NCBI RefSeq assembly: GCF_035593265.1
Contig: NZ_CP141614.1
Location: forward strand, 2,170,001-2,234,000
DNA from: Limnochorda sp. LNt
Lineage (GTDB): Bacteria; Bacillota; Limnochordia; Limnochordales; Geochordaceae
Length of the DNA stretch: 64,000 nucleotides
Direction of reading: 5' to 3'
Shown: one piece after another, positions 1 through 64,000 of the stretch
How positions within the stretch are numbered: position 1 is the first letter of the stretch
Layout: each line of letters opens with the position of its first letter
Notes under the pieces: model-generated
What the model was told of the DNA's origin: nothing
The model's input: the letters and a program-made list of their open reading frames with translations, nothing else
Databases searched by the model: none
Position numbers and translations under genes: made by a program

Positions 1-927
1 CTTGAAGCGCCGCACGTGCTCGAACGCCATGAACGGCCGCTCGTCGAGCCGCCCGCTGGCCACCTGCTCCTCGAGCAGCCGGCGCTCCTCCTCGGGCAAC
101 GGCTCGGCGCCATCGAAGAAGCCCTCGACGCGCACCTGCTCGTCGGCGTCGACCATCGTGGCCAGGGCCTGCACCAGCCGCCACGCCGGGTTGGCCACCC
201 AGGCGTTGTAGGAGCCGTGGATGCCCCGCTCGGTGGGCCCGCCCCAGTCGCCGCCGCGGCACTCGAGCTCGAAGTAGACGATGCCCTTGGTGCCCAGGGT
301 CAGCCAGGGCACGCCCTCCTCGTCCTGGCTGAAGAAGGGGAAGAGCACCGCCTGCGCCGCCTTGAGCTCCCCGGCGTGCGCCTCGACGAAGGGCAGGAAG
401 TGCCGGCTGCCCATCTCCTCCTCGCCCTCGATGGCGAAGATGAGGTTGACGGGCAGCCGCCCGGCCGCCGCCTGATACCCGGCCACCGCCCGGAAGAAGG
501 CGGCCAGCGGCCCCTTGGTGTTGACCGCGCCCCGTGCGATGATGCTGGGGCCCAGCCGGGGCAGCTCCCGGATCTCGGCGCCCCAGGGATCCGAGCTCCA
601 GTTGGGCTCGTCGGCCGGCATCACGTCGTACATGCCGTAGACCAGCACCGTGTGGGGCGCCCCCTGGTCGAGTCGCCCGTAGACGATGGGATGCCCCGCC
701 GTGGGCACCACTCGCGCCTGTCCGCCCAGGGCCCGCACGAAGCCGGCCACCTGTTCGGCCGTCTCCTGGATGCCCTCGCCCGTGTAGCTGACGCTGGGCG
801 TGCGCAGGAAGGCGCGCACCGCCTCCAGGTCCTCGCGGAAATGGGCCCGCAGGTGCTCGATGACACGCTCGATGACTGGCTCGTCGAATCGCTCGTGGAC
901 CCCGTCGTTGACTCGCTCGTCGCTCAT
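1..927 (-). CDS. M20-family metallohydrolase homologue, 3' end outside the window
   Basis: The first 309 codons are present and the C-terminus runs off the window edge. The sequence follows the M20 peptidase / acetylornithine deacetylase / CNDP-dipeptidase layout. A YGMYDVMP motif lies near residues 97-104, RGAVNTKG near 132-139, and an EGEEEMGS motif near 170. The family motifs are normally YGHYDVxP and RGxxDxKG, so the metal-binding His (Met at about 99) and the bridging Asp (Asn at about 136) are both replaced, while the Glu-Glu pair is kept. It is the last gene of the iclR-permease-permease-binding protein operon: its ATG overlaps the upstream TGA as ATGA. The context suggests it acts on an imported peptide or amide, but with these substitutions activity or metal use is doubtful. 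The family call is firm; the substrate is unknown. Confidence 0.85.
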   Translation of the reverse strand, partial: MSDERVNDGVHERFDEPVIERVIEHLRAHFREDLEAVRAFLRTPSVSYTGEGIQETAEQVAGFVRALGGQARVVPTAGHPIVYGRLDQGAPHTVLVYGMYDVMPADEPNWSSDPWGAEIRELPRLGPSIIARGAVNTKGPLAAFFRAVAGYQAAAGRLPVNLIFAIEGEEEMGSRHFLPFVEAHAGELKAAQAVLFPFFSQDEEGVPWLTLGTKGIVYFELECRGGDWGGPTERGIHGSYNAWVANPAWRLVQALATMVDADEQVRVEGFFDGAEPLPEEERRLLEEQVASGRLDERPFMAFEHVRRFK

Positions 928-2564
928 GGCCTCACATCCCACTCCGAGGCTCGAAACTCGAACGGCACGATGGACGGATCGGCGTCGACCAGGCGCACGT
1001 TGACCGCGGCCAGCATGTTGGGGTAGTAGAGGAAGACCGCCGGCACCCGCTCCTGGAAGAGCACCTGCAGCCGGTCGTAGAGCTCCTTGCGCCGGGCGGG
1101 GTCGCGCTCGGCGGCCGCCGCGTCGATGAGCGCGTCCACCTCCGGGTCGGAGAAGTTGGAGAGGTTGTACTGTCCGCCGGTGCGGAACGTGGAGCTGACG
1201 TGGTCCGGGTCGAAGGTGTCGGTCCAGCCCAACACCACCAGATCGAAGTCGTCGCTGAAGACCCGGCTCAGCACCGTCGGGAAGTCCAGGCGCTGGATGC
1301 GCACCTGCATGCCGACAGCCTGCAGATTGGCCTGGATGATGGCCGCCGTCTGCTCCCGCAGCGTGTTGCCCGTCGGCACCAGCAGCTCCACCGTGCGCCC
1401 GCGCTCCCAGCCCGCCTGGCTCAGCAGGGCGCGGGCCGCGGCGGGGTCGTGGGGGATGGGGTCGAGGTCCCGGTTTTCGTATGGCGTCACCGGCGAGAAC
1501 GGCCCCCGCGCCCGCACCGCCTGCCCCTTGTAGAGCTGCTGTACCATCAGGTCGACGTCGACGGCCATCGCGATGGCTCGCCGCACCCGCACGTCCTGGA
1601 AGTAGGGGCGGGCGTGGTTGATGGCGAGGAACTGGTACCCCAGGGACGGCTCCGTGACGGGGCGCAGGTGGGCCGCCCGCTTCACCAGCTCCCAGTCTTG
1701 CAGCGGCACCTCGCCGATGCCCGGCCCCGCCACCACGTCGATCTCTCCGTTGATGAGGGCCGCAGCGATGGAGGGCGCCGGAGCGATGCGGATCAGGATG
1801 CGATCCACCCTGGCCGGGCCTCGATAGTAGTGGTCGTATCGCTCGAGCTCGACGTACTGGTCGGTCACGTACCGCACGAAGCGAAACGGCCCGCTCCCCA
1901 CCGTCGGGCGCAGCAGCGCATCGGCCCGCGCCAGCTGCTCCGGCGAGAGCCCTTCCAGCAGGTGCTTGGGGATGACGAAGACCCCCGTACCGAACTGCTC
2001 CAGGAACCTGGCCGGGTCGACCGCCGTCTTGGTGGTGATGGCGATGGTGTGGGCGTCGATGACCCTGACGCCCGGGATGGTGGCCCCCATCTTCTTGCCG
2101 TTGGCGTCCAGCCCCTCGATGGACTTGATGGCGTTGCCCCGGTTGGTCTGGACGCCCGGTGTGGCGATGGTCTCGATGGTGAAGCGCACGTCCTCGGCGG
2201 TGATGGGGCGCCCGTCGTGCCACGTCGCCCGCGGATCCAGGTGAAACGTGTAGGTGCGCCCGTCCGCCGAGATCTCCCACGAGCGTGCCAGGCGCGGCCG
2301 GAAGCTCATGTCGGGCCGCATCTCCACCAGGCTGTCGTAGATGAAGTGGACCACGAAGTAGCCGTAGCTGGAGTCGGCGTTGATGGCGCTCAGGCTGCCC
2401 GGCGCGCTCCACAGGCCGACCCGGATCACCTTGCCGGCCTCGGCCGCCCCGGCCATGCCCACCAGCGGGGCCAGCGCCAGTGACGACACCACCAGCAGGG
2501 CGAGCCCTACCACGACCTCGACGGCGACCCGTTTGCGACCTCGCATGCGACCGCGCACACCCAT
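924..2564 (-). CDS. ABC transporter substrate-binding protein, peptide/solute family 5
   Basis: A 546-residue extracytoplasmic binding protein of the DppA/OppA class (SBP_bac_5). It has an Arg-rich N-terminus and a hydrophobic export segment around residues 13-35 ending at an AEA-type site. The typical segments follow: SFRPRLARSWEISADG, the FHL...ATWHDGRPITAEDV block near residues 125-150, and a C-terminal NLSNFSDPEVDALIDAA block. The ATG at 2564 is chosen because GAGGAG lies about 11 nt upstream; a second ATG at 2546 is possible. It would capture a peptide or similar solute and hand it to the two permeases encoded just upstream. No ATPase gene is visible in this operon, so ATPases are either elsewhere or shared with another system. 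The ligand cannot be told from sequence. Confidence 0.92.
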   Translation of the reverse strand: MGVRGRMRGRKRVAVEVVVGLALLVVSSLALAPLVGMAGAAEAGKVIRVGLWSAPGSLSAINADSSYGYFVVHFIYDSLVEMRPDMSFRPRLARSWEISADGRTYTFHLDPRATWHDGRPITAEDVRFTIETIATPGVQTNRGNAIKSIEGLDANGKKMGATIPGVRVIDAHTIAITTKTAVDPARFLEQFGTGVFVIPKHLLEGLSPEQLARADALLRPTVGSGPFRFVRYVTDQYVELERYDHYYRGPARVDRILIRIAPAPSIAAALINGEIDVVAGPGIGEVPLQDWELVKRAAHLRPVTEPSLGYQFLAINHARPYFQDVRVRRAIAMAVDVDLMVQQLYKGQAVRARGPFSPVTPYENRDLDPIPHDPAAARALLSQAGWERGRTVELLVPTGNTLREQTAAIIQANLQAVGMQVRIQRLDFPTVLSRVFSDDFDLVVLGWTDTFDPDHVSSTFRTGGQYNLSNFSDPEVDALIDAAAAERDPARRKELYDRLQVLFQERVPAVFLYYPNMLAAVNVRLVDADPSIVPFEFRASEWDVRP

Positions 2565-2587
2565 GGACGTCGACGCTCCTCTCCTCT

Positions 2588-3508
2588 TCACAGCCTCGTG
2601 CGGGGGTCGAGCGCGTCTCGCAGCCCGTCCCCCACGAAGTTGATGGCGAGCACCGCCAGCACGATGAGAAGCCCCGGTGGGGCCCACAGCCACGGCATGC
2701 CCTCCAGCACCGCCATCGATTGGGCCTCCGTCAGGAGATTGCCCCAACTGGGGGTGGGAGGCTGGACCCCCATGCCGAGGAAGCTGAGCGACGCCTCCGC
2801 GATGATGGCCTGCGCCGTGCCGAAGGTGGCGGCCACCAGCACGGGGGGAAGGGCGTTGGGAAGCAGGTGTCGCAGGAGGATGCGATGCTCCGGCACCCCT
2901 ACCGCCCGGGCGGCGGCCACGAACTCCTGCGCCTCGAGCCGCAACACCTCGGCCCTGACGAGGCGGGCGATCTGAGGCCAGCCCATGAGACCCAGCACCA
3001 GGATGACGTTGCCAAGGCCCGGCCCCAGGATGGCGACCAGCACCAGCACGAGCACCAGCGAGGGAAAGGCCAGCACGATGTCGCTCAAGCGCATGAGGGC
3101 CGCGTCGACCATCCCGCCGGCGAACCCGGCCACTGCCCCCACCATCACCCCCAGCACGACGTTGATGGTGACCGCCGCCACGCCCACCGCGAGCGATACC
3201 CTCGCCCCATGAAGCACCCGGCTCAGGACGTCACGGCCGATGGTATCGGTGCCCAGGGGGTGGGCGAGGGAGGGCGGCTGTGCGAACGCCAGCGGATCCA
3301 GCGCGGCCGGGTCGTACGGGGCCAGCACGGGCGCCAGGAGGGCCGCCCCGCTCAGCCCCGCCATCACCATCAACCCGGCCACGGCCAGCCGGTGGCGGCC
3401 AAAGCGGCGCGCTGCCTGGGCCCAGAAGGAGCGGCCGGCCGCCGGATCGGTGGCAGCCGATGCCTCACTCGTAACGGATGCGAGGGTCCACGACGGCGTA
3501 GAGGACAT
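2588..3508 (-). CDS. ABC transporter permease, DppC/OppC type
   Basis: A 306-residue inner-membrane permease. It has an N-terminal cytosolic segment, a first helix near residues 40-60, the family signature HPLGTDTIGRDVLSRVLHGA near residues 83-102, and then five further helices with the cytoplasmic EAA loop (EFVAAARAVGVPEHRILLRH). It ends in the usual GDGLRDALDPR motif. The ATG at 3508 lies inside the end of the upstream permease gene (about 44 bp overlap) and is preceded by GGGAGG at good spacing; no in-frame start exists after the upstream stop. It pairs with the DppB-type permease to form the membrane channel of the operon's importer. Confidence 0.93.
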   Translation of the reverse strand: MSSTPSWTLASVTSEASAATDPAAGRSFWAQAARRFGRHRLAVAGLMVMAGLSGAALLAPVLAPYDPAALDPLAFAQPPSLAHPLGTDTIGRDVLSRVLHGARVSLAVGVAAVTINVVLGVMVGAVAGFAGGMVDAALMRLSDIVLAFPSLVLVLVLVAILGPGLGNVILVLGLMGWPQIARLVRAEVLRLEAQEFVAAARAVGVPEHRILLRHLLPNALPPVLVAATFGTAQAIIAEASLSFLGMGVQPPTPSWGNLLTEAQSMAVLEGMPWLWAPPGLLIVLAVLAINFVGDGLRDALDPRTRL

Positions 3509-4415
3509 CGGCGATCAGCCCTCCCAACAGTACCGCCAGGGCGGCCAGCAGATTGATGGCCATCAGGGTGGGGTAGTCACGCCCGAGGATGGCCTGGATC
3601 GTCAGCGACCCCATCCCCGGCCACTGGAAGACCTGCTCCGTGATGACGGCACCCCCGATCAGGGCCGGCAACTGGAGCCCGGCCATGGTGATGACGGGGA
3701 CCAGGCTGTTGCGCAGGACGTGACGGGAGACGACCCGCCACTCCGCCAGCCCCTTGGCCCGAGCGGTGCGGACGTAGTCCTGGCGCAGGGCTTCGAGGGC
3801 GCTGGAGCGGGTCAGCCGCACCACCATCCCCACGTTGGTCAACGCCAGCACCGTGGCGGGCAGCACCAGGTGCCGGGCCACGTCGCCCCACGACGCCTCG
3901 CCCCCGAGGGTCGCCATGCCGCCCGTCGGCAGCCATCCCAGCCGCAGGGCGAAGACGTAGATGCCCGCCAGCGACAGGAAGAAGGTGGGCAGGGACACGC
4001 CCGACACGGCCACGAACCCGCCGACGTAGTCGACCCACGAGTAGGGCCGCAGCGCCGAGGCGATCCCCAGGGGGACCGCGACGGCGTAGGCGACCAGCGT
4101 GGCGACCGTCGTCAGCAGGAGGCTCGGTCCCAAGCGCTCGGCGATGCGATCGGCCACCGGCTGATAGGTGGTGAAGGAGAAGCCGAGATTGCCGGCCGCG
4201 AGTTGCCCCAGCCATTTGCCGTACCGGACCGGCCACGGCTGGTCCAGGCCCAGCGCCTGGCGGCGCGCCATCCGGTCCGCCTCGCTCATCGACGGGTCGA
4301 TCATCAAGTCGACCGCGTCGCCTGGCGCGAGGTCGATGAGGAGGAAGTTGAGCAGGGTGATGCCGAGCAGCACCGGCGCCATGATGGCCAGGCGCCGGAC
4401 GATGAACCGAATCAT
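3465..4415 (-). CDS. ABC transporter permease, DppB/OppB type
   Basis: A 316-residue permease starting MIRFIVRRLAIMAPVLLGIT, a typical DppB start with a helix at residues 10-30. It continues with the periplasmic LGLDQPWPVRYGKWLGQLAAGNLGFS-type region, five more helices and the EAA loop (YVRTARAKGLAEWRVVSRHV), and ends DVLYAVVDPRIRYE. The ATG overlaps the TGA of the upstream iclR-type gene as ATGA and is preceded by GGGGAGAGG, so the regulator and transporter are translationally coupled. It is partner of the DppC-type permease encoded directly downstream. Confidence 0.94.
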   Translation of the reverse strand: MIRFIVRRLAIMAPVLLGITLLNFLLIDLAPGDAVDLMIDPSMSEADRMARRQALGLDQPWPVRYGKWLGQLAAGNLGFSFTTYQPVADRIAERLGPSLLLTTVATLVAYAVAVPLGIASALRPYSWVDYVGGFVAVSGVSLPTFFLSLAGIYVFALRLGWLPTGGMATLGGEASWGDVARHLVLPATVLALTNVGMVVRLTRSSALEALRQDYVRTARAKGLAEWRVVSRHVLRNSLVPVITMAGLQLPALIGGAVITEQVFQWPGMGSLTIQAILGRDYPTLMAINLLAALAVLLGGLIADVLYAVVDPRIRYE

Positions 4416-5374
4416 GACGGCCTCTCCCCATGGTGCGGTCCGTCCGCGGCCGCTGCGCGCTCGAAGGCGGGCGGGACGACCCCTCCGAAGCGGGCGGTCA
4501 CCTCGGCGGCCGCCTGGCGGACCAGGGCCCCGTACCGGGGGACGAGGGCGTCGGGCAGGCGGAAGGACGGCCCCGCCACGCTGATGGCCCCCACAGGCTC
4601 GCCCGACGGGCCGAAGATGGGGGCTCCCACCGCCCGCGCTCCCGGATCGACGTCCTCGTCGCTGAAGGCGTAGCCCCGCTCGCGAACGTCGTCCAGGATG
4701 CGGCGCAGGCGGGCTGGATCCAGGACGGTGCGGGGCGTGTAGCGCGGCAGGCTCGCCAGCTGGGCCAGTACCTGCTCCTGTTGGTGGGCGGGCAGGTAGG
4801 CCAGGATGGCCTGCGGGCAGGCCCCTGCGTGCAGGGGGTAGCGCCCGCCGACGCGGGCGGTGAGCCGCACGCGCTGCGCGCTGTCGCGCAGATCGACCAC
4901 CACCGCCAGCCGCTGGTGACGCTCGACCAGGTGGACGGACTCGCCCGTCTCGGCAGCCAGGCGATCCATGACGGGACGGGCGGCCCGCACCAGGCCGATG
5001 CGTTCACGCGCCGCCTCGCCCAGGGCCAGGAGGGTCGGGCCGAGACGGTAGCGGCGTTCGCCCGGCTCCTGCACGACCAGGTCGTGGCGCTCCAGCGTCC
5101 GCAGGAGGCGATAGACCTGCGTCTTGGTCAGCCCGAGCTGGCGGGCCAGCTCCGAGACGCCCGCGGTGCGCTCCGGCGGCCACTGGGCCATGGCCAGCAA
5201 CAGCTGGACGGCCTTGTCCACGCTGGCGATGGCGTAAGTGTCGGCCGCCAGGCGAGGCGCCGGCGAGTCCGTCGGCGACCCCAGCGGCGACACCGTCGGA
5301 GACCCCGGCAGCCCCAACGATCCCGGCAACCCCGTCGATCCCGCCGTCACCCCGTCTCTCCCCCCTGTCCCCAC
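4412..5374 (-). CDS. IclR-family transcriptional regulator
   Basis: A cytosolic repressor/activator with a winged helix-turn-helix near residues 50-110 (the segment around SVDKAVQLLLAMAQ and VSELARQLGLTKTQVYRLLR) and a C-terminal IclR effector domain (about 130-305) with the usual GARAVGAPIFGPSGEPVGAISVAG block. The first 45 residues are a Pro/Gly/Ser/Thr-rich low-complexity stretch that is not part of the family fold. The GTG at 5374 has GGGGAGGGG upstream, but a later GTG within the low-complexity stretch is also possible. It is the first gene of the ABC transporter operon and probably controls it in response to the transported compound. An inverted repeat about 75 bp upstream (5449-5461) is a candidate operator. 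Confidence 0.92.
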   Translation of the reverse strand: MGTGGRDGVTAGSTGLPGSLGLPGSPTVSPLGSPTDSPAPRLAADTYAIASVDKAVQLLLAMAQWPPERTAGVSELARQLGLTKTQVYRLLRTLERHDLVVQEPGERRYRLGPTLLALGEAARERIGLVRAARPVMDRLAAETGESVHLVERHQRLAVVVDLRDSAQRVRLTARVGGRYPLHAGACPQAILAYLPAHQQEQVLAQLASLPRYTPRTVLDPARLRRILDDVRERGYAFSDEDVDPGARAVGAPIFGPSGEPVGAISVAGPSFRLPDALVPRYGALVRQAAAEVTARFGGVVPPAFERAAAADGPHHGERPS

Positions 5375-5437
5375 CCTGCCCCTCCCCGACCCGACGGCTG
5401 GCCGGGCCGATGCCGTCCGATCTCGAGGAGGCGGGTG

Positions 5438-5500
5438 TTACGTGTGATAAAACGCCGTTTTGCTATCGAGAATTTGACGGGCGATGTTCGACGGGTCCAT
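5438..5500 (-). CDS. Possible 20-residue leader peptide ahead of the iclR-type gene
   Basis: A minus-strand ATG at 5500 is preceded by the strong ribosome-binding sequence AAGGAGG a few bases upstream and opens a 20-codon frame ending in TAA, about 60 nt before the regulator's GTG. The ATG sits in the loop of a small perfect hairpin (GGGTC gatg GACCC), which could hide the start. The last third of the ORF overlaps the AAAACG-C-CGTTTT inverted repeat. I recognise no family. It may be a translated leader or simply a fortuitous ORF on the mRNA leader. Confidence 0.25.
   Translation of the reverse strand: MDPSNIARQILDSKTAFYHT
5449..5461. promoter_or_regulatory. Candidate IclR-type operator
   Basis: A perfect inverted repeat AAAACG-C-CGTTTT with 6-bp arms, flanked by GAT on the left and ATC three bases out on the right. 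Operators of the IclR/KdgR class are commonly short A-runs and T-runs around a GC centre, so a role as autoregulatory site of the downstream iclR-type gene is plausible. A related site occurs at 17323-17337. Confidence 0.4.
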
Positions 5501-5697
5501 CGACCCTCCTTCAGGGGCGGCACAGGTATACAGAAGACATGGGCCGGACGCGAGACGAGCCGGACAGGCGCTCCCCGTCCGGCTCGTCCTCGATGGCTCG
5601 CTGGTTCCCGTTCGGCGGCGGTCGGCCACTGGCCCCCGCCGCCGCCAGTCGCCGCCGCGCCCCGCCCGCGGAGGGGGTGTCCTCCTCTGCGTGACGG

Positions 5698-5727
5698 GCG
5701 GATTTTAAAAAGTTATTTAAATTCCGC
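5698..5727. promoter_or_regulatory. AT-rich 30-bp palindrome, copy 1
   Basis: Two 12-bp arms (GCGGATTTTAAA and TTTAAATTCCGC, one mismatch) around the 6-bp spacer AAGTTA. It stands out sharply from the surrounding GC-rich DNA and matches 26 of 30 positions of the element at 17068-17097, including the spacer pattern AAG-Y-TA. It lies upstream of the iclR-type transporter operon. It lacks a T-tract and does not look like a terminator; binding of a dimeric regulator is the simplest reading. Confidence 0.55.
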
Positions 5728-5789
5728 TTCTATGGCGAGAGCGACGACCTATGTGGCGCGCCTGCGCCCGATGCGCCTGGAGATACCAA

Positions 5790-5818
5790 GGGGGTGACCC
5801 CTCGGCGGAGTCACCCCC
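5790..5818 (-). terminator. Hairpin after the PorV-like barrel gene
   Basis: A perfect 9-bp stem (GGGGGTGAC / GTCACCCCC) with an 11-nt loop lies about 65 bp after the stop of the barrel gene on the minus strand. Read on that strand, the stem is followed by TTGGTAT, a weak T-rich tail. It is the likely end of the subtilase-barrel transcript. Confidence 0.5.
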
Positions 5819-5883
5819 TCACCCTGACTGCCGGTATCCGGCCGCGGCTCCTGGCGCCACACGGGCCCCCGCGGACCGGACGG

Positions 5884-6831
5884 CTAAAACCTCAGGGCCA
5901 GCGACAGCCTGTGCGAGTCGGGCAGGGTGGCCGGCATCAGGTAGGCGTAGTCCACCTGCAGCGACCCCAGCCGCAGGCCGATGCCAGCCGTGAGTTCCCG
6001 AGAGTCCGCCGCATCCTCGCCGTCGCCGCCCATCGGAGCGGTGATGCCACCCCGCAGCGCCAGCAGGCCCAGGCCCAGTTCGGCACCCGCGTGGTAGTAC
6101 TGGCTGTGCCCGCCGACGCTCTCGACGTCGGCCGCCAGCAGCAGCGAGCGCAGGCGTACGCTGGCCCCGGCCACCAGCCGCCGCTCCCAGGCCTCCACAG
6201 CGCCCGTGCTGTAGCGGATGGGCGTGGCGACCGCGTTTTCGACCACGAGCCCCAGCCTCACCGGGCCCAGCTGCACCAGCGCACCGGCGTCCAGCGCCGC
6301 CCCCGTGCCCTGCGCCGGGCCGAGGTCAGGCTCATCCCCGCCGACCAGCTCCGCGCTCCTCACCAGCAGGTACTTGCCCCGCACCCCCACCGCCACGGGG
6401 CCGAGCTCGGTCGCCGCCCCCACGAGCCCCGCCAGGTTGCTGTAGGCGAAGTTCGGCAGGATCTCGCCCCCTTCACCCGCTCCTGGGATGCCCGGCGAGT
6501 TGAGGTACAGCGCCCCGACCCCCAACTTCCTCAGCGCCAGCCCCAGGGCGCCGTAGCCGACGACCTGGTACTGCGTCGAGTAGAAGCTGGTGAGCCCCGG
6601 CCGCCCCAGCGTGGCCAACCCCGCGGGGTTGTAGAAGAGGGCGTTTTCGTCTTCCGACACGCCCGCGAAGGCCCCGCCCAGGGCCAGGGGCCGAGCGCCG
6701 GCACCGATCTGGAAGATGGCCCCGGCCCCCACCACCGTGCCGTCGCCATCCGCCGCCGCGACGGCAGGCCCGACCGCCAGCACGGCAACCATCGCCAGAG
6801 CCAGCGCCCACTTCGACCGCATGCCCGTCAT
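5884..6831 (-). CDS. PorV/UPF0164-like outer-membrane beta-barrel protein
   Basis: A 315-residue protein with a signal peptide (residues 4-26, cleaved near AVAAADG). It then has the PorV/PorQ/UPF0164 opening: GAGARPLALGGAFAGVSED followed by NALFYNPAGLATL near residues 38-72. The rest is alternating beta-strand sequence, and the last residue is Phe, the usual barrel-assembly signal. In Bacteroidota, PorV is the outer-membrane shuttle that binds the C-terminal domain of type IX cargo; here the gene lies 32 bp downstream of a subtilase with such a domain, so it may bind or display that protease. The ATG at 6831 is chosen over the one at 6822. Its presence implies an outer membrane. The barrel call is strong; the export role is inferred. 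Confidence 0.82.
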   Translation of the reverse strand: MTGMRSKWALALAMVAVLAVGPAVAAADGDGTVVGAGAIFQIGAGARPLALGGAFAGVSEDENALFYNPAGLATLGRPGLTSFYSTQYQVVGYGALGLALRKLGVGALYLNSPGIPGAGEGGEILPNFAYSNLAGLVGAATELGPVAVGVRGKYLLVRSAELVGGDEPDLGPAQGTGAALDAGALVQLGPVRLGLVVENAVATPIRYSTGAVEAWERRLVAGASVRLRSLLLAADVESVGGHSQYYHAGAELGLGLLALRGGITAPMGGDGEDAADSRELTAGIGLRLGSLQVDYAYLMPATLPDSHRLSLALRF

Positions 6832-6863
6832 GGTAGGTCCACCCCGTCCCTTCCGCATCCGGC

Positions 6864-11594
<4,731 letters not shown>

Positions 11595-11962
11595 GACGCC
11601 CAACCCCCTCGAGGTTCCGGATTGTTCAAGATCGGGTCGCCACTTGACGAATCGATGGAACCGACGGCGCGTTGACTGAAGCCGTTCGTGGCGGGAAGGA
11701 GAAACCCTGCCGACAGGACGCCTCGTTGCGTTTCGAATCACCGAGGATGGAGTCGAACGAGGCTTAGCCCTCCCCGCCCGCTGGCCTCGGGTGCTGTCGG
11801 AGCGACGCGCAGGGGCCGCTCCGCATGGCTGGAGCGGCCCCCATTTGAACGGCGCGAACCGGCGCCACTACTCCTCCAACGGCGTCGCCGACCCGTGCCC
11901 GCTCACTTGATCCTGTGTCCCCTCGCTTGATCCTGTGCCCCGTCGCTTGATCCTGTGCCCCC
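11595..11962. other. Intergenic region with hairpin and tandem repeats
   Basis: About 370 bp between two minus-strand genes. It holds the leader of the subtilase gene, a strong hairpin (11812-11841) and a run of 20-bp tandem repeats that starts at the stop codon of the GH20 gene. I see no protein gene; open frames here read through from the subtilase frame and show no family match. Confidence 0.6.
11812..11841. terminator. Strong hairpin downstream of the GH20 gene
   Basis: Perfect 11-bp arms GGGGCCGCTCC / GGAGCGGCCCC enclose an 8-nt loop. It lies about 120 bp after the GH20 stop on the minus strand and ahead of the subtilase gene. There is no good T-tract on either strand (CATTT on the plus side), so terminator function is likely but not certain. 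Confidence 0.45.
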
Positions 11963-11972
11963 TCACTTGATC
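11902..11972. repeat. 20-bp tandem repeat, about 3.5 copies
   Basis: Units begin at 11902, 11922, 11942 and (partial) 11962, with the shared core CTTGATCCTGTGYCCC; the fourth unit diverges after CTTGATC and contains the stop codon of the GH20 gene. The copies differ by one or two bases. Multiple short terminal repeats of this style occur at the ends of IS21-family elements, and an IS21 helper-gene relic lies at 43993-44120, so this may be the scar of an element end. No transposase is present here. Confidence 0.6.
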
Positions 11973-14167
11973 GCGCTGGGGGTGGCCACGTGCGCGTAGG
12001 TCACCTCGGGCAGGGTGCCGGGGTCGACCTCCACCGGTGGCAGGAGCTCCGCCTCCAGCTCCGGGATGCGGGACACCCGCCCGTCCAGGTAGGCCTCCAG
12101 CGTCTCGGCGACCGTGGCGAGGCGGGCCATCAGCCCCCCGTAGCGGCGTTCGACGACCTCCCACCCGAAGGGCTCGTACGTCGCCATCCACATCGCCCGG
12201 TGCGTGCGCCACAGCCGGTCGACCGCCGCCCGCAACGCCGGCAGCTCGACATCCGCCATGCGGCGCAGCGCCGCCCGGTCCCCCTGCCGGTAGGCCGCCG
12301 CCAGGCGCCGACGCAGCTCGCTCTTGAGGGCCAGCACCTGAGCCATCCGGGCCGGCAGCAGCAGCCGCCGCCCCAGCGGCTCGACGTCCCGATCTTCACC
12401 CGTCGCACGACGGCCCGTCGCCATGCGCCCGCCCGACGCGGGATGCCCTGCCGACATCGCATGCTCGCCCGACGCCGGATGCTCACCCATGGCCTCTCGC
12501 CACGCCACCTCCGCCCGCTCCGCCGCCTCGGCCAGCTCCGTCGCCAGCCGCTCGTAGTGCGCCGCGAGCGGCCGCCCTTCCACCAGCGGATCCATCACGG
12601 CCAGCAGCGGATCCTGCCACAGCAGCCACTTGCTCGGGTTGGCTCGCGACGTCGCCGGGTCGTGCACCCCCGGCGGCGCATCGACGGCGCTGGCCCGCAC
12701 CCAGTCGTCCAGCTCCGCCCCGGGGCCGCACGCCCCCCTGAAGTTGGCCCGCAGCAGCGCCGGATCCACCGTCTCGGCCGCCGTATAGCCGTGTTCGGCG
12801 AAGAGCTGGATGCCCGGCAGCGCGCTGAAGACGTCGCACTCCATCCCGTCGTCACCCCACATGGTGACGAAGGCCTCCCGCAGCCCCTTGCGCTTGCACG
12901 CCCGCATGCAGGCTTCGGTGGCCGTGAACGAGAAGGGCAGCGTCGCCCACAGGCGGTTCCACGTCCAGACGCCGCCGGCCATGATGGGCTCGGCCCCCAG
13001 CTCCCGGTGCCGGTCGATCCACTCCTCGTAGAAGTCGCTCGTCACGTGGTAGTAGTCCCAGTAGACCAGGTCGACGTCGCCGGGGATGCTGCGCCGGACG
13101 TCCTCGGGGATGACCGATTCGCGGTCGTACTACTCGTGCCGCTTGGACCCCAACCGAAAGTACATGTCGCTCCAGATCATGGGCCGCAGGCCCCGCCGGC
13201 GGCAGATCTCCCGCACCCGTGCCAGGTGGGCGTTGAGGATGTCGAACGGCCGCCGCTCACCGTGGCGCTCCCGGTAGCGGCCGGTGCCGATGCCCCACGC
13301 CTCGTCCATCCCGACGTGGATGCGCCGGGTGCGAAACGGCCGGCTGGCCGCCTCGATCATGCGCTCGACCAGTGCGTAGGTCCGGGGCTCCTCGGCGATG
13401 AGGACGCTCGCCGTGTCCCGGTAGTCCCAGAAGCGCGGCCACTTGAGGATCTGCTCCAGGTGGCCCAGGGTCTGGATGCACGGGATCATCTCGATGCCGA
13501 GCGCGGCCGCGTAGGCGTCGAGGGCTCGCAGCGTCTCCTCTGCGTAGCGCCCCCGCAGGTAGCCGAAGAAGGGTTCACCCGGCAGCTCGTAGGTGTCTTC
13601 GGTGTAGAGCATGCAGGTGTTGATGCCCATCAGGGCGACCAGCCGCAGCAGGCGCTGGACGGCCTCGGGCCGCAACACGCCGTTTCGGGAGACGTCCACC
13701 ATGATCCCGAGCATGCGGAAGGGCGACGCCTCGGTGAACCCCTCCAGGCGAACCCGGCCGCCCCTGGCGCTCGAGGCGGCGCCCCCCTCCGTCTTCCTCG
13801 CGGACGCCAGCTGCCCCAGGATGCGCCCGAGGGCCCGGAAGGCCGCCGCCCGCTGGCCGTAGGCGACCCGCAGCCGCCGCCCGCCGTCGAGCACCTCCAC
13901 CGCCAGGGCCAGCCGGTCGCCCAGCGCCGGGTCGTGGGCGAAGAGGACGTCGACCACGTCCGCCACGTCGCCCCCGGCGGCCGTGCCCACCCCCCGACCC
14001 ACGCCGGTGCCGGTCGCACCGCCCGCCCCAACCTCGCCCCCACCGTTCCCCCGCCGGTCTCCCGCCTGCACCAACGCGTCGGGGCGTGCCGCCACGAGGG
14101 CCCGCAAGCCGTCTCGGAGCTCGTCGGGCACCGTGGCGAGATCGATGCGAAGCATGGGACGCGCCAT
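11963..14167 (-). pseudogene. Glycoside hydrolase family 20 (beta-N-acetylhexosaminidase-like), interrupted by an in-frame TAG
   Basis: One reading frame of 735 codons is broken only by TAG at 13130-13132, about residue 346. The upstream part has the GH20 barrel: a small N-terminal domain (1-125), GIMVDVSRNGVLRPEA near 155, YTEDTYELPGEPFFGYLRG near 190, and the catalytic Asp-Glu pair in HVGMDEAW near 285. After the stop the same frame resumes with the rest of the barrel and a long helical C-terminal region. The TAG replaces a residue in a conserved HE-x-YD context, where Tyr (TAC) would be expected. The start at 14167 has AAAGGAG upstream. There is no signal peptide, so if functional it would act on imported amino-sugar oligosaccharides. 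It is a nonsense mutation, a sequencing error or, least likely, read-through; two separate proteins are improbable. Confidence 0.85.
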
Positions 14168-14306
14168 CCTGCCGTCGCTCCTTTCGACCCGCCACGGCGG
14201 CGCATTCGCCGAGGGGCGTCCCCGTCCTTCCGAGACGAGCGGCTCGGCCGGGCTTGGTCCCGCCGGGCGAGTGCTGCCCTGCGTATCTTGTCATGAAGCG
14301 ATGTCA

Positions 14307-14350
14307 TTGGCACTTTCGCGGACTCGTGGTACCGTATCTGTGAAGTGCCA
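14307..14350 (+). promoter_or_regulatory. Promoter and inverted repeat of the AbrB/PIN module
   Basis: TTGGCA at 14307-14312 and TACCGT at 14330-14335 are 17 bp apart and fit a sigma-A promoter loosely. Arms TGGCACTT (14308-14315) and AAGTGCCA (14343-14350) form a perfect 8-bp inverted repeat that brackets the promoter, as expected for autoregulation by the antitoxin-toxin complex. Confidence 0.45.
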
Positions 14351-14389
14351 TCTACGAACCGTCACGACAATCCATTTGGAGCGTGTCAC

Positions 14390-14650
14390 ATGCAGACAGC
14401 GCGGGTTCGATTGGGGAAGGGCGGACGGCTCGTGATTCCGGCGGACTTTCGCAAGGCGTTGGGGTTACGCGAAGGCGACGAGTTGGTGGTGCAACTGTCG
14501 GGGGACGAGCTGCGGGTCTTCGCCGTCCGTCGGGCCATCCGCTACGCGCAAGAGATCGTGGGCCAGTATGTGGCGGCTCACCGGTCCCTCGCGGACGAGC
14601 TCATTCGGGAGCGGCGACAGGAGGCCGCCGATGAGTCGGTGGATTCTTGA
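14390..14650 (+). CDS. AbrB/MazE-type antitoxin (VapB-like)
   Basis: An 86-residue protein with the swapped-hairpin AbrB fold at residues 3-48; the core GRLVIPADFRKALGLREGDE is diagnostic. A charged helical tail (50-86) would wrap the toxin. The ATG at 14390 follows GGAG at about 9 nt. It overlaps the downstream PIN gene by 20 bp, the usual antitoxin-first order. It should neutralise the PIN ribonuclease and, with it, bind the inverted repeat at 14308-14350. Confidence 0.88.
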   Translation: MQTARVRLGKGGRLVIPADFRKALGLREGDELVVQLSGDELRVFAVRRAIRYAQEIVGQYVAAHRSLADELIRERRQEAADESVDS

Positions 14651-15017
14651 CGCGTCTGCGCTTCTCGTGATGTTGCACCGTGAGCCTGGCAGCTCCATGG
14701 TCGAGGACGCGCTGGCGGAAGATGCGGCCATCGCGGCGGTCAATCTCAGTGAAGTCGTGGCCAAGCTCAGCGATGCCGGCGTGCCCGAGCCAGCCATTCG
14801 CGAAGCGCTGAGTGCCATGCCGCTCACCGTGGTGCCGTTCGACGAGGATCTGGCCTACCGCGCCGGGCTCCTCCGCCGCTTGACCCGAGCCGCCGGATTG
14901 TCCCTTGGGGACCGAGCCTGCATCGCCCTCGCGCAACGGACGGGTGCACCCGTGTTGACGGCCGACCGGGCGTGGGCGACCCTATCGCTCCCCGCCGCCG
15001 TGCGCATCGTCCGCTGA
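14631..15017 (+). CDS. PIN-domain ribonuclease toxin (VapC-like)
   Basis: A 128-residue PIN domain. The first acidic residue is in WILDASALL (Asp near 7), the second in NLSEVVAKL (Glu near 42) and the C-terminal acidic pair in SLGDRACIALAQ and LTADRAW (Asp near 98 and 116). This is the metal-binding set of VapC endoribonucleases. The ATG at 14631 has AGGAGG six bases upstream and lies inside the antitoxin gene, so the two are co-translated. VapC toxins usually cleave tRNA or rRNA; the target is not predictable here. Confidence 0.9.
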   Translation: MSRWILDASALLVMLHREPGSSMVEDALAEDAAIAAVNLSEVVAKLSDAGVPEPAIREALSAMPLTVVPFDEDLAYRAGLLRRLTRAAGLSLGDRACIALAQRTGAPVLTADRAWATLSLPAAVRIVR

Positions 15018-15069
15018 AAGTTATGGGGCCGAGCCAATGAAGGATGTACGGCACGAGCCCTCACGCCAG

Positions 15070-15093
15070 GCGGCCACCCCGAGGGGTGGCCGC
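15070..15093. terminator. Bidirectional terminator-like hairpin between convergent genes
   Basis: An 11-bp perfect inverted repeat, GCGGCCACCCC and GGGGTGGCCGC separated by GA, lies between the plus-strand PIN gene (ends 15017) and the minus-strand LysM gene (ends 15124). There is little T-tract, as is common for very GC-rich terminators. Confidence 0.5.
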
Positions 15094-15123
15094 TCGCTTG
15101 GACTCTCTGGCACCGGCATCTCG

Positions 15124-15720
15124 CTAGCACCCGCACGGTGCCGGCGCCGGTGCGCCGGGCACGCAGAAGACCTGGCCCGGGAAGATGAGGTCCGGGTTGG
15201 TGATCTGCGGGTTGCACGCCAGGATGGCCTGCACTGTCGTCCCGAAGCGTTGTGCGATGAAGAAGAGCGTGTCGCCCGGCTGGACGGTGTAGGGGTTGCC
15301 GCAACCCGGCGGGCACGGCGGCGCGCCCACGCCCTGCGTCACGCAGAGAAACGTCCCGGGGTGGATCAGGTTGGGGTTGGTGATCTGCGGGTTGCAGGTC
15401 TGGAGCTGCTGCACGGTGGTGCCGAAGCGCTGGGCGATGTTGAACAGCGTGTCGCCGGGCTGGACGATGTAGAGCCCGCCGCATCCGCTGGGGCATGGCT
15501 GGGTGGGTGCGGGGGCACCCGGTACGCAGAGCACCTGTCCGACGAAGATCTGGTTGGGATTGGTGATCTGCGGGTTGCAGTTGAGGATGGCCTGCACCGT
15601 GGTGCCGAACCTCTGCGCGATGGTGAACAACGAATCGCCCGGCTGCACCACGTAAGGCCCGCCGCAGCCCGTCGGACAGACGATGGTCAGGGTCTGCACG
15701 GGGGTGCTGGTGTGGCTCAT
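15124..15720 (-). CDS. Triple-LysM, cysteine-rich protein without signal peptide
   Basis: A 198-residue protein made of three nearly identical units of about 60 residues. Each has a CPxGCGxxY linker followed by a LysM domain (VQPGDSLFTIAQRFGTTVQ, then NCNPQITNPNxIFxGQ and C-V-P-G). LysM domains bind GlcNAc-containing glycans such as peptidoglycan. Every unit carries a regular set of Cys residues that could cross-link. There is no signal peptide or membrane segment, as in several spore-coat or cortex-binding LysM proteins of spore-forming Bacillota that are made in the mother cell; that location is inference. The ATG at 15720 has GAGGAGGGAG upstream. It is a single-gene transcript, ending in the hairpin at 15070-15093. 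Confidence 0.88.
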   Translation of the reverse strand: MSHTSTPVQTLTIVCPTGCGGPYVVQPGDSLFTIAQRFGTTVQAILNCNPQITNPNQIFVGQVLCVPGAPAPTQPCPSGCGGLYIVQPGDTLFNIAQRFGTTVQQLQTCNPQITNPNLIHPGTFLCVTQGVGAPPCPPGCGNPYTVQPGDTLFFIAQRFGTTVQAILACNPQITNPDLIFPGQVFCVPGAPAPAPCGC

Positions 15721-16067
15721 CCAGGTTCTCCCTCCTCGTGGCCGGCTGCCGTTGCCGGCACCCCTGCAGGGTATGAGGAGGTGCCGCCGGCGGGACGGGC
15801 CGCCGGTCCCGGAACCGGGCGCGCCGCCAGACCTGTGAGCGAAGGGGCCGACAGTCCTCCCGGCGAAGGGACAGGCAGTTCTCAGGGCGATCCCGGCCCG
15901 GCCTGTACGTGGCCGACGGCTCGAGGGTCGCCCGACTATGATGTGTTGCCACGGTTCCCAACTTCTTCACAACTTCTTCATGGTCACGCAACGCCGACCG
16001 GTAGACTGAGCCCGAGGACCTCCCCCGGGGCCCGACCCCGACCCCTGCAGCAGGAAGGAGTGGCCCG
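15721..16067. other. Divergent intergenic region between the LysM and YceI genes
   Basis: About 350 bp between divergently transcribed genes, so it must carry promoters for both. An imperfect direct repeat of AACTTCTTCA occurs near 15959-15979. No clear -35/-10 pair, RNA gene or protein gene was seen. Confidence 0.5.
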
Positions 16068-16826
16068 ATGCGCATCCGACGCCGGCTCTTGTGGGTCGCC
16101 GGAGCGGCCGCCGTCGTCGTTGCCGTGGCCGCCCTGGCTTCGGTGGTCACGCCGCGAGACGCCGCAGTGCCCTCGCTCGCCACACGGCCGGCGGATTCGA
16201 CGCCGTCCGGCGGACAGGCCCCCTTCGTGCCGGCAGGGTCCGCCCCGTCGCCGGCGGGCGCCGTCGCCGACGCAGGGGCCCTCGTGCGCTACACCGTCGT
16301 CGCTGAGGAGTCCGAGGCCCGCTACCGGGTGGGCGAGACGTTCCTGCGCTTCGACCGGCCCAACGTCGCGGTCGGCGTCACCCGGGCCATCAGCGGCGAG
16401 ATCCTGGTGGACCCCGCTCGGCCGGCGGCGTCGCGACTGGGCACCTTCACGGTGGACATCAGTCGACTGCAGTCCGACGAGCCCCGCCGGGACCAGGCCA
16501 TCCGTGAGCGCTGGCTGCAGTCCGCCCGTTTCCCCACCGCCCGCTTCGAGGCGACCGCCATCGAGGTGGACGAGGCGACGGGCGATGGCAGCGACGGCAT
16601 CCCGGTCACCCTGCACGGCCGGCTCACCATCCGGGACGTGACCCGGCCGGTCACCTTCGATGGTACCTTCCGGCTCGAAGGCGATATCCTGCGAGCGTCT
16701 GCCCGCACCACGGTGAGGATGACGGACTTCGGCTTCGATCCGCCGTCCATCGCGGGACTGCTGCGGGCCAACGACGAGGTGCAGATCGAAGTCGACCTGG
16801 TGGCCAGGCCCAGCAACCAGCCGTGA
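16068..16826 (+). CDS. YceI-family lipid/isoprenoid-binding exported protein
   Basis: A 252-residue protein with an N-terminal Arg-rich start and hydrophobic segment (residues 7-27, signal or anchor) and a Pro/Ala/Ser-rich linker to about residue 65. A YceI domain follows, about residues 70-250: RYRVGETFLRF, GEILVDP, FTVDISRLQSDE, RDQAIRERWLQSARFPTARF and LTIRDVTRPVTFDGTF. YceI proteins form a lipocalin-like barrel that binds polyprenyl-type molecules in the periplasm or on the cell surface. The ATG has AAGGAG upstream at good spacing. It is a single gene. Confidence 0.93.
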   Translation: MRIRRRLLWVAGAAAVVVAVAALASVVTPRDAAVPSLATRPADSTPSGGQAPFVPAGSAPSPAGAVADAGALVRYTVVAEESEARYRVGETFLRFDRPNVAVGVTRAISGEILVDPARPAASRLGTFTVDISRLQSDEPRRDQAIRERWLQSARFPTARFEATAIEVDEATGDGSDGIPVTLHGRLTIRDVTRPVTFDGTFRLEGDILRASARTTVRMTDFGFDPPSIAGLLRANDEVQIEVDLVARPSNQP

Positions 16827-17061
16827 GACCGCCCCGGCCCCGTACCCCACCCGGTAGCCACTGATCGCATTTCAACGATCGTCGAAGACCGCACGCATGG
16901 CGTCGTGACGGGGCTTTCGGCCCCGGGGTGGGCCATTTCCCTCTGTCGAGGAGGCGGTACGGCCACCTCTGCGTGGGCACGAAGAGCCCGTCAGACCCAG
17001 GCTCGAAACCCCTCGTCGCCAGTTCGTTACCGGCGGGGGAGCGCGATGAGGGCCTCGGTTC

Positions 17062-17103
17062 GCCGACTAGCGGATCTTAAAAAGCTATTTAAAAACCGCT
17101 AGT
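17062..17103. promoter_or_regulatory. AT-rich palindrome, copy 2 (extended arms)
   Basis: Arms of 18 bp (17062-17079 and 17086-17103, 16 of 18 paired) flank the spacer AAGCTA. The outer ten bases, CGACTAGCGG and CCGCTAGTCG, pair perfectly. The inner 30 bp match the element at 5698-5727 at 26 positions. It lies about 310 bp upstream of the hydroxyacid dehydrogenase start. The AT-rich core in a GC-rich genome and the conservation between two operons argue for a protein-binding site or a cruciform element rather than a terminator. Confidence 0.55.
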
Positions 17104-17322
17104 CGCGAACGGAGGACACCGCTCCCGGCCGTCCCTCGTCGGTTGCCCTTCGTCGGCTGGCCTGCCTCAGCTGCCCTCTCTCGGCTGCCCGTCCGCCGGC
17201 AGCGGCTGCTCGTCCGCCGCCAGTGTCCGCCTATCCGGCGGGGGCGTAGCCCTCGGCGACGAGGCGCGAGGAAGGGGCGCACAGGGGCAGGATTCGTCGG
17301 CCGCGAGGCATAGAGATCGTAA

Positions 17323-17337
17323 TGAAGACCGTTTTCA
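17323..17337. promoter_or_regulatory. Second candidate IclR/KdgR-type operator
   Basis: TGAAGAC-C-GTTTTCA: 7-bp arms with one mismatch around a single C. It resembles the classical KdgR/IclR half-sites and the AAAACG-C-CGTTTT repeat at 5449-5461. It lies about 80 bp before the likely GTG start of the dehydrogenase gene, in a position to control that operon. Confidence 0.35.
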
Positions 17338-17414
17338 GTGCGCCCCGGGGAATCCGCACGGGCTGCGTTGCGAGCCGGGAGAGCGAGACGGCGAGACGGG
17401 GCCGAGGCTTGGGG

Positions 17415-18392
17415 GTGCTGCTTTTGAAACTGGTTGCGATCCTGCCGGCGTCGGAACGGCTGGTAGCGCAGACAGCCATGCTCCAGGCGGTGCTGAGCGG
17501 CCACGAGACCGTGGTGGTCACCAGCGTCGCCGAGCTGGAGCCTCACCTCCCCAGCGTGGAGGTGTTGGTCTCGACCCCGTTCACCCCCATCACGGAGGCG
17601 ATGCTGGCCGCCGCCCCCAAGCTTCGCTTCCTGCAGGTGGCCGGCGTAGGCGTCGACCACGTCGACCTCGATGCCGCCCGCCGCCTCGGGATCACGGTGG
17701 CCAACGTGGCCGGCGCCAACGCCGTCTCGGTGGCCGAGCACGTCGTGATGGCCATCCTGGCCCTCATGCGGGGACTCGTGGCGGCCCACGAGGCCATGCG
17801 GACAGGGGAGTGGCCCCTTGCCCGGTGGATGGCGACGGCCCGGGACCTGGCCGGCCGCACGGTGGGCATCGTGGGGATGGGGCGCATCGGGCGAGAGGTG
17901 GCGGCGCGCCTGTTGCCCTTCGGGGTGGCGTTGCTCTATCACGACGTGCGCCGCGTGCCCGCCGCTGACGAGGACGCCCTCGGCGTCACCCACGCGTCGC
18001 TCGACGACCTGCTGGCCTCGAGCGACGTGGTCACGCTGCACCTGCCGCTCACGCCCGAGACCCGCAACCTGCTGGATCGGGAGCGCCTCGGCCGCATGAA
18101 GCCAGGGGCTCTCCTCGTCAACACCGCCCGCGCCGAGCTGGTCGACGAGGCCGCCCTGGTCGAGGCATTGGGCAGCGGCCGGCTGGGCGGTGCCGCCATC
18201 GACGTCTTCGCCCCCGAGCCCCCGCCGCCCGACCACCCGCTGCGCCGCCTGCCCAACGTGCTGCTGACACCCCACGGGGCCGGCGTCACCGCCGAGGCGC
18301 AGGAGCGCATCGCGCAGGGTGCGCTCACCAACGTCCTGCGCTTCCTGGACGGCCATTCGCTGGCCGACGTGGTCGTGGAGGGCCACCGTTGA
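17415..18392 (+). CDS. D-isomer-specific 2-hydroxyacid dehydrogenase
   Basis: A 325-residue NAD(P)-dependent dehydrogenase that interconverts a 2-hydroxyacid and a 2-keto acid. The catalytic domain has PKLRFLQVAGVGVDHVDL near 65. The Rossmann domain carries GIVGMGRIGREVA near 151 and TLHLPLTPETRNLL near 208, then the catalytic Arg in NTARAELVDEAAL, Glu in FAPEPPPP and His in LLTPHGAGVT. The GTG at 17415 is preferred (GAGG upstream); TTG at 17424 or an ATG at 17322 are possible, but the latter adds an Arg-rich stretch unlike the family. The stop overlaps the next start (TTGA). It is the first gene of the oxidation operon and would supply or consume the 2-keto acid used by the ThDP enzyme. Confidence 0.9.
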   Translation: MLLLKLVAILPASERLVAQTAMLQAVLSGHETVVVTSVAELEPHLPSVEVLVSTPFTPITEAMLAAAPKLRFLQVAGVGVDHVDLDAARRLGITVANVAGANAVSVAEHVVMAILALMRGLVAAHEAMRTGEWPLARWMATARDLAGRTVGIVGMGRIGREVAARLLPFGVALLYHDVRRVPAADEDALGVTHASLDDLLASSDVVTLHLPLTPETRNLLDRERLGRMKPGALLVNTARAELVDEAALVEALGSGRLGGAAIDVFAPEPPPPDHPLRRLPNVLLTPHGAGVTAEAQERIAQGALTNVLRFLDGHSLADVVVEGHR

Positions 18393-19991
18393 ACGTCCGG
18401 GAGGCCTTCTTCGCCTGGCTACGGGCCCGGGAGGTGAGCCGCCTCTTCGGCAACCCGGGCTCCACCGAGATCCCGATGCTGGTCGGGCTGCCACCCGACG
18501 TGCGCTATGTGCTGGGGCTGCATGAGGCGGTGGTGGTGGCCATGGCCGACGGTTACGCCCAGGCCACGGGGCGCCCGGCCGTGGTGAGCCTGCACGCGGC
18601 CCCCGGTCTGGGCAACGCCATCGGCGCTCTGTTCACCGCCCGCAAGAACCGCTCGCCCCTCGTCGTGCTGGCCGGCCAGCAGGATACCCGCCATCTCCTG
18701 CAGGAGCCGCTGCTGGCCGCCGACCTGGTGGCCATGGCCCGCCCCGTCGTCAAGTGGGCCGCCGAGGTGGCCGACCCGGCCTCCGTGCCCGCCGCCATCG
18801 AGCAGGCCTGGCACCACGCCATGGCCGCTCCGCCCGGGCCGGCCCTGGTCTCGGTGCCGTCCAACCTGTGGGACATGCCGGCGACGGCGCCGCCCCCGTT
18901 GCGCCGGGTCGAGACGGCGGCGCTGCCGCCGGGGGTCTCGGCGCTCGTCGACGCCCTGGCGAGCGCCACGCGCCCGGCTCTCGTCATGGGGGCGGGTGTG
19001 GCCCGTGGGGGGCCGCAGGCCGTGGAGGCCGCCGTGGCCGTCGCCGAACTGTTGGGGTGCGACGTCTACGCCGACCCGATCGGGTCACGGGCGGGCTTCC
19101 CCACCGACCATCCGCTCTTCCGCGGTATGCTGCTGCCGGCCTCGCCCCGCCTGGCGCAGGCGCTGGCCGGGTACGACGTGGTGGCGGTGTTCGGGGCACC
19201 GCTCTTCCTCACGTACCCGTACCTGCCCGGGCCGCCCTTGCCGCCGGGCGTGCGGGCCTACCTGGTCACCGACGACCCCGCCGAGGCGGCTCGCTCCGCC
19301 GCCGCCGTCAGCCTGGTGGCCGACCCCGGCGCCGTGCTGGGGAGCTGGCGCGGCGGCTGCCCGCCCGGCCTATCCGCTCCCGAGCCGAGCGGTCGAGGAT
19401 GCCCGCCTGCGGGCCGACGCCGCCCGTGCCCGGCGCCGCATGGGCGTCGCCTACGTGCTGCACACCCTGGGACGCCTGCTACCGCCCGACGCCGTGGTGG
19501 TCGACGAAGCCATCTCGGCCAGCCCGCTGCTTCGCCAGCACGTGCCCATCCGGCGAGGCGGCGACTACTTCACGGCCGCCAGTGGCGCCCTGGGCTGGGC
19601 GCTGCCGGCGGCCGTCGGCATCAAGATGGCGTGGCCCGCGCGCCCCGTGGTGGCGGTGGTGGGGGACGGCTCGTTCCACTACGCCCCCCAGGCGCTCTGG
19701 ACGGCCGCCCGGGAGTCGGTGGGCGTCTCGGTGGTGGTGCTCGACAACGGCGGCTACGCCATCCTCAAGAGCTACGCGGCCGCCTTCTACCCGACGGGGG
19801 CCGACCAGGTGCCGGGGCTCGACGTGCCGGCTCCGGGCATCGCCGAGGCCGCCCGGGCCCTCGGGGCCGCCGCCGAGCGGGTCCAAGACCCCGACGCCCT
19901 GGAGCCGATCCTGGGCCGGGTGCTGCGGCCCGAGGAAGGGCCGGCGGTGGCCGTGGTCGCCGTCGACCGGGAGGTGCCGAGGCTCTTCTGA
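18389..19991 (+). pseudogene. ThDP-dependent benzoylformate decarboxylase-like enzyme with two 1-nt deletions
   Basis: Read across frames, the protein is a full ThDP enzyme of the MdlC/acetolactate-synthase class (about 535 residues). It has a PYR domain with the catalytic Glu in LHEAVVVAMADGYAQATGR, a middle domain with a PALVMGAGVA start, and a PP domain with GDGSFHYAPQALWTA and LDNGGYAIL. The first frame stays coherent to GAVLG (about 19339), a second is coherent for ELARRLPAR (19342-19368), and a third resumes at YPLPSRAVEDARL (19371) to the stop. One missing base after 19341 and one after 19370 explain everything; both are in G/C runs. The TTG start overlaps the previous stop. Decarboxylation of a 2-keto acid to an aldehyde fits the neighbours. 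It is either a recent pseudogene or a sequencing artefact. Confidence 0.85.
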
Positions 19992-20101
19992 CGGGGTGAG
20001 CGGGGGAGCCGACGCCCAGGCAGGCGGGGCCGCCGTCGAGGCGGGGGGCCGACGTCGAGGCGGCGGAGCCGTCGGGAGGGAGACGAGGGGAGTTGGTGAC
20101 G

Positions 20102-20524
20102 ATGCCGGTCTACCGGGATGCCCGGCATCTCAAGGAGATCATGGCCGCCCTGGCCGAGCGGGCTCGCTTCAGCGACGCCGCCCGCGGTCTGCGGGACGCG
20201 CAGCTGGTGGTGGCGTTCGTCTATCGCAACCCGGATGTCACGGTCGTCATGGACGGCCGCACGCCCACCACCGACGGCTCTTACATGACCGTCCGCTTCG
20301 ACGCCCTCGAGCCACCGCCCGACGTCACCTTCGAATCGCCCGCCGACGTCGGCCACACCTTCTGGCAGGGCAAGCTCAACGTGCCGGCCGCCCTGGCCCG
20401 TGGCCAGGTCAAGGCCCGCGGCGCCATCGCCCGAGCCCTCAAGCTGCTGCCCCTGCTGCCCCCTCTCTACCAGATGTACCGGGAGGTGCTGGTGGCGCGG
20501 GGCGAAGGAGATCTCCTCTCGTGA
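20102..20524 (+). CDS. SCP2 sterol-carrier-like domain protein
   Basis: A 140-residue protein consisting of a single SCP2-like domain. The segment VVAFVYRNPDVTVVMDGR near residues 37-54 and the FWQGKLNVPAALARGQVKARGAI block near 90-115 match the hydrophobic-pocket strand and helix of this family. The C-terminal helix is Leu/Pro-rich. SCP2 domains bind lipids or acyl chains. A stand-alone copy between a ThDP decarboxylase and an alcohol dehydrogenase suggests that the substrates or products are hydrophobic. The ATG is chosen with GGGGAG nine bases upstream; TTG or GTG a few codons earlier are possible. Its stop overlaps the next GTG. Confidence 0.78.
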   Translation: MPVYRDARHLKEIMAALAERARFSDAARGLRDAQLVVAFVYRNPDVTVVMDGRTPTTDGSYMTVRFDALEPPPDVTFESPADVGHTFWQGKLNVPAALARGQVKARGAIARALKLLPLLPPLYQMYREVLVARGEGDLLS

Positions 20525-21711
20525 GTGCCGCCCCCGTGCCGGCGCCGCCGGCCCCCATCGCGGTGCGGGCGGCGGTCCTGGAGGACGTGGGCGGCCCGCT
20601 GCGGGTCGAGACCGTCGAGCTCGATCCCCCCGGGCCGGGCGAGGTACGGGTGCGAGTGGCAGCCGCCGGCGTCTGCCGCAGCGACCTCCACGTCCTGCAC
20701 GGGACGCTCCCAGTGCCGCTACCCGCCGTGCTGGGCCACGAAGGCGCCGGCATCGTGGAGTCAGTGGGGCCCGGCGTCACCCGGGTGCGTCCGGGCGATC
20801 CCGTCGTCTTCAACTGGGTGCCGGGCTGCGGACGGTGCCACTACTGCCGCATCGGGCGGCCCGATCTGTGCGATGCGGCCTTCGACATGCAGGTGAGCGG
20901 CACGCTGCCGTCGGGCGAGACCCGCTTCCGGCTGGGCGGGCGGGCGCTGCACCACTTCTCGGGCGTCTCCTGCATGGCCGAGGCGACGGTGGTGCCCGAG
21001 GCGGGCGTCGTCCCCATCCCGCCGGGCATCCCCCTCGAGCGCGCCGCACTGGTGGGATGCGCCGTCACCACCGGCTACGGAGCCGTCGTCCACACCGCCG
21101 GCGTACGGCCGGGGACGAGCGTCGCGGTGCTGGGGTGCGGCGGGGTCGGCCTCAACGTCATCCAGGCCGCCCGCCTGGCCGGCGCCCACCCCATCATCGC
21201 CATCGACGTGCGCCCCGACAAGCTCGCGCTGGCCCGCCGCTTCGGCGCCACCCACACCGTCGACGCCGGCCGCAGCGAGGATGTCATCACCCCCGTGCTG
21301 GAGCTGACCGACGGGCTGGGCGCGGACTACGCGTTCGAGGTGATCGGGCGGCCGGAGACCATCGCGGCCGCCTACGGCGCCGTGCGCAAGGGCGGCACGG
21401 CCGTAGTGGTGGGCGTGGCGGCGCCGCACGAGGAGGTGGCCATCAACGCCTTCTCGCTGCCGTCGCAGTCCAAGGTGCTGACGGGCACCTGGTACGGGCG
21501 CTCCCGCCCCGACGTGGACATCCCCCGCATCCTCGCCCTGGTCCAGGCAGGCCGCCTCGACCTGGACGGGCTCGTCTCCGCCACGGTGCCGCTCGATGCG
21601 GTGGGCGAGGCCTTGGAGGCGCTCGAGTCGGGCCGGGCGGTGCGCACCGTCATCCGCATGGGGGAGGCCGGGGACGCCGGGGAGGCCGGCGACGCCGCGG
21701 AAGGGAAGTGA
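20521..21711 (+). CDS. Zinc-dependent alcohol dehydrogenase (MDR family, class III-like)
   Basis: A 396-residue medium-chain dehydrogenase. The catalytic zinc ligands are Cys in AAGVCRSDLHV, His-Glu in LGHEGAGIVESVG and Cys in VGCAVTTGYGAV. The structural zinc site is GCGRCHYCRIGRPDLC. The NAD-binding motif is VLGCGGVGLNVIQAARLAGA near 205. It resembles NAD-dependent aryl/allylic or glutathione-independent class III-like alcohol dehydrogenases. It would oxidise an alcohol to the aldehyde used by the neighbouring ALDH, or reduce the decarboxylase product. The GTG overlaps the SCP2 stop (AAGGAG about 10 nt upstream). The C-terminal 15 residues are a low-complexity Gly/Glu/Ala/Asp repeat, probably a small local expansion. 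Confidence 0.92.
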   Translation: MSAAPVPAPPAPIAVRAAVLEDVGGPLRVETVELDPPGPGEVRVRVAAAGVCRSDLHVLHGTLPVPLPAVLGHEGAGIVESVGPGVTRVRPGDPVVFNWVPGCGRCHYCRIGRPDLCDAAFDMQVSGTLPSGETRFRLGGRALHHFSGVSCMAEATVVPEAGVVPIPPGIPLERAALVGCAVTTGYGAVVHTAGVRPGTSVAVLGCGGVGLNVIQAARLAGAHPIIAIDVRPDKLALARRFGATHTVDAGRSEDVITPVLELTDGLGADYAFEVIGRPETIAAAYGAVRKGGTAVVVGVAAPHEEVAINAFSLPSQSKVLTGTWYGRSRPDVDIPRILALVQAGRLDLDGLVSATVPLDAVGEALEALESGRAVRTVIRMGEAGDAGEAGDAAEGK

Positions 21712-21718
21712 CGCCTTC

Positions 21719-23218
21719 ATGGCCATCGACGGCGTGCGGCGCTGGGAGCGCCGCCTCTTCATCGACGGGGAGTGGGTCGCCGCCTCCGGCGGCGACCGCT
21801 CCTACCTCGTCATCGATCCGGCGACGGGCGAGGCCTTCGCCGAAGCCGCCGACGGCAGCCCCGCCGACGTGGACGCCGCCGTGCGAGCCGCCTCGGCCGC
21901 CATGGACGACGCTCGCTGGCTGGGCATCGACCCTCTCGAGCGCTCCCGCACCCTTCACCGCATCGCCCAGCTCATCCGGGAGCGCCAGGACCAGCTCGCC
22001 GACCTCATGACCCGCGAAAACGGCATGCCGGTCAGCTTCGCCCAGTGGCTGGAGATCCCCATGGCGGCCGATGTCTTCGACTACTTCGCCGCTCTGGTGC
22101 CGACCACCGGTGGCCGCACCCTCCCCTTCTCGCTGCCGGGCCCCCAGGGGCAGTACCTCCTGTTCACCCTCAAGGAGCCGGTGGGCGTGGTGGGCCTCAT
22201 CACCCCCTGGAACTTCCCCCTGCTGATGCCCGCCTGGAAGGTGGCCGCTGCCCTGGCCGCCGGCTGCTCGGCGGTGCTCAAGCCGGCGCCCGAGACGCCC
22301 TTCACGGCGCTGGCCCTGGCGGAGATCTGCGCCGAGGCCGGCGTGCCGCCCGGCGTCCTCAACGTCGTGCCCGGCGGCGACGAGACCGGGGCGGCGCTGG
22401 TGGCCCACCCCGGCGTGGCCAAGATCGCCTTCACCGGCGAGACGGCGACGGGGGCCAAGATCCTGGCGGCCGCCGCGCCCGACATCAAGCGGGTCACCCT
22501 GGAGTTGGGCGGCAAGTCGCCCAACATCGTCTTCGACGACGTGCCCCTGGAGGAGGCCGTCTCGGGGGCCGTCTTCGGCGTCTACCTCAACTCCGGGCAG
22601 GTCTGCCAGGCCGGCACCCGGGTGCTGGTGCAAGAGACCATCTACGAGCGCTTCGTCGAGGCGCTGGCTGAGCGGGTGCGCCAGCTCAAGGTGGGGCCCG
22701 GCCGCGATCCCGCCACCGACGTGGGGCCGGTCATCCGCGAGCACCAGCTCCGCCGCATCCTCGGCTACGTGGAGACGGGCACCCGTGAGGGGGCTCGCCT
22801 GGTCGTCGGCGGGCGCCGGCTCGAGGCGCTCGGGCCGGGCTACTTCGTCGAGCCCACCGTCTTCGCCGGCGTGACGGCCGAGATGACCATCGCCCGCGAG
22901 GAGATCTTCGGGCCGGTGGCGGCGGTCATCCCGTTCCGCGACGAGGCGCACGCCATCGAGCTGGCCAACCGGACCCTCTACGGGCTCGCGGCCGGCGTCT
23001 GGACCCGCGACGTCAAGCGGGCCCTGCGGGTGGCGCGCGGCGTCCGGGCCGGCACGGTCTGGGTCAACACCTATCAGGTGCTCTCGCCCACCGCCCCCTT
23101 CGGCGGCTACAGGCAGAGCGGCCTGGGCCGTGAGCTCGGCCCCGACGCATTGGAGCCCTACCTGGAGACCAAGACCGTCATCGTCGACCTCAACGAGGAG
23201 GCGCTGCGGTTCTTTTGA
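21719..23218 (+). CDS. NAD(P)-dependent aldehyde dehydrogenase
   Basis: A 499-residue ALDH-superfamily enzyme: RLFIDGEWV start, PWNFPLLMPAWKVAAALAAG (Asn near 160), FTGETATG near 240, the general base Glu262 in LELGGKSPN, the catalytic Cys296 in SGQVCQAGTR, and EEIFGPV near 396. It would oxidise the aldehyde made by the decarboxylase or the alcohol dehydrogenase to a carboxylic acid. The ATG at 21719 lies 7 bp after the upstream stop with GGAAGGGAAG ahead of it. With the hydroxyacid dehydrogenase, ThDP enzyme, SCP2 protein and alcohol dehydrogenase it forms one operon; the pattern resembles mandelate/benzoylformate-type or branched 2-keto acid breakdown. Confidence 0.94.
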   Translation: MAIDGVRRWERRLFIDGEWVAASGGDRSYLVIDPATGEAFAEAADGSPADVDAAVRAASAAMDDARWLGIDPLERSRTLHRIAQLIRERQDQLADLMTRENGMPVSFAQWLEIPMAADVFDYFAALVPTTGGRTLPFSLPGPQGQYLLFTLKEPVGVVGLITPWNFPLLMPAWKVAAALAAGCSAVLKPAPETPFTALALAEICAEAGVPPGVLNVVPGGDETGAALVAHPGVAKIAFTGETATGAKILAAAAPDIKRVTLELGGKSPNIVFDDVPLEEAVSGAVFGVYLNSGQVCQAGTRVLVQETIYERFVEALAERVRQLKVGPGRDPATDVGPVIREHQLRRILGYVETGTREGARLVVGGRRLEALGPGYFVEPTVFAGVTAEMTIAREEIFGPVAAVIPFRDEAHAIELANRTLYGLAAGVWTRDVKRALRVARGVRAGTVWVNTYQVLSPTAPFGGYRQSGLGRELGPDALEPYLETKTVIVDLNEEALRFF

Positions 23219-23270
23219 AGAAGGTCCCCGCTCGAGGGACGCCGTCGCGCGGGCAGAGGGGGACCGGCCC

Positions 23271-23825
23271 GTGCAAGCGCAGGGCCGACACGCCGACTAC
23301 GACCCGTCCGCCTGGTTCTACGACCGGCATTGGGGCGGCTTCAGCCGCCAGGTGTTGCCGGTCCTGGAGCGACTGGTCCTGGGGGAGCTCCCAGCCGGGG
23401 CTCGCATCCTCGATCTGTGCTGTGGCACGGGCCACTTGGCGGCGCTGCTGACGGAGCGGGGTTTCCGGGTGGTGGGGGTCGACGTATCGGCCGGGATGCT
23501 GGCCTTCGCCCGGGTCCACGCCCCCCAGGCCGACTTCGTGCTGGCCGACGCGCGTGACTTCGCCCTGCCCGAGGCGGTCGACGCGGCCGTCTCGCTCTAC
23601 GACTCCCTCAACCACATCCTCGCCCTCGACGAGCTGGCCCGGGTCTTCGTCAACGTGCGCCGGGTCCTCGTGCCGGGAGGAGCGGGACCTTCGGATGCCC
23701 TGGGGCCAGGGGCGGACGTTCTTCGTCGCCACCGTCCTCACGACGAGGTGGCCGCCGCCGACGCCGGCGCCGACGGCCGGGGCCGGGTAGCTCCCACGAA
23801 GCGGGCGCCCACCACCGCCACGTAG
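23271..23825 (+). CDS. Class I SAM-dependent methyltransferase, C-terminally truncated
   Basis: About 135 residues of a class I methyltransferase are clear: YDPSAWFYDRHWGGFSRQV, motif I ILDLCCGTGHLAALL, VVGVDVSAGMLAFARVHAP, FVLADARDFALP and SLYDSLNHIL, ending at RRVLVPGG. After about 23685 the frame continues into sequence antisense to the end of the FTR1 gene and shows no family similarity, so the last strands of the fold are missing. The GTG start has AGAGGGGGA upstream. The 3' end overlaps the convergent FTR1 gene by about 90 bp. It is most likely a deletion-truncated gene, probably non-functional. Confidence 0.6.
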   Translation: MQAQGRHADYDPSAWFYDRHWGGFSRQVLPVLERLVLGELPAGARILDLCCGTGHLAALLTERGFRVVGVDVSAGMLAFARVHAPQADFVLADARDFALPEAVDAAVSLYDSLNHILALDELARVFVNVRRVLVPGGAGPSDALGPGADVLRRHRPHDEVAAADAGADGRGRVAPTKRAPTTAT

Positions 23826-24577
23826 GCCACCCACGCCAGCACTTCCAGCAGCGACGGGTCGGCGTTGTAGCCGAAGAGCGCCTTCAAGAGAGAGCCGATG
23901 ACGCCGCTCTCGTCGAGGACCCCGCTCGTGTCCCACACACGCTCGACGACGACGGGCACCAGACCGGCCTCCTGGAGCTCGTGGATGCCCGATGCCAGCA
24001 GGCCGGCTGCCACCAACACCAGCAGCAGCCCGGTGTAGAAGAAGAACCGCCGCAGGTCGAGCCGCACCGACGCCCGGTACATGAGGTGCGCCAGGGCGAC
24101 TGCCCCCGCCAACCCGACCAGGGCGCCCGCGACGGCCCCGGCGTCGGGCTCCACGATGAAGACGGCTGCCAGGAAGAGGACGCTCTCGACCCCCTCCCGC
24201 AGCACCGCCACGAACGCCACGCTGGACAGCCCCAGCCGCTGGCCCGCCGACAGCGCCTGATCGACCCGCCGCTCCAGCTGCCCCCTGATGTGGCGGGCCT
24301 GGGACTGCATCCACAGGATCATGGACGTCAGGACGACCACGGCTGCCAGCAGGACGACGCCTTCGAAGATGGCCTCGGCCCTGCCCTCGAAGCCGCCGGC
24401 CACCACCCGGAAGAGGCCCGCCAGGGCAGCGCTGGCCACGACGGCGGCTGCCACGCCTCCCCAGACGTAGCGGGCATGGGCGGACTGACCGATCTTGCGG
24501 AGGTAACCCAGCAGGATGGCGACGATGAGGGCCGCCTCGAGGCCCTCGCGCAACATGATCAGGGCGGCTGCGCCCAC
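23738..24577 (-). CDS. FTR1-family high-affinity iron permease
   Basis: A 279-residue polytopic membrane protein with about seven helices. The two hallmark iron-binding motifs are REGLEAALI near residues 10-18 and REGVESVLF near 118-126; both are intact. The GTG at 24577 is chosen because family members start just before the first REGLE helix and because a good promoter lies about 27 bp upstream. The tail (PRPSAPASAAATSS) is low-complexity. FTR1 permeases move ferric or oxidised iron across the cytoplasmic membrane with an oxidase or EfeO-type partner; no such partner is seen nearby. It is a single gene whose 3' end overlaps the truncated methyltransferase. Confidence 0.93.
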   Translation of the reverse strand: MGAAALIMLREGLEAALIVAILLGYLRKIGQSAHARYVWGGVAAAVVASAALAGLFRVVAGGFEGRAEAIFEGVVLLAAVVVLTSMILWMQSQARHIRGQLERRVDQALSAGQRLGLSSVAFVAVLREGVESVLFLAAVFIVEPDAGAVAGALVGLAGAVALAHLMYRASVRLDLRRFFFYTGLLLVLVAAGLLASGIHELQEAGLVPVVVERVWDTSGVLDESGVIGSLLKALFGYNADPSLLEVLAWVAYVAVVGARFVGATRPRPSAPASAAATSS

Positions 24578-24603
24578 GTGTGGGGGCCCCCTCTCCGGGG
24601 GCG

Positions 24604-24633
24604 AGTATACGCGAGGGTATTTAGCCGCGTCAA
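24604..24633 (-). promoter_or_regulatory. Sigma-A-type promoter of the FTR1 gene
   Basis: On the minus strand, TTGACG (24628-24633) is followed after 18 bp by TATACT (24604-24609), the best promoter match in the window. Transcription would start near 24597, about 20 nt before the FTR1 GTG. No obvious Fur-box palindrome overlaps it. Confidence 0.7.
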
Positions 24634-24992
24634 CTATAAACCGGAGCAAGCGTTTCTCTCTGACAAGAGATTCTCTGTTGTCTACCGTTACCATTTGGCC
24701 CGCGCTGGATCCGGGCAACCGGGGGCTGGAGCTGAAGCTCGGCTCGCCGTCCCCGCTCGTGTATAACGGCCCCCTCTCGACGGCAGGCTGCTGCTCCAGC
24801 ACACCCGTCAGGATCTCCACTCCCACCGGGGCGAACGGCCGCAGGGCCGCTGGCTGTTCGCGCGAGAGGCGCACCATGACGACGCTGGCGTCGCCCCCCC
24901 GGGTCATCTCGGGGGAAACGAACGTCACCCTTGCGGGATAGGCCTGCGATTCGAGGTGCTCCAGCGTCAGCCGGCGCCTCTCCTCTGCCCTT
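24634..24992. other. Intergenic region between the M23 peptidase and FTR1 genes
   Basis: About 360 bp. One minus-strand frame stays open through it and contains a segment vaguely like the beta-domain of membrane-fusion proteins (RVTFVSPEM near 24920), but it has no credible start, ribosome site or full domain. I treat it as non-coding or a decayed fragment. Confidence 0.4.
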
Positions 24993-25790
24993 CTATGACT
25001 TGCCCTGGCACTCCAGGATGGGACTCCCAGCCACTCGGTCTCCCTTCTGCAGGAAGTCAGGGCTTGGTCTTTCCCCCGCGGACGGCCACCGTTTGAAGCG
25101 GGCAAACCCTACCGGGAGGAAGAGGGACTCGAAGCAATCCTGCCGGTCTTGTACCTGGAAATGCAGGTGTGGCTGGGTGAAATGACCCGAGTTGCCACAC
25201 TCCGCTATCTTCGGACCGCGGCGGACCCGCTCTCCTGGCCGGACGCAGATGCTGCCCCTTCGCAAGTGAGCGAGCAGCGAGTACTCATTGGCGGCATGCT
25301 GAATGACCACGAAGTTTCCGCGAATGTCCGGGGCCGTGAAATCGATGGTCCCCACGATGGGCCAATCCCGGATATCGTCCCGGACCTTTACCACTACTCC
25401 TTCGGCAGGAGCCAGGATCAGCGCACCGTAAGCAAAGTAATCCGTCAAGCGAACACCCTTTTCGGTGAACATGTGCCCACTTTCCTCAATCCGGACAAAG
25501 CCGTAGGCGTACCGCTGCTCGACCAGGTCCCAGGAATGGGAGGTTTCGGGGATCGTGCCACCATTCGCGACCAGCCACCATCCTTCAAAGGGCAGCGTAT
25601 ACTCGACCTGTTGGGCGTAGGTCTCCGGCTCAGGCAACCTTCCACCGAACCGAAGTGGGGCTTCACGAATGTTGCGGACTTGCCGGAGCGCTTGCTTCAT
25701 GACGTGCGGATTGAGGCGGCTCAAGCAGCTGGACAAACTCCAGAGAACATGCCCCGCGATGTCGCCGATGTCGTACCCTTGCGGCCGCAT
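24993..25790 (-). CDS. M23-family (LytM-type) metallopeptidase domain protein
   Basis: A 265-residue protein whose C-terminal half is an M23 peptidase domain. It has SHSWDLV near 96-102 (first zinc His and Asp), GVVVKVRDD near 145, NFVVIQHAANEYSLLAHLRRGS near 175-195 and QPHLHFQVQD near 222 (HxH). It carries the full zinc set, so it is probably active, cleaving peptidoglycan or another peptide. There is no signal peptide, which is unusual for this family. The ATG at 25790 has GAGGGGG upstream; an earlier ATG at 25823 would overlap the upstream DCC gene. Base composition is visibly lower in GC than the neighbours, suggesting acquisition with the adjacent DCC gene. Confidence 0.85.
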   Translation of the reverse strand: MRPQGYDIGDIAGHVLWSLSSCLSRLNPHVMKQALRQVRNIREAPLRFGGRLPEPETYAQQVEYTLPFEGWWLVANGGTIPETSHSWDLVEQRYAYGFVRIEESGHMFTEKGVRLTDYFAYGALILAPAEGVVVKVRDDIRDWPIVGTIDFTAPDIRGNFVVIQHAANEYSLLAHLRRGSICVRPGERVRRGPKIAECGNSGHFTQPHLHFQVQDRQDCFESLFLPVGFARFKRWPSAGERPSPDFLQKGDRVAGSPILECQGKS

Positions 25791-25806
25791 CCGAGCCCCC
25801 TCAGTG

Positions 25807-26322
25807 CTACGCGTGGTGGTCATCCGCCTGGGAGATGATACACGATGCGCGGGCGCACGCCTGGCCGTCCGGTATGACCAGTCTGTTATCGGCGAGCCAG
25901 CGGTATACCCTGGGGCCATACCCCATCTTGCGAAGTAGCCAGGCAACAGGTAGAAGGGGCCAGAAGACTGGCATGTACCTGAAGAGGGCTACGACAGCGT
26001 CGAACCCCCCATGCACCTCGTATCCTGCCTGGTTGAGTACAACGAGCTGCATCTCGCGTTCGACTGCATCCACCGTCAAACGGTACTTTTCGTATGACGT
26101 GTCGTGGCGAAATGACCGCACCTCCAGTGCGTGAAAGACGTCGAAGCCTTTCAGAATCTGCCCCGTGCGCCTGCAATAGGGGCAGTAGCCGTCTATGTAG
26201 ATGACCATCCTGGGGAGAACTCGCCGCAAGAAGCTCGATATGGTGACCCACTCCTCGTCGCGAAGGGTAAAGAGCACAAGGGTCATCATGATAGCGGAAA
26301 AGCTAACCAACCCCATGACCAC
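25807..26322 (-). CDS. DCC-family thiol-disulfide oxidoreductase-like protein (DUF393)
   Basis: A 171-residue protein. The DCC/DUF393 signature YIDGYCPYCRRTGQ at residues 42-55 provides a CxxC pair in a thioredoxin-like fold, followed by the typical VRSFRHD and MQLVVLNQAGYEVHGG segments and a hydrophobic segment near 112-130 (FRYMPVFWPLLPVAWLLRKM). An N-terminal hydrophobic stretch (2-20) may be a membrane anchor. The GTG at 26322 is used; the ATG two codons later or an internal ATG just before the DCC motif are alternatives. It lies just upstream of the M23 gene and shares its lower GC content. The substrate is unknown. Confidence 0.8.
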   Translation of the reverse strand: MVMGLVSFSAIMMTLVLFTLRDEEWVTISSFLRRVLPRMVIYIDGYCPYCRRTGQILKGFDVFHALEVRSFRHDTSYEKYRLTVDAVEREMQLVVLNQAGYEVHGGFDAVVALFRYMPVFWPLLPVAWLLRKMGYGPRVYRWLADNRLVIPDGQACARASCIISQADDHHA

Positions 26323-26735
26323 TGCAATGGCCGCGTTTACACCACCGCTCTTCCAACCGATCCTGGCAAGAGGGTAGGACGGGGAGCATGGGGCGGCGCA
26401 ACTTTGCCGGGATCGAAGGAAGCAGAATCATACCTTATTCCTGCCGTTGGCACCGTGCGTTCCCATCGTCTCGGCGCAGGACTCCTTCGTTCGTCGTCTC
26501 GCTTCGACTTACGGGTCCCCGTTTTCGTGGGTCGGCAATTCGAGACCATTTTGAATGTCATCCGACGTTTTCCGGAGGCGAACGGAACCCCTGCGATGCG
26601 GTCACGCTCCCGGCGGCAGGGGCCACGGCTCTACCGAATATGGTTACTTCACCGCCGGCCCCCGAGGGACCGGGGCCCGGGCTGGGAAACGGGCCAGATG
26701 GCCACGAGGCCAAGCCTGGGGGAGGGGGCGTCGCC
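26323..26735. other. Divergent intergenic region ahead of the oligopeptide ABC operon
   Basis: About 410 bp separating the minus-strand DCC gene from the plus-strand transporter operon, GC-poorer in its left part. It must hold promoters for both directions. TTGCCG near 26404 with ATCATA 17 bp later is only a weak candidate. I see no RNA or protein gene. Confidence 0.45.
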
Positions 26736-28625
26736 ATGCAAGGGGCCCAACAACGACCCTCGATGGTGGGGACCTGCCTGGTCGTCAGCCTGGTCGCCCT
26801 GTCGGTCGGCGCCGCGCTGACCCTCACGTCACCGCCGACCCCGGCCGGGGCTGCGCCGCGCCGCTCCGGCGACGTCTCCGGGGTCTACGCCGGCGAGCTG
26901 TCGACCATCAACTACCTCGTCACCGCCTCCACCTCGGAGCAGTCGGTGGCGGCCAACACCATCGACACCCTGGTCGAGTACGACCATCTCGGCATCATGC
27001 GGCCCGCCCTGGCCACCTCCTGGGAGGTGTCGCCCGACGGCCTCACGTGGACGTTTCACCTGCGCCGGGGCGTGATGTGGGTGACGCACCAGGGCAAAGA
27101 GTACGCCGAGGTGACAGCCCAGGACTGGGTCGACGCCCTGCGGTACTCCTTCGATCCGGCCAACGCCTCCCTCACCGCCAACGTGGCCTACCGGGTCATC
27201 AAGAACGGCGAGCCCTACTTCAAGGGCGAGATCACCGACTTCGACGAGGTGGGCGTCAAGGCCCTCGACCGGTACACCCTCCAGTACACCCTGGAGCGGC
27301 CCGTCCCGTACTTCCTGAGCATGCTCACCTACACGGCCTTCATGCCGGTCAACGGCAGGTTCCTGGCGGAGGTGGGCGACAGGTTCGGCACGGACAACGA
27401 GTTTCTGCTCTACAACGGCGCCTACATCTTCTCGGTCTGGGAGCCCCACAACATCCAGGTGTTCGTCAAGAACGACAAGTACTGGGACGCCGACAACGTC
27501 CACATCGACCGACTCGTCTTCCGCTACAACAAGGAGGCGTCGACCCTCGCCCCCGAGCTGTTCTTGCGCGGCCAGATCACCGGGGCGGCCATCCCCACCG
27601 CCGCGCTCGACGAGTGGATGAACGACCCGGTGCGCCGCAAGATGGTCCGGCCCGGCATGACCAACTTCTACACCTACTTCTACGCGTTCAACTTCGATCC
27701 CAAGTTCGCTCCCGAGTACGAGCCGGACAACTGGAGAGTCGCCGTCAACAACCGCAACTTCCGCAAGGCCATCTTCCACGGCCTCGACCGCCGCGCCGCC
27801 CTGCTCACCGAGGACCCGTACAACCCGGACCGCCTGCTCAGCAACACCATCACCCCCCGAAACTTCGCCGCCCACGGGGGCAAGGAGTACACGGAGATCG
27901 GCGCGCTCGCCGCCCTCTCCTGGCAGGACACCTTCGACCCCGAGCTGGCGCGGCAGTACCGGGACCGGGCCAGGCAGGAGCTGGCGGGCAAGGCCAGGTT
28001 TCCCGTCAAGGTGATGATGCCCTACAACACCTCCAGCACCTCCTGGACCAACCGGGTCCAGGTCATCGAGCAGCAGCTGGAGGACCTGCTGGGCCGGGAC
28101 TTCATCGACATCATTCCGGTGGGCTTCCCGCCGACGGGCTTCCTCAACGCGACCCGCCGGGCGGGCAACTACGCGCTGCAGGAGGTCAACTGGGGCCCCG
28201 ACTACGCCGACCCCGAGACCTACACGGACCCCTTCGTGCCGGGTGGCACCTACAACCGGCCCGAGATGGCCATCGGCTACACCGAGGCCAACGGCAAGAC
28301 CCGCTACGAAAACCTGGTCAGCGCCGCCAAGGCCGAGATCCTCGACATCGGCAGGCGCTACGAGCTCTTCGCCGAGGCCGAGGCTTTCCTGATCGAGGAG
28401 GCCTTCGTCATCCCGTACCGGGTCGGTGGCGGCGGCTACCTCGCCACCAGGCTGGAGCCTTTTACGTCGCCGTACGCGCCCTTCGGGGTCTCCGAGCTGC
28501 GGTACAAGGGCCAGGTGGTCATGGACCGGCCGATGGACTCCGAGGCCTTCGACGCGGCCTACCAGCGGTGGCTGCAGGAGCGGGCCGCCGCCCTGCGGCG
28601 GGAGGCGGCGGGGGCCGGGCAGTAG
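26736..28625 (+). CDS. Oligopeptide ABC transporter substrate-binding protein (OppA-like)
   Basis: A 629-residue exported binding protein of the SBP_bac_5 class. It has a signal segment at about 14-33 followed by PAGAA. The body has MRPALATSWEVSPDGLTWTFHLRRGVMW near 90-118, AQDWVDALRYSFDP near 130, NGAYIFSVWEP near 230 and ALQEVNWGPDYADPETYTDPF near 485. The last is the domain-I return strand that lines the ligand pocket. It is larger than typical dipeptide proteins and similar to OppA/XP-type oligopeptide receptors. The ATG at 26736 has GGAGGGGG about 8 nt upstream. It is the first gene of a complete importer operon (two permeases, fused ATPase). Confidence 0.93.
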   Translation: MQGAQQRPSMVGTCLVVSLVALSVGAALTLTSPPTPAGAAPRRSGDVSGVYAGELSTINYLVTASTSEQSVAANTIDTLVEYDHLGIMRPALATSWEVSPDGLTWTFHLRRGVMWVTHQGKEYAEVTAQDWVDALRYSFDPANASLTANVAYRVIKNGEPYFKGEITDFDEVGVKALDRYTLQYTLERPVPYFLSMLTYTAFMPVNGRFLAEVGDRFGTDNEFLLYNGAYIFSVWEPHNIQVFVKNDKYWDADNVHIDRLVFRYNKEASTLAPELFLRGQITGAAIPTAALDEWMNDPVRRKMVRPGMTNFYTYFYAFNFDPKFAPEYEPDNWRVAVNNRNFRKAIFHGLDRRAALLTEDPYNPDRLLSNTITPRNFAAHGGKEYTEIGALAALSWQDTFDPELARQYRDRARQELAGKARFPVKVMMPYNTSSTSWTNRVQVIEQQLEDLLGRDFIDIIPVGFPPTGFLNATRRAGNYALQEVNWGPDYADPETYTDPFVPGGTYNRPEMAIGYTEANGKTRYENLVSAAKAEILDIGRRYELFAEAEAFLIEEAFVIPYRVGGGGYLATRLEPFTSPYAPFGVSELRYKGQVVMDRPMDSEAFDAAYQRWLQERAAALRREAAGAGQ

Positions 28626-28662
28626 GCACCTGCTGACGGCCGGGGGGAGGCGCAGCAGCCGC

Positions 28663-29610
28663 ATGCTGCAGTACACGCTGAGGCGTCTGGCCCATTCGCT
28701 GGTCACGATCTTCCTCGTCGTGACGGTGGTCTTCTTGCTGATGCGCCTCCTGCCCGTCGAGGGGTACTTCGGCGACAGCTACGACAAGCTGACGCCCGAG
28801 CAGCGCGAGGCGGTGCTGCGGCGGATGGGGCTTCTGGATCCCTGGTACGCGCAGCTCTATCGCTTCTACTCCCATCTGCTGCGCGGCGACCTGGGCGTCT
28901 CCGTCATCTACCGGCCCAACGTCCCGGTCCGCGAGATCCTCGCGCTCAAGATCCCCTACTCGCTCGCCTTCGGGATGGCCGCGCTGGGGCTCTCCCTGAT
29001 GGCAGGCCTCGCCATGGGCGTGCACATGTCGCTCCACAAGGGAGGCTGGTGGGACAAGGCCTGGACCGGGTACGTCGTCTTCGTCAATGCCGTGCCGGCG
29101 GCCGTCTACCATCTCTTCATCCAGCTCTACGTCACCGAGATCGCGGGGCTGCCCCTGCTGTTCAGCAGCTTCGACCCCGTGAGCTGGATCCTGCCGACCA
29201 TCTCCATGTCCCTCGGCGGAATCGCGGGCTACGCCATGTGGGTGCGGCGGTTCATGGTGGACGAGCTCAACAAGGAGTACATCCGTCTGGCGAGGGCCAA
29301 AGGTCTGCCGAGCAGGGCCATCATGATCAAGCACGTCATGCGCAACGCCTTCGTGCCCCTGGCCCAGTACCTGCCGGCCACCGTGCTGTTGACCATCGGC
29401 GGCTCCATCTACATCGAATCCCTCTACTCCATCCCCGGCATGGGCGGGCTCCTGGTGGACGCCATCCAGCGCCAGGACAACCCGCTGGTGCAGGCCCTGG
29501 TCCTGGTCTACTCGGTGCTCGCCATCATCGGGCTCTTCCTGGGGGACGTGCTGATGACCCTCTTCGATCCCCGCATCCGGCTGGAGCGGCAGGGGGCGAC
29601 CCGGGCATGA
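28663..29610 (+). CDS. Oligopeptide ABC transporter permease, OppB type
   Basis: A 315-residue permease: MLQYTLRRLAHSLVTIFLVV start with the first helix, a periplasmic segment with LLDPWYAQLYRFYSHLLRGD, and five further helices. It has the EAA loop YIRLARAKGLPSRAIMIKHV near 225-244 and the end motif LFDPRIRLE. It lies 37 bp after the binding-protein gene, and its stop overlaps the next ATG (ATGA). It pairs with the OppC-type permease to form the transmembrane channel. Confidence 0.94.
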   Translation: MLQYTLRRLAHSLVTIFLVVTVVFLLMRLLPVEGYFGDSYDKLTPEQREAVLRRMGLLDPWYAQLYRFYSHLLRGDLGVSVIYRPNVPVREILALKIPYSLAFGMAALGLSLMAGLAMGVHMSLHKGGWWDKAWTGYVVFVNAVPAAVYHLFIQLYVTEIAGLPLLFSSFDPVSWILPTISMSLGGIAGYAMWVRRFMVDELNKEYIRLARAKGLPSRAIMIKHVMRNAFVPLAQYLPATVLLTIGGSIYIESLYSIPGMGGLLVDAIQRQDNPLVQALVLVYSVLAIIGLFLGDVLMTLFDPRIRLERQGATRA

Positions 29611-30575
29611 CGGCGCCGGAGCAGCGGGCCGTTGCCGGCATGGAAGAGCGCCTGCTCTTCACGCTGGCCCGCCGCAACGAGGCCGAGGCCGAGCGCACGG
29701 CCACCTCCGACTACTCCTACTGGCGCTCCACCTGGCGGGCCTTCCTGGGCAACCGCACGGCGGTCGTGCTGCTGGCGCTGATGATGTCGCTGGTGCTGCT
29801 GACCATCGTGCAGCCCTATCTGCCCGGCCAGAAGGATCCGGTGCACATCCACCGGGATCCGGTGACGGGGCTGCAGCTGCGCAATCAGCCGCCGGGGCCC
29901 GACTTCTGGCTGGGCACCAACTCCATCGGGCAGGACCTGTGGGCGCGGCTGTGGGCGGGGACCCGCACGTCGCTCATCATCGCCCTCATCGTGGGGGCGT
30001 GGGAGATCGCCTTCGGCATCCTGGTGGGGGCGGCCTGGGGCTACGTGCGGCCGCTGGAGGCGGTCATCACCGAGGCGTACAACGTCATCGACAACATCCC
30101 TACCACCATCCTGCTGACGCTGCTCGCCTACATCATGCGGCCCAGCTTCCAGACCATGATCATCGCCATGTGCGCGACGGGCTGGCTGGGAATGGCCCGC
30201 TTCGTGCGCAACCAGATCGTCATCCTGCGCGACCGCGAGTACAACCTGGCCTCCCGCTGCCTGGGCACGCCCACCTCCCGCATCGTCGTCCGCAACCTGC
30301 TGCCCTACCTGGTCTCGGTCATCGTGCTGCGCATGGCGCTGTCCATCCCCTCCACCATCGGGTGGGAGGTCTTCCTCACCTACATCGGGCTGGGGCTGCC
30401 GCTGGACCAGCCGACGCTGGGCAACCTGCTCAACGAGGGGCGCCAGGTGATGATGGCGCCGTCGCTGCGCTACCAGCTCATCTTCCCGGCCGCGGTGCTG
30501 TCGGTCATCACCGTCTCGTTCTACGTGCTGGGCAACGCCTTCGCCGACGCGTCGGATCCGCGCAACCACTTCTGA
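29607..30575 (+). CDS. Oligopeptide ABC transporter permease, OppC type
   Basis: A 322-residue permease with an N-terminal cytosolic stretch (1-45), a first helix near 52-72, the OppC signature FWLGTNSIGQDLWARLWAGT near 101-120, and five more helices. The EAA loop is LASRCLGTPTSRIVVRNLL near 212-230; the first Ala/Gly positions of the loop vary from consensus. It ends GNAFADASDPRNHF. It is translationally coupled to the OppB-type gene by a 4-bp overlap. Together with the downstream fused ATPase it completes the importer. Confidence 0.94.
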   Translation: MTAPEQRAVAGMEERLLFTLARRNEAEAERTATSDYSYWRSTWRAFLGNRTAVVLLALMMSLVLLTIVQPYLPGQKDPVHIHRDPVTGLQLRNQPPGPDFWLGTNSIGQDLWARLWAGTRTSLIIALIVGAWEIAFGILVGAAWGYVRPLEAVITEAYNVIDNIPTTILLTLLAYIMRPSFQTMIIAMCATGWLGMARFVRNQIVILRDREYNLASRCLGTPTSRIVVRNLLPYLVSVIVLRMALSIPSTIGWEVFLTYIGLGLPLDQPTLGNLLNEGRQVMMAPSLRYQLIFPAAVLSVITVSFYVLGNAFADASDPRNHF

Positions 30576-30624
30576 CGAGGAGGGAGCGCCCACGCAAGCG
30601 GTCAGGTCAGGCATCGCCGGCGTC

Positions 30625-32697
30625 ATGGAGGCGACGCCGGCCGCGGCGCGGTCGCCGGGCGGCCGGCCGCCGGTGCTGTCGGTAAGGGACCTGGTCATCA
30701 AGTTCCGCCTGCGGGGCCGGGTGCTCACGGCCATCCGGGGCCTCTCGCTGGACCTGCACGAGGGCGAGGCCCTGGCCCTGGTGGGTGAGTCGGGCTCGGG
30801 CAAGACGGTGCTCACCAAGTCGTGGCTGGGCATGCTCGACCCCAACGGCTGGATCGACCGGGGCGCCATCCTGATGGGCGCAAGGGATCTGGCCCGGCTG
30901 CGGGCCGAGCGGGAGTGGCTCGGCATCCGGGGCCGGCAGATCGCGATGATCTTCCAGGACCCGATGACCGCGCTCAACCCGCTGCGTACGGTGGGCGCCC
31001 AGGTGCAGGAAGCTCTCGAGCTCCACCAGGGGCTGCGGGGGAGCGCGGCGCGCGAGCGGGCCGTCGAGATCCTGGCGCAGGTGGGCATCCCCGATGCGGC
31101 GTCCCGCTATCATCAGTACCCGCACCAGTTCTCGGGCGGCATGCGCCAGCGGGTGGTCATCGCCATCGCCATCGCCTGCCGTCCGCGGGTGCTCGTCTGC
31201 GACGAGCCCACCACCGCGCTGGACGTGACGGTGCAGGCCCAGATCCTGGAGCTGATCGGGCGGCTGCGGCGCGAGCTGGGCATCGCGCTGATCTTCATCA
31301 CCCACGACCTGGGAGTGGTGGCGCGCGTCGCGGACCGGGTGGCGGTGATGTACGCCGGACAGATCGTGGAGCAGGGCACGGTGGAGGAGATCTTCTGCGA
31401 CCCGCGCCACCCCTACACCTGGGCGCTACTCGCCTCCCTGCCCCAGCTGGGCGTCAAGGGCGAGCCGCTGCACGCCATCCCAGGCGCGCCGCCCAACCTC
31501 CTCGCGACCATCCGGGGGGACCCGTTCGCTCCCCGCAACCCGTACGCGCTGGCCATCGACCTCGTCCAGGAGCCGCGGCCCTTCCAGGTGAGCCCCACCC
31601 ACTGGGCCCGCACGTGGCTGCTCGACCCTCGGGCGCCCCGGGTGCAGCCCCCGCCCGCCGTGCGACGGCTGCGGGAGCGCCGGCGCTGGGAGGGGGGCTG
31701 GATGGGGCCCGACGGGCAGGGGCACGGGCAGGCGGCGGCCAACCGCCGTCAGCAGGGCACGCGGCGCGAGGTGCTGCTCGAGGTGCGGGACCTGCGCATC
31801 GAGTACCGGGCGCGGGGGCGACGCCCCTTTGTGGCCGTCGACGGAGTCTCCTTCGAGGTCTACCGGGGCGAGACCCTGGGGCTGGTGGGCGAGACCGGCT
31901 CGGGCAAGAGCTCCATCGGGCGGGCCATCGTGCGCATCACCGAGACGGCCGGGGGCGAGATCCGCTTCCGGGGGCGGCGCATCGACGGGCGCATCCCCCG
32001 CGAGCTCGACCGGGAGCTGACCCGCCGCATCCAGATGATCTTCCAGGATCCCATGGCCTCCCTCAACGAACGCGCCAAGGTGGACTACATCGTCTCCGAG
32101 GGCCTCTACAACACCCGCGCCTACCGCGACGAGCAGGACCGCCGGGCCCGGGTGGCGAGCGCGCTGCGGGAGGTGGGGCTGCTGCCCGAGTTCGCCAGCC
32201 GCTTCCCCCACGAGTTCTCCGGGGGCCAGCGGCAGCGCATCGGCATCGCCCGGGCCCTCATCATGGAGCCGGAGCTGGTCATCGCCGACGAGCCCGTCTC
32301 GTCGCTGGACGTCTCGGTGCGGGCGCAGGTGCTCAATCTGCTCCAGGCGCTGCAGCGGCAAAAGGGGCTCACCTACCTCTTCATCTCCCACGACCTGTCG
32401 GTGGTGCGCTACATCGCCGACCGGGTGGCGGTCATGCACCGCGGGAGGCTCGTGGAGCTGGCCGAGACGGAGGAGCTCTTCCGGTCTCCCCTGCACCCCT
32501 ACACCCGGGCACTGCTCTCGGCCATCCCGGTGCCCGATCCGCGGGTGGAGCGCAACCGCCGGGTGGTGCGCTACGAGCCCCCCGGCGACGAGGACGGGCG
32601 CCGGTCGCCCCGGTGGGCCGAGGTGCGGCCGGGCCACTGGGTGCTGGCCGACGACGCGGAGCTCGAGGCGTACCGCCGGGCTCTGGAGGGACGCTAG
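30625..32697 (+). CDS. Fused OppD-OppF double ATPase of an oligopeptide ABC transporter
   Basis: A 690-residue protein with two complete ATP-binding domains. Domain 1 (about 16-290) has Walker A GESGSGKT, signature FSGGMRQR, Walker B VLVCDEPT and the switch His in FITHD. Domain 2 (about 385-640) has [29 protein letters not shown] and FISHD. Both have the HPYT peptide-transporter tail. The OppD extension after domain 1 normally holds four Cys for an iron-sulfur cluster (CPFAPRC...C...C); here it reads [14 protein letters not shown] and has no Cys. A Gln/Arg-rich linker joins the halves. The two nucleotide sites should power import through the OppB/OppC pair. The ATG is 50 bp after the OppC gene. 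Confidence 0.95.
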
Positions 32698-32830
32698 AGT
32701 GGACGGCGCCGGGGGGCCACCCCGGCCGGCCAGACCCGGGAGGCGCCCTGCGCGGGGAACGAGGCGCCCGGCCTGGGTGCAGAACCTGTCGCGGCGGGGC
32801 CTGCGGGCGCTGGGAGTCCAGGCCAGGACC

Positions 32831-32866
32831 TTGACGCACCAGAGGTTTTGTCTATGATGGTCATCA
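32831..32866 (+). promoter_or_regulatory. Promoter and operator of the Phd/PIN module
   Basis: TTGACG (32831-32836) and TATGAT (32853-32858) are 16 bp apart. A small inverted repeat TGATG-GT-CATCA (32855-32866) overlaps the -10 box, where a Phd-type antitoxin would bind to repress its own operon. The antitoxin ATG follows 11 bp later. Confidence 0.6.
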
Positions 32867-32876
32867 GGTGGTGTCC

Positions 32877-33173
32877 ATGAAGGTCGTCTACGTCTCCGCG
32901 CTGAAGGCCCGGCTAAGCGAGTTCCTGCGGCTGGTGAAGAGGGGCGAGACGGTCCTCGTCACGGAGCGGGGTCGGCCGGTGGCGATGCTCACCCCGGTGA
33001 CCGAGCACCAGCCGCTCGGCGAGGATCCTCGCCTGCGAGCCCTGCTCGAGTCGGGCCTCGTCCGTCCCCCCCAGGCGCCTCTTCCTGAAGATTTCCTGGA
33101 CCGACCCCGGCCGGCTGACCCTGAAGGACGACTGCTCGCCGCCCTGCTGGAGGAGCGGTCGGAAGGGCGATGA
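32877..33173 (+). CDS. Phd/YefM-type antitoxin
   Basis: A 98-residue protein. The first 50 residues fit the Phd/YefM DNA-binding fold (VSALKARLSEFLRLVKRGET, then VLVTERGRPVAMLTPV). The charged, Pro-rich tail would cap the toxin. The ATG at 32877 has AGGTGG six bases upstream; an in-frame GTG nine bases earlier is possible. Its TGA overlaps the ATG of the PIN gene, giving a standard two-gene toxin-antitoxin operon under the promoter at 32831-32858. Confidence 0.9.
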   Translation: MKVVYVSALKARLSEFLRLVKRGETVLVTERGRPVAMLTPVTEHQPLGEDPRLRALLESGLVRPPQAPLPEDFLDRPRPADPEGRLLAALLEERSEGR

Positions 33174-33598
33174 GGTTCTGGGATAGTTCGGGGCTGGTGC
33201 TGCTGCTCGCCGACCAGCCGGGCTCACAACAAGCCAGGCAACTCTACCGAGAAGACCCTGCCATGGTCGTCTGGTGGGGAACCGCCGTCGAGTGTTGGTC
33301 CGCGTTGACACGCCTGCGACGGGACGCGGTGCTCTCTCCGGAAGCAGAAGGCGAAGCGGGAAGGCTCCTGGCCGCGCTCCTGCAAGGTGCTTTCGAGGTG
33401 CAGCCTTCGGAGGAGCTGCGACGTCTGGCCATCCGCCTGCTTCGGGTGCATGCTCTCCGGGCCGCTGACGCTCTCCAGTTAGCAGCGGCGATGACGTGGG
33501 CCGGTGACCCTCCTTCGCCTGGGAGGGAGATGGTGGTGTTCGACCGGCGGCTACGGGAGGCAGCCCACCTCGAGGGGTTTGCGGTAGTGCCCGGTTGA
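33170..33598 (+). CDS. PIN-domain ribonuclease toxin (VapC-like)
   Basis: A 142-residue PIN domain: the first acidic residue is in RFWDSSGLVLLL (Asp near 5), then Glu in WGTAVECWSAL near 41, Asp in LRAADALQLAAAM near 100, and Asp in MVVFDRRLREAA near 124. This is the full acidic set for an active endoribonuclease. The ATG overlaps the antitoxin stop. It is followed within 20 bp by a tRNA-Arg gene on the other strand, with a duplicated tRNA 3' end between them. Confidence 0.9.
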   Translation: MRFWDSSGLVLLLADQPGSQQARQLYREDPAMVVWWGTAVECWSALTRLRRDAVLSPEAEGEAGRLLAALLQGAFEVQPSEELRRLAIRLLRVHALRAADALQLAAAMTWAGDPPSPGREMVVFDRRLREAAHLEGFAVVPG

Positions 33599-33602
33599 AC
33601 GG

Positions 33603-33624
33603 ACTGGTGCGCCACTGGTGCGCC
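33603..33624. repeat. Tandem duplication of the tRNA-Arg 3' end
   Basis: The 11-mer ACTGGTGCGCC occurs twice back to back (33603-33613 and 33614-33624). The right-hand copy is the 3' terminus of the minus-strand tRNA-Arg, including its encoded CCA. Duplicated tRNA ends are typical traces of integration at tRNA genes, but no integrase gene is present in the window. Confidence 0.6.
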
Positions 33625-33689
33625 CGGCAGGATTCGAACCCGCGACCTCGGGCGTCGAAGGCCCCCGCTCTCCCCTGAGCTACGGGCGC
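33616..33689 (-). tRNA. tRNA-Arg (anticodon TCG)
   Basis: On the minus strand the cloverleaf folds with a perfect 7-bp acceptor stem (GCGCCCG / CGGGCGC), anticodon loop CTTCGAC (anticodon TCG, reading CGA), T-arm GCGGG-TTCGAAT-CCTGC and an encoded CCA. The D-arm is GCTC-AGGGGA-GAGC, so the D-loop has only six bases, two fewer than in the related tRNA-Arg at 44215-44290. This may be a one- or two-base deletion (real or a sequencing error) and could impair the molecule. Confidence 0.88.
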
Positions 33690-33752
33690 ACCGATAGGCG
33701 GACGGGATCGCCGAGAGCGGGCCCGAGCAGTGCGTCCGGAGGATGGAGCGCG

Positions 33753-34097
33753 ATGCCTTCGCCAGCGAGTTCGCGTGGTTGCAGGTGGCCGAGGGCCTTC
33801 GCCTGGGGCCTCGTCCCGACGGGCATCGGGGTGGTGGCCTCCCTCGCCGTGGCATGGTGGGGGTACGGCGACCTCTACTACGTGGGCCAGCTGCTCCCCG
33901 CCTTGATGGCCGTCTACCTCCTGAGCGCCTGGCTGGTCTACCTGCGGCGCTCGACGCACCTGCTGGCCCGAAACCGCCCCCTGGGCGGGACGGGTCCGGT
34001 CCTCGTCCTGCTGTGGTCGGCCCTCCAGCTGGCCCTGCTGTCGACAGCCCTTTACTACCTGCTGGGAGTCGGCGCCGGCTTCCGATTCGAGTCATGA
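33753..34097 (+). CDS. Small membrane protein of unknown function
   Basis: A 114-residue protein with three predicted helices, around residues 17-37 (FAWGLVPTGIGVVASLAVAW), 43-62 (YYVGQLLPALMAVYLLSAWL) and 84-108 (LVLLWSALQLALLSTALYYL). The loops are basic inside, so the N-terminus is probably cytosolic. The ATG has GGAGGATGGAG upstream. I recognise no family; it resembles small four-helix or three-helix proteins of unknown function in Bacillota. It faces the winged-helix regulator gene convergently, with no shared operon. Confidence 0.65.
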   Translation: MPSPASSRGCRWPRAFAWGLVPTGIGVVASLAVAWWGYGDLYYVGQLLPALMAVYLLSAWLVYLRRSTHLLARNRPLGGTGPVLVLLWSALQLALLSTALYYLLGVGAGFRFES

Positions 34098-34140
34098 GGC
34101 CGGCCAGGACGCCCGGTGTCGTCGGGGCCAGCTGACGGGC

Positions 34141-34554
34141 TCACGGCACCGGACGGCCGCCGGCGCCCTGCAGTTGCTGGAGGGTGTCGACGGCGGTGCG
34201 CAGGCGGTCCGCGAGGTCTTCGAGGGGCGTGCGGCTCGGCACCGGTGGTTCGGCCTGGCGTGGTCGGGAGGCCCGCAACAGCTCGAGGGCGATCTCGGCC
34301 AGCTCGGAGACCACGCCGTCGAGCTCGCAGGGATCGACGGCGACCGCGGCCCCGCAGCGACCCGGCAGGTAGTAGCCGCCGCCGGGCCCTCGCCGCACCG
34401 CCACCTGGCCCCGCGCCACCAGCACCCGGGCCTGAGTGCGGACGTAGCTGCTGCATACGCCCAGCGCCCCTGAGAGCTCCCGGGAGCAGACGGGCTGGCG
34501 GTACGTGGCCTGCCGGGCCCGCAGGTACTCCACGATGAGCCGCTGGAGGCTCAC
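34141..34554 (-). CDS. Winged-helix transcriptional regulator (Rrf2/GntR-like DNA-binding domain)
   Basis: A 137-residue protein. A winged helix occupies residues 1-70: LIVEYLRARQATYRQPVCSR, recognition helix GVCSSYVRTQARVLVARG, and the wing VRRGPGGGYYL, which is the G-x-GGYxL wing found in Rrf2- and GntR-type repressors. The C-terminal half has a helical, possibly dimerising segment but no effector-binding fold or Rrf2 Cys cluster that I can recognise. The GTG start has GGGGGGAGG upstream. It is transcribed away from the envelope operon that begins 330 bp upstream; the intergenic 14-bp palindrome may be its operator. The target is not certain. Confidence 0.75.
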   Translation of the reverse strand: MSLQRLIVEYLRARQATYRQPVCSRELSGALGVCSSYVRTQARVLVARGQVAVRRGPGGGYYLPGRCGAAVAVDPCELDGVVSELAEIALELLRASRPRQAEPPVPSRTPLEDLADRLRTAVDTLQQLQGAGGRPVP

Positions 34555-34881
34555 CCGTCTACCTCCCCCCTTCGAGGCTAGTCCCCACGGCTCCGGGCCA
34601 CAATGGTACGCAAGGTCACCGCGCCCTGCCGGCGCGACCCGATCCGCGGATCATCGATCCGAGCCCCACGGCGCCCCGAGAGCCCGCGGACGGCACCGCA
34701 TCGGGGCTCCAGTCACCTAAGGCGCACACGTGTGCGTTGATCCCATCCCTCGCGGGGCCATCGTCCGGGTCGATCTCCCTTTCGTACAATTGTGGCTTCT
34801 CCCCCCGCCCCGGTAGAGTGCAGGCGAACCGCGAGGCCGCGAGGCGACGGCCGGAGGAGGCCGGAGGACGGGGGTTGGTCC
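34555..34881. other. Divergent control region between the winged-helix gene and the envelope operon
   Basis: About 330 bp. A perfect 14-bp palindrome CGCACACGTGTGCG lies at 34723-34736. On the plus strand a possible -10 box TACAAT lies at 34784-34789, about 50 bp after the palindrome and about 90 bp before the first ATG of the envelope operon; no convincing -35 was found. No protein or RNA gene was seen. Confidence 0.5.
34723..34736. promoter_or_regulatory. 14-bp perfect palindrome, candidate operator
   Basis: CGCACACGTGTGCG is its own reverse complement. It lies between the winged-helix regulator gene and the divergent envelope operon, the position expected for a site bound by that regulator. 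No second copy was noticed in the window. Confidence 0.4.
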
Positions 34882-35955
34882 ATGAAGCGGGCCGTGCTCG
34901 CTGCTGCATTGGTCTGTGCCCTGCTCGCCGCCAGGGAGACGCGGCCGGCCCGGGCCGATGCCCCGGACCCGTCGCCCCTCTCCGTCCTCTATGAGCTGCA
35001 TCGTGCCAGCGGCCCGGCCTACCAGGAGACGGACGGCACCTGGGTCGTCGTCCCCGAGTCGCGCATCGAGTGGGAAGTCGCCTGGCACGTCACCAACCGC
35101 AGCGACAAGGCCCTGTCGGGGATTCGCCTGCGCAACCACTACAGCAGCGAGCTCGACGTCGTGCCTGGCACCTTCAACGGCACCCATGGCCACGTCTCGT
35201 TCGGGCCCGTGGGTGGACCCCACAGCGCCACCGCTGTGGAGTGGCTGGTGGGAGACCTGGCGCCGGGAGCGACGGCGGTGCTGACCTTTCACGTCGCCAC
35301 GGGCCGCAACCCGGCGGGCAAGCAGATGTACGGCGACGAAGGCGAGTACTGCCTCGACTCCGCCCTGACCGTCTGGTGGGGTTCGGGCCGCCAGGGACGC
35401 GAGCACGACGGCAGCATGAGCTTCTCGTGCGTGCGGGTGATCAGCCGGCGCCCCCCGTGGATCCGGGTCGAGGTCTCCAACACCCGCAAGGACTGGCGGC
35501 TGCGCCGCCCCGGTGAGTACGCCTCGATGGCCTTCGAGCTGGGCGTGGCCAGCAACGGCTCCGTGGCGGTGCTCTTCGAGGGGTTCGACGACCTGCACCG
35601 CCCGTCGTCCGGGGCCTGCGCACCCGGGCCGACGCTGCCCGCGTGGTATGCGCGGGGGAGCACCCTGGAGCAGGCGGAGGCGGCGGGCTGGGTCCAGGCC
35701 GACGAGTTCAACCGCCGCTGGGTCTGGCTCGAGGCGTCTCCCACACTCCGCAAGGGCCGCACCCTGACGTTCTGGCAGCGCCTGGCGGTCTCCGAGGGCA
35801 CGCCCTCGTGCGAGTACGAGGACCGCGCGACGGTGGTCTTCATCCTCTCCCGCTTCGGCGGCATGGGCGTGGCGGCCGACACGACGGGCTCGGATGCCTT
35901 GATGCCGCGGCCGGACGACCTGGTCCTGCCGCCAGCGGCGCAGGAGGGGCTGTGA
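34882..35955 (+). CDS. Secreted protein of unknown function, paralogue of the next gene
   Basis: A 357-residue exported protein with a signal peptide (residues 1-26, ending near ARADA). The mature part is beta-rich, with WEVAWHVTNRSDKALSGIRL near 65-85 and a lone Cys pair in YCLDS and FSCVRV. Two segments, NTRKDWRLRRPGEYAS near 203 and the EYEDRATVVFILS end segment near 312, recur in the next protein, which shows the two are related. I recognise no family; an Ig-like or choice-of-anchor-like extracellular fold is likely. The ATG at 34882 precedes the signal peptide. It is the first gene of the envelope operon that ends with a secretin and a barrel, so it is probably a surface or periplasmic component or cargo. 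Confidence 0.7.
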   Translation: MKRAVLAAALVCALLAARETRPARADAPDPSPLSVLYELHRASGPAYQETDGTWVVVPESRIEWEVAWHVTNRSDKALSGIRLRNHYSSELDVVPGTFNGTHGHVSFGPVGGPHSATAVEWLVGDLAPGATAVLTFHVATGRNPAGKQMYGDEGEYCLDSALTVWWGSGRQGREHDGSMSFSCVRVISRRPPWIRVEVSNTRKDWRLRRPGEYASMAFELGVASNGSVAVLFEGFDDLHRPSSGACAPGPTLPAWYARGSTLEQAEAAGWVQADEFNRRWVWLEASPTLRKGRTLTFWQRLAVSEGTPSCEYEDRATVVFILSRFGGMGVAADTTGSDALMPRPDDLVLPPAAQEGL

Positions 35956-36099
35956 GAGGGGGTGGTCGATGCCAGTCGCGAGCGCCCGGACAGGGACGGG
36001 CCGTGAGGCCTGCACCGTGGCCTACCGTGGCCGGTGGCCTGCGGTAACGGTGGGATAGAAGACGACGGGACACATTTCTCGAAAGGGGATCATGCGAGC

Positions 36100-36813
36100 A
36101 TGAAGCGACTGGGATGGCTCCTCGTGTTGGCGGCGCTGCTGCTCTCCGGTGGGATGGCTCTGGCGGCTTCCAACGGCTACCCGCTCCCGCCGGGCGCCAG
36201 CGAGACCAAGGTGTGGGAGCTGCAGGGCAGCACCTGGGTGGGGCTGACGTTCGGCGACCCCAACGGGCCGGCGCGTAGCTGGAACTCCGGGCCTTACAAC
36301 CAGGGCATCACGAACCAGGCCGTCACCGGGTTCCAGTTCACCAACCACGCCTCCGTGGCCCAGTGGGTGGAGTACACCATGAGTGGCACCCGCAAGGACT
36401 GGCGCATCCGCCGGCCCGGCATCTACGCCTCGGACTCCATGACCGGCACCATCAAGAGCAACAACGACGTGGTCATCTCCTTCAGCGGCTTCGGCCCGCT
36501 GGCATACGAGGCTCCGGGGCAGGGCGTCGACGAGTACATCGAGACCGAGTACGGGTACAGCACCGTGGAGGACCCCAATCTCGTCGTCTGGGTGCCCGCC
36601 GAGGACCTCAATGAGACCAGCATCCTGCTCGAGGACAGCGAGGCCCTCCACTACGGCCAGCAATGGAAGCTGTGGAGCAAGATCAACGTCGGCCCCTCCA
36701 ACTCCTCATCGGAGTACGAGAACGTCGGCACCGTCACCGTCACGCTGACCAACATCAAGCTCTGGATCGATCCGGCGACGGGCTTCTACGCCGACCTGGT
36801 CGGGCCCCGCTGA
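36100..36813 (+). CDS. Secreted protein of unknown function, paralogue of the preceding gene
   Basis: A 237-residue exported protein with a classical signal peptide (MKRLGWLLVLAALLLSGG...ALA, cleaved near 22). The mature domain is beta-rich and contains the shared motifs TRKDWRIRRPGIYAS near 110 and SSEYENVGTVTVTL near 210, aligned in order with those of the preceding protein. It is therefore a shorter single-domain version of the same unknown family. It has no Cys pair and no anchor or C-terminal sorting motif. It lies 144 bp after its paralogue and 125 bp before the next gene, all in one direction. It may be a surface subunit or cargo for the secretin encoded downstream. Confidence 0.7.
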   Translation: MKRLGWLLVLAALLLSGGMALAASNGYPLPPGASETKVWELQGSTWVGLTFGDPNGPARSWNSGPYNQGITNQAVTGFQFTNHASVAQWVEYTMSGTRKDWRIRRPGIYASDSMTGTIKSNNDVVISFSGFGPLAYEAPGQGVDEYIETEYGYSTVEDPNLVVWVPAEDLNETSILLEDSEALHYGQQWKLWSKINVGPSNSSSEYENVGTVTVTLTNIKLWIDPATGFYADLVGPR

Positions 36814-36938
36814 GGCTCATCGACGGTGGCCTGGAAGGGGAGGGCGCTCGCTCTCCCCTTCTCCAGGACGGCAAGGGTCCGGACGTGTCGATGGGATCGG
36901 CCGCGCAGCCGGCCCGCGACCGGAGGGGATGGGAGACC

Positions 36939-38633
36939 ATGAAGGGCCGCATCGGGTGGGGCCGACTCGCCGTGGCGGCGCTTTTGGGGATGGCCTTCGT
37001 CCACGCCGCCGCGCTCCCCGGCTCGGCTGCCTTCTCCTTCAGCCTGACGCCGCTGCTGGTGGAGGTGGAGGGCCGACCCGGCACCTCCCATTCGTTCGAC
37101 ATCTCCCTCGGGTACGAGAGCGACGGCCCGCCGGCCGACTTCGTGGTCAGCGTCGTGCCGATCCGCCAGGATGCGTCGGGCGCCTACCGCCCCGACCCCG
37201 ACGGCAGGGCCAGTGCCCCTTCGGCCGCGGAGTGGATCGAGGTGCAGCCTACGCAGTTCACCATCACGCCGGGCCGATCCCAGGCCATCCAGGGCCGGCT
37301 CACCTTTCCCCGCTCGTTCAGCGGCGGGGCCTATGCGGCGGTCATCATCGAGCTGGTGCCCGAGCCGCCCACCGACGGCGAGCCGGGCCCTCGGCAGGAG
37401 TTCCGCCATCAGTTCGCCGTCATCGTCGAGGCCGTCTCCCGGGGGGCCGTGGTGCGGCCCCAGGTGCGCATCGACGGCTTCCGGGTGGCCACGACGGAGC
37501 AGCGAGGCTTCGAGCAGTACCGGGCGCGCTACGGCCCCCAGGCGGTCGTCTTCCTGACGGACGTGGTCAACGAGGGCAACGTCCACGCGCTGGTCTCCGG
37601 GACGCTCAGCCTCTGGGACGAGAGCGGGCGCAAGATCCGGGAGTTTCCGCTGGGAGCCGGACGGGGGGCCGTCTTGCCGGGCGCCGCCGTGGCCGTGGGC
37701 TCGCTGCTGCCAGGGGGACTGCCGCCCGGCCGGTACACCGCGCAGGCGGTGATAAACTACGGCGGCTTGCGGCCGGCCATCACCCGGCAGTCCTTCGTCC
37801 TGGGCGGGGATCTCCTGGACAGCCCCCAGGGAGGCCGGGCGGTGCGCATCGACGTGCAGCCCGAGGTGGCGATCTTCGAGCTGGTGCCGGGGGCGAGCCG
37901 CTTCGCGGCCATCCGGGTACGCAACCTGGATCGAGTGCCGGTCACCCTCAGCGGGACCATCCTGCCGCTGGTCTACGACGAAGCGGGCAACCCCAACACG
38001 GAAGCCCTGCCGTCGCCCGTCTCCAACGATGGGTGGCTGACGCTCCGCCCCGAGCGCATCACGGTCGCGCCGGGCCAGGTGCGCAACCTGCAGGTGGCCG
38101 TCCGGACGCCGTCGGACGTGCAGCCCGGCGCCCGCTACGGCCAGGTCCTGCTCCGGGCACTGCCCGAGACCGACGGCAACGAGCCGATGCTGGAGACGGA
38201 CGTCGCCGTGCCCGTGCACACCATCGTGGGCAAGGACCTGCGGATCGAGGGCGTGCTCTCGCCCGTCGAGCTGCTCCCCTCCCCCGACGGCCTCCAGATG
38301 ACGGTGGGCGTCCGCTTCACCAACACGGGCCAGATCCACGTCCTGCCCGCCGGCGAGGTGGTGCTGGAGCGCCAACAGACGCCCGTGGCGGCGGACGGCG
38401 CCGAGTACGTCGGCGAGCCGGTCTGGATCCAGATGGCCCGGCTCCCCATGCCGGCCACCGAGACGCCGGTGCTGCCGGGGGGCACCCGCCTGATGGGGAC
38501 GATGATGGCCATCCCCACGGAGCCGGGGCAGTACCGGGCGAGCGTGCTGGTGCGCGTGACGGGGGGAGCGCCCCTGAGCGTGCAGCGGACCTTCCGGGTC
38601 GCCGACGGCGTGCTGCAGCCGGACGACCCGTAA
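36939..38633 (+). CDS. Secreted multi-domain Ig-like protein (DUF916/WxL-associated-like)
   Basis: A 564-residue protein with a signal peptide (about 1-31). The mature chain holds several Ig-like beta-sandwich domains. The first (32-170) opens with FSLTPLLVEVEGRPGTSHSF and has PTQFTITPGRSQAIQGRLTFP, like the DUF916/peptidoglycan-binding domain of WxL-cluster proteins. A related domain repeats at about 300-430 (VQPEVAIFELVPGASRFAAIRVRN, ITVAPGQVRNLQVAV). There is no C-terminal transmembrane anchor. It probably scaffolds or binds cell-wall or outer-membrane partners. The ATG has GGAGGGGAT and GGGAG upstream. The function is inferred from fold only. Confidence 0.72.
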   Translation: MKGRIGWGRLAVAALLGMAFVHAAALPGSAAFSFSLTPLLVEVEGRPGTSHSFDISLGYESDGPPADFVVSVVPIRQDASGAYRPDPDGRASAPSAAEWIEVQPTQFTITPGRSQAIQGRLTFPRSFSGGAYAAVIIELVPEPPTDGEPGPRQEFRHQFAVIVEAVSRGAVVRPQVRIDGFRVATTEQRGFEQYRARYGPQAVVFLTDVVNEGNVHALVSGTLSLWDESGRKIREFPLGAGRGAVLPGAAVAVGSLLPGGLPPGRYTAQAVINYGGLRPAITRQSFVLGGDLLDSPQGGRAVRIDVQPEVAIFELVPGASRFAAIRVRNLDRVPVTLSGTILPLVYDEAGNPNTEALPSPVSNDGWLTLRPERITVAPGQVRNLQVAVRTPSDVQPGARYGQVLLRALPETDGNEPMLETDVAVPVHTIVGKDLRIEGVLSPVELLPSPDGLQMTVGVRFTNTGQIHVLPAGEVVLERQQTPVAADGAEYVGEPVWIQMARLPMPATETPVLPGGTRLMGTMMAIPTEPGQYRASVLVRVTGGAPLSVQRTFRVADGVLQPDDP

Positions 38634-38705
38634 CGGGGTCCTCCAAAATGGAGTCTGCATCGCGAGAAGAGGGGGCGCCAGCCCCCTGACATCGAGAGCG
38701 GGGAT

Positions 38706-40025
38706 ATGGCCGTGAAGCATGGAGCGACGGGCGTCGGGTCGACGGGGCGGCGGCTCGGGTGGGTGGCCGCCGGCGTGGCGCTGGCCGCCTGGTGCCTCCT
38801 CGCAGCGGCCCCGGCGGCCTCGGCAGGCGGCCTCCAACGGGAGACGGGCCCGCCGGAGATGGCGTCCACGACCGGCGGGGCGTCTGCGGCCAGCCAGCCT
38901 CTCATCTCCAACGTCTTCGTCGAGACCTTCATCACCCAGGCGCTGCAGGACATCGGGATGCAGGCCGGCGTCAACATCCTGGTGGAGCCCGGGGTGCAGG
39001 GATTCGTCACGCTGGAGCTGCAGGACGTCCCCCTGGAGCGGGCGCTGCGGATGGTGCTGGCGGGCGGCGGGTACGGCTTCGTGCGGCTGGACGACCGGAC
39101 CTACCTGGTGGGGCGCGGCGATCGGGAGAGCCCCAACTTCCACGTCCTCACCCAGACCCGGCCGGTGCGATTCAGTTACGTCAAGGCCGAGCAGGCCCGG
39201 CGCCTGATGCCCGAGTACTACGCGCCCTACGTGCGCTTCGACGCCGAGACCAACACGGCCCTGGTGACGGCGCCGCCGGAGCTGCTGGCCCGCATCGTGG
39301 CCGACCTGCAGATGGTGGACCGGCAGGCACCCCAGGTGGTCATCGAGGCCATCGTGACCGAGGTGTCGGAGGATGCGCGCCGGCAACTGGGGCTCGACTG
39401 GGAGTGGACCTCCCGCTCGACGCCTCCCGACGTGGTCGCCTACGACCCCATGGAGGGCGTGCTGAGCGCCGTGGTGGGGACGCCCTTCGGCAAGCTCATG
39501 GCCGACCTCAAGCTCCTCGTGGATCAGGGCAAGGCCTCCATCCGGGCCAATCCGCGCATCACCGTCGTCAACGGCGCCAGCGCCTCCATCTTCGTCGGCC
39601 AGGACCGCTACATCAAGATCGAGACCGAGTCCGGCTCGACCACCTTCACCCGCCTGGAGGCCATCAAGGCGGGCGTGAGCCTCAACATCACCCCCTGGAT
39701 CGCCGAGTCCGGCGAGGTGACGCTGACGGTCAAGCCCACCGTCACCGACGTCACCGAGCAGATGAGCGACGGGCTGCCGGTGGTGAGCCGCCGCGAGGTG
39801 TCGACCACCGTGCGGGTGCCGAACGGCCAGACCCTGGCGCTGGGAGGTCTGGTGCAGGAGAGCCGCGAGGACGTCACGGCCTCCGTCCCGGTGCTGGGGG
39901 ACCTCCCGGTGCTGCGGCACCTGTTTTGGTCGAGTCGCTCCCAGCAGAGCCGCTCGGAGGTGATCGTGCTGATCACGCCCCACGTGTTGCCTCCTGCGAC
40001 ACAGGCGGCACCGGCCAGGCCGTGA
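38706..40025 (+). CDS. Secretin-family outer-membrane channel protein (GspD/PilQ superfamily)
   Basis: A 439-residue protein with a signal peptide (about 15-41). It has an STN/N0-like region (QALQDIGMQAGVNILVEPGV near 80, LELQDVPLERALRMVLAGGG near 105), an N1/N3-like domain (160-210) and a full secretin C-domain (about 215-430). The diagnostic VPNGQTLALGGLVQESRED and VPVLGDLPVLRHLFWSS motifs are near residues 372-410. Secretins form multimeric channels in an outer membrane, so this is strong evidence for a diderm envelope. No pilus or type II secretion ATPase, prepilin or platform protein is nearby. Within this operon it may export or anchor the secreted proteins encoded upstream. Confidence 0.92.
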   Translation: MAVKHGATGVGSTGRRLGWVAAGVALAAWCLLAAAPAASAGGLQRETGPPEMASTTGGASAASQPLISNVFVETFITQALQDIGMQAGVNILVEPGVQGFVTLELQDVPLERALRMVLAGGGYGFVRLDDRTYLVGRGDRESPNFHVLTQTRPVRFSYVKAEQARRLMPEYYAPYVRFDAETNTALVTAPPELLARIVADLQMVDRQAPQVVIEAIVTEVSEDARRQLGLDWEWTSRSTPPDVVAYDPMEGVLSAVVGTPFGKLMADLKLLVDQGKASIRANPRITVVNGASASIFVGQDRYIKIETESGSTTFTRLEAIKAGVSLNITPWIAESGEVTLTVKPTVTDVTEQMSDGLPVVSRREVSTTVRVPNGQTLALGGLVQESREDVTASVPVLGDLPVLRHLFWSSRSQQSRSEVIVLITPHVLPPATQAAPARP

Positions 40026-40068
40026 AGCCAAGGGCCGGTGTCGCACCCGACCCGGAAGGAGCGTACCG

Positions 40069-40968
40069 ATGCGCGTCGACCTTCGCGTGCGATCCCTTGG
40101 GATGCGGGCCGTCGCCGCCGCGTTGCTCCCCTCGCTGCTGGGGGTGGCGGGCGCCGCATGGGTCATGGAGACGGCCACCGACCGTTGGGCCCTCGCCGCG
40201 GAGCCGGCGAAGGCCGCCGACGCCCTGGACGCCTTGCTCGTCTTTCCCGACGTCACGGGGATGACGGGCCTGCCCGATGGGGCCTGGCTCAACCCCGCGG
40301 CCGCCACCGGCCTCGAGCGGGCCGTCGTCTCCGTGTCGATGGTGACCGGCGGGTCGTCCCCTGCCGGCGCCGACCCCGTCTACGCCGTCGCCGTGCTCGA
40401 ACCGGGCGGGCCGCTGGCCGGCGGCTTCACGGGCAGCTACGGGCGCTCGCCGGTAGCCGCCGAGTGGGAGGTGGCCTACGCCGTGGCCGGGCGTGTCGCG
40501 CCGCTGTCGGTCGGCGGGCGGGTGCGCCTGCAGCGCGCCGTGCTCGGGCCGGGCGACTACCGGGACCGCTGGAGCGCGGACGCCGGGCTGGTGTGGGAGC
40601 TCACCCGAGGCCTGGCACTGGGCGCCGCGGCCGACCACGTGGCGCTGGCGGCGCCGCGCCGCAGGCGAGCGCCCGAGCTGGCACGCGGGCCTGGGGCTGA
40701 GGCTGCCGGGGGCCCGGGCTCGGCGGGGGTGCTCGGCGTCCATCGTCCGGCCGCTGAGGCGAGCGGCCTGGTGGCGTACGCGGGAGCGCTGCTGCGGCTG
40801 GGCCGGTATCTGAGCCTGGCCGGGACCTACGTGCGCCCCGCAGCCGGCGACGCGGACGCGACGGGGCGCTGGTCGGCCGGGGCTCGCCTCGAGGCGGGCC
40901 GCCTCGCCGTCGAGGCCGCCTGGCGGTCCGATGGGCGTCACCGTCTGGGGGCGAGCGTCGGCTTCTAG
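40069..40968 (+). CDS. Probable outer-membrane beta-barrel protein
   Basis: A 299-residue protein with an N-terminal hydrophobic segment (about 10-33) and a body of alternating-residue strands such as GGFTGSYGRSPVAAEWEVAY and SLAGTYVRPAAG. It ends RLGASVGF, with terminal Phe as in BAM-assembled barrels. NPAAATGLERAVVSVS near 75 recalls the NPAGLA start of PorV-like barrels. Internal Ala/Gly/Arg-rich loops (about 200-240) look poorly conserved. It is the last gene of the envelope operon, 43 bp after the secretin gene; it may partner the secretin in the outer membrane. Its stop overlaps the convergent response-regulator stop by 4 bp. Confidence 0.65.
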   Translation: MRVDLRVRSLGMRAVAAALLPSLLGVAGAAWVMETATDRWALAAEPAKAADALDALLVFPDVTGMTGLPDGAWLNPAAATGLERAVVSVSMVTGGSSPAGADPVYAVAVLEPGGPLAGGFTGSYGRSPVAAEWEVAYAVAGRVAPLSVGGRVRLQRAVLGPGDYRDRWSADAGLVWELTRGLALGAAADHVALAAPRRRRAPELARGPGAEAAGGPGSAGVLGVHRPAAEASGLVAYAGALLRLGRYLSLAGTYVRPAAGDADATGRWSAGARLEAGRLAVEAAWRSDGRHRLGASVGF

Positions 40969-41651
40969 TCGGGCCGGCCCGCTGCCCCCTCTTGCGACAT
41001 CCCCAGGCGCACGGCCAGCAAGGCGGCCTGGGTGCGGTCCTGGACGTTGAGCTTCTGCAAGATGTGGGAGATGTGCGCTTTGACGGTGCGCACCGTAGAG
41101 TGCAGGCGAGAGGCGATCTCCTTGTTGCTCAGGCCTTGTGACAGCAGGGCCAGGACCTCACGCTCCCGAGGTGTGAGGGTGGGCGAGGGCCTCGCGTCGC
41201 TCGCCCACAGCAGCCGGCGCAGGAGCCCGGGCGCCACGGACGGCGCCAGGTAGGTCAGACCCTGGCTCAACGCCATGACGGCCTCCTGGATGTGGCGGGC
41301 CACGTGCTCCTTGCGCAGGTACCCCCATGCTCCGCTGCGCAGCGCCTCGAGGGCGTAGGGATCCTCCGGGAGGACGCTCACCACCAGCACCTTGAGGGCG
41401 GGGTGCCGCTCCACCAGGGCCCGGGTCAGCTGCAGGCCGTCTGCGTCGCCCATCTGTACATCCACCAGTGCCAGCTCGGGGCGGGAGTCCTCGGCCTGCT
41501 GCAAGGCGTCGTGGGACCCCGCCGCCTCGGTTACGACGTCGACGCCGTCCACGGCTTCCACCAGGCTGCGCAAGGCGTAGCGGGCCAGCGGATCGTCGTC
41601 CACGATCATCACGCGGGTTCGCCGGACCCCGAGCTCGTTGGCGTCGCCCAT
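40965..41651 (-). CDS. NarL/FixJ-family response regulator
   Basis: A 228-residue response regulator. The receiver domain (about 12-130) has the acidic pocket IVDDD near 16-20, phosphoacceptor Asp64 in LALVDVQM and the conserved Lys in GYLRKEHV near 113. The LuxR-type helix-turn-helix (about 160-222) has LTPREREVLALLSQGLSNKEIA and VKAHISHILQKL. It should bind DNA as a dimer when phosphorylated. Its gene overlaps the end of the kinase gene by 43 bp, so kinase and regulator are co-translated. It converges on the envelope operon and may control it, but no direct evidence exists. Confidence 0.94.
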   Translation of the reverse strand: MGDANELGVRRTRVMIVDDDPLARYALRSLVEAVDGVDVVTEAAGSHDALQQAEDSRPELALVDVQMGDADGLQLTRALVERHPALKVLVVSVLPEDPYALEALRSGAWGYLRKEHVARHIQEAVMALSQGLTYLAPSVAPGLLRRLLWASDARPSPTLTPREREVLALLSQGLSNKEIASRLHSTVRTVKAHISHILQKLNVQDRTQAALLAVRLGMSQEGAAGRPD

Positions 41652-42496
41652 GCTCCCCGCCCCTCTCCGGCCACGTCCACCGTCGGTGGCGGTCCGTCCG
41701 CCGCTGCCGTCTGCTCGGAGGGGGCGGGCAACAGCACCGTCGCCCTCACGCCTCCGTCGTCGGACTCCAGCATGAGGCGCCCCCCGTGCGCCTCGATGCC
41801 GGTGCGGGCGATGATGAGCCCCAAGCCGTGGCCCGCCTCGCTGCCGCGCGATGGCCCCTCCAGCAGCGCCTCGGGGCGGAGCAGCCGGGTGCAGGTGGAG
41901 TTGTAGATGGTGATGACGGTCTCGCCGCCCCGGGAGGTGACCGCGAAGTCCAACCGGGCGTCACGCCCCCGGCAGGGCTGCGCCGCGTGATAGGCATTGA
42001 AGGCGAGGTTGGTCAGCGACGACTCCAGCAGCACCTCGTCGCCCCAGATGACGGGAGCGGCGTCGTAGCGCTCCGTCACCATCCGGTCACAGCGCCCCAG
42101 GGTGGCGACGGTTCGCACCAGGCGCGCCACCCGCCGCACCACCTCAGCGACGGCCACGGGGCGTCGCCGCAGAGGGGGACGGGCACCGAAGTGAAGGACC
42201 TCCTCCAGCAACGCGCTGGCGCGCGCCAGGGCGGCTTCCAGCACCTGCATGGCGCCGGGGTCCGCCGACCTCCCTTGCGAGGCGGCCGCCGCGGACCTTT
42301 CCAGCGCCACCCGGGCCACGCTCAGCATCGCGTTGACGTCATGCGCCAGGAAGAGTGCGCGCCTGCCCAGTTCCAGCAGGTGCTCCGGTGGCACGTCCCA
42401 TCGAGGGGAGCCATGCCCCAGGGCCGACCCAGGACGACCGCTCGCAGACCCGTCGCCGGCGGCGCGATCGAGAGCGAAGCTGTGCGCCACGCCCAC
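41609..42496 (-). CDS. Cytosolic sensor histidine kinase
   Basis: A 295-residue kinase without membrane segments or a recognisable sensor domain. The phosphoacceptor region is LELGRRALFLAHDVNAMLSV (His near 53). The ATP-binding domain follows, with N-box LESSLTNLAFNAYHAA near 155 and G-box SEAGHGLGLIIART near 218, and an SDDGGVRATVLLP end. A 50-residue Pro/Gly/Thr-rich tail follows, where the regulator gene overlaps. The His box resembles HisKA rather than the HisKA_3 type that usually pairs with LuxR-type regulators, which is slightly unusual. The GTG at 42496 has GGAGGAGGG five bases upstream. The signal is unknown; a soluble input or partner sensor is implied. Confidence 0.88.
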   Translation of the reverse strand: MGVAHSFALDRAAGDGSASGRPGSALGHGSPRWDVPPEHLLELGRRALFLAHDVNAMLSVARVALERSAAAASQGRSADPGAMQVLEAALARASALLEEVLHFGARPPLRRRPVAVAEVVRRVARLVRTVATLGRCDRMVTERYDAAPVIWGDEVLLESSLTNLAFNAYHAAQPCRGRDARLDFAVTSRGGETVITIYNSTCTRLLRPEALLEGPSRGSEAGHGLGLIIARTGIEAHGGRLMLESDDGGVRATVLLPAPSEQTAAADGPPPTVDVAGEGRGAWATPTSSGSGEPA

Positions 42497-43231
42497 GGCA
42501 CCCTCCTCCCATCCCCTTGTTCACCGGGGGGGAAGGAGGATGACTGGCTCTCCGATGGGCGAGCCGCGGCTTCCGCCACGGGGACGGTAGATCCCTGGGA
42601 TGGGTAAGCCGTAGCGACGGCACCTGCGGGAGTGCTGCCACTCGTGCCCGCACCGGCCACCTGCACCGGTCGAGGCTGCTGCGACACGACGCTGCCGTCC
42701 GGCCCTGGCCATCCGGCTCTGGCCAGGAGGCGAGGCCGCCCACGAGCGGCCCGTCGTGCCCGGGCCACCCCACGGGCCCGAGCCTCCCAACCCCCATCAC
42801 GAAAACCGCGCCTGGATCGAAGCCCAGGCAGTGCCCCCCGGCACATCGCGACACTTACCTTCGACAGCCGCGCGCGGACTCCTGGCCCATCCTCCTCCGC
42901 CGGCCGATTGTACGCGGTCAGTCGACAGTTGCAAACCGTACCTGCCGCTTCACCATGAAAGGACTCGACCGGGCCTCGTCGCCCGGATTACGGGTGCTCT
43001 CGGCATGGTGGGCGTGGCGCGCCAGCCCCTCAACCCTCGTGACATAGGGAAGACATGCCGAAGGTGCAAGAGCCGGGCCGAAAGGTGGTGTCGCCCCGAG
43101 CCACCCCACGCTGAACCAGGCTTCCAGACGGCTCTCGTGGGCGCTACCCCCAGCGCAATGGCCGAGGAACCACCGGCCAAGCTGCTCGCCAACCAGGCCT
43201 TCCCAACCCGGACAAGACGAACGTCCCGTGG
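42497..43231. other. Long region without a confident gene
   Basis: About 735 bp between the kinase gene and the RHH/PIN module. Several overlapping frames are open, as usual at this GC, but none shows a family motif, codon pattern and start together. The stretch 42880-43260 is slightly less GC-rich. The kinase promoter should lie near 42500-42650. I searched by eye for c-di-GMP and other riboswitch cores and found none convincing. Confidence 0.5.
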
Positions 43232-43645
43232 CTACCCCAGGGAAACCTCCGGATGGCACCGGAAACCCTGGGCAGCGAAATGGGCGTCAAGGGCGAGGGC
43301 GTCCGCAATCCCCTCTTGTCGCATGGCGACGAAGCTCACACAGTCCACCAGGCTCGGCCCCCGACGGCCGGAGCCTAGCAAGGCCTCGACGCCGGCACGG
43401 TGCATCCCCTCGTCCACCCACAGGACGGTGAGGACCGGCTGGACATCGGTGTACAGCGTGCGCACGGCTTCCATCCCAAGCCGCCGCTGGGCAAGGGCGT
43501 ACAGCTCCACCATGACATAGCTGGTCGTCACCAGTTGGGCGTCCGTGGTCAAGAGGTGCTCCCACGTCTGGCGGGTGGCAGCATGCCAGCGGTCGGAAGC
43601 GTCAAGGACAGCCAGCAACCCCGACGTGTCGACGAAGATGCGCAT
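43232..43645 (-). CDS. PIN-domain ribonuclease toxin (VapC-like)
   Basis: A 137-residue PIN domain: RIFVDTSGLLAVLD (Asp near 6), VTTSYVMVELYAL (Glu near 47), GPSLVDCVSFVAM (Asp near 99) and DALALDAHFAAQGF (Asp near 118). All four acidic positions are kept, so it is probably an active ribonuclease. The ATG overlaps the antitoxin TGA by one base (TGATG on the minus strand). It is the second gene of the RHH/PIN operon controlled by the promoter at 43932-43960. Confidence 0.9.
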   Translation of the reverse strand: MRIFVDTSGLLAVLDASDRWHAATRQTWEHLLTTDAQLVTTSYVMVELYALAQRRLGMEAVRTLYTDVQPVLTVLWVDEGMHRAGVEALLGSGRRGPSLVDCVSFVAMRQEGIADALALDAHFAAQGFRCHPEVSLG

Positions 43646-43890
43646 CAGGTAAGGTCCTCCAGCAGGTAACGGTCGTGAGCTTCCGCCAGGTCACCCAGGC
43701 CGGAGCGAAACCGGCCCGCCGCCGCACGAGCCCGCTCGCGCCGAAGCCGCTCCTGCTCTGCCTGCGGGCCTCGCAAGACCGCATCGACCGCTTGCCGGAC
43801 CAACTCCGAGACTGAAACGCCCCGACGCGCGGCAAGCCGCTTTAGGGCGGCAAGCTGCTCTTCGGTCAGTTGCACCTGAATGCGAACCAC
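43645..43890 (-). CDS. Ribbon-helix-helix antitoxin (CopG/VapB-like)
   Basis: An 81-residue protein with an N-terminal ribbon-helix-helix: strand VRIQVQLTEEQ, helix LAALKRLAARRG and helix VSELVRQAVDAVL, residues 2-40. A charged Arg/Glu helix and toxin-binding tail follow. RHH dimers bind palindromes through the ribbon, and a perfect long palindrome sits just upstream (43906-43933). The GTG start follows GGAG at 12 nt. It is co-transcribed with the PIN toxin. Confidence 0.9.
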   Translation of the reverse strand: MVRIQVQLTEEQLAALKRLAARRGVSVSELVRQAVDAVLRGPQAEQERLRRERARAAAGRFRSGLGDLAEAHDRYLLEDLT

Positions 43891-43905
43891 CTGCGAACCA
43901 GCTCC

Positions 43906-43960
43906 ATCATGATGGCATGTGTGCCATCATGATTCTACACCCGCGCGTCGGGTCCATCAA
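43906..43960 (-). promoter_or_regulatory. Promoter and 28-bp palindromic operator of the RHH/PIN module
   Basis: On the minus strand TTGATG (43955-43960) and TAGAAT (43932-43937) are 17 bp apart. Perfect 12-bp arms ATCATGATGGCA / TGCCATCATGAT with spacer TGTG span 43906-43933, directly after the -10 box, and each arm contains its own ATCATGAT palindrome. This is the expected layout for cooperative binding by two RHH dimers and toxin-dependent autoregulation. Confidence 0.75.
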
Positions 43961-43992
43961 CGGCAGTCCGCACCCCGTCTGCCGTCGACTAG

Positions 43993-44120
43993 CACACCGC
44001 GGTCTTCGACGGGCGTCTCCGGGAGCCAGCACACGCGGTGCTGGATCGGCTGCTGCACCACGCCCACGTCATCACCCTCAAGGGCGAAAGCTACTGGATG
44101 CGCAGCCGGCTGGCGCCGCC
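43993..44120 (+). pseudogene. Relic of the C-terminus of an IS21-family helper ATPase (IstB)
   Basis: The plus-strand frame after a TAG reads AVLDRLLHHAHVITLKGESY followed by WMRSRL, which matches the conserved C-terminal end of IstB (LLDRLLHHAHV-x-T-x-x-GESYR). Only about 40 residues remain; the ATPase core and the transposase partner IstA are absent. It is a decayed insertion-sequence fragment lying between a toxin-antitoxin module and tRNA genes. Confidence 0.6.
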
Positions 44121-44214
44121 CAAGGCCAACAGCAGCCCGCCGGACGGCCCGGCGGCCCCCGCGCTACGGGCGGGGGGCAGGGGGAGGGAGGGACCCCCGC
44201 GCCCTGGTCACGAC

Positions 44215-44290
44215 TGGTGCGCCCGGCAGGATTCGAACCCGCGACCTTGGGCTTAGAAGGCCCCCGCTCTGTCCACTGAGCTACGGGCGC
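44215..44290 (-). tRNA. tRNA-Arg (anticodon TCT)
   Basis: Minus-strand cloverleaf: acceptor GCGCCCG / CGGGCGC, D-arm GCTC-AGTGGACA-GAGC, anticodon loop CTTCTAA (TCT, reads AGA), T-arm GCGGG-TTCGAAT-CCTGC, and an encoded CCA. It is normal in all arms. It lies 48 bp downstream of tRNA-Gly on the same strand and is probably co-transcribed with it. Confidence 0.95.
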
Positions 44291-44338
44291 ACCGCCTGAG
44301 GCGTGGTGTGAGGCGGTCGGACGGCGACGCAGACGAGA

Positions 44339-44412
44339 TGGAGCGGGCGAGGGGAATCGAACCCCCGTACCTGGCTTGGAAGGCCAGTGCTCTACCATTG
44401 AGCTACGCCCGC
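44339..44412 (-). tRNA. tRNA-Gly (anticodon TCC)
   Basis: Minus-strand cloverleaf: acceptor GCGGGCG / CGCCCGC, D-arm GCTC-AATGGTA-GAGC, anticodon loop CTTCCAA (TCC, reads GGA), T-arm with GTTCGATT, discriminator T and an encoded CCA. It is the first gene of a tRNA-Gly - tRNA-Arg pair. Confidence 0.95.
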
Positions 44413-44641
44413 CCGCCAGCCGTCCGGCCGAAACCGATCATAAGGGCGCCGCGGAGGCCCTGTCAATCAGAGGGCCGCTGTGGCGCCCCTGCTGCTGCCG
44501 TCGACGCCGGCCCTCCGCCGGGCCAGCGTCGCCCCTCCTGCCCCGCGCCGTGCCTCTCCCCCTTCCTTTCCGGGGAGGGGAGCCTGCTGCCGGGGCGAAT
44601 CTGCGTGGCGTGCCTTCGACACGCGCACGGGGGGATCGCCG

Positions 44642-45667
44642 TTGCTCGCTTCGCCCGCCAGCTCTGGAGCCGAGAGCTCGCCACCCGTCGAGGTGGCCCC
44701 CGGGGCCTGGCGCCTCGCCATCCCCATCCCGGTGCCGCTCCGCTACGTCAACGCCTACCTGTTGCGGGGGCACGAGGGGTGGACGGTGGTCGACACCGGC
44801 TTCCACACCCCCGATGCCGAGGCGGCCTGGCAGCGGGCCCTGTCGGCCCTCGGCGTCGGCCCGTCGGATCTGGTCCAGATCGTCGTCACCCACTACCATC
44901 CGGACCACTTCGGGTGCGCCGGATGGCTGCAGGGCCTGTCGGGCGCCCCGGTCGTCATGCTGGCGCATGAGCGTCCGCAGGTGACGGCCTTCTGGCACGA
45001 CGGCCAGCCGACCGGCGACGGCCTGGCGGTGTTCTTCGCCCGCCACGGCATGCCCGCCGAGTTGACCGCCGACCTGCCGGCGCTGCACCGAGACGCCATG
45101 GCGATGGTGCGGCCGCTGCCACAGGTGCGCTGGGTCGAGCCGGGCGACGTCATCGCCGCCGGGGCCCGCCGCTTCCAGGTGATCTGGGCGCCGGGCCACG
45201 CCGACGGCCTCATGGTGCTCTGGGAGCCCGACGAGCGCCTGCTGCTGGCCGACGACCTGGTGCTCGCCACCATCAGCCCCAACATCAGCCTCTTCCCGCT
45301 GGGCGACGCCAACCCGCTGGCACGCTTCCTCGCCTCCCTGCGGCGGATCCGCGACCTGCCGGCCCGCCTGGTGCTGCCCGGCCACCGGGAGCCCATCGTC
45401 GACCTCGAGGGCCGGGCACGGGAGCTCGCCACCCACCACGCCCAGCGCCTGGATGCGGCGCTCGGCATCGTGCGCCGGGCCATCGAGGAGAGCGGCCGGG
45501 CGCCCACGGCCTGGGAGGTCAACCTCCAGCTCTTCGGGCCGCAGCCCGACCTCTTCCGGACACGGTTTGCCATGGGGGAGACCCTGGCGCACCTCGAGTA
45601 CCTGGTCGACCTGGGGCGCCTCGTCCGGGTCGAGGCCGACGAGGTGGTGCGCTACGCCCTCCGGTAG
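44642..45667 (+). CDS. Metallo-beta-lactamase-fold hydrolase
   Basis: A protein of about 341 residues (from TTG 44642) with an MBL domain at about 20-265. It has YVNAYLLRGHEGWTVVDTGF and then the metal motif VTHYHPDHFG (HxHxDH), later APGHADG and LLLADDLVLATISPN (second-site His and Asp) and VLPGHREPI. A C-terminal winged-helix-like domain (RLDAALGIVRRAIEE..., EVNLQLFG, MGETLAHLEYL) is typical of the MBL subfamily related to human LACTB2. It probably hydrolyses a thioester, phosphodiester or lactone. The N-terminus is uncertain: the frame is open from 44480, but the extra 54 residues are low-complexity, and TTG 44642 has GGGGGGAT upstream. Confidence 0.85.
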   Translation: MLASPASSGAESSPPVEVAPGAWRLAIPIPVPLRYVNAYLLRGHEGWTVVDTGFHTPDAEAAWQRALSALGVGPSDLVQIVVTHYHPDHFGCAGWLQGLSGAPVVMLAHERPQVTAFWHDGQPTGDGLAVFFARHGMPAELTADLPALHRDAMAMVRPLPQVRWVEPGDVIAAGARRFQVIWAPGHADGLMVLWEPDERLLLADDLVLATISPNISLFPLGDANPLARFLASLRRIRDLPARLVLPGHREPIVDLEGRARELATHHAQRLDAALGIVRRAIEESGRAPTAWEVNLQLFGPQPDLFRTRFAMGETLAHLEYLVDLGRLVRVEADEVVRYALR

Positions 45668-45675
45668 GGCGGGGC

Positions 45676-45697
45676 CCGGGCGCGTCGTGGCGCCCGG
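45676..45697. terminator. Hairpin between convergent MBL and DUF4127 genes
   Basis: Perfect 8-bp arms CCGGGCGC / GCGCCCGG around the loop GTCGTG, located between two stop codons of converging genes. No T-tract is visible on either strand. Confidence 0.4.
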
Positions 45698-45753
45698 CGA
45701 GCCCGAGCAGCCCGAGGGATCGCCCCGGGCCCCTGTGCCCCTCTGCGCCCCGC

Positions 45754-47415
45754 TCACTCGACCTCGACGCTCAGCTGCACCTCGAAGATCCTGTCCCACG
45801 GGAAGTCGACCCCGGTGATCCGGACCCCGACGTCTCGCCCGCCGCTCGCCTCCCGCACCGCCAGCTCCGGCTGCCACCTCGCCCGCCAGGCATGCCACAC
45901 CGCCTCGAGACGCGCCCGTGCCTGGGTTGCCAGCGCCTCTCGGTGCGGCCCGAGCGCGTACGGCGACACGCCCGCCTCCGCCACGGGCCCCCGTGCCATC
46001 TCCTGGCGCACCACGGCCTGATAGGCCCAGTCCTCGATCAGCCTCAGCGCCAGGTACCGCAGGTGCGCCCGCTCGGCCTCCTCCGCCGCCGCTCCCTCCA
46101 GGCGCCGGCGAGCCACCCACCGCATCGTCGCATGCGCCAGCGTCGAGCCGAGGGTGTTGCCGGCCGTGTTCCACCCGGCGTAGGCCGCCAGGTCAGGCGG
46201 CCAGACGTAAGCCGGCAGCATCTCCACCAGCGCCCGGTCGGCCCCGTTGGCGTAGGCCACGTCGGCCAGCGCCACCATCCGGCTCGGGTCGGAGTGGAGC
46301 GCGTCGGTCAGCGCCTCGAGGAATTCCGGCAGGGTTCGCCCGCTGCCCGCCCCTGCCCCGCCGGCTGAGTCCTGGTGGGCCGCCTCCTGCTGCGGCCCCT
46401 CGGGGCTGTTGACGAAGAGGGCCATGTCGGCCCGCCCGAAGTCCTGCTCCCAGATGCCGCCCAGCGCCGTCAGGTGCGCCTTGATGGTCTCCAGCAGCGG
46501 CCGGTCCTCGTAGCGGGGCACGACGCGAGGCCCCTCGGTCGACGAGAAGCGCAGCCCCACCCGGGGCCGTAGGCCCGCTGCCCGCAGCACCTGGCGGGCC
46601 AGCAGCACCAGCCCCACCTCGTCGGCGCCCGGGTAGATGAGCACCCTGCGGTAGGCGCCCGTCTCCGCTACCAGCGCCGCCAGCCGCCGTTGCTCCTGCA
46701 TGTGGATGCCGAGCGGGAAGCTGTCGTCCTGGGTCAGTGCCAGGAAGTCCACCACCCCGTCGGCGACCAGCCGCACCAGCTCCTGGTTGACCCGGTGGTT
46801 GCGCTGGCGCCGCCACCGCCACTCCTCCCGGACCTCCTGAGGGATCTCGGCCTCCAGGGCCGCCCGCCGCGCCTCGAGTCCCTCAAACGGCACCCCGGCC
46901 AGCTCGGTCTCGAAGGCTGGAGACGAGACCGTGCGGGCTCCGCCCCGCACCCGCTCCCAGGCCGCCTCGCCCCGCTCCAGGGCGTCGAGCACCACCGAGT
47001 AGAGGAAGAGCCGCCGCCCGTAGACGGCCCAGTAGGGTGGCTCCTCGTCGTCGCTGTCGTAGGCCGGCGTGCGCATGATGACGCCCTGCACGAAGATGGG
47101 CAGGCCCGGACGGCGCCGCCGCACCTCCTCCAGCACACGCAGGCGCGCCAGCGCCTGCTCCGTCGGCGTCGACACCACCCGCGACGGGATGAGCCCGCCC
47201 AAGGCCAGCGTCTCGGCGGCCACCACCAGCCCGTCGGCCGTCTCGGCCGCCTCCTTCAGCCACTCGGCCAGCGCGTCGACGTCGGCGGGCTGCTTCTTGT
47301 GGCCCATGAGCGAGGCGGGCGGCACCCGCACCTCGACGCCCCCGACGGCTCCGAGCATCCCCGGGTACGCGTGGTTGCAGGGCCGCTCGTCGAGGGGCAA
47401 CAGGACGATGACCAC
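45754..47415 (-). CDS. DUF4127-family protein
   Basis: A 553-residue cytosolic protein matching the DUF4127 layout: a VIVLLPLDERPCNHAYPGML start, MGHKKQPADVDALAEWL near 37, VVAAETLALGGLIPSR near 64, RTPAYDSDDEEPPYWAVYGR near 114, FLALTQDDSFPLGIHMQEQR near 226, VLIYPGADEVGLVLLAR near 260, and AGWNTAGNTLGSTLAHA near 410. The conserved Asp, His and Asn clusters suggest a hydrolase- or isomerase-like active site, but no reaction is established for the family. It is the last gene of the aminosugar operon, with its GTG just before the permease stop; the context suggests a role in handling the imported sugar. The name is confident; the function is unknown. Confidence 0.88.
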   Translation of the reverse strand: MVIVLLPLDERPCNHAYPGMLGAVGGVEVRVPPASLMGHKKQPADVDALAEWLKEAAETADGLVVAAETLALGGLIPSRVVSTPTEQALARLRVLEEVRRRRPGLPIFVQGVIMRTPAYDSDDEEPPYWAVYGRRLFLYSVVLDALERGEAAWERVRGGARTVSSPAFETELAGVPFEGLEARRAALEAEIPQEVREEWRWRRQRNHRVNQELVRLVADGVVDFLALTQDDSFPLGIHMQEQRRLAALVAETGAYRRVLIYPGADEVGLVLLARQVLRAAGLRPRVGLRFSSTEGPRVVPRYEDRPLLETIKAHLTALGGIWEQDFGRADMALFVNSPEGPQQEAAHQDSAGGAGAGSGRTLPEFLEALTDALHSDPSRMVALADVAYANGADRALVEMLPAYVWPPDLAAYAGWNTAGNTLGSTLAHATMRWVARRRLEGAAAEEAERAHLRYLALRLIEDWAYQAVVRQEMARGPVAEAGVSPYALGPHREALATQARARLEAVWHAWRARWQPELAVREASGGRDVGVRITGVDFPWDRIFEVQLSVEVE

Positions 47416-47419
47416 GCTC

Positions 47420-48334
47420 TCACCCCTTCAAGCCCGTCGCCACGATCCCGCGCACGAAGTGCCGCTGATTGAGGATGAAGACCAGTAGCACCGGAAGCGT
47501 AACGACGAGGGTGGCTGCCATGAGCGGACCCCACTCGACCCGGAACTGTGACTGGAAGATTTGAAGCCCGAGTTGTACGGTCCGCATGCGGTCGGAGTTG
47601 GTGACCACCAAGGGCCAGAGGAAGTCGTCCCAGACCGAGGTGAAGACGAAGATGGCGAGCGTTCCCATGACCGGTCGACTCAAAGGCAGATAGATCCGGA
47701 GGTAGATGTCGAACTCTCCCGCACCGTCCACTCGCGCTGCATCCCCCAGCTCACGGGGAATGCCACTGAAGAACTGCCGCGTCAGGAAGACCCCGAAGAT
47801 CGTGATGACGTGAGGCACGAGAAGGCCGCCATAGGTGTCGATGAGCCCGGTGCCCCCTTGACCGAGGATGTCGTTGCCGCCCACCAGTGGAAACATCTTG
47901 ACCAGGATGAAGAGAGGGATGAGGGTGACGTAGACGGGGATCATCATGGTTCCCAGGATAGCGAAAAAGAGGACGGATTTCCCGGGGAAATCAAGCCGCG
48001 CGAAGGCGTAGCCTGCTAGCGAGCAAAAGAAGAGGTTGAGGAGGGTGGCCGTTGTGGAGACCACCCCGCTGTTGAAGAAGTACCGGTCGAACTGGGTGTA
48101 TCGGAAGGCGTTGACGAAGTGCTCCAGCGTTGGCTTCGTCGGAACCCAAACTGGCGGGTACGCGAAGAGCTCCTCGTTGGGCTTGAAAGCACTCAAGAGC
48201 ATCCAGACGAATGGGCCCGCCATCACCACGGCGATGGCAACGAGCACTGCATACGTGGCGACGTCTACGGCGATCCGGCGCAGGCGAGCCCTGCGCTTGC
48301 GCATATCGGCTGCTTGTATAGGGACGCTCCTCAC
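47420..48334 (-). CDS. Sugar ABC transporter permease, MalG/UgpE type
   Basis: A 304-residue permease with six helices: a first helix near 21-45, the KPNEELFAYPPVWVPTKPT region typical of CUT1 carbohydrate permeases near 51-70, and the EAA loop IPRELGDAARVDGAGEFDIYLRI with the usual pair of Gly. It ends NQRHFVRGIVATGLKG, the classical MalG-type tail. The GTG at 48334 is 6 bp after the preceding stop with GGAG upstream; an ATG ten codons later is an alternative. It forms the channel with the MalF-type protein encoded upstream. The CUT1 ATPase (MsmX-like) is not in the window and is probably shared. Confidence 0.94.
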   Translation of the reverse strand: MRSVPIQAADMRKRRARLRRIAVDVATYAVLVAIAVVMAGPFVWMLLSAFKPNEELFAYPPVWVPTKPTLEHFVNAFRYTQFDRYFFNSGVVSTTATLLNLFFCSLAGYAFARLDFPGKSVLFFAILGTMMIPVYVTLIPLFILVKMFPLVGGNDILGQGGTGLIDTYGGLLVPHVITIFGVFLTRQFFSGIPRELGDAARVDGAGEFDIYLRIYLPLSRPVMGTLAIFVFTSVWDDFLWPLVVTNSDRMRTVQLGLQIFQSQFRVEWGPLMAATLVVTLPVLLVFILNQRHFVRGIVATGLKG

Positions 48335-48340
48335 GGCGAG

Positions 48341-49249
48341 CTACTCCATCCTGGACTGAAAGTATCGTACATTGATCAAGGAGAGACCGAAGATGACAAG
48401 AAAGAGGGTGAAAGCCATCGAGGCGGCCTCTCCCATCTCGTAGTACTGGAAGGCCCGCTGATAGATCAGGTACGCCACAGTTGTGGTGCTGTCGAGAGGG
48501 CCCCCGGCCGTCATCGCATACACCTCACCGAAGGTCTGGAAAGTGCTGATCAAGCCCATCACGATGACGTAGTACGTGACGGGCTTGAGGGCCGGCCACG
48601 TGATATGCGTGAACTTCTGCAAAGCGGAAGCCCCGTCCATCTCAGCCGCCTCGTAATACTCCTGGGGAATCCCCTTGAGCCCCGCCAGGTAGATGACCAT
48701 GTTCCAACCCACTCCCCGCCATACCCGCATGAGGACCAGCGAGTGCAGGGCAAGGGCAGGGTTTCCGAGCCACTGGACCGGACCGAGGCCAAGCCGGTCC
48801 AGCAGCAGATTGAGCAAGCCGGAACGGGGCTCGTAGAGCCACAGCCACATCATGCTGACGGCAATGATGGATGTGACGACGGGCATGTAGAAGAGGGTGC
48901 GAAACAGCACCACGCCATGGGTCGCTTTGTTGACGAGCAGCGCGAGCCCTACGGATATCGCGATGTTGAGGGGCAGCACCTCGAGGGCATACTGGGCTGT
49001 GTTGCGCATCGCTCGCCAAAACAACGGGTCGTCCGTTAGCAGGCGGGCGTAGTTGGCCAGGCCCACCCACACCGGCCGCGAGAGGATCGTGTACCGTGTG
49101 AAGCTGAGGTATAGCGATGACGCGATCGGCAGGAAGTGCACCACCGCAACGTAGAGCACGACGGGCAGAACGAAGAGGTAGCCCATCCCAGCGGTGTACC
49201 GCTTAGTCCGATTCTTCCAGTAAGAGCGGATCCCCGTCGTCGATTGCAC
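48341..49249 (-). CDS. Sugar ABC transporter permease, MalF/UgpA type
   Basis: A 302-residue CUT1 permease. It has a basic N-terminus and a first helix near 22-45 (YLFVLPVVLYVAVVHFLPIASSL), then SFTRYTILSRPVWVGLANYARLL and TLFYMPVVTSIIAVSMMWLWLY, the EAA loop IPQEYYEAAEMDGASALQKFTHITWP near 192-217, and a final AGGPLDSTTTVAYLIYQRAF helix pair. The GTG start has AGAAGGGAT upstream. It lies between the binding-protein gene and the MalG-type gene, all on the minus strand. Confidence 0.94.
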   Translation of the reverse strand: MQSTTGIRSYWKNRTKRYTAGMGYLFVLPVVLYVAVVHFLPIASSLYLSFTRYTILSRPVWVGLANYARLLTDDPLFWRAMRNTAQYALEVLPLNIAISVGLALLVNKATHGVVLFRTLFYMPVVTSIIAVSMMWLWLYEPRSGLLNLLLDRLGLGPVQWLGNPALALHSLVLMRVWRGVGWNMVIYLAGLKGIPQEYYEAAEMDGASALQKFTHITWPALKPVTYYVIVMGLISTFQTFGEVYAMTAGGPLDSTTTVAYLIYQRAFQYYEMGEAASMAFTLFLVIFGLSLINVRYFQSRME

Positions 49250-49354
49250 GCCGTATCCCTTCTGTCCAACCGAGCGGAGTCCCGTCCTCCCATACCACGC
49301 TGGACGGGAACCCCGCTCAGCTCTCCTCGCCGTGAACCGGGTCTCAATCTCCGC

Positions 49355-50620
49355 TCACGGCATGGACAGAAAGCGCCTTGCCTCTGAAGCCGCTCGATTC
49401 AAGGCGTCCTCGGGGCTCATGACGCCGTACATGGCCTGTTCGAGGTAGCGAGAGAGGGTGTCCCGGATGCGCACCCACTCGGGCACGTTGGGATTGCCCC
49501 GCGCGTACCGGGCCCCCTCGACGAACACCCGCAGCGCAGGATCCGAGGCGACGTAGTCGGACGACGCCAGGGACTGACGCGGGGGTATCGCCTGGAGGGA
49601 TCGAACGAACTTCTCCATGGCCGTTGGCGAGGCCAGGTACTCCAGCAACCGCCAGGCCTCGTCCTTGTGCCGGCTGCTCTTGGACATGAAGAACCCGTTG
49701 AACGCGTACAGGGCCACCTGCTCCTTGCGTCGCAACGGGGGCGCCACCCTGACTTCGGGGTAGACCTGGGGGGCGTAGGTCTTGACGTTGGCCACGTCAC
49801 CGGGTACTCCAAACAGCATCGCGACCTCGCCCGTTGCGAGGGGCGGCACGTTGCCCTGCCCCATGTTGACCTGGGTGTCCGTCGTCTTGTGCACGTGAAT
49901 CAAGTCCACGATGTACTGGAGCGCCTCCTGACCCTCGGGGCCGTGGAACGCAATGTCCCCGAAGTCAGGCGTGAAGAAGTCCCCGCCGTTCTGCCACAGG
50001 AAGTTGGCCCAAATCTGGGGAGGGTTGACCCCTGTCGATGGAAGGTCGAGTCCCTCGCGCACCAGGCGGTTACCACGCCACACCGTGAGCCGCTTGGCCG
50101 CCTCGAGGAGGTCCTCCCACGTCGCCGGAGGCCTGCTGGGATCCAGTCCCACCTCGCGGAATTGGTCGGCCCGGTACAGCAACAACCAGCCCGACCCGAA
50201 CATCGGCATCATGTATCGGCTTCCGAAGTAGTTTCCGGCATCGAGCGTCAGCCCGAAGTCCGATGCGTCGGGCATGGTCTCGAGGAACCGGTCCAGGGGT
50301 TCGATCTGGTTGGCCGCGGCAAACCCCGCCGTCGCCGCCTGGCCGTGCATGAAGAGGTCAGGAGCGACCCCGGCCGCGAAGGCGGTCGCCAGCTTGGTCG
50401 ACATGTCTCCCCACGGTACGAACTCGACCACGACGTCGATGTCGGGGTTGGTCGCCTCGAACTCGGGGATGAGCTCGTTGTTGACCACGTCCATCATGGG
50501 CCGAGGGGTACCGGCATACCACACACGGACGGTAGCCCGCTCCGACGCCACGGCAGTCGACATCCACGCCCCGACGATGAGGCCCAGCGCCACCAGCACG
50601 ATGACCATACGCCGAACCAT
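49355..50620 (-). CDS. Sugar ABC transporter substrate-binding protein (family 1, CUT1)
   Basis: A 421-residue exported binding protein with a signal peptide (about 5-27, ASERA). The SBP_bac_1 pattern follows: VRVWYAGTPRPMMDVVNNELIPEFEATNP near 31-59, PDLFMHGQAAT near 87, PMFGSGWLLLYRADQFREVGLDP near 140, PPATWEDLLEAAKRL near 165, GEVAMLFGVPGD near 268 and the hinge segment FNGFFMSKSSRHKDEAWRLLEYLASP near 312. The lack of a lipobox Cys is compatible with a periplasmic protein in a diderm cell. The neighbours NanE and NanK suggest an N-acetylmannosamine-type or sialyl sugar ligand. The ATG at 50620 has GGGGAG six bases upstream. Confidence 0.93.
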   Translation of the reverse strand: MVRRMVIVLVALGLIVGAWMSTAVASERATVRVWYAGTPRPMMDVVNNELIPEFEATNPDIDVVVEFVPWGDMSTKLATAFAAGVAPDLFMHGQAATAGFAAANQIEPLDRFLETMPDASDFGLTLDAGNYFGSRYMMPMFGSGWLLLYRADQFREVGLDPSRPPATWEDLLEAAKRLTVWRGNRLVREGLDLPSTGVNPPQIWANFLWQNGGDFFTPDFGDIAFHGPEGQEALQYIVDLIHVHKTTDTQVNMGQGNVPPLATGEVAMLFGVPGDVANVKTYAPQVYPEVRVAPPLRRKEQVALYAFNGFFMSKSSRHKDEAWRLLEYLASPTAMEKFVRSLQAIPPRQSLASSDYVASDPALRVFVEGARYARGNPNVPEWVRIRDTLSRYLEQAMYGVMSPEDALNRAASEARRFLSMP

Positions 50621-50708
50621 GATCCACTCCCCTCTCCGAGTGATGGGGCGGGGGGCCGGCACCACCGGCGATGGCCGGTTGCTGTAACCTGCGCTTCCCC
50701 CCACCTCG

Positions 50709-52109
50709 TCACAGATCCGCCCCTTGCTCTCGAAGGACCCGTCGCAGCCGCACCCCGTCGACCTGACGGGGGGCGATCCCCTCCCGGGTCGCGAGGGCCG
50801 CCGCCGTCCCGGCCGCCTGGCCTAGCGAGTGGCAGTTCGGCTGGATGCGGACGGCAGACTGCGCCACGAACGTGGCGGAGATGCACCGGCCCGCTACCAG
50901 CAGGCCCTCGACGCCTCTGGGCAGCAGGCATCGGTATGGGATCTCGTGGTAATCGCCTTCAGGTGGGCGTCGAGCGTCGCCGTGCTCGAGGGTGGACCGC
51001 GTCCTGCCTCCGGGCCGCACCAAGTGGATGTCGACCGGGTACCGATTTCGAGCCACTGCATCGTCGAACTTGCGACCCGTCAAGATGTCCTCCAGCGTCA
51101 GGACGTAGTCGCCCAGCACCCGCCGGCTCTCCCGGACACCCACCATGGGGGCCACCTGCTGCACGTACGCCCGCTCACACCCGGGCAGGTACCCGCGCAG
51201 AAACCGCACCAGCCGGTCGATGGCCCTGCGCCCCACGATGTGCGCCCGGGTCAGGTCCCACGGGTCGAGCCCGTCGACCCGTTCGGCGATGCGCGGGCAG
51301 TTGAAGGCCAGGGCGTCGGGCCGGCCCGGTATGCTGAAGCACTGGAAGTAGTCGCCGTCCGACTCCTCCAGGTCGCCGGCCTCCACCGCCCTGCGGAAGA
51401 CGGGCTCCAGTACGTGTCCGCGGCCCCAGACCATCGCCGACTCGAAGTAACCCGGTGGCCACCGGTGGCCGCCCAACTCCTCCACGAAGCGCGCCAGCCT
51501 GGGTACGTCGATCCCGCCGGCGATCCAGCGAAGGGACAGAGCCTGACGCGTGCCGTCCTCGCCGCCGCCCTCCCACTGGCATCCCGCCGCGGCGGCCAGA
51601 TCCGCGTCGCCCGTCGCGTCGACGAAGACCGTCGCGTCCATCCGCTGCAGGCCCGCTTTGTTGTGGACGAGAGCCCCGACCACGCGCCTTCTTCCGTCCG
51701 GGCCCTGCTCGACTACGGCGTCGATGAGGCGGGTGTGATAGAGCAGGAGGACCCCCGACTCCACGGCCATCTCCTCGAGCACCGACTTGAGCCCCTCGGG
51801 ATCGAACCATCCATCGTTCTCTGGCGTCTCGCCTCCCGCCCCACGAGCTCGCAAACGGCGCTTGATCTCGTCGGTGATGCCGCGATTCAAGTTGGCGCCG
51901 TTCAAACGGTTGGGCATCAACGGCGTCACGAGCGCACCCGTGGCGGTCCCGCCGAGAAACCCTTGCTCCTCGACCAGCAGGGTACGTGCGCCCATGCGGG
52001 CCGCTGCGATGGCCGCGACGCTGCCCGCGGTCCCCCCGCCCGCAACGATGACGTCGTAGCGAGCCGTCACCTTACGGCTCTCGGATCGTGCCTCCAGCAG
52101 CGGGTGCAT
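50709..52109 (-). CDS. FAD-dependent oxidoreductase (FAD_oxidored family)
   Basis: A 466-residue flavoprotein. The dinucleotide-binding motif is YDVIVAGGGTAGSVAAIAAA at residues 18-37, followed by LLVEEQGFLGGTATGALVTP. Further on are VFVDATGDADLAAAAG near 165 and C-terminal LLVAGRCISATFVAQSAVRIQPNCHSLGQAAGTAAALA, a layout typical of pfam FAD_oxidored enzymes often encoded in carbohydrate operons. It probably oxidises a sugar or sugar acid, with FAD tightly bound; the substrate is unknown. The ATG at 52109 (GGAGGGGG upstream) overlaps the end of the nanK-type gene; GTG at 52118 or just after the stop are alternatives. Its place between NanK and the binding protein suggests a role in the same catabolic route. 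Confidence 0.87.
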   Translation of the reverse strand: MHPLLEARSESRKVTARYDVIVAGGGTAGSVAAIAAARMGARTLLVEEQGFLGGTATGALVTPLMPNRLNGANLNRGITDEIKRRLRARGAGGETPENDGWFDPEGLKSVLEEMAVESGVLLLYHTRLIDAVVEQGPDGRRRVVGALVHNKAGLQRMDATVFVDATGDADLAAAAGCQWEGGGEDGTRQALSLRWIAGGIDVPRLARFVEELGGHRWPPGYFESAMVWGRGHVLEPVFRRAVEAGDLEESDGDYFQCFSIPGRPDALAFNCPRIAERVDGLDPWDLTRAHIVGRRAIDRLVRFLRGYLPGCERAYVQQVAPMVGVRESRRVLGDYVLTLEDILTGRKFDDAVARNRYPVDIHLVRPGGRTRSTLEHGDARRPPEGDYHEIPYRCLLPRGVEGLLVAGRCISATFVAQSAVRIQPNCHSLGQAAGTAAALATREGIAPRQVDGVRLRRVLREQGADL

Positions 52110-53055
52110 GGCGGTCACCCCCCTCCACCTGCTCCAGGACCAGCGCGCCTGCCCCGGCGATGCCCGCCTGGGGCCCGTAGGCGGCCAGCCTTACCTCGAA
52201 ACGTCCGGAGAATGCGGGCATGACCCGGGCGCCCACGGCCCGCTCGATGCGGCTCCGCCAGCTTTCGCCCCATGCCGACAGGCCTCCCCCGATGACGATC
52301 ACCTCGGGGTCCAGGGCATGGACGAGACCGGCCAGGGCCATCCCCAGACTCTCGGCGGCCCGGCCCAGGGCGAGTTGGGCCCACGGCTGGCCCTCCTCCG
52401 CCGCTCGCCAAACGTCGCCGGCGTCGTGCAGCACGACCGCGGGCCCTGCTGCCTCGGCCGCCACCGAGACGATCCCCGGTGCCGCTGCGTACAACTCCAC
52501 GCAACCGGTCCGGCCGCAGGCGCACGTCGGGCCGTCATCCTGCACGGGGATGTGCCCGATGTGCCCCGCCAGCCCACGAGCTCCGTCGACGACGCGCCCC
52601 TCCACCACCAACGCTCCGCCTACCCCGGTGCCGAGGGTGACGACGATGGCGAAGCGCGCCCCCCTGGCCGCTCCCCACCGCAACTCGGCTCGGGCTGCTG
52701 CCTTGGCGTCGTTGTCCATCGTCGCCGGCAGGCCTGTCACCCGCTCCACGACGGCTTTGAGCGGCACCCGCTCCCATCCCTCGAACCGGCGGGTGGCGCC
52801 CACGATGCGCTGCTGGCGCACGTCGACCTGGCCGGCTACGGCGAGCCCCACGCCCACCGGGGCGTACCCCTCCTGCGCGGCCCGGAGGCTCGCCTCACGA
52901 GCCAGCTCGGCGGCCTGCTGGCCGATGGCCTCCACTCCTTGTTGGACGGGGGTCGGCCGCTGCACGACCCTCCGCACCGCCCCGTCGGCCGTGACCACCC
53001 CGGCCGCGACCTTGGTGCCCCCGATGTCGACCCCAATGGCGCAACGTCTCACCAT
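52072..53055 (-). CDS. nanK: ROK-family kinase, probable N-acetylmannosamine kinase
   Basis: A 327-residue ROK kinase: phosphate loop IGVDIGGTKVAAGVV at 7-21, catalytic Asp in TMDNDAKAAARAE near 113, VTLGTGVGGALVVEGR near 139, and the ROK zinc site CACGRTGCVELYA. The sugar-binding motif reads GLAGHIGHIPV; most ROK glucokinases have GE-x-GH, whereas E. coli NanK has the same GHIGH form. Together with the nanE-type gene two genes upstream, this supports phosphorylation of N-acetylmannosamine to ManNAc-6-phosphate. The ATG lies 15 bp after the RpiR regulator stop. The substrate call is inferred from motif and context. Confidence 0.87.
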   Translation of the reverse strand: MVRRCAIGVDIGGTKVAAGVVTADGAVRRVVQRPTPVQQGVEAIGQQAAELAREASLRAAQEGYAPVGVGLAVAGQVDVRQQRIVGATRRFEGWERVPLKAVVERVTGLPATMDNDAKAAARAELRWGAARGARFAIVVTLGTGVGGALVVEGRVVDGARGLAGHIGHIPVQDDGPTCACGRTGCVELYAAAPGIVSVAAEAAGPAVVLHDAGDVWRAAEEGQPWAQLALGRAAESLGMALAGLVHALDPEVIVIGGGLSAWGESWRSRIERAVGARVMPAFSGRFEVRLAAYGPQAGIAGAGALVLEQVEGGDRHAPAAGGTIREP

Positions 53056-53070
53056 GGCGAGCCTCCCGGC

Positions 53071-53955
53071 TCAGTACAGCTTGGTAGAGACGGCCTGGCC
53101 CACTTGCTCCTGGTGCTGGCGCACCCGCTCCGGGCACGACCGCACCAGCGCCCGCACCAGCAGGTCCAGCATGTGGAGCTGCCCGATCTTGGACGTGAAG
53201 GAGCCCGACTGCAGCGGCATCTCCCGGGTCGCCGTCACCAGCACCACGTCGGCCACCCGGCCGATGGGGGCCTGGGCGTAGCCCGTGATGGCGATGGTGC
53301 CGGCGCCGCGTGCCTTGGCCGCCGCCAGGCACTCCACCGTGTCCCGTGTGCTCCCCGAGACCGAGAGCCCCACCGCCACGTCGCCGGGCTGCAGCGTGGC
53401 GGCCGCCATCAGCTGGAAGTGCGGGTCGGCGAAGGCCGCGGCCGGAAAGCCCAGCCGCCAGAAGCGGTAGCGAGCGTCCTGCGCCGTGATGCCCGAGTGG
53501 CCGGCGCCGTAGAAGTGGATCTGCCGGGCATCGGCGAGCATGGCCACCGCCCGCTCGAAGACGGCGCGGTCCAGCATCTGATAGGTGTCGACGATGACGC
53601 GGCGGTTCTCCTCCGTGGCACGGTGCAGCAGGTCGTCCGAGGCGGGGCTGGAGGCCGCCTCGCCGTCCTGCGCCGCCCCCTCGGAGAAGATGTCACGCGC
53701 CAGATCCATCTTGAAGGCGTGGTAGTTGCGGTAGCCCAGCTTGCGGGCGAAGCGCAGCACGGTGGTCTCCCCCACGCCGGCGGCCTCGGCCAGCTCGGTC
53801 ACCGAGGCGTAGACGACCCGCTGCGGGTCGCTGCGCACCGCCGCGGCCACCTTCTGCTCCGACTCGGTGAGGGCCGACAGGCTGCTGTGCAGCCGTGCCA
53901 TCAGCGGCGGGCGGGCAGCCGCGGGGTCGCCGTCTCGTCGGTGGCCCGATCTCAT
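53071..53955 (-). CDS. RpiR/MurR-family transcriptional regulator with SIS domain
   Basis: A 294-residue regulator. The N-terminal RpiR helix-turn-helix (about 20-95) has LTESEQKVAAAVRSDPQRVV, then VTELAEAAGVGETTVLRFARKLGYRNYHAFKMDL. The SIS sugar-phosphate domain (about 130-270) has IHFYGAGHSGITAQDARYRF, VGLSVSGSTRDTVECLAAAK and AITGYAQAPIGRVADVVLVT. SIS domains of this family bind phosphosugars such as ManNAc-6-P, GlcNAc-6-P or MurNAc-6-P, so it should sense the pathway intermediate and control the cluster. The ATG overlaps the nanE stop (ATGA). An imperfect GGAG-AAATG-CTCC repeat at 54844-54856 is a possible binding site. Confidence 0.93.
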   Translation of the reverse strand: MRSGHRRDGDPAAARPPLMARLHSSLSALTESEQKVAAAVRSDPQRVVYASVTELAEAAGVGETTVLRFARKLGYRNYHAFKMDLARDIFSEGAAQDGEAASSPASDDLLHRATEENRRVIVDTYQMLDRAVFERAVAMLADARQIHFYGAGHSGITAQDARYRFWRLGFPAAAFADPHFQLMAAATLQPGDVAVGLSVSGSTRDTVECLAAAKARGAGTIAITGYAQAPIGRVADVVLVTATREMPLQSGSFTSKIGQLHMLDLLVRALVRSCPERVRQHQEQVGQAVSTKLY

Positions 53956-54749
53956 CGCACTCGCTCCCTCGCTACCCGCGCCCGGGCCACGTCGATGGCC
54001 TGCACGAAGCGCCGGGTGATCAGGTGGGGTCGCGTGATGGCGCTCCCGACCACCACGGCGAAGGCGCCCAGCTCCAGGCAGCGGGCCGCCTGCTCCGGCT
54101 CCCAGATGTGCCCCTCCACCACGACGGGCACGCCGAGGCGGCCCGTCACCTCGTCGATCATCCGCGCCACCACGTCGAAGTCGGGCTCGTAGCCCAGCGG
54201 CGGGTGATCGTCGGTGTAGCCCACCAGCGTGGTCGCGACCAGATCGAAGCCCAGGCGAGCGGCCGCCAGGCCCTCCTCCACCGAGCCCACGTCGGCCATG
54301 AGCGGGATGGCCCAGCGAGCCCGGATGGCCTCGACCAGGCGCTCCAGGCCCACACCGTCGGGGCGGGGCCGGGCCGTGCCGTCCAGAGCCAGCACGTCGG
54401 CCCCCGCTCGGACGGCCTCCTCGGCCTCCCCCAACGTGGGCGTGATGTAGACCGGCGAGCCGGGATAGTGCCGCTTGACGATGCCGAGGACGGGGAGGGG
54501 CACCGCCTGGCGGATGGCCCGGATGTCGGGGCCCGAGTTGGCCCGGATGCCTGCGGCTCCGCCCAACCAGGCCGCCCTGGCCATCTCCGCCATGAAGTGG
54601 GGGCCGTGAAGAGGGTCCCCCTCCGGTGCCTGGCAGGAGACGATGAGCCCGCCCTGCAGCCGCGCCAGGGTCGCCTCCCGCTCGCGCACGCCCGGCTGCC
54701 GATCGGTCGGGCCCGGCTGGCCAGACTCTCCCCTTGCCGCATCCGACAC
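53952..54749 (-). CDS. nanE: N-acetylmannosamine-6-phosphate 2-epimerase
   Basis: A TIM-barrel enzyme with the NanE pattern: GGLIVSCQAPEGDPLHGPHF at the first strand, GIRANSGPDIRAIRQAVPLPVLGIVKR (the catalytic Lys is in the IVKR motif), VLALDGTARPRPDG, TTLVGYTD, VVVEGHIWEPEQAA and AVVVGSAITRPHLIT. It converts ManNAc-6-P to GlcNAc-6-P, feeding amino-sugar degradation. GTG 54749 is used because GAGAGGA lies upstream; GTG 54689 would begin just before the first barrel strand as in most homologues. Its stop overlaps the rpiR-type ATG. No sialate lyase (NanA), NagA or NagB gene is in the window, so the entry compound may be ManNAc itself or made elsewhere. Confidence 0.92.
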   Translation of the reverse strand: MSDAARGESGQPGPTDRQPGVREREATLARLQGGLIVSCQAPEGDPLHGPHFMAEMARAAWLGGAAGIRANSGPDIRAIRQAVPLPVLGIVKRHYPGSPVYITPTLGEAEEAVRAGADVLALDGTARPRPDGVGLERLVEAIRARWAIPLMADVGSVEEGLAAARLGFDLVATTLVGYTDDHPPLGYEPDFDVVARMIDEVTGRLGVPVVVEGHIWEPEQAARCLELGAFAVVVGSAITRPHLITRRFVQAIDVARARVARERVR

Positions 54750-54940
54750 GCGCCCATCGTCCTCTCGTCGTCCGCGACGGTCGATTGCACCACCTCGCTT
54801 CGACGCCGAGGCGGAGATCTCCTCCACACCGAGGCGCAATGTTGGAGAAATGCTCCGGCTTCAGCGCGGCCCTTCCGCCCGCACCAGCGAGCGCCCCCCC
54901 GAGCCCCCCGGCGCCCCCGCCCCTGCCGCGCCGCCGTCTC

Positions 54941-55726
54941 TCAGCGACGCAGAGCCGGATGTCTCGCCAGCGGCCCCACCTGCACCCCCGCCGCTTCCAG
55001 TCGCCGCCGCACGGCCCGGGCGATGGCGGACGCCCCCGGCTGATCGCCGTGGATGCACAGGGTGTGCACCGAGGTCTCGACCTCCACCCCTTCGGCCGAC
55101 CGCACCCGGCCCTCCCGCACCATCCGCACGGCCTGCTCGGCGGCGCGCTCCGGCTCCTCGATGACCGCTCCCGGCTGCCCGCGTGCCACCAGGCCCCCGT
55201 CGGCCCGATACCGCCGGTCGACGAACCCCTCCCACGCCACCGCCAGCCCCGCCGCCTCCGCCACCTTCGCCAGCCGGCTACCCCGGATGGCCAGCACCAC
55301 CAGCCCCGGGTCGAAGGAGGCGACCGCCGCCACCACCGCCCGCGCCACCGCCTCGTCGTACAGCGCCGCGTGATAGAGGGCTCCGTGGGGCTTGACGTGC
55401 TGCAGCGCCACGCCCTCCGCCCGGCAGAAGGCCGCCAGGGCGCCGATCTGGTAGAGCACGTCGGTGCGCAGCTCCTCGGGGCTCAGCGCCATGGCGCGCC
55501 GCCCGAAGCCCACCCGATCGGGATAGCCGACGTGCGCTCCGATGCCGAGGCCCGCCCGTGCCGCCCGCTGCACCGTGCGGGCCATCACCCGGGGATCCCC
55601 CGCGTGGAAGCCGCAGGCGACGTTGACCGACGTGACGACCTGCATCAGGGCCTCGTCGTCGCCGATGGCATAGGCGCCGAAGCCCTCCCCCACGTCCGCG
55701 TTGAGGTCGACGTAGTGCGCCGCCAT
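54941..55726 (-). CDS. pxpA: 5-oxoprolinase subunit A-like protein (LamB/YcsF family)
   Basis: A 261-residue protein of the LamB/YcsF family, starting VDLNADVGEGFGAYAIGDD and containing VTSVNVACGFHAGDPRVM near 32-49, GAHVGYPDRVGFGRR near 64, LQHVKPHGALYH near 107 and TSVHTLCIHGDQPGA near 222. The conserved Asp, His and Glu residues for metal-dependent amide chemistry are present. In the PxpABC enzyme this subunit works with PxpB and PxpC to open 5-oxoproline using ATP; neither partner is in the window. The ATG at 55726 has GGAGGGGGAG upstream. It lies upstream of the nanE-type gene on the same strand, but the gap of about 190 bp makes co-transcription uncertain. Confidence 0.92.
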   Translation of the reverse strand: MAAHYVDLNADVGEGFGAYAIGDDEALMQVVTSVNVACGFHAGDPRVMARTVQRAARAGLGIGAHVGYPDRVGFGRRAMALSPEELRTDVLYQIGALAAFCRAEGVALQHVKPHGALYHAALYDEAVARAVVAAVASFDPGLVVLAIRGSRLAKVAEAAGLAVAWEGFVDRRYRADGGLVARGQPGAVIEEPERAAEQAVRMVREGRVRSAEGVEVETSVHTLCIHGDQPGASAIARAVRRRLEAAGVQVGPLARHPALRR

Positions 55727-55802
55727 GTGGCTCCCCCTCCCCACGGATGCCGGGCCCCGCAGGCTCGACGGAGCCGGGCCCCACCCCACTCGCTCGGCCG
55801 CC

Positions 55803-56432
55803 CTACCGCTCGAGGGCCTGGCGGCCCGCCAGCACCCAGCGCGCCACCGTGACGACCCGCCGCCCCAGGTAGCGGCACGCCTGCCGGGCCTCATCGCTCA
55901 ACGGCGGCTCGCCCCCGTTGGCCGTGAAGCTGACGCCGTACGGGTTGCCGCCCGCCGCGAAGACGGCCGGGTCGGTGTAGCCGGGGCCGACGATGAGGCA
56001 TCCCCAGTGGTACAGCACGTTGTACAACGCCAGGAGCGTGGCCTCCTGGCCCCCGTGCGGGTTGGAGGCCGTCGTCAACCCCGCCGCGACCTTGTTGGCC
56101 AGCTTGCCCTGGCCCCACAGCGGTCCGGTGCTGTCCAGGTACTGCTTGAGCTGCGACGCCACGTTGCCGTACCGGCTGGGCGTGCCGAAGACGTAGGCGT
56201 CCGCCCACTCCAGGTCGTCGTGACCCGCCAACGGGATCTGACGGGTCGCCTCGAGGTGCGCCTTCCAGACGGGGTTCTTCTCCACCGCCTCGGGCGGCGC
56301 CAGCTCGGCCACCCGGCGCAGGCGTACCTCGGCCCTCGCCTCCCGAGCCCCGGCCTCCACCTCCTTCGCCATGCGATAGGTGGTGCCGGTGGAGCTGTAG
56401 TAGACGATGAGCACTCGGGGCGTCACGGCCAT
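55803..56432 (-). CDS. wrbA: WrbA-type NAD(P)H:quinone oxidoreductase (flavodoxin fold)
   Basis: A 209-residue flavodoxin-like protein: FMN phosphate loop IVYYSSTGTTYRMAKEVEAG near 9-28, ADAYVFGTPSRYGNVASQLKQYLDSTG near 76-102 (WrbA signature), and KVAAGLTTASNPHGGQEATLLALYNVLYHWG near 113. Length and motifs match WrbA, which reduces quinones by two electrons and limits redox cycling. The ATG at 56432 has AGGAGG nine bases upstream and lies one base after the stop of the alpha/beta hydrolase gene, so the two are an operon. Confidence 0.95.
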   Translation of the reverse strand: MAVTPRVLIVYYSSTGTTYRMAKEVEAGAREARAEVRLRRVAELAPPEAVEKNPVWKAHLEATRQIPLAGHDDLEWADAYVFGTPSRYGNVASQLKQYLDSTGPLWGQGKLANKVAAGLTTASNPHGGQEATLLALYNVLYHWGCLIVGPGYTDPAVFAAGGNPYGVSFTANGGEPPLSDEARQACRYLGRRVVTVARWVLAGRQALER

Positions 56433-56433
56433 C

Positions 56434-57603
56434 TCACGTACCTCCTGCCATCTGCGCCGCCAACTCCTCGGCCGTCCACACCTCCATCTCCCGCACCGGC
56501 ACCCCGTCGCTCCAGACGCCCATGTAGCGCTGTTGCGGCGTGTCGCCGAGGGCCACCTCCCGGTGGCGGTAGTACCACGCCGCATCGGTCAGCGCATCCA
56601 AGAGCTTCCAGAAGCCGTAGAAGTCCAGCGCGTCGGGCTCGTGCACCCGCGCCTCGATGTCGGGCTGGCCCGTCAGCAGCTCGTACAGCCGCAGCGCCAT
56701 GCCCTGCACCCACGGCGGGGTCACCGCCGGCGCCGTCGACCCGGTGGAGGGCCGCAGGGCGGCCGGCGCCACGTGGTCCGCCACCAGATGGGGCGATCCG
56801 TGCCGGTCGGAGCGGAGGACGACGTAGTTCTTGTTGGGTGCGGCCACCCCCGCGCGCTGGAAGAGGATGCGGGCCGTCTCCTCACCGACGGTCCCGTCTT
56901 CGTCCCCCACGACCACCAGCATCAGTGTTTGCCTGGGGATGAGGCCGTAATCCTCCATGATGCTGGGCTGTCGCAGCGCGCCCCCCAGGCGCGTCAGGGG
57001 TGGGTCGCCCGGCTGCACCACCATCAGCGCCGAGGGGACCGGCACCGAGCCGTCGGCGCCAGCCCGGGCCGCCAGGTTGGCGGCGATGACGCCCCCCAGC
57101 GAGTGGCCGACGAAGGCGACCCGCTCCAGCTCGGGCCGCACGCCGTCGCCTTGCCTCAGGTCGCGCAGCGCATCGCGGATGGCGCGCACGGCGTGGTCCG
57201 TCATGGCGGCAGGCGACGTGGCGAGGCTCGACTGATAGCGCGGGAAGATGACGATGCGCCCCTTGCGCACGATGTGGTCGATCCAGCCCAGGTAGGCGTC
57301 GGGCACCATGGCGCCCCAGCCGTGCAGGAAGACCACCACCGGTGCCCGGTACGGCGTGGGGTCCGTCGGCGCGAAGATCCAGTACTGCTCCGCCCCCTCG
57401 CCGCCCGAGCGCACCTGCACCCCCGCGTGGGCGTACTCCTTGCCGCCGGGCCCCGTCTCCGGCTCGAGCGGAGGCGCCGGCTTGTCGGCCGTCGCCGTCG
57501 CCGCCACCGGGCCGGCCCGCAGCGCCATGCCAGCGGGCAGGGCGAGGCTCGCGACCAGCGCCACCAGGCAAGCGGTCACCGAGACGATGAGTCGCATCCG
57601 CAT
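56434..57603 (-). CDS. Exported alpha/beta-hydrolase-fold protein
   Basis: A 389-residue protein with a signal peptide (about 5-35, ending near AATATA). The alpha/beta-hydrolase core has VVVFLHGWGAMVPDAYLGW near 88 (oxyanion HG), nucleophile Ser in AFVGHSLGGVIAANLAAR near 165 (GHSLGG), Asp in VVVGDEDGTVG near 233 and a His in SDRHGSPHLVADH near 265. It is probably an extracytoplasmic esterase, lipase-like or dienelactone hydrolase-type enzyme. The ATG at 57603 has GGGGGGAT upstream. It heads a two-gene operon with the WrbA-type gene. The substrate is unknown. Confidence 0.88.
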   Translation of the reverse strand: MRMRLIVSVTACLVALVASLALPAGMALRAGPVAATATADKPAPPLEPETGPGGKEYAHAGVQVRSGGEGAEQYWIFAPTDPTPYRAPVVVFLHGWGAMVPDAYLGWIDHIVRKGRIVIFPRYQSSLATSPAAMTDHAVRAIRDALRDLRQGDGVRPELERVAFVGHSLGGVIAANLAARAGADGSVPVPSALMVVQPGDPPLTRLGGALRQPSIMEDYGLIPRQTLMLVVVGDEDGTVGEETARILFQRAGVAAPNKNYVVLRSDRHGSPHLVADHVAPAALRPSTGSTAPAVTPPWVQGMALRLYELLTGQPDIEARVHEPDALDFYGFWKLLDALTDAAWYYRHREVALGDTPQQRYMGVWSDGVPVREMEVWTAEELAAQMAGGT

Positions 57604-58002
57604 CGGATCCCCCCGTCGACAGACCTTCGAAGCGCCTCGACCGGCGCGGCCTGTCCTCCCGGATCCTATGAGCGCGGCCGGGTCCCGAGGGCGGTTTGAC
57701 CCGGGCCCCTTCCAGGGCTTACAATGAATGCGAGTGCCTGCACGCGGGCACCGCCAGCTTCCAGGTCCGCGCCGACGCCGCGGGCCGCCGATGCGCCGAA
57801 TCCGCCCGGGATCCCAGCGGGCGGAGCGGGGGACCCAGGTATCGGGGCGAATTCGGCACGATCCGGTGCCGATAGGGCAACCTCGGCTGCCCGAGCCCGT
57901 CAGCTAACCTCGCAGGCGTGGCAGAGGGGGCGAGCCCGAGGGGTCTTTGGACCCCGGGGATCGCGATCCCCGGGGATTTTCGTCTTTGGAGGTGCTTGCG
58001 CC
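57604..58002. other. Divergent intergenic region ahead of the permuted binding-protein operon
   Basis: About 400 bp between a minus-strand hydrolase gene and a plus-strand ABC operon. The right end holds two overlapping hairpins (57940-57975). The plus frame of the binding protein is open throughout but Pro/Ala/Arg-rich and lacks a start with ribosome site before 58003. A TTACAAT sequence at 57719-57725 could be a plus-strand -10 box. Confidence 0.5.
57940..57975 (+). promoter_or_regulatory. Two mutually exclusive hairpins in the leader of the permuted binding-protein gene
   Basis: Hairpin 1 is GGGGTC-TTTG-GACCCC (57940-57955). Hairpin 2 is a perfect 24-bp palindrome (arms CCCCGGGGATCG and CGATCCCCGGGG, 57952-57975) followed by ATTTT. 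They share CCCC at 57952-57955 and cannot form together. The ribosome site GGAGG and ATG follow within 30 nt. The layout could be an attenuator or an mRNA-stabilising element. Confidence 0.45.
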
Positions 58003-59592
58003 ATGGCTTGCCGCGTGGTCCGCTCGCTTCGAGGTTCTCCGATCGGTATGGCCCTCCTGGCGCTGGCCGTCGCCCTGGCCCTCGTGGGATGGCAGGGGCC
58101 GGCCGGCTCGCCGGTACGGGCCGAAGCCGGCCAGGTGCTGCGCATCGTGCTCGACGGCGCCAAGAACCGGGAGGCCGAGCTCCAGGCCGTCGCCGGCTAC
58201 CTGCGGCAGATCGGCGTCGACGCGCAGGTGCGGATCTGGGAGTACCAGACGCTGATCGCCGAGGCCCAGCGGGGCACCCGTGACGCCTACGCCACCGACT
58301 GGGGCAGCTCCACCTTCTCGCCCTTCGACCTGGCCATCCCCAAGCTGCGTACCGGCGATCGCGGCAACTTCTCCTTCTACTCCAACCCCGAGGTGGACCG
58401 GCTCTTCGAGCGGGCATCCACCACCGTCGACGAGGCGGCCGCCCTCGACGCGTATCACCGCGCTCAGCGCATCCTCTACGAGGACGCCCCGTGGATCTTC
58501 GGCTACTACCTCGACACCATCGAGGCCGCCTCGGACCGGGTGCGCAACTGGCGGCCTTCGGTCGACAACCGCACCAACCTCCACGACGTGGCGCTGGAGG
58601 GTGGCGACACCCTGGTGGTGGGCATGCGGGCCGACCGCATCCAGAGCTTCGACCCGGCCGACCACCGGGACCGCGACACCGAGACGGTGCTGCGCAACAT
58701 CTTCGACGGCCTGGTGACGCGCACCCCCGACGGGCAGGTGGTACCCGAGATCGCCGCGTCGTGGGAGCAGCCGGATCCGACCACGTACATCTTCCACCTG
58801 CGACGGGGCATCCGCTTCCACGACGGCGAGCCGCTGACCGCCGAGGACGTCGTCTTCACCTTCGAGCGGATCCTGTCGCCCACCGGGCTCGAGGGACGCC
58901 AGTCGCCGCGCCTGGGGCTGCTGGGCCCCCTGCAACGGGTCGAGGCCCTCGACGACTACACGGTGAGGATGACGCTGCGCGACCCGTCGCCGGTCTTCCT
59001 GCAGCTGCTGGTGCACACCCAGATCGTGCCCAAGGACTACCTGACCCGGGTCGGCCTGGCCGGGTTCGTGCAGCATCCGGTGGGAGCCGGGCCCTTCAAG
59101 TTCGTGCAGGGCCGGCTGGATGGCGACATCGTGCTGGAGCGCTTCGACGACTATTACGGTGGCTCGCCGGAGTTGCCGCCCGTGGGGCCGGCGCCGTTGC
59201 GGCGGGTCGTCTTCCGCATGATGCCCGAGCCGGGCACCCGCATCGCCGCGCTGCTGGCCGGCGAGGTGCACATCATCCACGAGGTGCCGCCCGATGCCGT
59301 GGCGCAGCTGGAGCGGGCCCGGGGCGTGCAGGTGCAGGTGGCGCCGGGCACGCGCCTTTACGCCATCGAGCTCAACAACCGCCGCCTGACCGACCCGAGG
59401 GTGCGCCAGGCGCTCAACCACGCCGTCGACTGGGAGACCATCCTGCGCGAGCTCTACCGGGGCTACGCGCACCGGGTCGCCACGGCGCTGTTGCCGAGCG
59501 GCTTCGGGTACGACGAGACGCTGCAGCCCTACCCGTACGACCCGGACCGGGCCCGGGAGCTGCTGCGCGAGGCGGGCTACGTTGTCCGGTGA
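58003..59592 (+). CDS. Peptide-type ABC binding protein with circularly permuted halves
   Basis: A 529-residue exported protein of the SBP_bac_5 class in reversed order. After a signal peptide (about 10-40) comes what is normally the C-terminal half (45-199): AVAGYLRQIGVDAQVRIWEY, NFSFYSNPEVDRLFERA, RILYEDAPWIFGYYLDTI and the usual terminal segment NRTNLHDVAL. Then, with no stop, follows what is normally the mature N-terminus (200-529): GGDTLVVGMRADRIQSFDPA, GLVTRTPDGQVVPEIAASWE, FHLRRGIRFHDGEPLTAEDV, ending YDPDRARELLREAGYVVR. The end (EAG-YVVR) and the start of the permuted half (EAG-QVLR) are similar, so the cut is at one point of the ancestral chain. The ATG has GGAGG upstream. Two permease genes follow, overlapping by 11 bp. 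Confidence 0.9.
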   Translation: MACRVVRSLRGSPIGMALLALAVALALVGWQGPAGSPVRAEAGQVLRIVLDGAKNREAELQAVAGYLRQIGVDAQVRIWEYQTLIAEAQRGTRDAYATDWGSSTFSPFDLAIPKLRTGDRGNFSFYSNPEVDRLFERASTTVDEAAALDAYHRAQRILYEDAPWIFGYYLDTIEAASDRVRNWRPSVDNRTNLHDVALEGGDTLVVGMRADRIQSFDPADHRDRDTETVLRNIFDGLVTRTPDGQVVPEIAASWEQPDPTTYIFHLRRGIRFHDGEPLTAEDVVFTFERILSPTGLEGRQSPRLGLLGPLQRVEALDDYTVRMTLRDPSPVFLQLLVHTQIVPKDYLTRVGLAGFVQHPVGAGPFKFVQGRLDGDIVLERFDDYYGGSPELPPVGPAPLRRVVFRMMPEPGTRIAALLAGEVHIIHEVPPDAVAQLERARGVQVQVAPGTRLYAIELNNRRLTDPRVRQALNHAVDWETILRELYRGYAHRVATALLPSGFGYDETLQPYPYDPDRARELLREAGYVVR

Positions 59593-60607
59593 GTCGCGAT
59601 CCCTGAGGGTCCTGCGCCGGTTGCTGGCCGCCATCCCGCTGGCGACGGGCATCGTGCTGGTCACGTTCGTCTTGCTGCGCCTGCTGCCGGGCGACCCCGT
59701 CGACATCATGATGGGCCAGGCCGGCAACGTCAGCGAGGTCGAGATCGAGACGCTGCGCCGCCAGCTGGGGCTCCATCGGCCTATCTGGGCGCAGGCGGCC
59801 CACTTCATCGAGGGGATGGTGCGGGGCGATCTGGGGCGGTCCATCCGGACCGCCCGCCCCGTCACCGCCCTCATCGGCGAGGCGCTCCCGGCCACGCTGG
59901 AGCTGGCGGCGGCCGCCCTGCTCTTCGCGGTGGCGGTGGCGGTCCCGGTGGGCGTGCTGTCGGCCGTGCGTCACCGGTCGGCGCTCGATCACCTGGCCAT
60001 GGGCACGGCCTTCGTGGGCATCTCCATGCCGGCCTTCTGGCTGGGGCTGGTGCTGATCCTGCTCTTCGGCGTGGCGCTGGGGTGGCTGCCCACGTCGGGG
60101 CGCATCGACCCGTCGCTGTCGGTGCCGACCGTGACGGGCTTCATGCTGGTCGACACCCTGCTGGCCCGGGACGTGGCCGCCTTTCGCTCGGCCCTGGAGC
60201 ACCTGGTGCTGCCCGCCGTGACGCTGGGCGCCGAGCTGGCGGCGGTGCTCTCCCGGGTCGTGCGCTCCAGCATGCTGGACGTGTTGCGGGCCGATTACGT
60301 ACGGGTGGCCCGGGCGAAGGGGGTGAACGAGTGGCGCGTCGTCTCCCGGCACGCCCTGCGCAACGCCTTGATCCCGGCGGTGACGGTGCTGGGGTTGCAG
60401 GTGGGGATCTTGCTGGGCGGCAACATGATCGTGGAGACGGTCTTCAGCTGGCCGGGCTTGGGGCGGCTGGTGGTTGGGGCCATCTTCGCCCGGGACTACC
60501 CGGTGGTGCAGGGCGCGGTGCTGCTCTACGCGCTGACGTTCCTGGCGGCCAACTTGCTGGTCGACGTGCTCTACACCGTCATCAACCCGCGCATGGCGAT
60601 GAGCTAG
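59582..60607 (+). CDS. ABC transporter permease, DppB/OppB type
   Basis: A 341-residue permease: a first helix in LRRLLAAIPLATGIVLVTFV, then RLLPGDPVDIMMGQAGNVSEVEI, LGLHRPIWAQAAHFIEGMVRGDLG, five further helices, and the EAA loop YVRVARAKGVNEWRVVSRHALRNALIP. It ends DVLYTVINPRMAMS. The TTG at 59582 lies inside the end of the permuted binding-protein gene, so translation is coupled. It probably serves that binding protein. No ATPase gene follows in the operon; shared ATPases, for example the fused OppDF, are possible. Confidence 0.93.
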   Translation: MSGESRSLRVLRRLLAAIPLATGIVLVTFVLLRLLPGDPVDIMMGQAGNVSEVEIETLRRQLGLHRPIWAQAAHFIEGMVRGDLGRSIRTARPVTALIGEALPATLELAAAALLFAVAVAVPVGVLSAVRHRSALDHLAMGTAFVGISMPAFWLGLVLILLFGVALGWLPTSGRIDPSLSVPTVTGFMLVDTLLARDVAAFRSALEHLVLPAVTLGAELAAVLSRVVRSSMLDVLRADYVRVARAKGVNEWRVVSRHALRNALIPAVTVLGLQVGILLGGNMIVETVFSWPGLGRLVVGAIFARDYPVVQGAVLLYALTFLAANLLVDVLYTVINPRMAMS

Positions 60608-60648
60608 GCCGGCGAGCCGACGGGGTACCGGCGTACGAGCTCGAGGCG

Positions 60649-61515
60649 ATGCCGGAGGGAGGCTCGCCCGGCCTGTGGGATCGGCTGCGGCGCCATCCGG
60701 TCGCGGCCGGCGCGCTGGTGGTGCTGGTCGGCTACGTCGTGATGGCCATCTTCGCGCCGGTCCTGGCGCCCTTCGAGCCGGATCGCTTCGTGCTGTCGGC
60801 GCGGCTGGCACCGCCGTGGCCGCTGGCGGGCTCCAAGCCGGGCCACTGGCTGGGCACCGACGAGCTGGGTCGCGACATCCTCTCCCGCATCATCTACGGG
60901 GCGAGGGTCTCGCTGGCGGTGGGCGCGGCGGCCGTGGCCATCTCGGCAGTGGTCGGCACGGCCCTGGGCGCGCTGGCCGGCTACCGGGGCGGGCGCCTCG
61001 ACCACGCGCTGTCGCGGGTGGCCGACCTGCTGATGGCCTTCCCCTACCTGCTCTTCTCGGTGCTGGTGATGGGGGTCATCGGGCCCGGCATCCCCAACCT
61101 GATCCTGGCCCTCTCCTTCAAGGCGTGGGTCGAGTTCTTCCGGCTGGCCCGGGGCGAGACCATGGCCCAAAAGGCGCGGGAGTACGTGGAGGCGGCTCGC
61201 GCCATCGGGCGCTCGCACGCCGGGATCCTGGTGCGCGAGATCCTGCCCAACGTCGCGCACACCCTGCTGGTGATGGCGACGCTGCGCACCGGCTACATGG
61301 TGCTGATGGAGGCGTCGCTGAGCTTCCTGGGGCTGGGCGCCCCTCCCGACGTGCCCGCCTGGGGCAGCATGGTGGCGGCGGGCCGGGAGTACCTGGTCAA
61401 CGCCTGGTGGGTCTCGACGATGCCGGGGCTCGCCATCCTGCTGCTGGTGATGGCCGTCAACGCGCTGGGGGAGGGGCTGCGCGACATCCTCGATCCCCGG
61501 CTCCGGCGGCACTGA
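60649..61515 (+). CDS. ABC transporter permease, DppC/OppC type
   Basis: A 288-residue permease with a first helix near 19-40 (VAAGALVVLVGYVVMAIFAPVLAPF), the DppC signature HWLGTDELGRDILSRIIYGARVSLAVG near 66-92, and five more helices. The EAA loop is YVEAARAIGRSHAGILVREILPNVAHT and the end is LGEGLRDILDPRLRRH. The ATG at 60649 has only a weak ribosome site (CGAGG); no better in-frame start is seen after the preceding stop 42 bp upstream. It completes the two-permease channel of the operon with the permuted binding protein. Confidence 0.93.
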   Translation: MPEGGSPGLWDRLRRHPVAAGALVVLVGYVVMAIFAPVLAPFEPDRFVLSARLAPPWPLAGSKPGHWLGTDELGRDILSRIIYGARVSLAVGAAAVAISAVVGTALGALAGYRGGRLDHALSRVADLLMAFPYLLFSVLVMGVIGPGIPNLILALSFKAWVEFFRLARGETMAQKAREYVEAARAIGRSHAGILVREILPNVAHTLLVMATLRTGYMVLMEASLSFLGLGAPPDVPAWGSMVAAGREYLVNAWWVSTMPGLAILLLVMAVNALGEGLRDILDPRLRRH

Positions 61516-61579
61516 GCGCCCAGCCGGGCCGGCCTGCCGGGCACGCCGGTTGCGCCGAGCCTGAAACCGCGCTAACATA

Positions 61580-61595
61580 GCGGGCGGGAGCCCGC
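61580..61595 (+). terminator. Hairpin after the ABC operon
   Basis: GCGGGC-GGGA-GCCCGC followed by CATTT, located 65 bp after the last permease stop and 200 bp before cstA. The stem is short but GC-rich. Confidence 0.4.
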
Positions 61596-61794
61596 CATTT
61601 CTGCATTCGACGCGTTGTTATCCTGCCAGACTTGTAATCCTTTTCAAGGCTCTCCTCCCACCGTCTTCCTCCCTTCCTCGTGGAGCGTCGCATGCCGCGC
61701 CCGGGAGGTGAGAGCCTCAGGCCACGCCTCGGGTCCCGCCTTCTTGCTTCGGTCGTCTTCACACGCATCGCGGCCGTGAGAGGAGCGAGTCCAA

Positions 61795-63549
61795 GTGACC
61801 ACGTGGCTGATCCTCGCAGCCGCCGCCATCTACCTGGTCTCGTACCTGACGTACGGCAGGGGCCTGGCGCGCAACGTGGTGCGGGCCGACGACGCTCGCA
61901 AGACGCCTGCCCACGCGCTGTACGACGGCGTCGACTACGTGCCGGGCCATCCCCTGGCCATCTACGGGCACCACTTCGCCTCCATCGCCGGCGCCGGCCC
62001 CATCACGGGCCCGGCCATCGCCATCGTCTGGGGGTGGCTGCCGGCCCTGCTGTGGGTCTGGTTCGGCAACATCTTCATCGGCGCCGTGCACGACTACCTG
62101 TCGGTGATGGCCTCGGTGCGCAGCGAGGGCAAGTCGGTGCAGTGGATCGCGGGCAAGGTGATGAAGCCGCGCACGTCGCGGATCATGATGATCTTCGTCT
62201 ACCTGACCCTGGTGCTGGTGGTCGCGGCCTTCATGAGCGTGGCCAGCACCAACTTCGTCGGCAACCCCGGGGTGCCGACGTCCACGTTCCTGTTCATCGC
62301 AGGAGCCGTCATCTTCGGCCTGCTCTACTACCGTCTCAAGCTCAACTTCGCGCTGGCCACCATCATCGGCCTGGGTCTGGTCATCCTGGCCATGTGGCTG
62401 GGGTACGTCTGGCCGTGGCACGCCAGCTTCCACACCTGGGTCACCATCTCGGCGGTGTACGCCATCGTCGCCTCGAGCCTGCCGGTCTGGCTGCTGCTGC
62501 AGCCCCGTGACTATCTCAACTCCTACATCCTCTTCGTCGGCCTGGGGCTCGGGGTCGTCGCGCTGCTGGTCTCCTTCAAGGGCGTCGCCATCCCCGCCTA
62601 CACCGTCTGGAGCGCCCCGGCGGTGGGCAACGTGCCGTCGCCCTTCTGGCCGGCCATCCCGCTGGTCATCGCCTGCGGATCGCTGTCGGGCTTCCACGCG
62701 CTGGTGGCCTCCGGCACCACCTCCAAGCAGCTCGACAAGGAGAGCCACGGCCTGCCGGTGGGCTACGGCGGCATGCTGACGGAGGGCCTGTTGTCGACGC
62801 TGGTCGTGGTCTCGATGGGCGCCTTCGCCTTCCCCGTGCTGCAGCAGGTGGCCGACCGGGTGGCCGGCCTGGGTGTGTCGCTGACGCAGCTGGCGGGTGA
62901 CCGGGTCTACTTCGCCTTCAACGTCCTCAAGGCGGCCGGACCCATCGGAGGGGCCCTGGGCCTCTTCACCCGCAGCTACGGCGAGCTGCTGGGCAGCGTC
63001 TTCGGCGTGGGCGCATCCATCGGCGCGCTCTTCGCAGGGCTGTGGGTGACGGCCTTCGTCATGACCACCCTCGACACGGCCACGCGGCTGGGGCGCTTCA
63101 CCTGGCAGGAGCTGATGGAGCCGCTGCGCCAGTCCAACCCCGGCCTGTACCGGGTGCTGGCGGACCGCTGGGTGGCCGGTGCCATCGTCGCTGCCCTCGC
63201 GGCCTGGCTGGCGTGGGACGGGGCCTACACCACCCTGTGGCCCGCCTTCGCGGGGGCCAACCAGATGGTGGCGGCCGTCGCCATGCTGACCATGGCCATG
63301 TGGGTCGTCCGGGTGCAGCGCGCCTCCGGTGGCTACCGGTCGGCCGTCGTGGTCCCCGGGCTCTTCTTGTGGGTGACGGTCTTCGCGGGCGTGGTCTGGT
63401 ACCTGTGGGCGGTGCCGGCTTCGATGGTCATCAAGGTCATCTTCGCCGTCATGGCGGTGCTGTCGCTGTTGCTGCTGGTCGACTTCACCGCCTCGTACCG
63501 CGAGGCACGCATCGAGGCGGCCCCCGGCGTCGCGGCGGGAGGCCGCTAG
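61795..63549 (+). CDS. cstA: Carbon starvation protein CstA (peptide/pyruvate transporter family)
   Basis: A 584-residue polytopic membrane protein with about 16 helices. It has the CstA signatures LTYGRGLARNVVRADDARKTPAHALYDGVDYVP near 20-52, then YGHHFASIAGAGPITGPAIA near 60-79, GAVHDYLSVMASVRSEGKS near 102, SGFHALVASGTTSKQL near 300, and FGVGASIGALFAGLWVTAFVMTTLDTATRLGRF near 405-437. CstA proteins import peptides and/or pyruvate during carbon limitation. The GTG at 61795 has AGAGGAG about 10 nt upstream. It is followed after 2 bp by the small gene at 63552, a common pairing for cstA with a short companion ORF, though the companion here is of a different type. Confidence 0.95.
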   Translation: MTTWLILAAAAIYLVSYLTYGRGLARNVVRADDARKTPAHALYDGVDYVPGHPLAIYGHHFASIAGAGPITGPAIAIVWGWLPALLWVWFGNIFIGAVHDYLSVMASVRSEGKSVQWIAGKVMKPRTSRIMMIFVYLTLVLVVAAFMSVASTNFVGNPGVPTSTFLFIAGAVIFGLLYYRLKLNFALATIIGLGLVILAMWLGYVWPWHASFHTWVTISAVYAIVASSLPVWLLLQPRDYLNSYILFVGLGLGVVALLVSFKGVAIPAYTVWSAPAVGNVPSPFWPAIPLVIACGSLSGFHALVASGTTSKQLDKESHGLPVGYGGMLTEGLLSTLVVVSMGAFAFPVLQQVADRVAGLGVSLTQLAGDRVYFAFNVLKAAGPIGGALGLFTRSYGELLGSVFGVGASIGALFAGLWVTAFVMTTLDTATRLGRFTWQELMEPLRQSNPGLYRVLADRWVAGAIVAALAAWLAWDGAYTTLWPAFAGANQMVAAVAMLTMAMWVVRVQRASGGYRSAVVVPGLFLWVTVFAGVVWYLWAVPASMVIKVIFAVMAVLSLLLLVDFTASYREARIEAAPGVAAGGR

Positions 63550-63551
63550 CC

Positions 63552-63818
63552 GTGCGCCACCCGGTGCGCGCGACCGTCACCTGGCTGACGGAGTGGTGGC
63601 GCCAGCGCGCCATCGGGTACATCCAGGCGGAGCGACGGGAGCTGGAGAACGTCTTCGCCCTGCTGGTGTTGGGGTCGTTCGTGGGGCTCCCGTAGCCCCC
63701 CACGCCGCTCGCGCTGCGGCTGCTGCCCCAGATGGGCCGTGAGCTGGCCGTCATGCGGGCCAGGGCCCAGGAGATGGACGACGTGTATGCGGAGATCGCA
63801 TCGCTCTTCGACCTCTAG
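63552..63818 (+). pseudogene. Small protein upstream of an ArsA/Get3 ATPase gene, broken by an in-frame TAG
   Basis: One frame of 89 codons starts at GTG 63552 and ends at TAG 63816-63818, with a single internal TAG at 63693-63695. The first part reads TWLTEWWRQRAIGYIQAERR, then NVFALLVLGSFVGLP. After the stop the frame resumes as PPTPLALRLLPQMGRELAVM and a helical tail, MDDVYAEIASLFDL. The hydrophobic stretch plus the GLP-x-PP-x-P-LRLLP pattern is like the short proteins that precede ArsA/Get3 genes in related bacteria (from memory, unverified). Ser (TCG) at the TAG position would need one base change. It is nonsense mutation or sequencing error; a restart at the internal ATG (63748) could still make the tail. 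Confidence 0.6.
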
Positions 63819-63870
63819 GAGGAGTTGGGAGCAGACGGCGGCGCCGGCCCGCTACCCCCCGCCGTCGACC

Positions 63871-64000
63871 GTGCTCGAGACGCTGGCGCGGGGGGGCCGG
63901 GGTGGTGAGGGCGCCGACGCGGCCGGCGAGCCGCCGCTGCTGCTGACGGTCGGCAAGGGCGGCACCGGCAAGACCACGGTCGCGGCGGCGATGGCCGTCG
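63871..64000 (+). CDS. ArsA/Get3-type ATPase, 5' fragment
   Basis: Only the first 43 codons are in the window. The segment LLLTVGKGGTGKTTVAAAMA carries the deviant Walker A of the ArsA/Get3/MinD class (KGGTGKTT, signature Lys near 30). The immediate context, a small membrane-anchored companion gene, fits bacterial ArsA-type ATPases that act in pairs. The GTG at 63871 is the only in-frame start before the P-loop, but it lacks a good ribosome site, and the frame is open back to 63820; a frameshift relative to an upstream TTG start at 63825, which follows AGGAGGAG, cannot be excluded. Confidence 0.7.
   Translation, partial: MLETLARGGRGGEGADAAGEPPLLLTVGKGGTGKTTVAAAMAV

Follow-up and report, generated by a model that had tools for sequence, protein, structure and literature searches.

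A five-gene envelope operon and its exported proteins

The window analyzed here is a stretch of 64,000 nt, positions 2170001–2234000 of a host genome that consists of one contig of 3,019,339 bases. Five genes, designated g1 to g5, occupy positions 34882–40968 on the + strand, and all five encoded proteins carry Sec-type signal sequences as judged by eye. Limnochordia is described as a diderm class in PMC11456536, and the host genome contains one Omp85 gene. Convergent with g5 is a gene for a NarL-type response regulator (40965–41651, − strand; Response_reg and GerE domains), adjoined on the same strand by a gene for a histidine-kinase-like protein (41609–42496, start uncertain with an alternative at 42394; HATPase_c, PF02518, E 3.2e-6). 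The former is a possible regulator of the operon and the latter its possible partner; among the 55 secretin places compared, 6, all of them in Limnochordales, have a related regulator no more than ~7 genes from the secretin.

The first two genes, g1 (34882–35955, + strand, an ORF of 357 aa) and g2 (36100–36813, + strand, 237 aa), encode exported proteins that share the motif TRKDWR-L/I-RRPG-E/I-YAS and a second motif with the forms EYE-DRA-TV and EYE-NVG-TV. They align at 34% identity in tblastn (E 8.2e-18) and over 134 columns in the profile–profile comparison with hhalign (E 7e-30); judged from sequence, their paralogy is far beyond chance. The preliminary description of this locus as five genes in one direction, two of them encoding paralogous exported proteins with these motifs, is confirmed by the open reading frames, tblastn and hhalign. 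The g2 protein is built from an N-terminal extension with a VAQW motif followed by a predicted pilin-fold domain at residues ~83–218, and g1 from an N-terminal part of ~190 residues, unrelated by alignment to the g2 extension, followed by a C-terminal domain paralogous to g2. Because the shared domain begins after the VAQ of g2, g1 lacks the conserved extension. A VAQW-like extension is kept in all 11 aligned g2 homologues, and its alternating hydrophobic residues are about what is expected from choosing the best of 11 windows, the best windows ranking 1 to 35 of 204–243. No significant Pfam family was found for g1, g2 or the small exported S proteins of related operons described below, and the WxL family in particular matched neither g1, g2 nor any of 11 S proteins. 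The g2 and S profiles matched no PDB sequence.

The AF2 model of g2, built from 9 sequences, has a pLDDT of 72.9 and a pTM of 0.56, with ten-residue blocks at 83–91 across residues 91–210. Its top VIA-align match is 7zl4_B (Z 9.4, rmsd 5.9 over 124), and the archaic pilin CsuA/B (6fm5) is matched at Z 9.1 with an rmsd of 2.7 and 116 aligned; further neighbours are FimG, the CS17 and CfaB pilins and the pilin domain of FimH. Chaperone-usher subunits account for 48 of the 50 listed rows in a count by eye that includes redundant entries, a figure that overstates the agreement because these subunits have many PDB entries. The best Foldseek match is CfaB (E 1.6e-3), and the Foldseek neighbours include 7ueg (Pyrobaculum bundling pili) and 9h8b (cannula). 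The evidence for a pilin fold is moderate, since Z values of 9 exceed only slightly the 7–8 typical of unmatched models in VIA-align; at that strength, the C-terminal domain of g2 is predicted to adopt the chaperone-usher pilin fold. Shaft and tip subunits are exemplified by FimA and FimH, and a single-domain g2 beside a two-domain g1 looks like the anatomy of such a pair, in which g2 would be the main fibre subunit and g1 may be the tip. The paralogues had been suggested to be either cargo or pilot subunits; the predicted pilin fold favours a cargo or subunit role, and nothing supports a pilot role.

The third gene, g3 (36939–38633, + strand, 564 aa), encodes an exported Ig-like protein in which a two-domain unit resembling WxLIP (DUF916) is duplicated in tandem, the two halves aligning over 235 columns (E 1.2e-30). 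The g3 profile matches the solved structure of EfmWxLIP1 (9i1y) at E 1.1e-8, covering its first domain and beyond, and WxLIP_PGBD (PF06030, identical to DUF916) is matched by 5 of 18 g3 homologues (best E 1.9e-5). The earlier designation of g3 as DUF916-type thus holds for the family but not for the g3 of the window itself, which has no PF06030 match. The PapD-like pilus chaperone family PF00345 has no match at E 0.1 among the 18 homologues. Sequence comparison supports homology of the g3 family to WxLIP. PMC10599100, whose text contains none of the words "chaperone", "donor" and "pilus", predicts that a hairpin-loop strand of WxLIP inserts into a gap in WxL, thereby completing the WxL sandwich. 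By analogy, such gap filling would follow the same logic as that of pilus chaperones, and g3 is proposed to be a strand-donating chaperone for g1 and g2. The preliminary description proposed no link by strand donation and no pilin fold.

A WxLIP-like partner is also present at a second locus of the host genome, L110 (~2406738–2411367 of the contig). Two small exported proteins are encoded there, together with a WxLIP-like protein of 263 residues (PF06030, E 4.9e-4) and a protein of 863 residues that combines Ig-like and carboxypeptidase-regulatory-like parts with a part that looks barrel-like by eye. The match to CooC_C at this locus is weak (E 0.012). The gene order of L110, which has relatives in G065 and G060/G061, reads subunit, subunit, chaperone, large pore, an arrangement hinting that two kinds of outer-membrane exit may be served by the WxLIP-like partner in these bacteria.

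A secretin of a separate clade

The fourth gene, g4 (38706–40025, + strand, 439 aa), encodes an outer-membrane pore assigned by Pfam as a secretin with one N0 domain (STN), one N1 domain (Secretin_N) and the Secretin core (E 9.3e-45), that is, a full though small secretin, in agreement with its first annotation. It scores below the curated cut-offs for GspD, PilQ, YscC and MshL, reaching 167.7 bits against the PilQ model (cut-off 284.35) and 174.9 bits against the GspD model (cut-off 351.35). The closest PDB entry to the g4 family profile is PilQ, 4av2 (E 7.6e-55). A midpoint-rooted tree was computed after removal of duplicate loci and of rows shorter than 300 aa or with E above 1e-20; the positions of L133_5 and further long branches in it are uncertain. 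In this tree, the operon-type secretins form one clade (53 of 53 rows, support 100/100) that includes 31 rows of operon type A (95/94) and 21 of type B (94/47, weak). Opposite this clade stand 23 other secretins, 2 of them beside RHS genes and 21 labelled type IV pilus-like, a label assigned here to loci fetched for other secretins. One locus so labelled, L151, is from a genome (G059) without T2SSF.

The Secretin family PF00263 is found in one place in the whole host genome. The platform protein T2SSF (PF00482) has zero matches in this single-contig genome, with 13 of 14 controls positive, and the ATPase T2SSE (PF00437) has none above cut-off, the single sub-cut-off match being at E 9.4e-4. 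The usher (PF00577) is absent from all 72 class genomes, with a positive E. coli control. Together, these results leave the secretin with no recognisable type IV pilus, type II or chaperone-usher machinery to serve. The statement that the operon lies without ATPase or platform genes therefore extends to the whole genome for the platform, and for the ATPase apart from the one match below cut-off. T2SSF is missing from 19 of the 72 class genomes, and a long g3 is present in 14 of those 19, so the system is independent of the T2SSF platform. G065, a relative with a single-contig genome of 3.8 Mb and two operons of this kind, likewise lacks T2SSF.

These observations bear on the reading of the operon as the remnant or divergent form of a type IV pilus or type II system, with the platform and ATPase encoded elsewhere or too divergent to detect. 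The proximity of the secretin core to PilQ and GspD among PDB entries and the weak T2SSE match are what such a reading can draw on, but the absence of T2SSF from both the host genome and its two-operon relative and the separate secretin clade argue against it, and this already disfavoured interpretation is considered highly improbable. The more specific reading of g4 as the PilQ of a pilus was rejected on the fully supported separate clade and on the lack of T2SSF in the host genome.

The barrel, two operon types and conserved linkage

The last gene, g5, extends from 40069 (or the in-frame ATG at 40102) to 40968 on the + strand and encodes 299 or 288 aa. Its AF2 model, built from 4 sequences, has a pLDDT of 60.7 and a pTM of 0.62 and shows 12 strands, with a pair of short helices close to an NPAA motif. 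The VIA-align matches to FadL (3pgr; Z 20.8, rmsd 3.5 over 216) and PorV (8gl6_F; Z 20.1, rmsd 2.9 over 218) are tied, at sequence identities of 11–17% to the listed FadL/PorV rows, and the best Foldseek match is 6h3i_F of the type 9 translocon (E 8.5e-4). Nothing significant was found among PDB sequences with the g5 profile. The product of g5 is likely an outer-membrane protein of FadL/PorV fold, and the barrel noted previously is borne out with moderate confidence by the AF2 prediction of a 12-stranded barrel.

Two operon types can be distinguished. In type A, the kind found in the window, g1 and g2 occur with the FadL/PorV-like g5. In type B, one to three small exported S proteins replace g1 and g2, and a gene termed g5B follows the secretin; at some type B loci g3 is downstream, flanked by several S-like genes. 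The g5B family aligns with the secretin family in hhalign (probability 95, E 3.2e-8, 188 columns), one g5B member retains an STN domain (E 3.3e-6), and two others are matched by the secretin profile (3e-30 and 7e-19); g5B resembles a secretin paralogue that has decayed and ends in a barrel-like tail. The genes g2 and g5B occur together in 0 of the 55 places, all 27 places with g2 being without g5B, and an S protein is present in 19 of the 21 places with g5B or a secretin-like gene. Subunit type and barrel type thus go together. No relation between the g5 and g5B families is shown by hhalign (probability 6.7), and the match between g2 and the S proteins (probability 89, E 2.3e-6) is limited to 32 columns, so that their kinship is suggestive only.

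This exchange of barrels is pertinent to a role in uptake or sensing, in which g5 and g4 would import or sense a compound and g1, g2 and g3 would act as surface receptors under the nearby two-component system. The closest structural neighbours of g5 are indeed channels for hydrophobic compounds, and regulator and kinase genes adjoin the operon. In the sister branch, however, the secretin-derived protein takes the place of g5, so the system as a whole does not retain a FadL-like pore. What stays constant is g3 together with the secretin, and a role in uptake or sensing is very doubtful.

The gene for the WxLIP-like g3 is directly upstream of the secretin in 45 of the 55 places and downstream in 6, and the order g1-g2-g3-g4 is found in 23, with g5 next in 17; these counts are not unbiased rates, as the 55 places include contig ends and 20 of them were fetched for g3. 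In the 35 places fetched for the secretin or g2, g3 is in view in 31. Homologues of g2 are present in 19 of the 72 class genomes, and the g3 profile matches 58. Among 68 class g3 matches (E ~4e-43 or better), 53 have a same-strand secretin within 5 kb by coordinates, 36 directly before a secretin and 17 at 2–5 kb after one; for the remaining 15 no secretin is in view, many of these matches lying near contig ends of fragmented genomes; for the match G004:C1 the secretin is 648 bases away, beyond the 400-base limit for "adjacent". In the phylum sample, 66 of 398 genomes match g3 at E 1e-10, and outside the class a secretin is near g3 in 20 of 20 regions, which come from 19 genomes and are part of the long g3 matches. 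Genome contigs scanned with g2 alone gave no match, and with a five-row alignment four loci. Of 39 genomes tested for Omp85, the 26 that have the system all contain it, compared with 1 of the 13 phylum genomes that lack a g3 match; the system tracks the outer membrane.

A chance neighbourhood was rejected in view of the conserved linkage of g3 to the secretin and the grouping of the secretins in one fully supported clade. With high confidence, the operon represents a distinct system that is real, conserved and outside every known system tested. The arrangement of its genes is kept across the class and recurs in other phylum lineages, and the neighbours of the secretin do not vary randomly; given this conservation and a secretin that is not PilQ, the original suggestion of a dedicated outer-membrane export or surface-assembly system is well supported at the genome level.

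A proposed chaperone-secretin pathway for fibres

The gene set, its linkage and protein families, the absence of usher and T2SSF and the predicted folds of g2 and g5, all obtained by computation, lead us to propose that pilin-fold subunits are chaperoned by strand donation from g3, exported through g4 and assembled outside as fibres, a reading to which we assign a probability just short of even, about 0.48. In the periplasm, g3 would lend a β-strand to the open sandwich of g2 and g1, forming a complex that keeps these subunits folded and soluble. The subunits would then cross the secretin singly and in turn, with g4 standing in for an usher as the pore. Outside, the N-terminal extension of one g2 would displace the lent strand in the next by donor-strand exchange, yielding a fibre with the two-domain g1 at its tip, and g5 may dock or anchor this fibre at the surface. 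Folding would drive the exchange, making an ATPase, a platform and a prepilin peptidase unnecessary. In chaperone-usher strand donation folding powers the exchange and no ATPase is needed; the missing motors are therefore expected if g1 and g2 are such subunits and g3 lends a strand. The weakest steps of the pathway are export through the secretin and polymerisation, and we know of no secretin that passes fibres without an inner-membrane partner, which counts against it.

The main rival is secretin-dependent display without polymerisation, in which g1 and g2 would be WxL-like proteins stabilised by g3, exported by g4 and held by g5, making a coat or adhesive layer and no pilus. Since PorV receives cargo in the type 9 system, the resemblance of g5 to PorV is in keeping with display, as is the match of the g3 family to WxLIP. 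In the WxL/WxLIP paradigm, as presented in PMC10599100, the WxL protein is anchored and not polymerised. Against display stand the predicted pilin fold of g2, the lack of a WxL Pfam match in g2 or the S proteins, and the resemblance of two-domain g1 and single-domain g2 to tip and shaft; we regard it as unlikely.

The proposed fibre pathway resembles, in part, several known systems. Like the archaic and alternate chaperone-usher pili (Csu, CupE, CFA/I), the operon combines a predicted pilin fold in g2, an Ig-like periplasmic partner, and two-domain and one-domain subunits with no ATPase; it differs in having a secretin pore and no usher, and in a partner that is WxLIP-like and not PapD-like by family. 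With the WxL/WxLIP clusters of monoderm Bacillota it shares the homologous g3 family and adjoining genes for small exported partners, whereas its g3 is a double unit, its partners lack a WxL domain match, it has an outer-membrane secretin and barrel, and a fibre is envisaged for it that is not proposed for WxL. The secretin core is homologous to that of the PilQ and GspD systems, yet the operon is without platform or ATPase, and its secretin has a minimal N0-N1 and its own clade and unrelated partners. The TapA protein of Bacillus is reported to be a chaperone that works by complementing a strand (PMC10151520). Unlike the operon, TasA/TapA fibres and the bundling pili of archaea are monoderm or archaeal systems with no outer-membrane pore, and no sequence match between them and the operon proteins was found. 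The predicted fold of g5 and its NPA motif region resemble those of the type 9 PorV/FadL family, from which it is set apart by its low sequence identity.

Any novelty lies in the system itself; every component is a member of a known family or similar to one. A literature search, whose coverage excluded most subscription journals and all of bioRxiv, turned up no paper that links a secretin of this kind to WxLIP or pilin-fold subunits in diderm Bacillota. That the operon represents a new class of outer-membrane export machine, making donor-strand fibres through a dedicated secretin with a double-WxLIP chaperone across the diderm Bacillota and perhaps already present in the ancestor of the phylum, is a tentative proposition of rather low probability. 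Unexplained filamentous structures on the cell envelope have been reported for two cultured Limnochordia (PMC11456536), and the operon is a candidate source of them. If the proposed machine exists, it would constitute a third route for fibres across the outer membrane, without the motors of known secretin machines. No secretin machine is known to work without an inner-membrane ATPase and platform. The proposed machine, if real, would also place the WxL/WxLIP system of monoderms and the chaperone-usher pili of Gram-negative bacteria at two ends of one strand-donation principle; the WxL system would be what may remain after loss of the outer membrane, and the fate of surface assembly upon that loss would become testable.

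Variants and flanks of the operon

The operon is duplicated in tandem in UBA1393 (L103:2599-14183) and in genome G241 (locus L126), and in both cases the second copy lacks g1, the first of the paralogous exported proteins, and carries a short or divergent secretin (340 and 363 aa). In type B clusters the intact secretin is adjoined by g5B, a secretin paralogue with a barrel-like tail (L095:9318-10535, L090:6784-8469, L133, L134 and other loci). Inspection by eye indicates one putative VapBC-like antitoxin/PIN-toxin pair on each side of the operon (window 32868-33598 and 43232-43890).

Further exported-protein loci in the source genome and its relatives

In a second locus of the source genome (L110:6739-11368, about G000:C1:2406738-2411367), genes for a pair of small exported proteins stand with those for a WxLIP-like protein and for a large protein of 863 aa (706–1080 aa in relatives) that combines Ig, barrel-like and carboxypeptidase-regulatory-like parts. 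Loci L112 to L115 are of the same kind. Their genes are arranged as in a chaperone-usher operon, with no recognised usher among them. The profile of g3, the operon's WxLIP-like protein, weakly matches (E 3.5e-6) part of a further exported trio (159, 378 and 1214 aa; L111:3233-8557) in the source genome, G000.

Secretins adjoining RHS proteins

The single-contig relative G065 has two further secretins, each adjoined by one RHS/teneurin-like giant protein, of 1575 aa (L138:3081-9081; RHS_repeat E 2.9e-158) and 1295 aa (L139:8005-14387; RHS_repeat E 3e-167), and T2SSF, the platform protein of type IV pili and type II secretion, is absent from this genome. These RHS proteins may be exported in a secretin-dependent way.

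Follow-up and report, generated by a model that had tools for sequence, protein, structure and literature searches.

Within the 64,000 nucleotide stretch of DNA analysed here (the window), a complete gene on the plus strand at 58003–59592, with ATG at 58003 and stop codon TGA at 59590–59592, encodes a 529 residue SBP_bac_5 (cluster C) ABC-importer binding protein in which the two halves of the chain are swapped. Its open frame coincides exactly with that marked in the initial annotation, and a ribosome-binding site read from the sequence, GGAGGTG (57988–57994, plus strand), lies 8 nt 5′ of the ATG. The leader, on the same strand, contains a c-di-AMP riboswitch aptamer (ydaO/yuaA, RF00379) at 57784–57933, whose score of 79.8 bits over the complete model (positions 1–134) clears the gathering score of 38, and, in the interval between aptamer and gene, an intrinsic-terminator-like hairpin (57952–57975) with a 10-bp stem followed by ATTTTCGTCT. 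A sigma-70-like promoter match, TTGACC-18-TACAAT (57696–57725, plus strand), comes from a consensus scan only and agrees at 10/12 positions (shuffle mean 0.0). The long frame at 57724–58002, 5′ of the ATG, was rejected as part of the protein since it overlaps the terminator as well as the riboswitch and since 58003 is the start preceded by the ribosome-binding site. Downstream on the plus strand are the two permease genes to which the receptor gene had been described as coupled: permease B (DppB/OppB type, 59582–60607; BPD_transp_1, 151 bits), 11 nt of which are shared with the receptor gene, and permease C (DppC/OppC type, 60649–61515; start codon read from the sequence), with BPD_transp_1 and OppC_N matches. 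A gene of the carbon starvation protein family (CstA, 61795–63549) lies directly 3′ of the permeases, and a gene for 5-oxoprolinase subunit PxpA is found upstream on the opposite strand (54941–55894).

The mature receptor follows a putative signal peptide region (about residues 1–41, 58003–58125), assigned from its composition and without a lipobox. Residues 45–199 (58135–58599) correspond to the normal C-terminal part of SBP_bac_5 proteins and residues 200–529 (58600–59589) to the normal N-terminal part, as established for both segments by PF00496, alignment to solved structures and rotation of the chain, and for the second by alignment of the junction as well. The initial annotation had proposed just this arrangement, and its 199/200 boundary is right. 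In a form of the half-by-half search that it advised, the protein matches PF00496 twice in reversed order: residues 245–526 align to profile positions 1–278 (273.4 bits for the whole protein, cut-off 32.4), and the N-terminal part searched alone aligns to positions 294–363 at 23.5 bits, a score under the whole-protein cut-off of 32.4. Profile positions 294–363 come before 1–278, and the N- to C-terminal collinearity of the family is lost. The same inversion is seen with the structure 5u4o, where query residues 214–526 align to chain residues 55–359 and query residues 51–176 to chain residues 370–498, and 1uqw likewise aligns in two swapped pieces. When the mature chain is rotated at residue 157–158 (protein residue ~199), its alignment to a normal-order sister (L045) scores 1424 where the unrotated chain scores 847, and the 483 residues aligned are 54% identical. 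Because one rotation suffices to bring the entire chain into register with its normal-order relatives, the protein is a circular permutant. Annotation by family match alone overlooks permuted proteins of this type.

The permuted chain is predicted to adopt one confident fold, and the ordinary two-lobed clam-shell is expected. The AlphaFold2 model of the mature protein, computed from an input alignment that contained fragments of normal-order relatives, has a pLDDT of 95.8 and a pTM of 0.90 with no low-confidence segment; the model of L045 has 91.4 and 0.89, and after rotation the secondary structures of the two agree at 96% of aligned positions. The prediction speaks against halves that cannot join into one fold, an outcome named at the outset as grounds for abandoning the permuted reading. 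Foldseek alignment follows chain order, and the permuted model matches 1uqw over 340 columns only (TM 0.59), as against 500 columns (TM 0.92) for L045, which is the signature of a permutation. In oligopeptide-binding proteins the two termini normally meet beside the sheet of domain I, and a single uninterrupted stretch of chain, bounded by the two hinge segments, makes up lobe 2 (PMC10924461). Given that the cut falls within this continuous stretch, the permuted chain, too, would cross the hinge twice, in keeping with the strand order of the two models.

At the fusion point, NLHDVALE/GGDTLVVGM, no linker has been added, and the join brings together the normal C-terminus (e.g. DSRENMHDVYIEE in L045) and the mature N-terminus (GGGTIVIAL in normal form). 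The cut falls in a loop on the surface of lobe 2 that connects the helix ending EAG[YV] to the strand LxVVID (xLxVVID). In normal-order relatives from Chloroflexota this very loop holds an insertion, TDSDGDGFLDKEG, and therefore tolerates change. The initial placement of both termini in one domain holds for the old termini, which adjoin in domain I, but the new termini are in the other lobe. Several members (L032, L033, L037 and L128–L131) have a lipobox immediately ahead of the permuted start, which would put their lipid anchor on lobe 2. The similar sequences first noted on the two sides of the breakpoint, EAG-QVLR and EAG-YVVR, turned out to be peculiar to the window protein: the new start in close relatives reads ALAQDK-VLR, PAGDR-VLH or QAAGK-TLA, and the EAG repeat is absent from L009, L031 and others. 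Not being conserved, the repeat gives no evidence for duplication, and a breakpoint micro-duplication was rejected.

The permuted order recurs in 40 classified loci, a few of them truncated and some forming near-identical pairs, and its retention across these loci places the swap far above chance. Matches of both halves in permuted order occur in 24 of 398 genomes sampled across the phylum, in seven families and including several single-contig assemblies, so that the search for same-order homologues advised in the initial annotation yielded them even among single-contig genomes. Same-order orthologues are 52–90% identical, and that of a genome of the same genus (G001) is 78% identical. A genome scan with ORF analysis gave 16 same-order proteins alongside 74 of normal order, and in four single-contig genomes the profile pattern sets six permuted genes apart from collinear SBP_bac_5 genes. 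A long frame in G001 (L019, 854 residues), considered as a tandem, has its halves in normal order. Two permuted members (L042 and L043) lie on contigs labelled Deltaproteobacteria and Candidatus Nitrosymbiomonas, through lateral transfer or binning error. In a tree built from rotated sequences (66 rows) the permuted form is monophyletic (support 100/98) with a normal-order group, L045/L151/L152/L154, as its sister (100/99), and other normal-order relatives of the same class are placed elsewhere. The tree thus indicates that the permutation in the window subfamily has one origin, nested among normal-order relatives. The window genome itself has no normal-order orthologue, so the permuted form either replaced the normal one there or arrived laterally.

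SBP_bac_5 genes often occur in tandem, and the collapse of such a repeat could in principle produce a chimera of this kind, so the permuted gene might be an artefact of assembly or binning in which adjacent or tandem genes were wrongly joined. Relatives with normal order at a misassembled locus had been named as the finding that would overturn the permuted reading; same-order loci were found instead, 40 of them, with an identical junction in many assemblies and families including single-contig genomes, and the best SBP_bac_5 paralogue in the window genome is only 38% identical, leaving none closer to confuse. The same-order orthologues refute the artefact, whose probability we regard as negligible. 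Decay of the gene into a relic without receptor function is also very improbable. Single copies are indeed damaged (L137 has a TAG, L036 begins inside the C-part and L043 is frameshifted), but frames are intact in nearly all copies, motifs are invariant across the clade, and the permease coupling and riboswitch are conserved; NG86 dN/dS is 0.06–0.20 in nine pairs, values that indicate purifying selection on the permuted gene. These ratios, the orthologues, the permease coupling and the confident single-fold prediction together support the initial reading of a functional permuted receptor, with a putative role in transport. Fusion of two distinct paralogues, the C-part of one and the N-part of another, would yield the same order as permutation of one gene, and the halves are physically separate stretches. 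Yet each half, analysed alone, again yields a tree in which the permuted proteins form one clade (supports 96 and 95), and the C-half and full-length trees put L045/L151/L152/L154 adjacent to it, with an N-half tree that is compatible, if weakly resolved there; we consider such a fusion very unlikely. Permutation of a single gene is the preferred reading. As the breakpoint similarity is not conserved and no double-length intermediate (an ORF with two copies of a half) was seen among the relatives compared, the tandem duplicate that lost its outer halves, as first proposed, can be kept only as an inferred route.

Permease B lies directly 3′ of the receptor at all 40 permuted loci. No oligo_HPY ATPase gene adjoins the window operon, 11 matches lying elsewhere in the genome, and the operons of relatives have two ATPases each, as read from the sequence. 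The genomic neighbours of permuted and normal-order relatives alike include a B12/GlmL-like enzyme and peptidase C26, and the permutation has therefore probably left the substrate class unchanged. The importer is probably c-di-AMP-controlled and probably takes up peptides or related osmolytes. Assignment of an exact substrate through NCBIfam was rejected, as no equivalog cut-off (NikA, GsiB, DppA) is reached, the best being TIGR02294 with 160 bits against 393. That the importer takes up a compound outside the peptides and amino-acid osmolytes, such as a metal chelate or an opine, is the less likely case but deserves some weight: NikA- and GsiB-type models give the highest NCBIfam scores, all of them far under cut-off, the permeases score near Opp2B/Opp2C (nickel) models, and genes of the octopine-dehydrogenase family and for B12 enzymes lie close to some members. 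Against it stand the unreached equivalog cut-offs, control by a c-di-AMP riboswitch, which suggests K+, osmolyte or peptide homeostasis, and the peptidase C26 and 5-oxoprolinase neighbours, which fit peptides or gamma-glutamyl compounds.

The riboswitch, like the second permuted protein described below, is an addition to the initial annotation. Its RF00379 match is the sole one over the gathering score in the window genome; a match to anti-hemB RNA (20.4 bits, gathering score 49.5) is weak and was taken as chance. Among 32 permuted loci tested, some near-identical, RF00379 is present at 20, about 200–670 nt 5′ of the mature receptor, and missing at 12, so c-di-AMP regulation is not universal. 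It also precedes the normal-order sisters L151, L152 and L154, and the regulation is therefore probably older than the permutation. With a terminator following the aptamer, import would probably be off at high c-di-AMP, as expected for peptides, amino-acid derivatives and related osmolytes. Strains of Group B Streptococcus, Listeria and Staphylococcus without c-di-AMP are reported to have oligopeptide transporter mutations (PMC5919688), which makes c-di-AMP control of a peptide importer physiologically sensible, and the conserved riboswitch would tie the importer to osmotic signalling. A weaker RF00379 match in the window genome (G000:C1:451425-451633; L157, L158), at 35.3 bits and under the cut-off of 38, lies near genes for an octopine-dehydrogenase-family protein and a B12-binding protein, homologues of which flank the permuted operon in L039. 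Near a normal-order relative (L055:11731-13397) there are two c-di-AMP riboswitches, the first just 5′ of a peptidase C26 gene, which suggests that c-di-AMP regulation reaches further among the genes that surround these transporters.

A search of the window genome with the receptor gave a weak match spanning both halves, which led to a second permuted SBP_bac_5 protein outside the window (G000:C1:903805-905490, minus strand; L018/L162). It belongs to an OppA-like subfamily and likewise has the C-half before the N-half. In the window genome only, an in-frame TGA that may reflect nonsense mutation or erroneous sequencing separates the C-derived and N-derived parts; the permuted orthologues (L163, L164, L165, L177, L178 and L179–L183) have no internal stop. 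This second group spans families f1, f2, f127 and f64, its nearest normal-order relatives (L184–L191) are about 44–52% identical, and the cut falls in one and the same helix-strand loop in both permuted groups. A tree constrained to unite the two is worse by 586 log-likelihood units (AU p = 2.6e-6), so a common origin is rejected and the permutation is indicated to have occurred at least twice, the second event being independent of that in the window on this phylogeny; the data do not reject a single origin of the second group (p = 0.41). A normal-order protein on a long branch (L194, G082:C73:7199-8356) is placed, weakly supported, within the second group, which would reflect either misplacement or a return to normal order. 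We advance only tentatively, and as a rather doubtful proposal, that lobe 2 of cluster C binding proteins is prone to permutation in its EAGY helix-strand loop, a natural hot spot that two or more independent events, partly in the same families, have used because a tethered terminus moved to lobe 2 alters anchoring, export or permease docking.

We conclude, with high confidence, that the window gene encodes a naturally permuted receptor of a DppABC/OppABC-type importer, with a single origin, a fold predicted to be the normal one and probable control by a c-di-AMP riboswitch. The original termini, neighbours in domain I, are fused without a linker, and new ones have been opened in the lobe 2 surface loop between the EAGY helix and the xLxVVID strand. 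The permutation arose once in the window subfamily and would then have replaced the normal form. Attachment of the signal peptide, or of the lipid anchor in some relatives, would move from lobe 1 to lobe 2 with nothing else shifted, the clam-shell cleft closing on its ligand and passing it to permeases B and C, and riboswitch and terminator would turn import off when c-di-AMP is high. Counted against this explanation are the lack of an adjoining ATPase gene in the window operon and of the riboswitch at 12 of the 32 loci.

Cluster C is among the largest and best-studied receptor groups. Our literature search, which was incomplete and left subscription journals mostly uncovered, found no report of a permuted cluster C binding protein and precedents only for other clusters, so that natural permutation, already known in two other fold clusters, is apparently new in this one. 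The same loop was opened independently in two groups, both of which have close relatives of normal order, and the pair amounts to a natural experiment on whether the position of terminus and anchor affects receptor folding, tethering and docking, and the cut loop is a ready-made, evolution-tested site for engineering cluster C biosensors. After rotation the window protein is homologous over its full length to cluster C proteins of known structure (DppA 1dpe, GsiB 1uqw and 5u4o), with which it shares the predicted two-lobed fold and coupling to DppB/DppC-type permeases; it differs in chain order and in having its termini in lobe 2, whereas theirs are in domain I. Its leader has the full-length aptamer and terminator hairpin of a ydaO/yuaA riboswitch, but a Dpp/Opp-type importer lies downstream, whereas the targets named in PMC6488665 and PMC9960051 are K+ transporters and a cell-wall peptidase gene. 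Glycine-betaine-binding proteins (2B4L, 1R9L and 1SW1) are reported to form another circular-permutation family among substrate-binding proteins (PMC2395249), but one of low identity, found through structure comparison and in a fold cluster other than C. The circularly permuted glucose-binding protein TpMglB-2 (Tp0684) of Treponema pallidum is clade-conserved and functional in vitro (PMC4990184), and is, like the window protein, a natural permutant among ABC-importer binding proteins. It has, however, the Type I/cluster B fold, an unrelated sequence and a cut in the N-lobe, and it needs a fourth hinge crossing, whereas the count in the window protein would stay at two.
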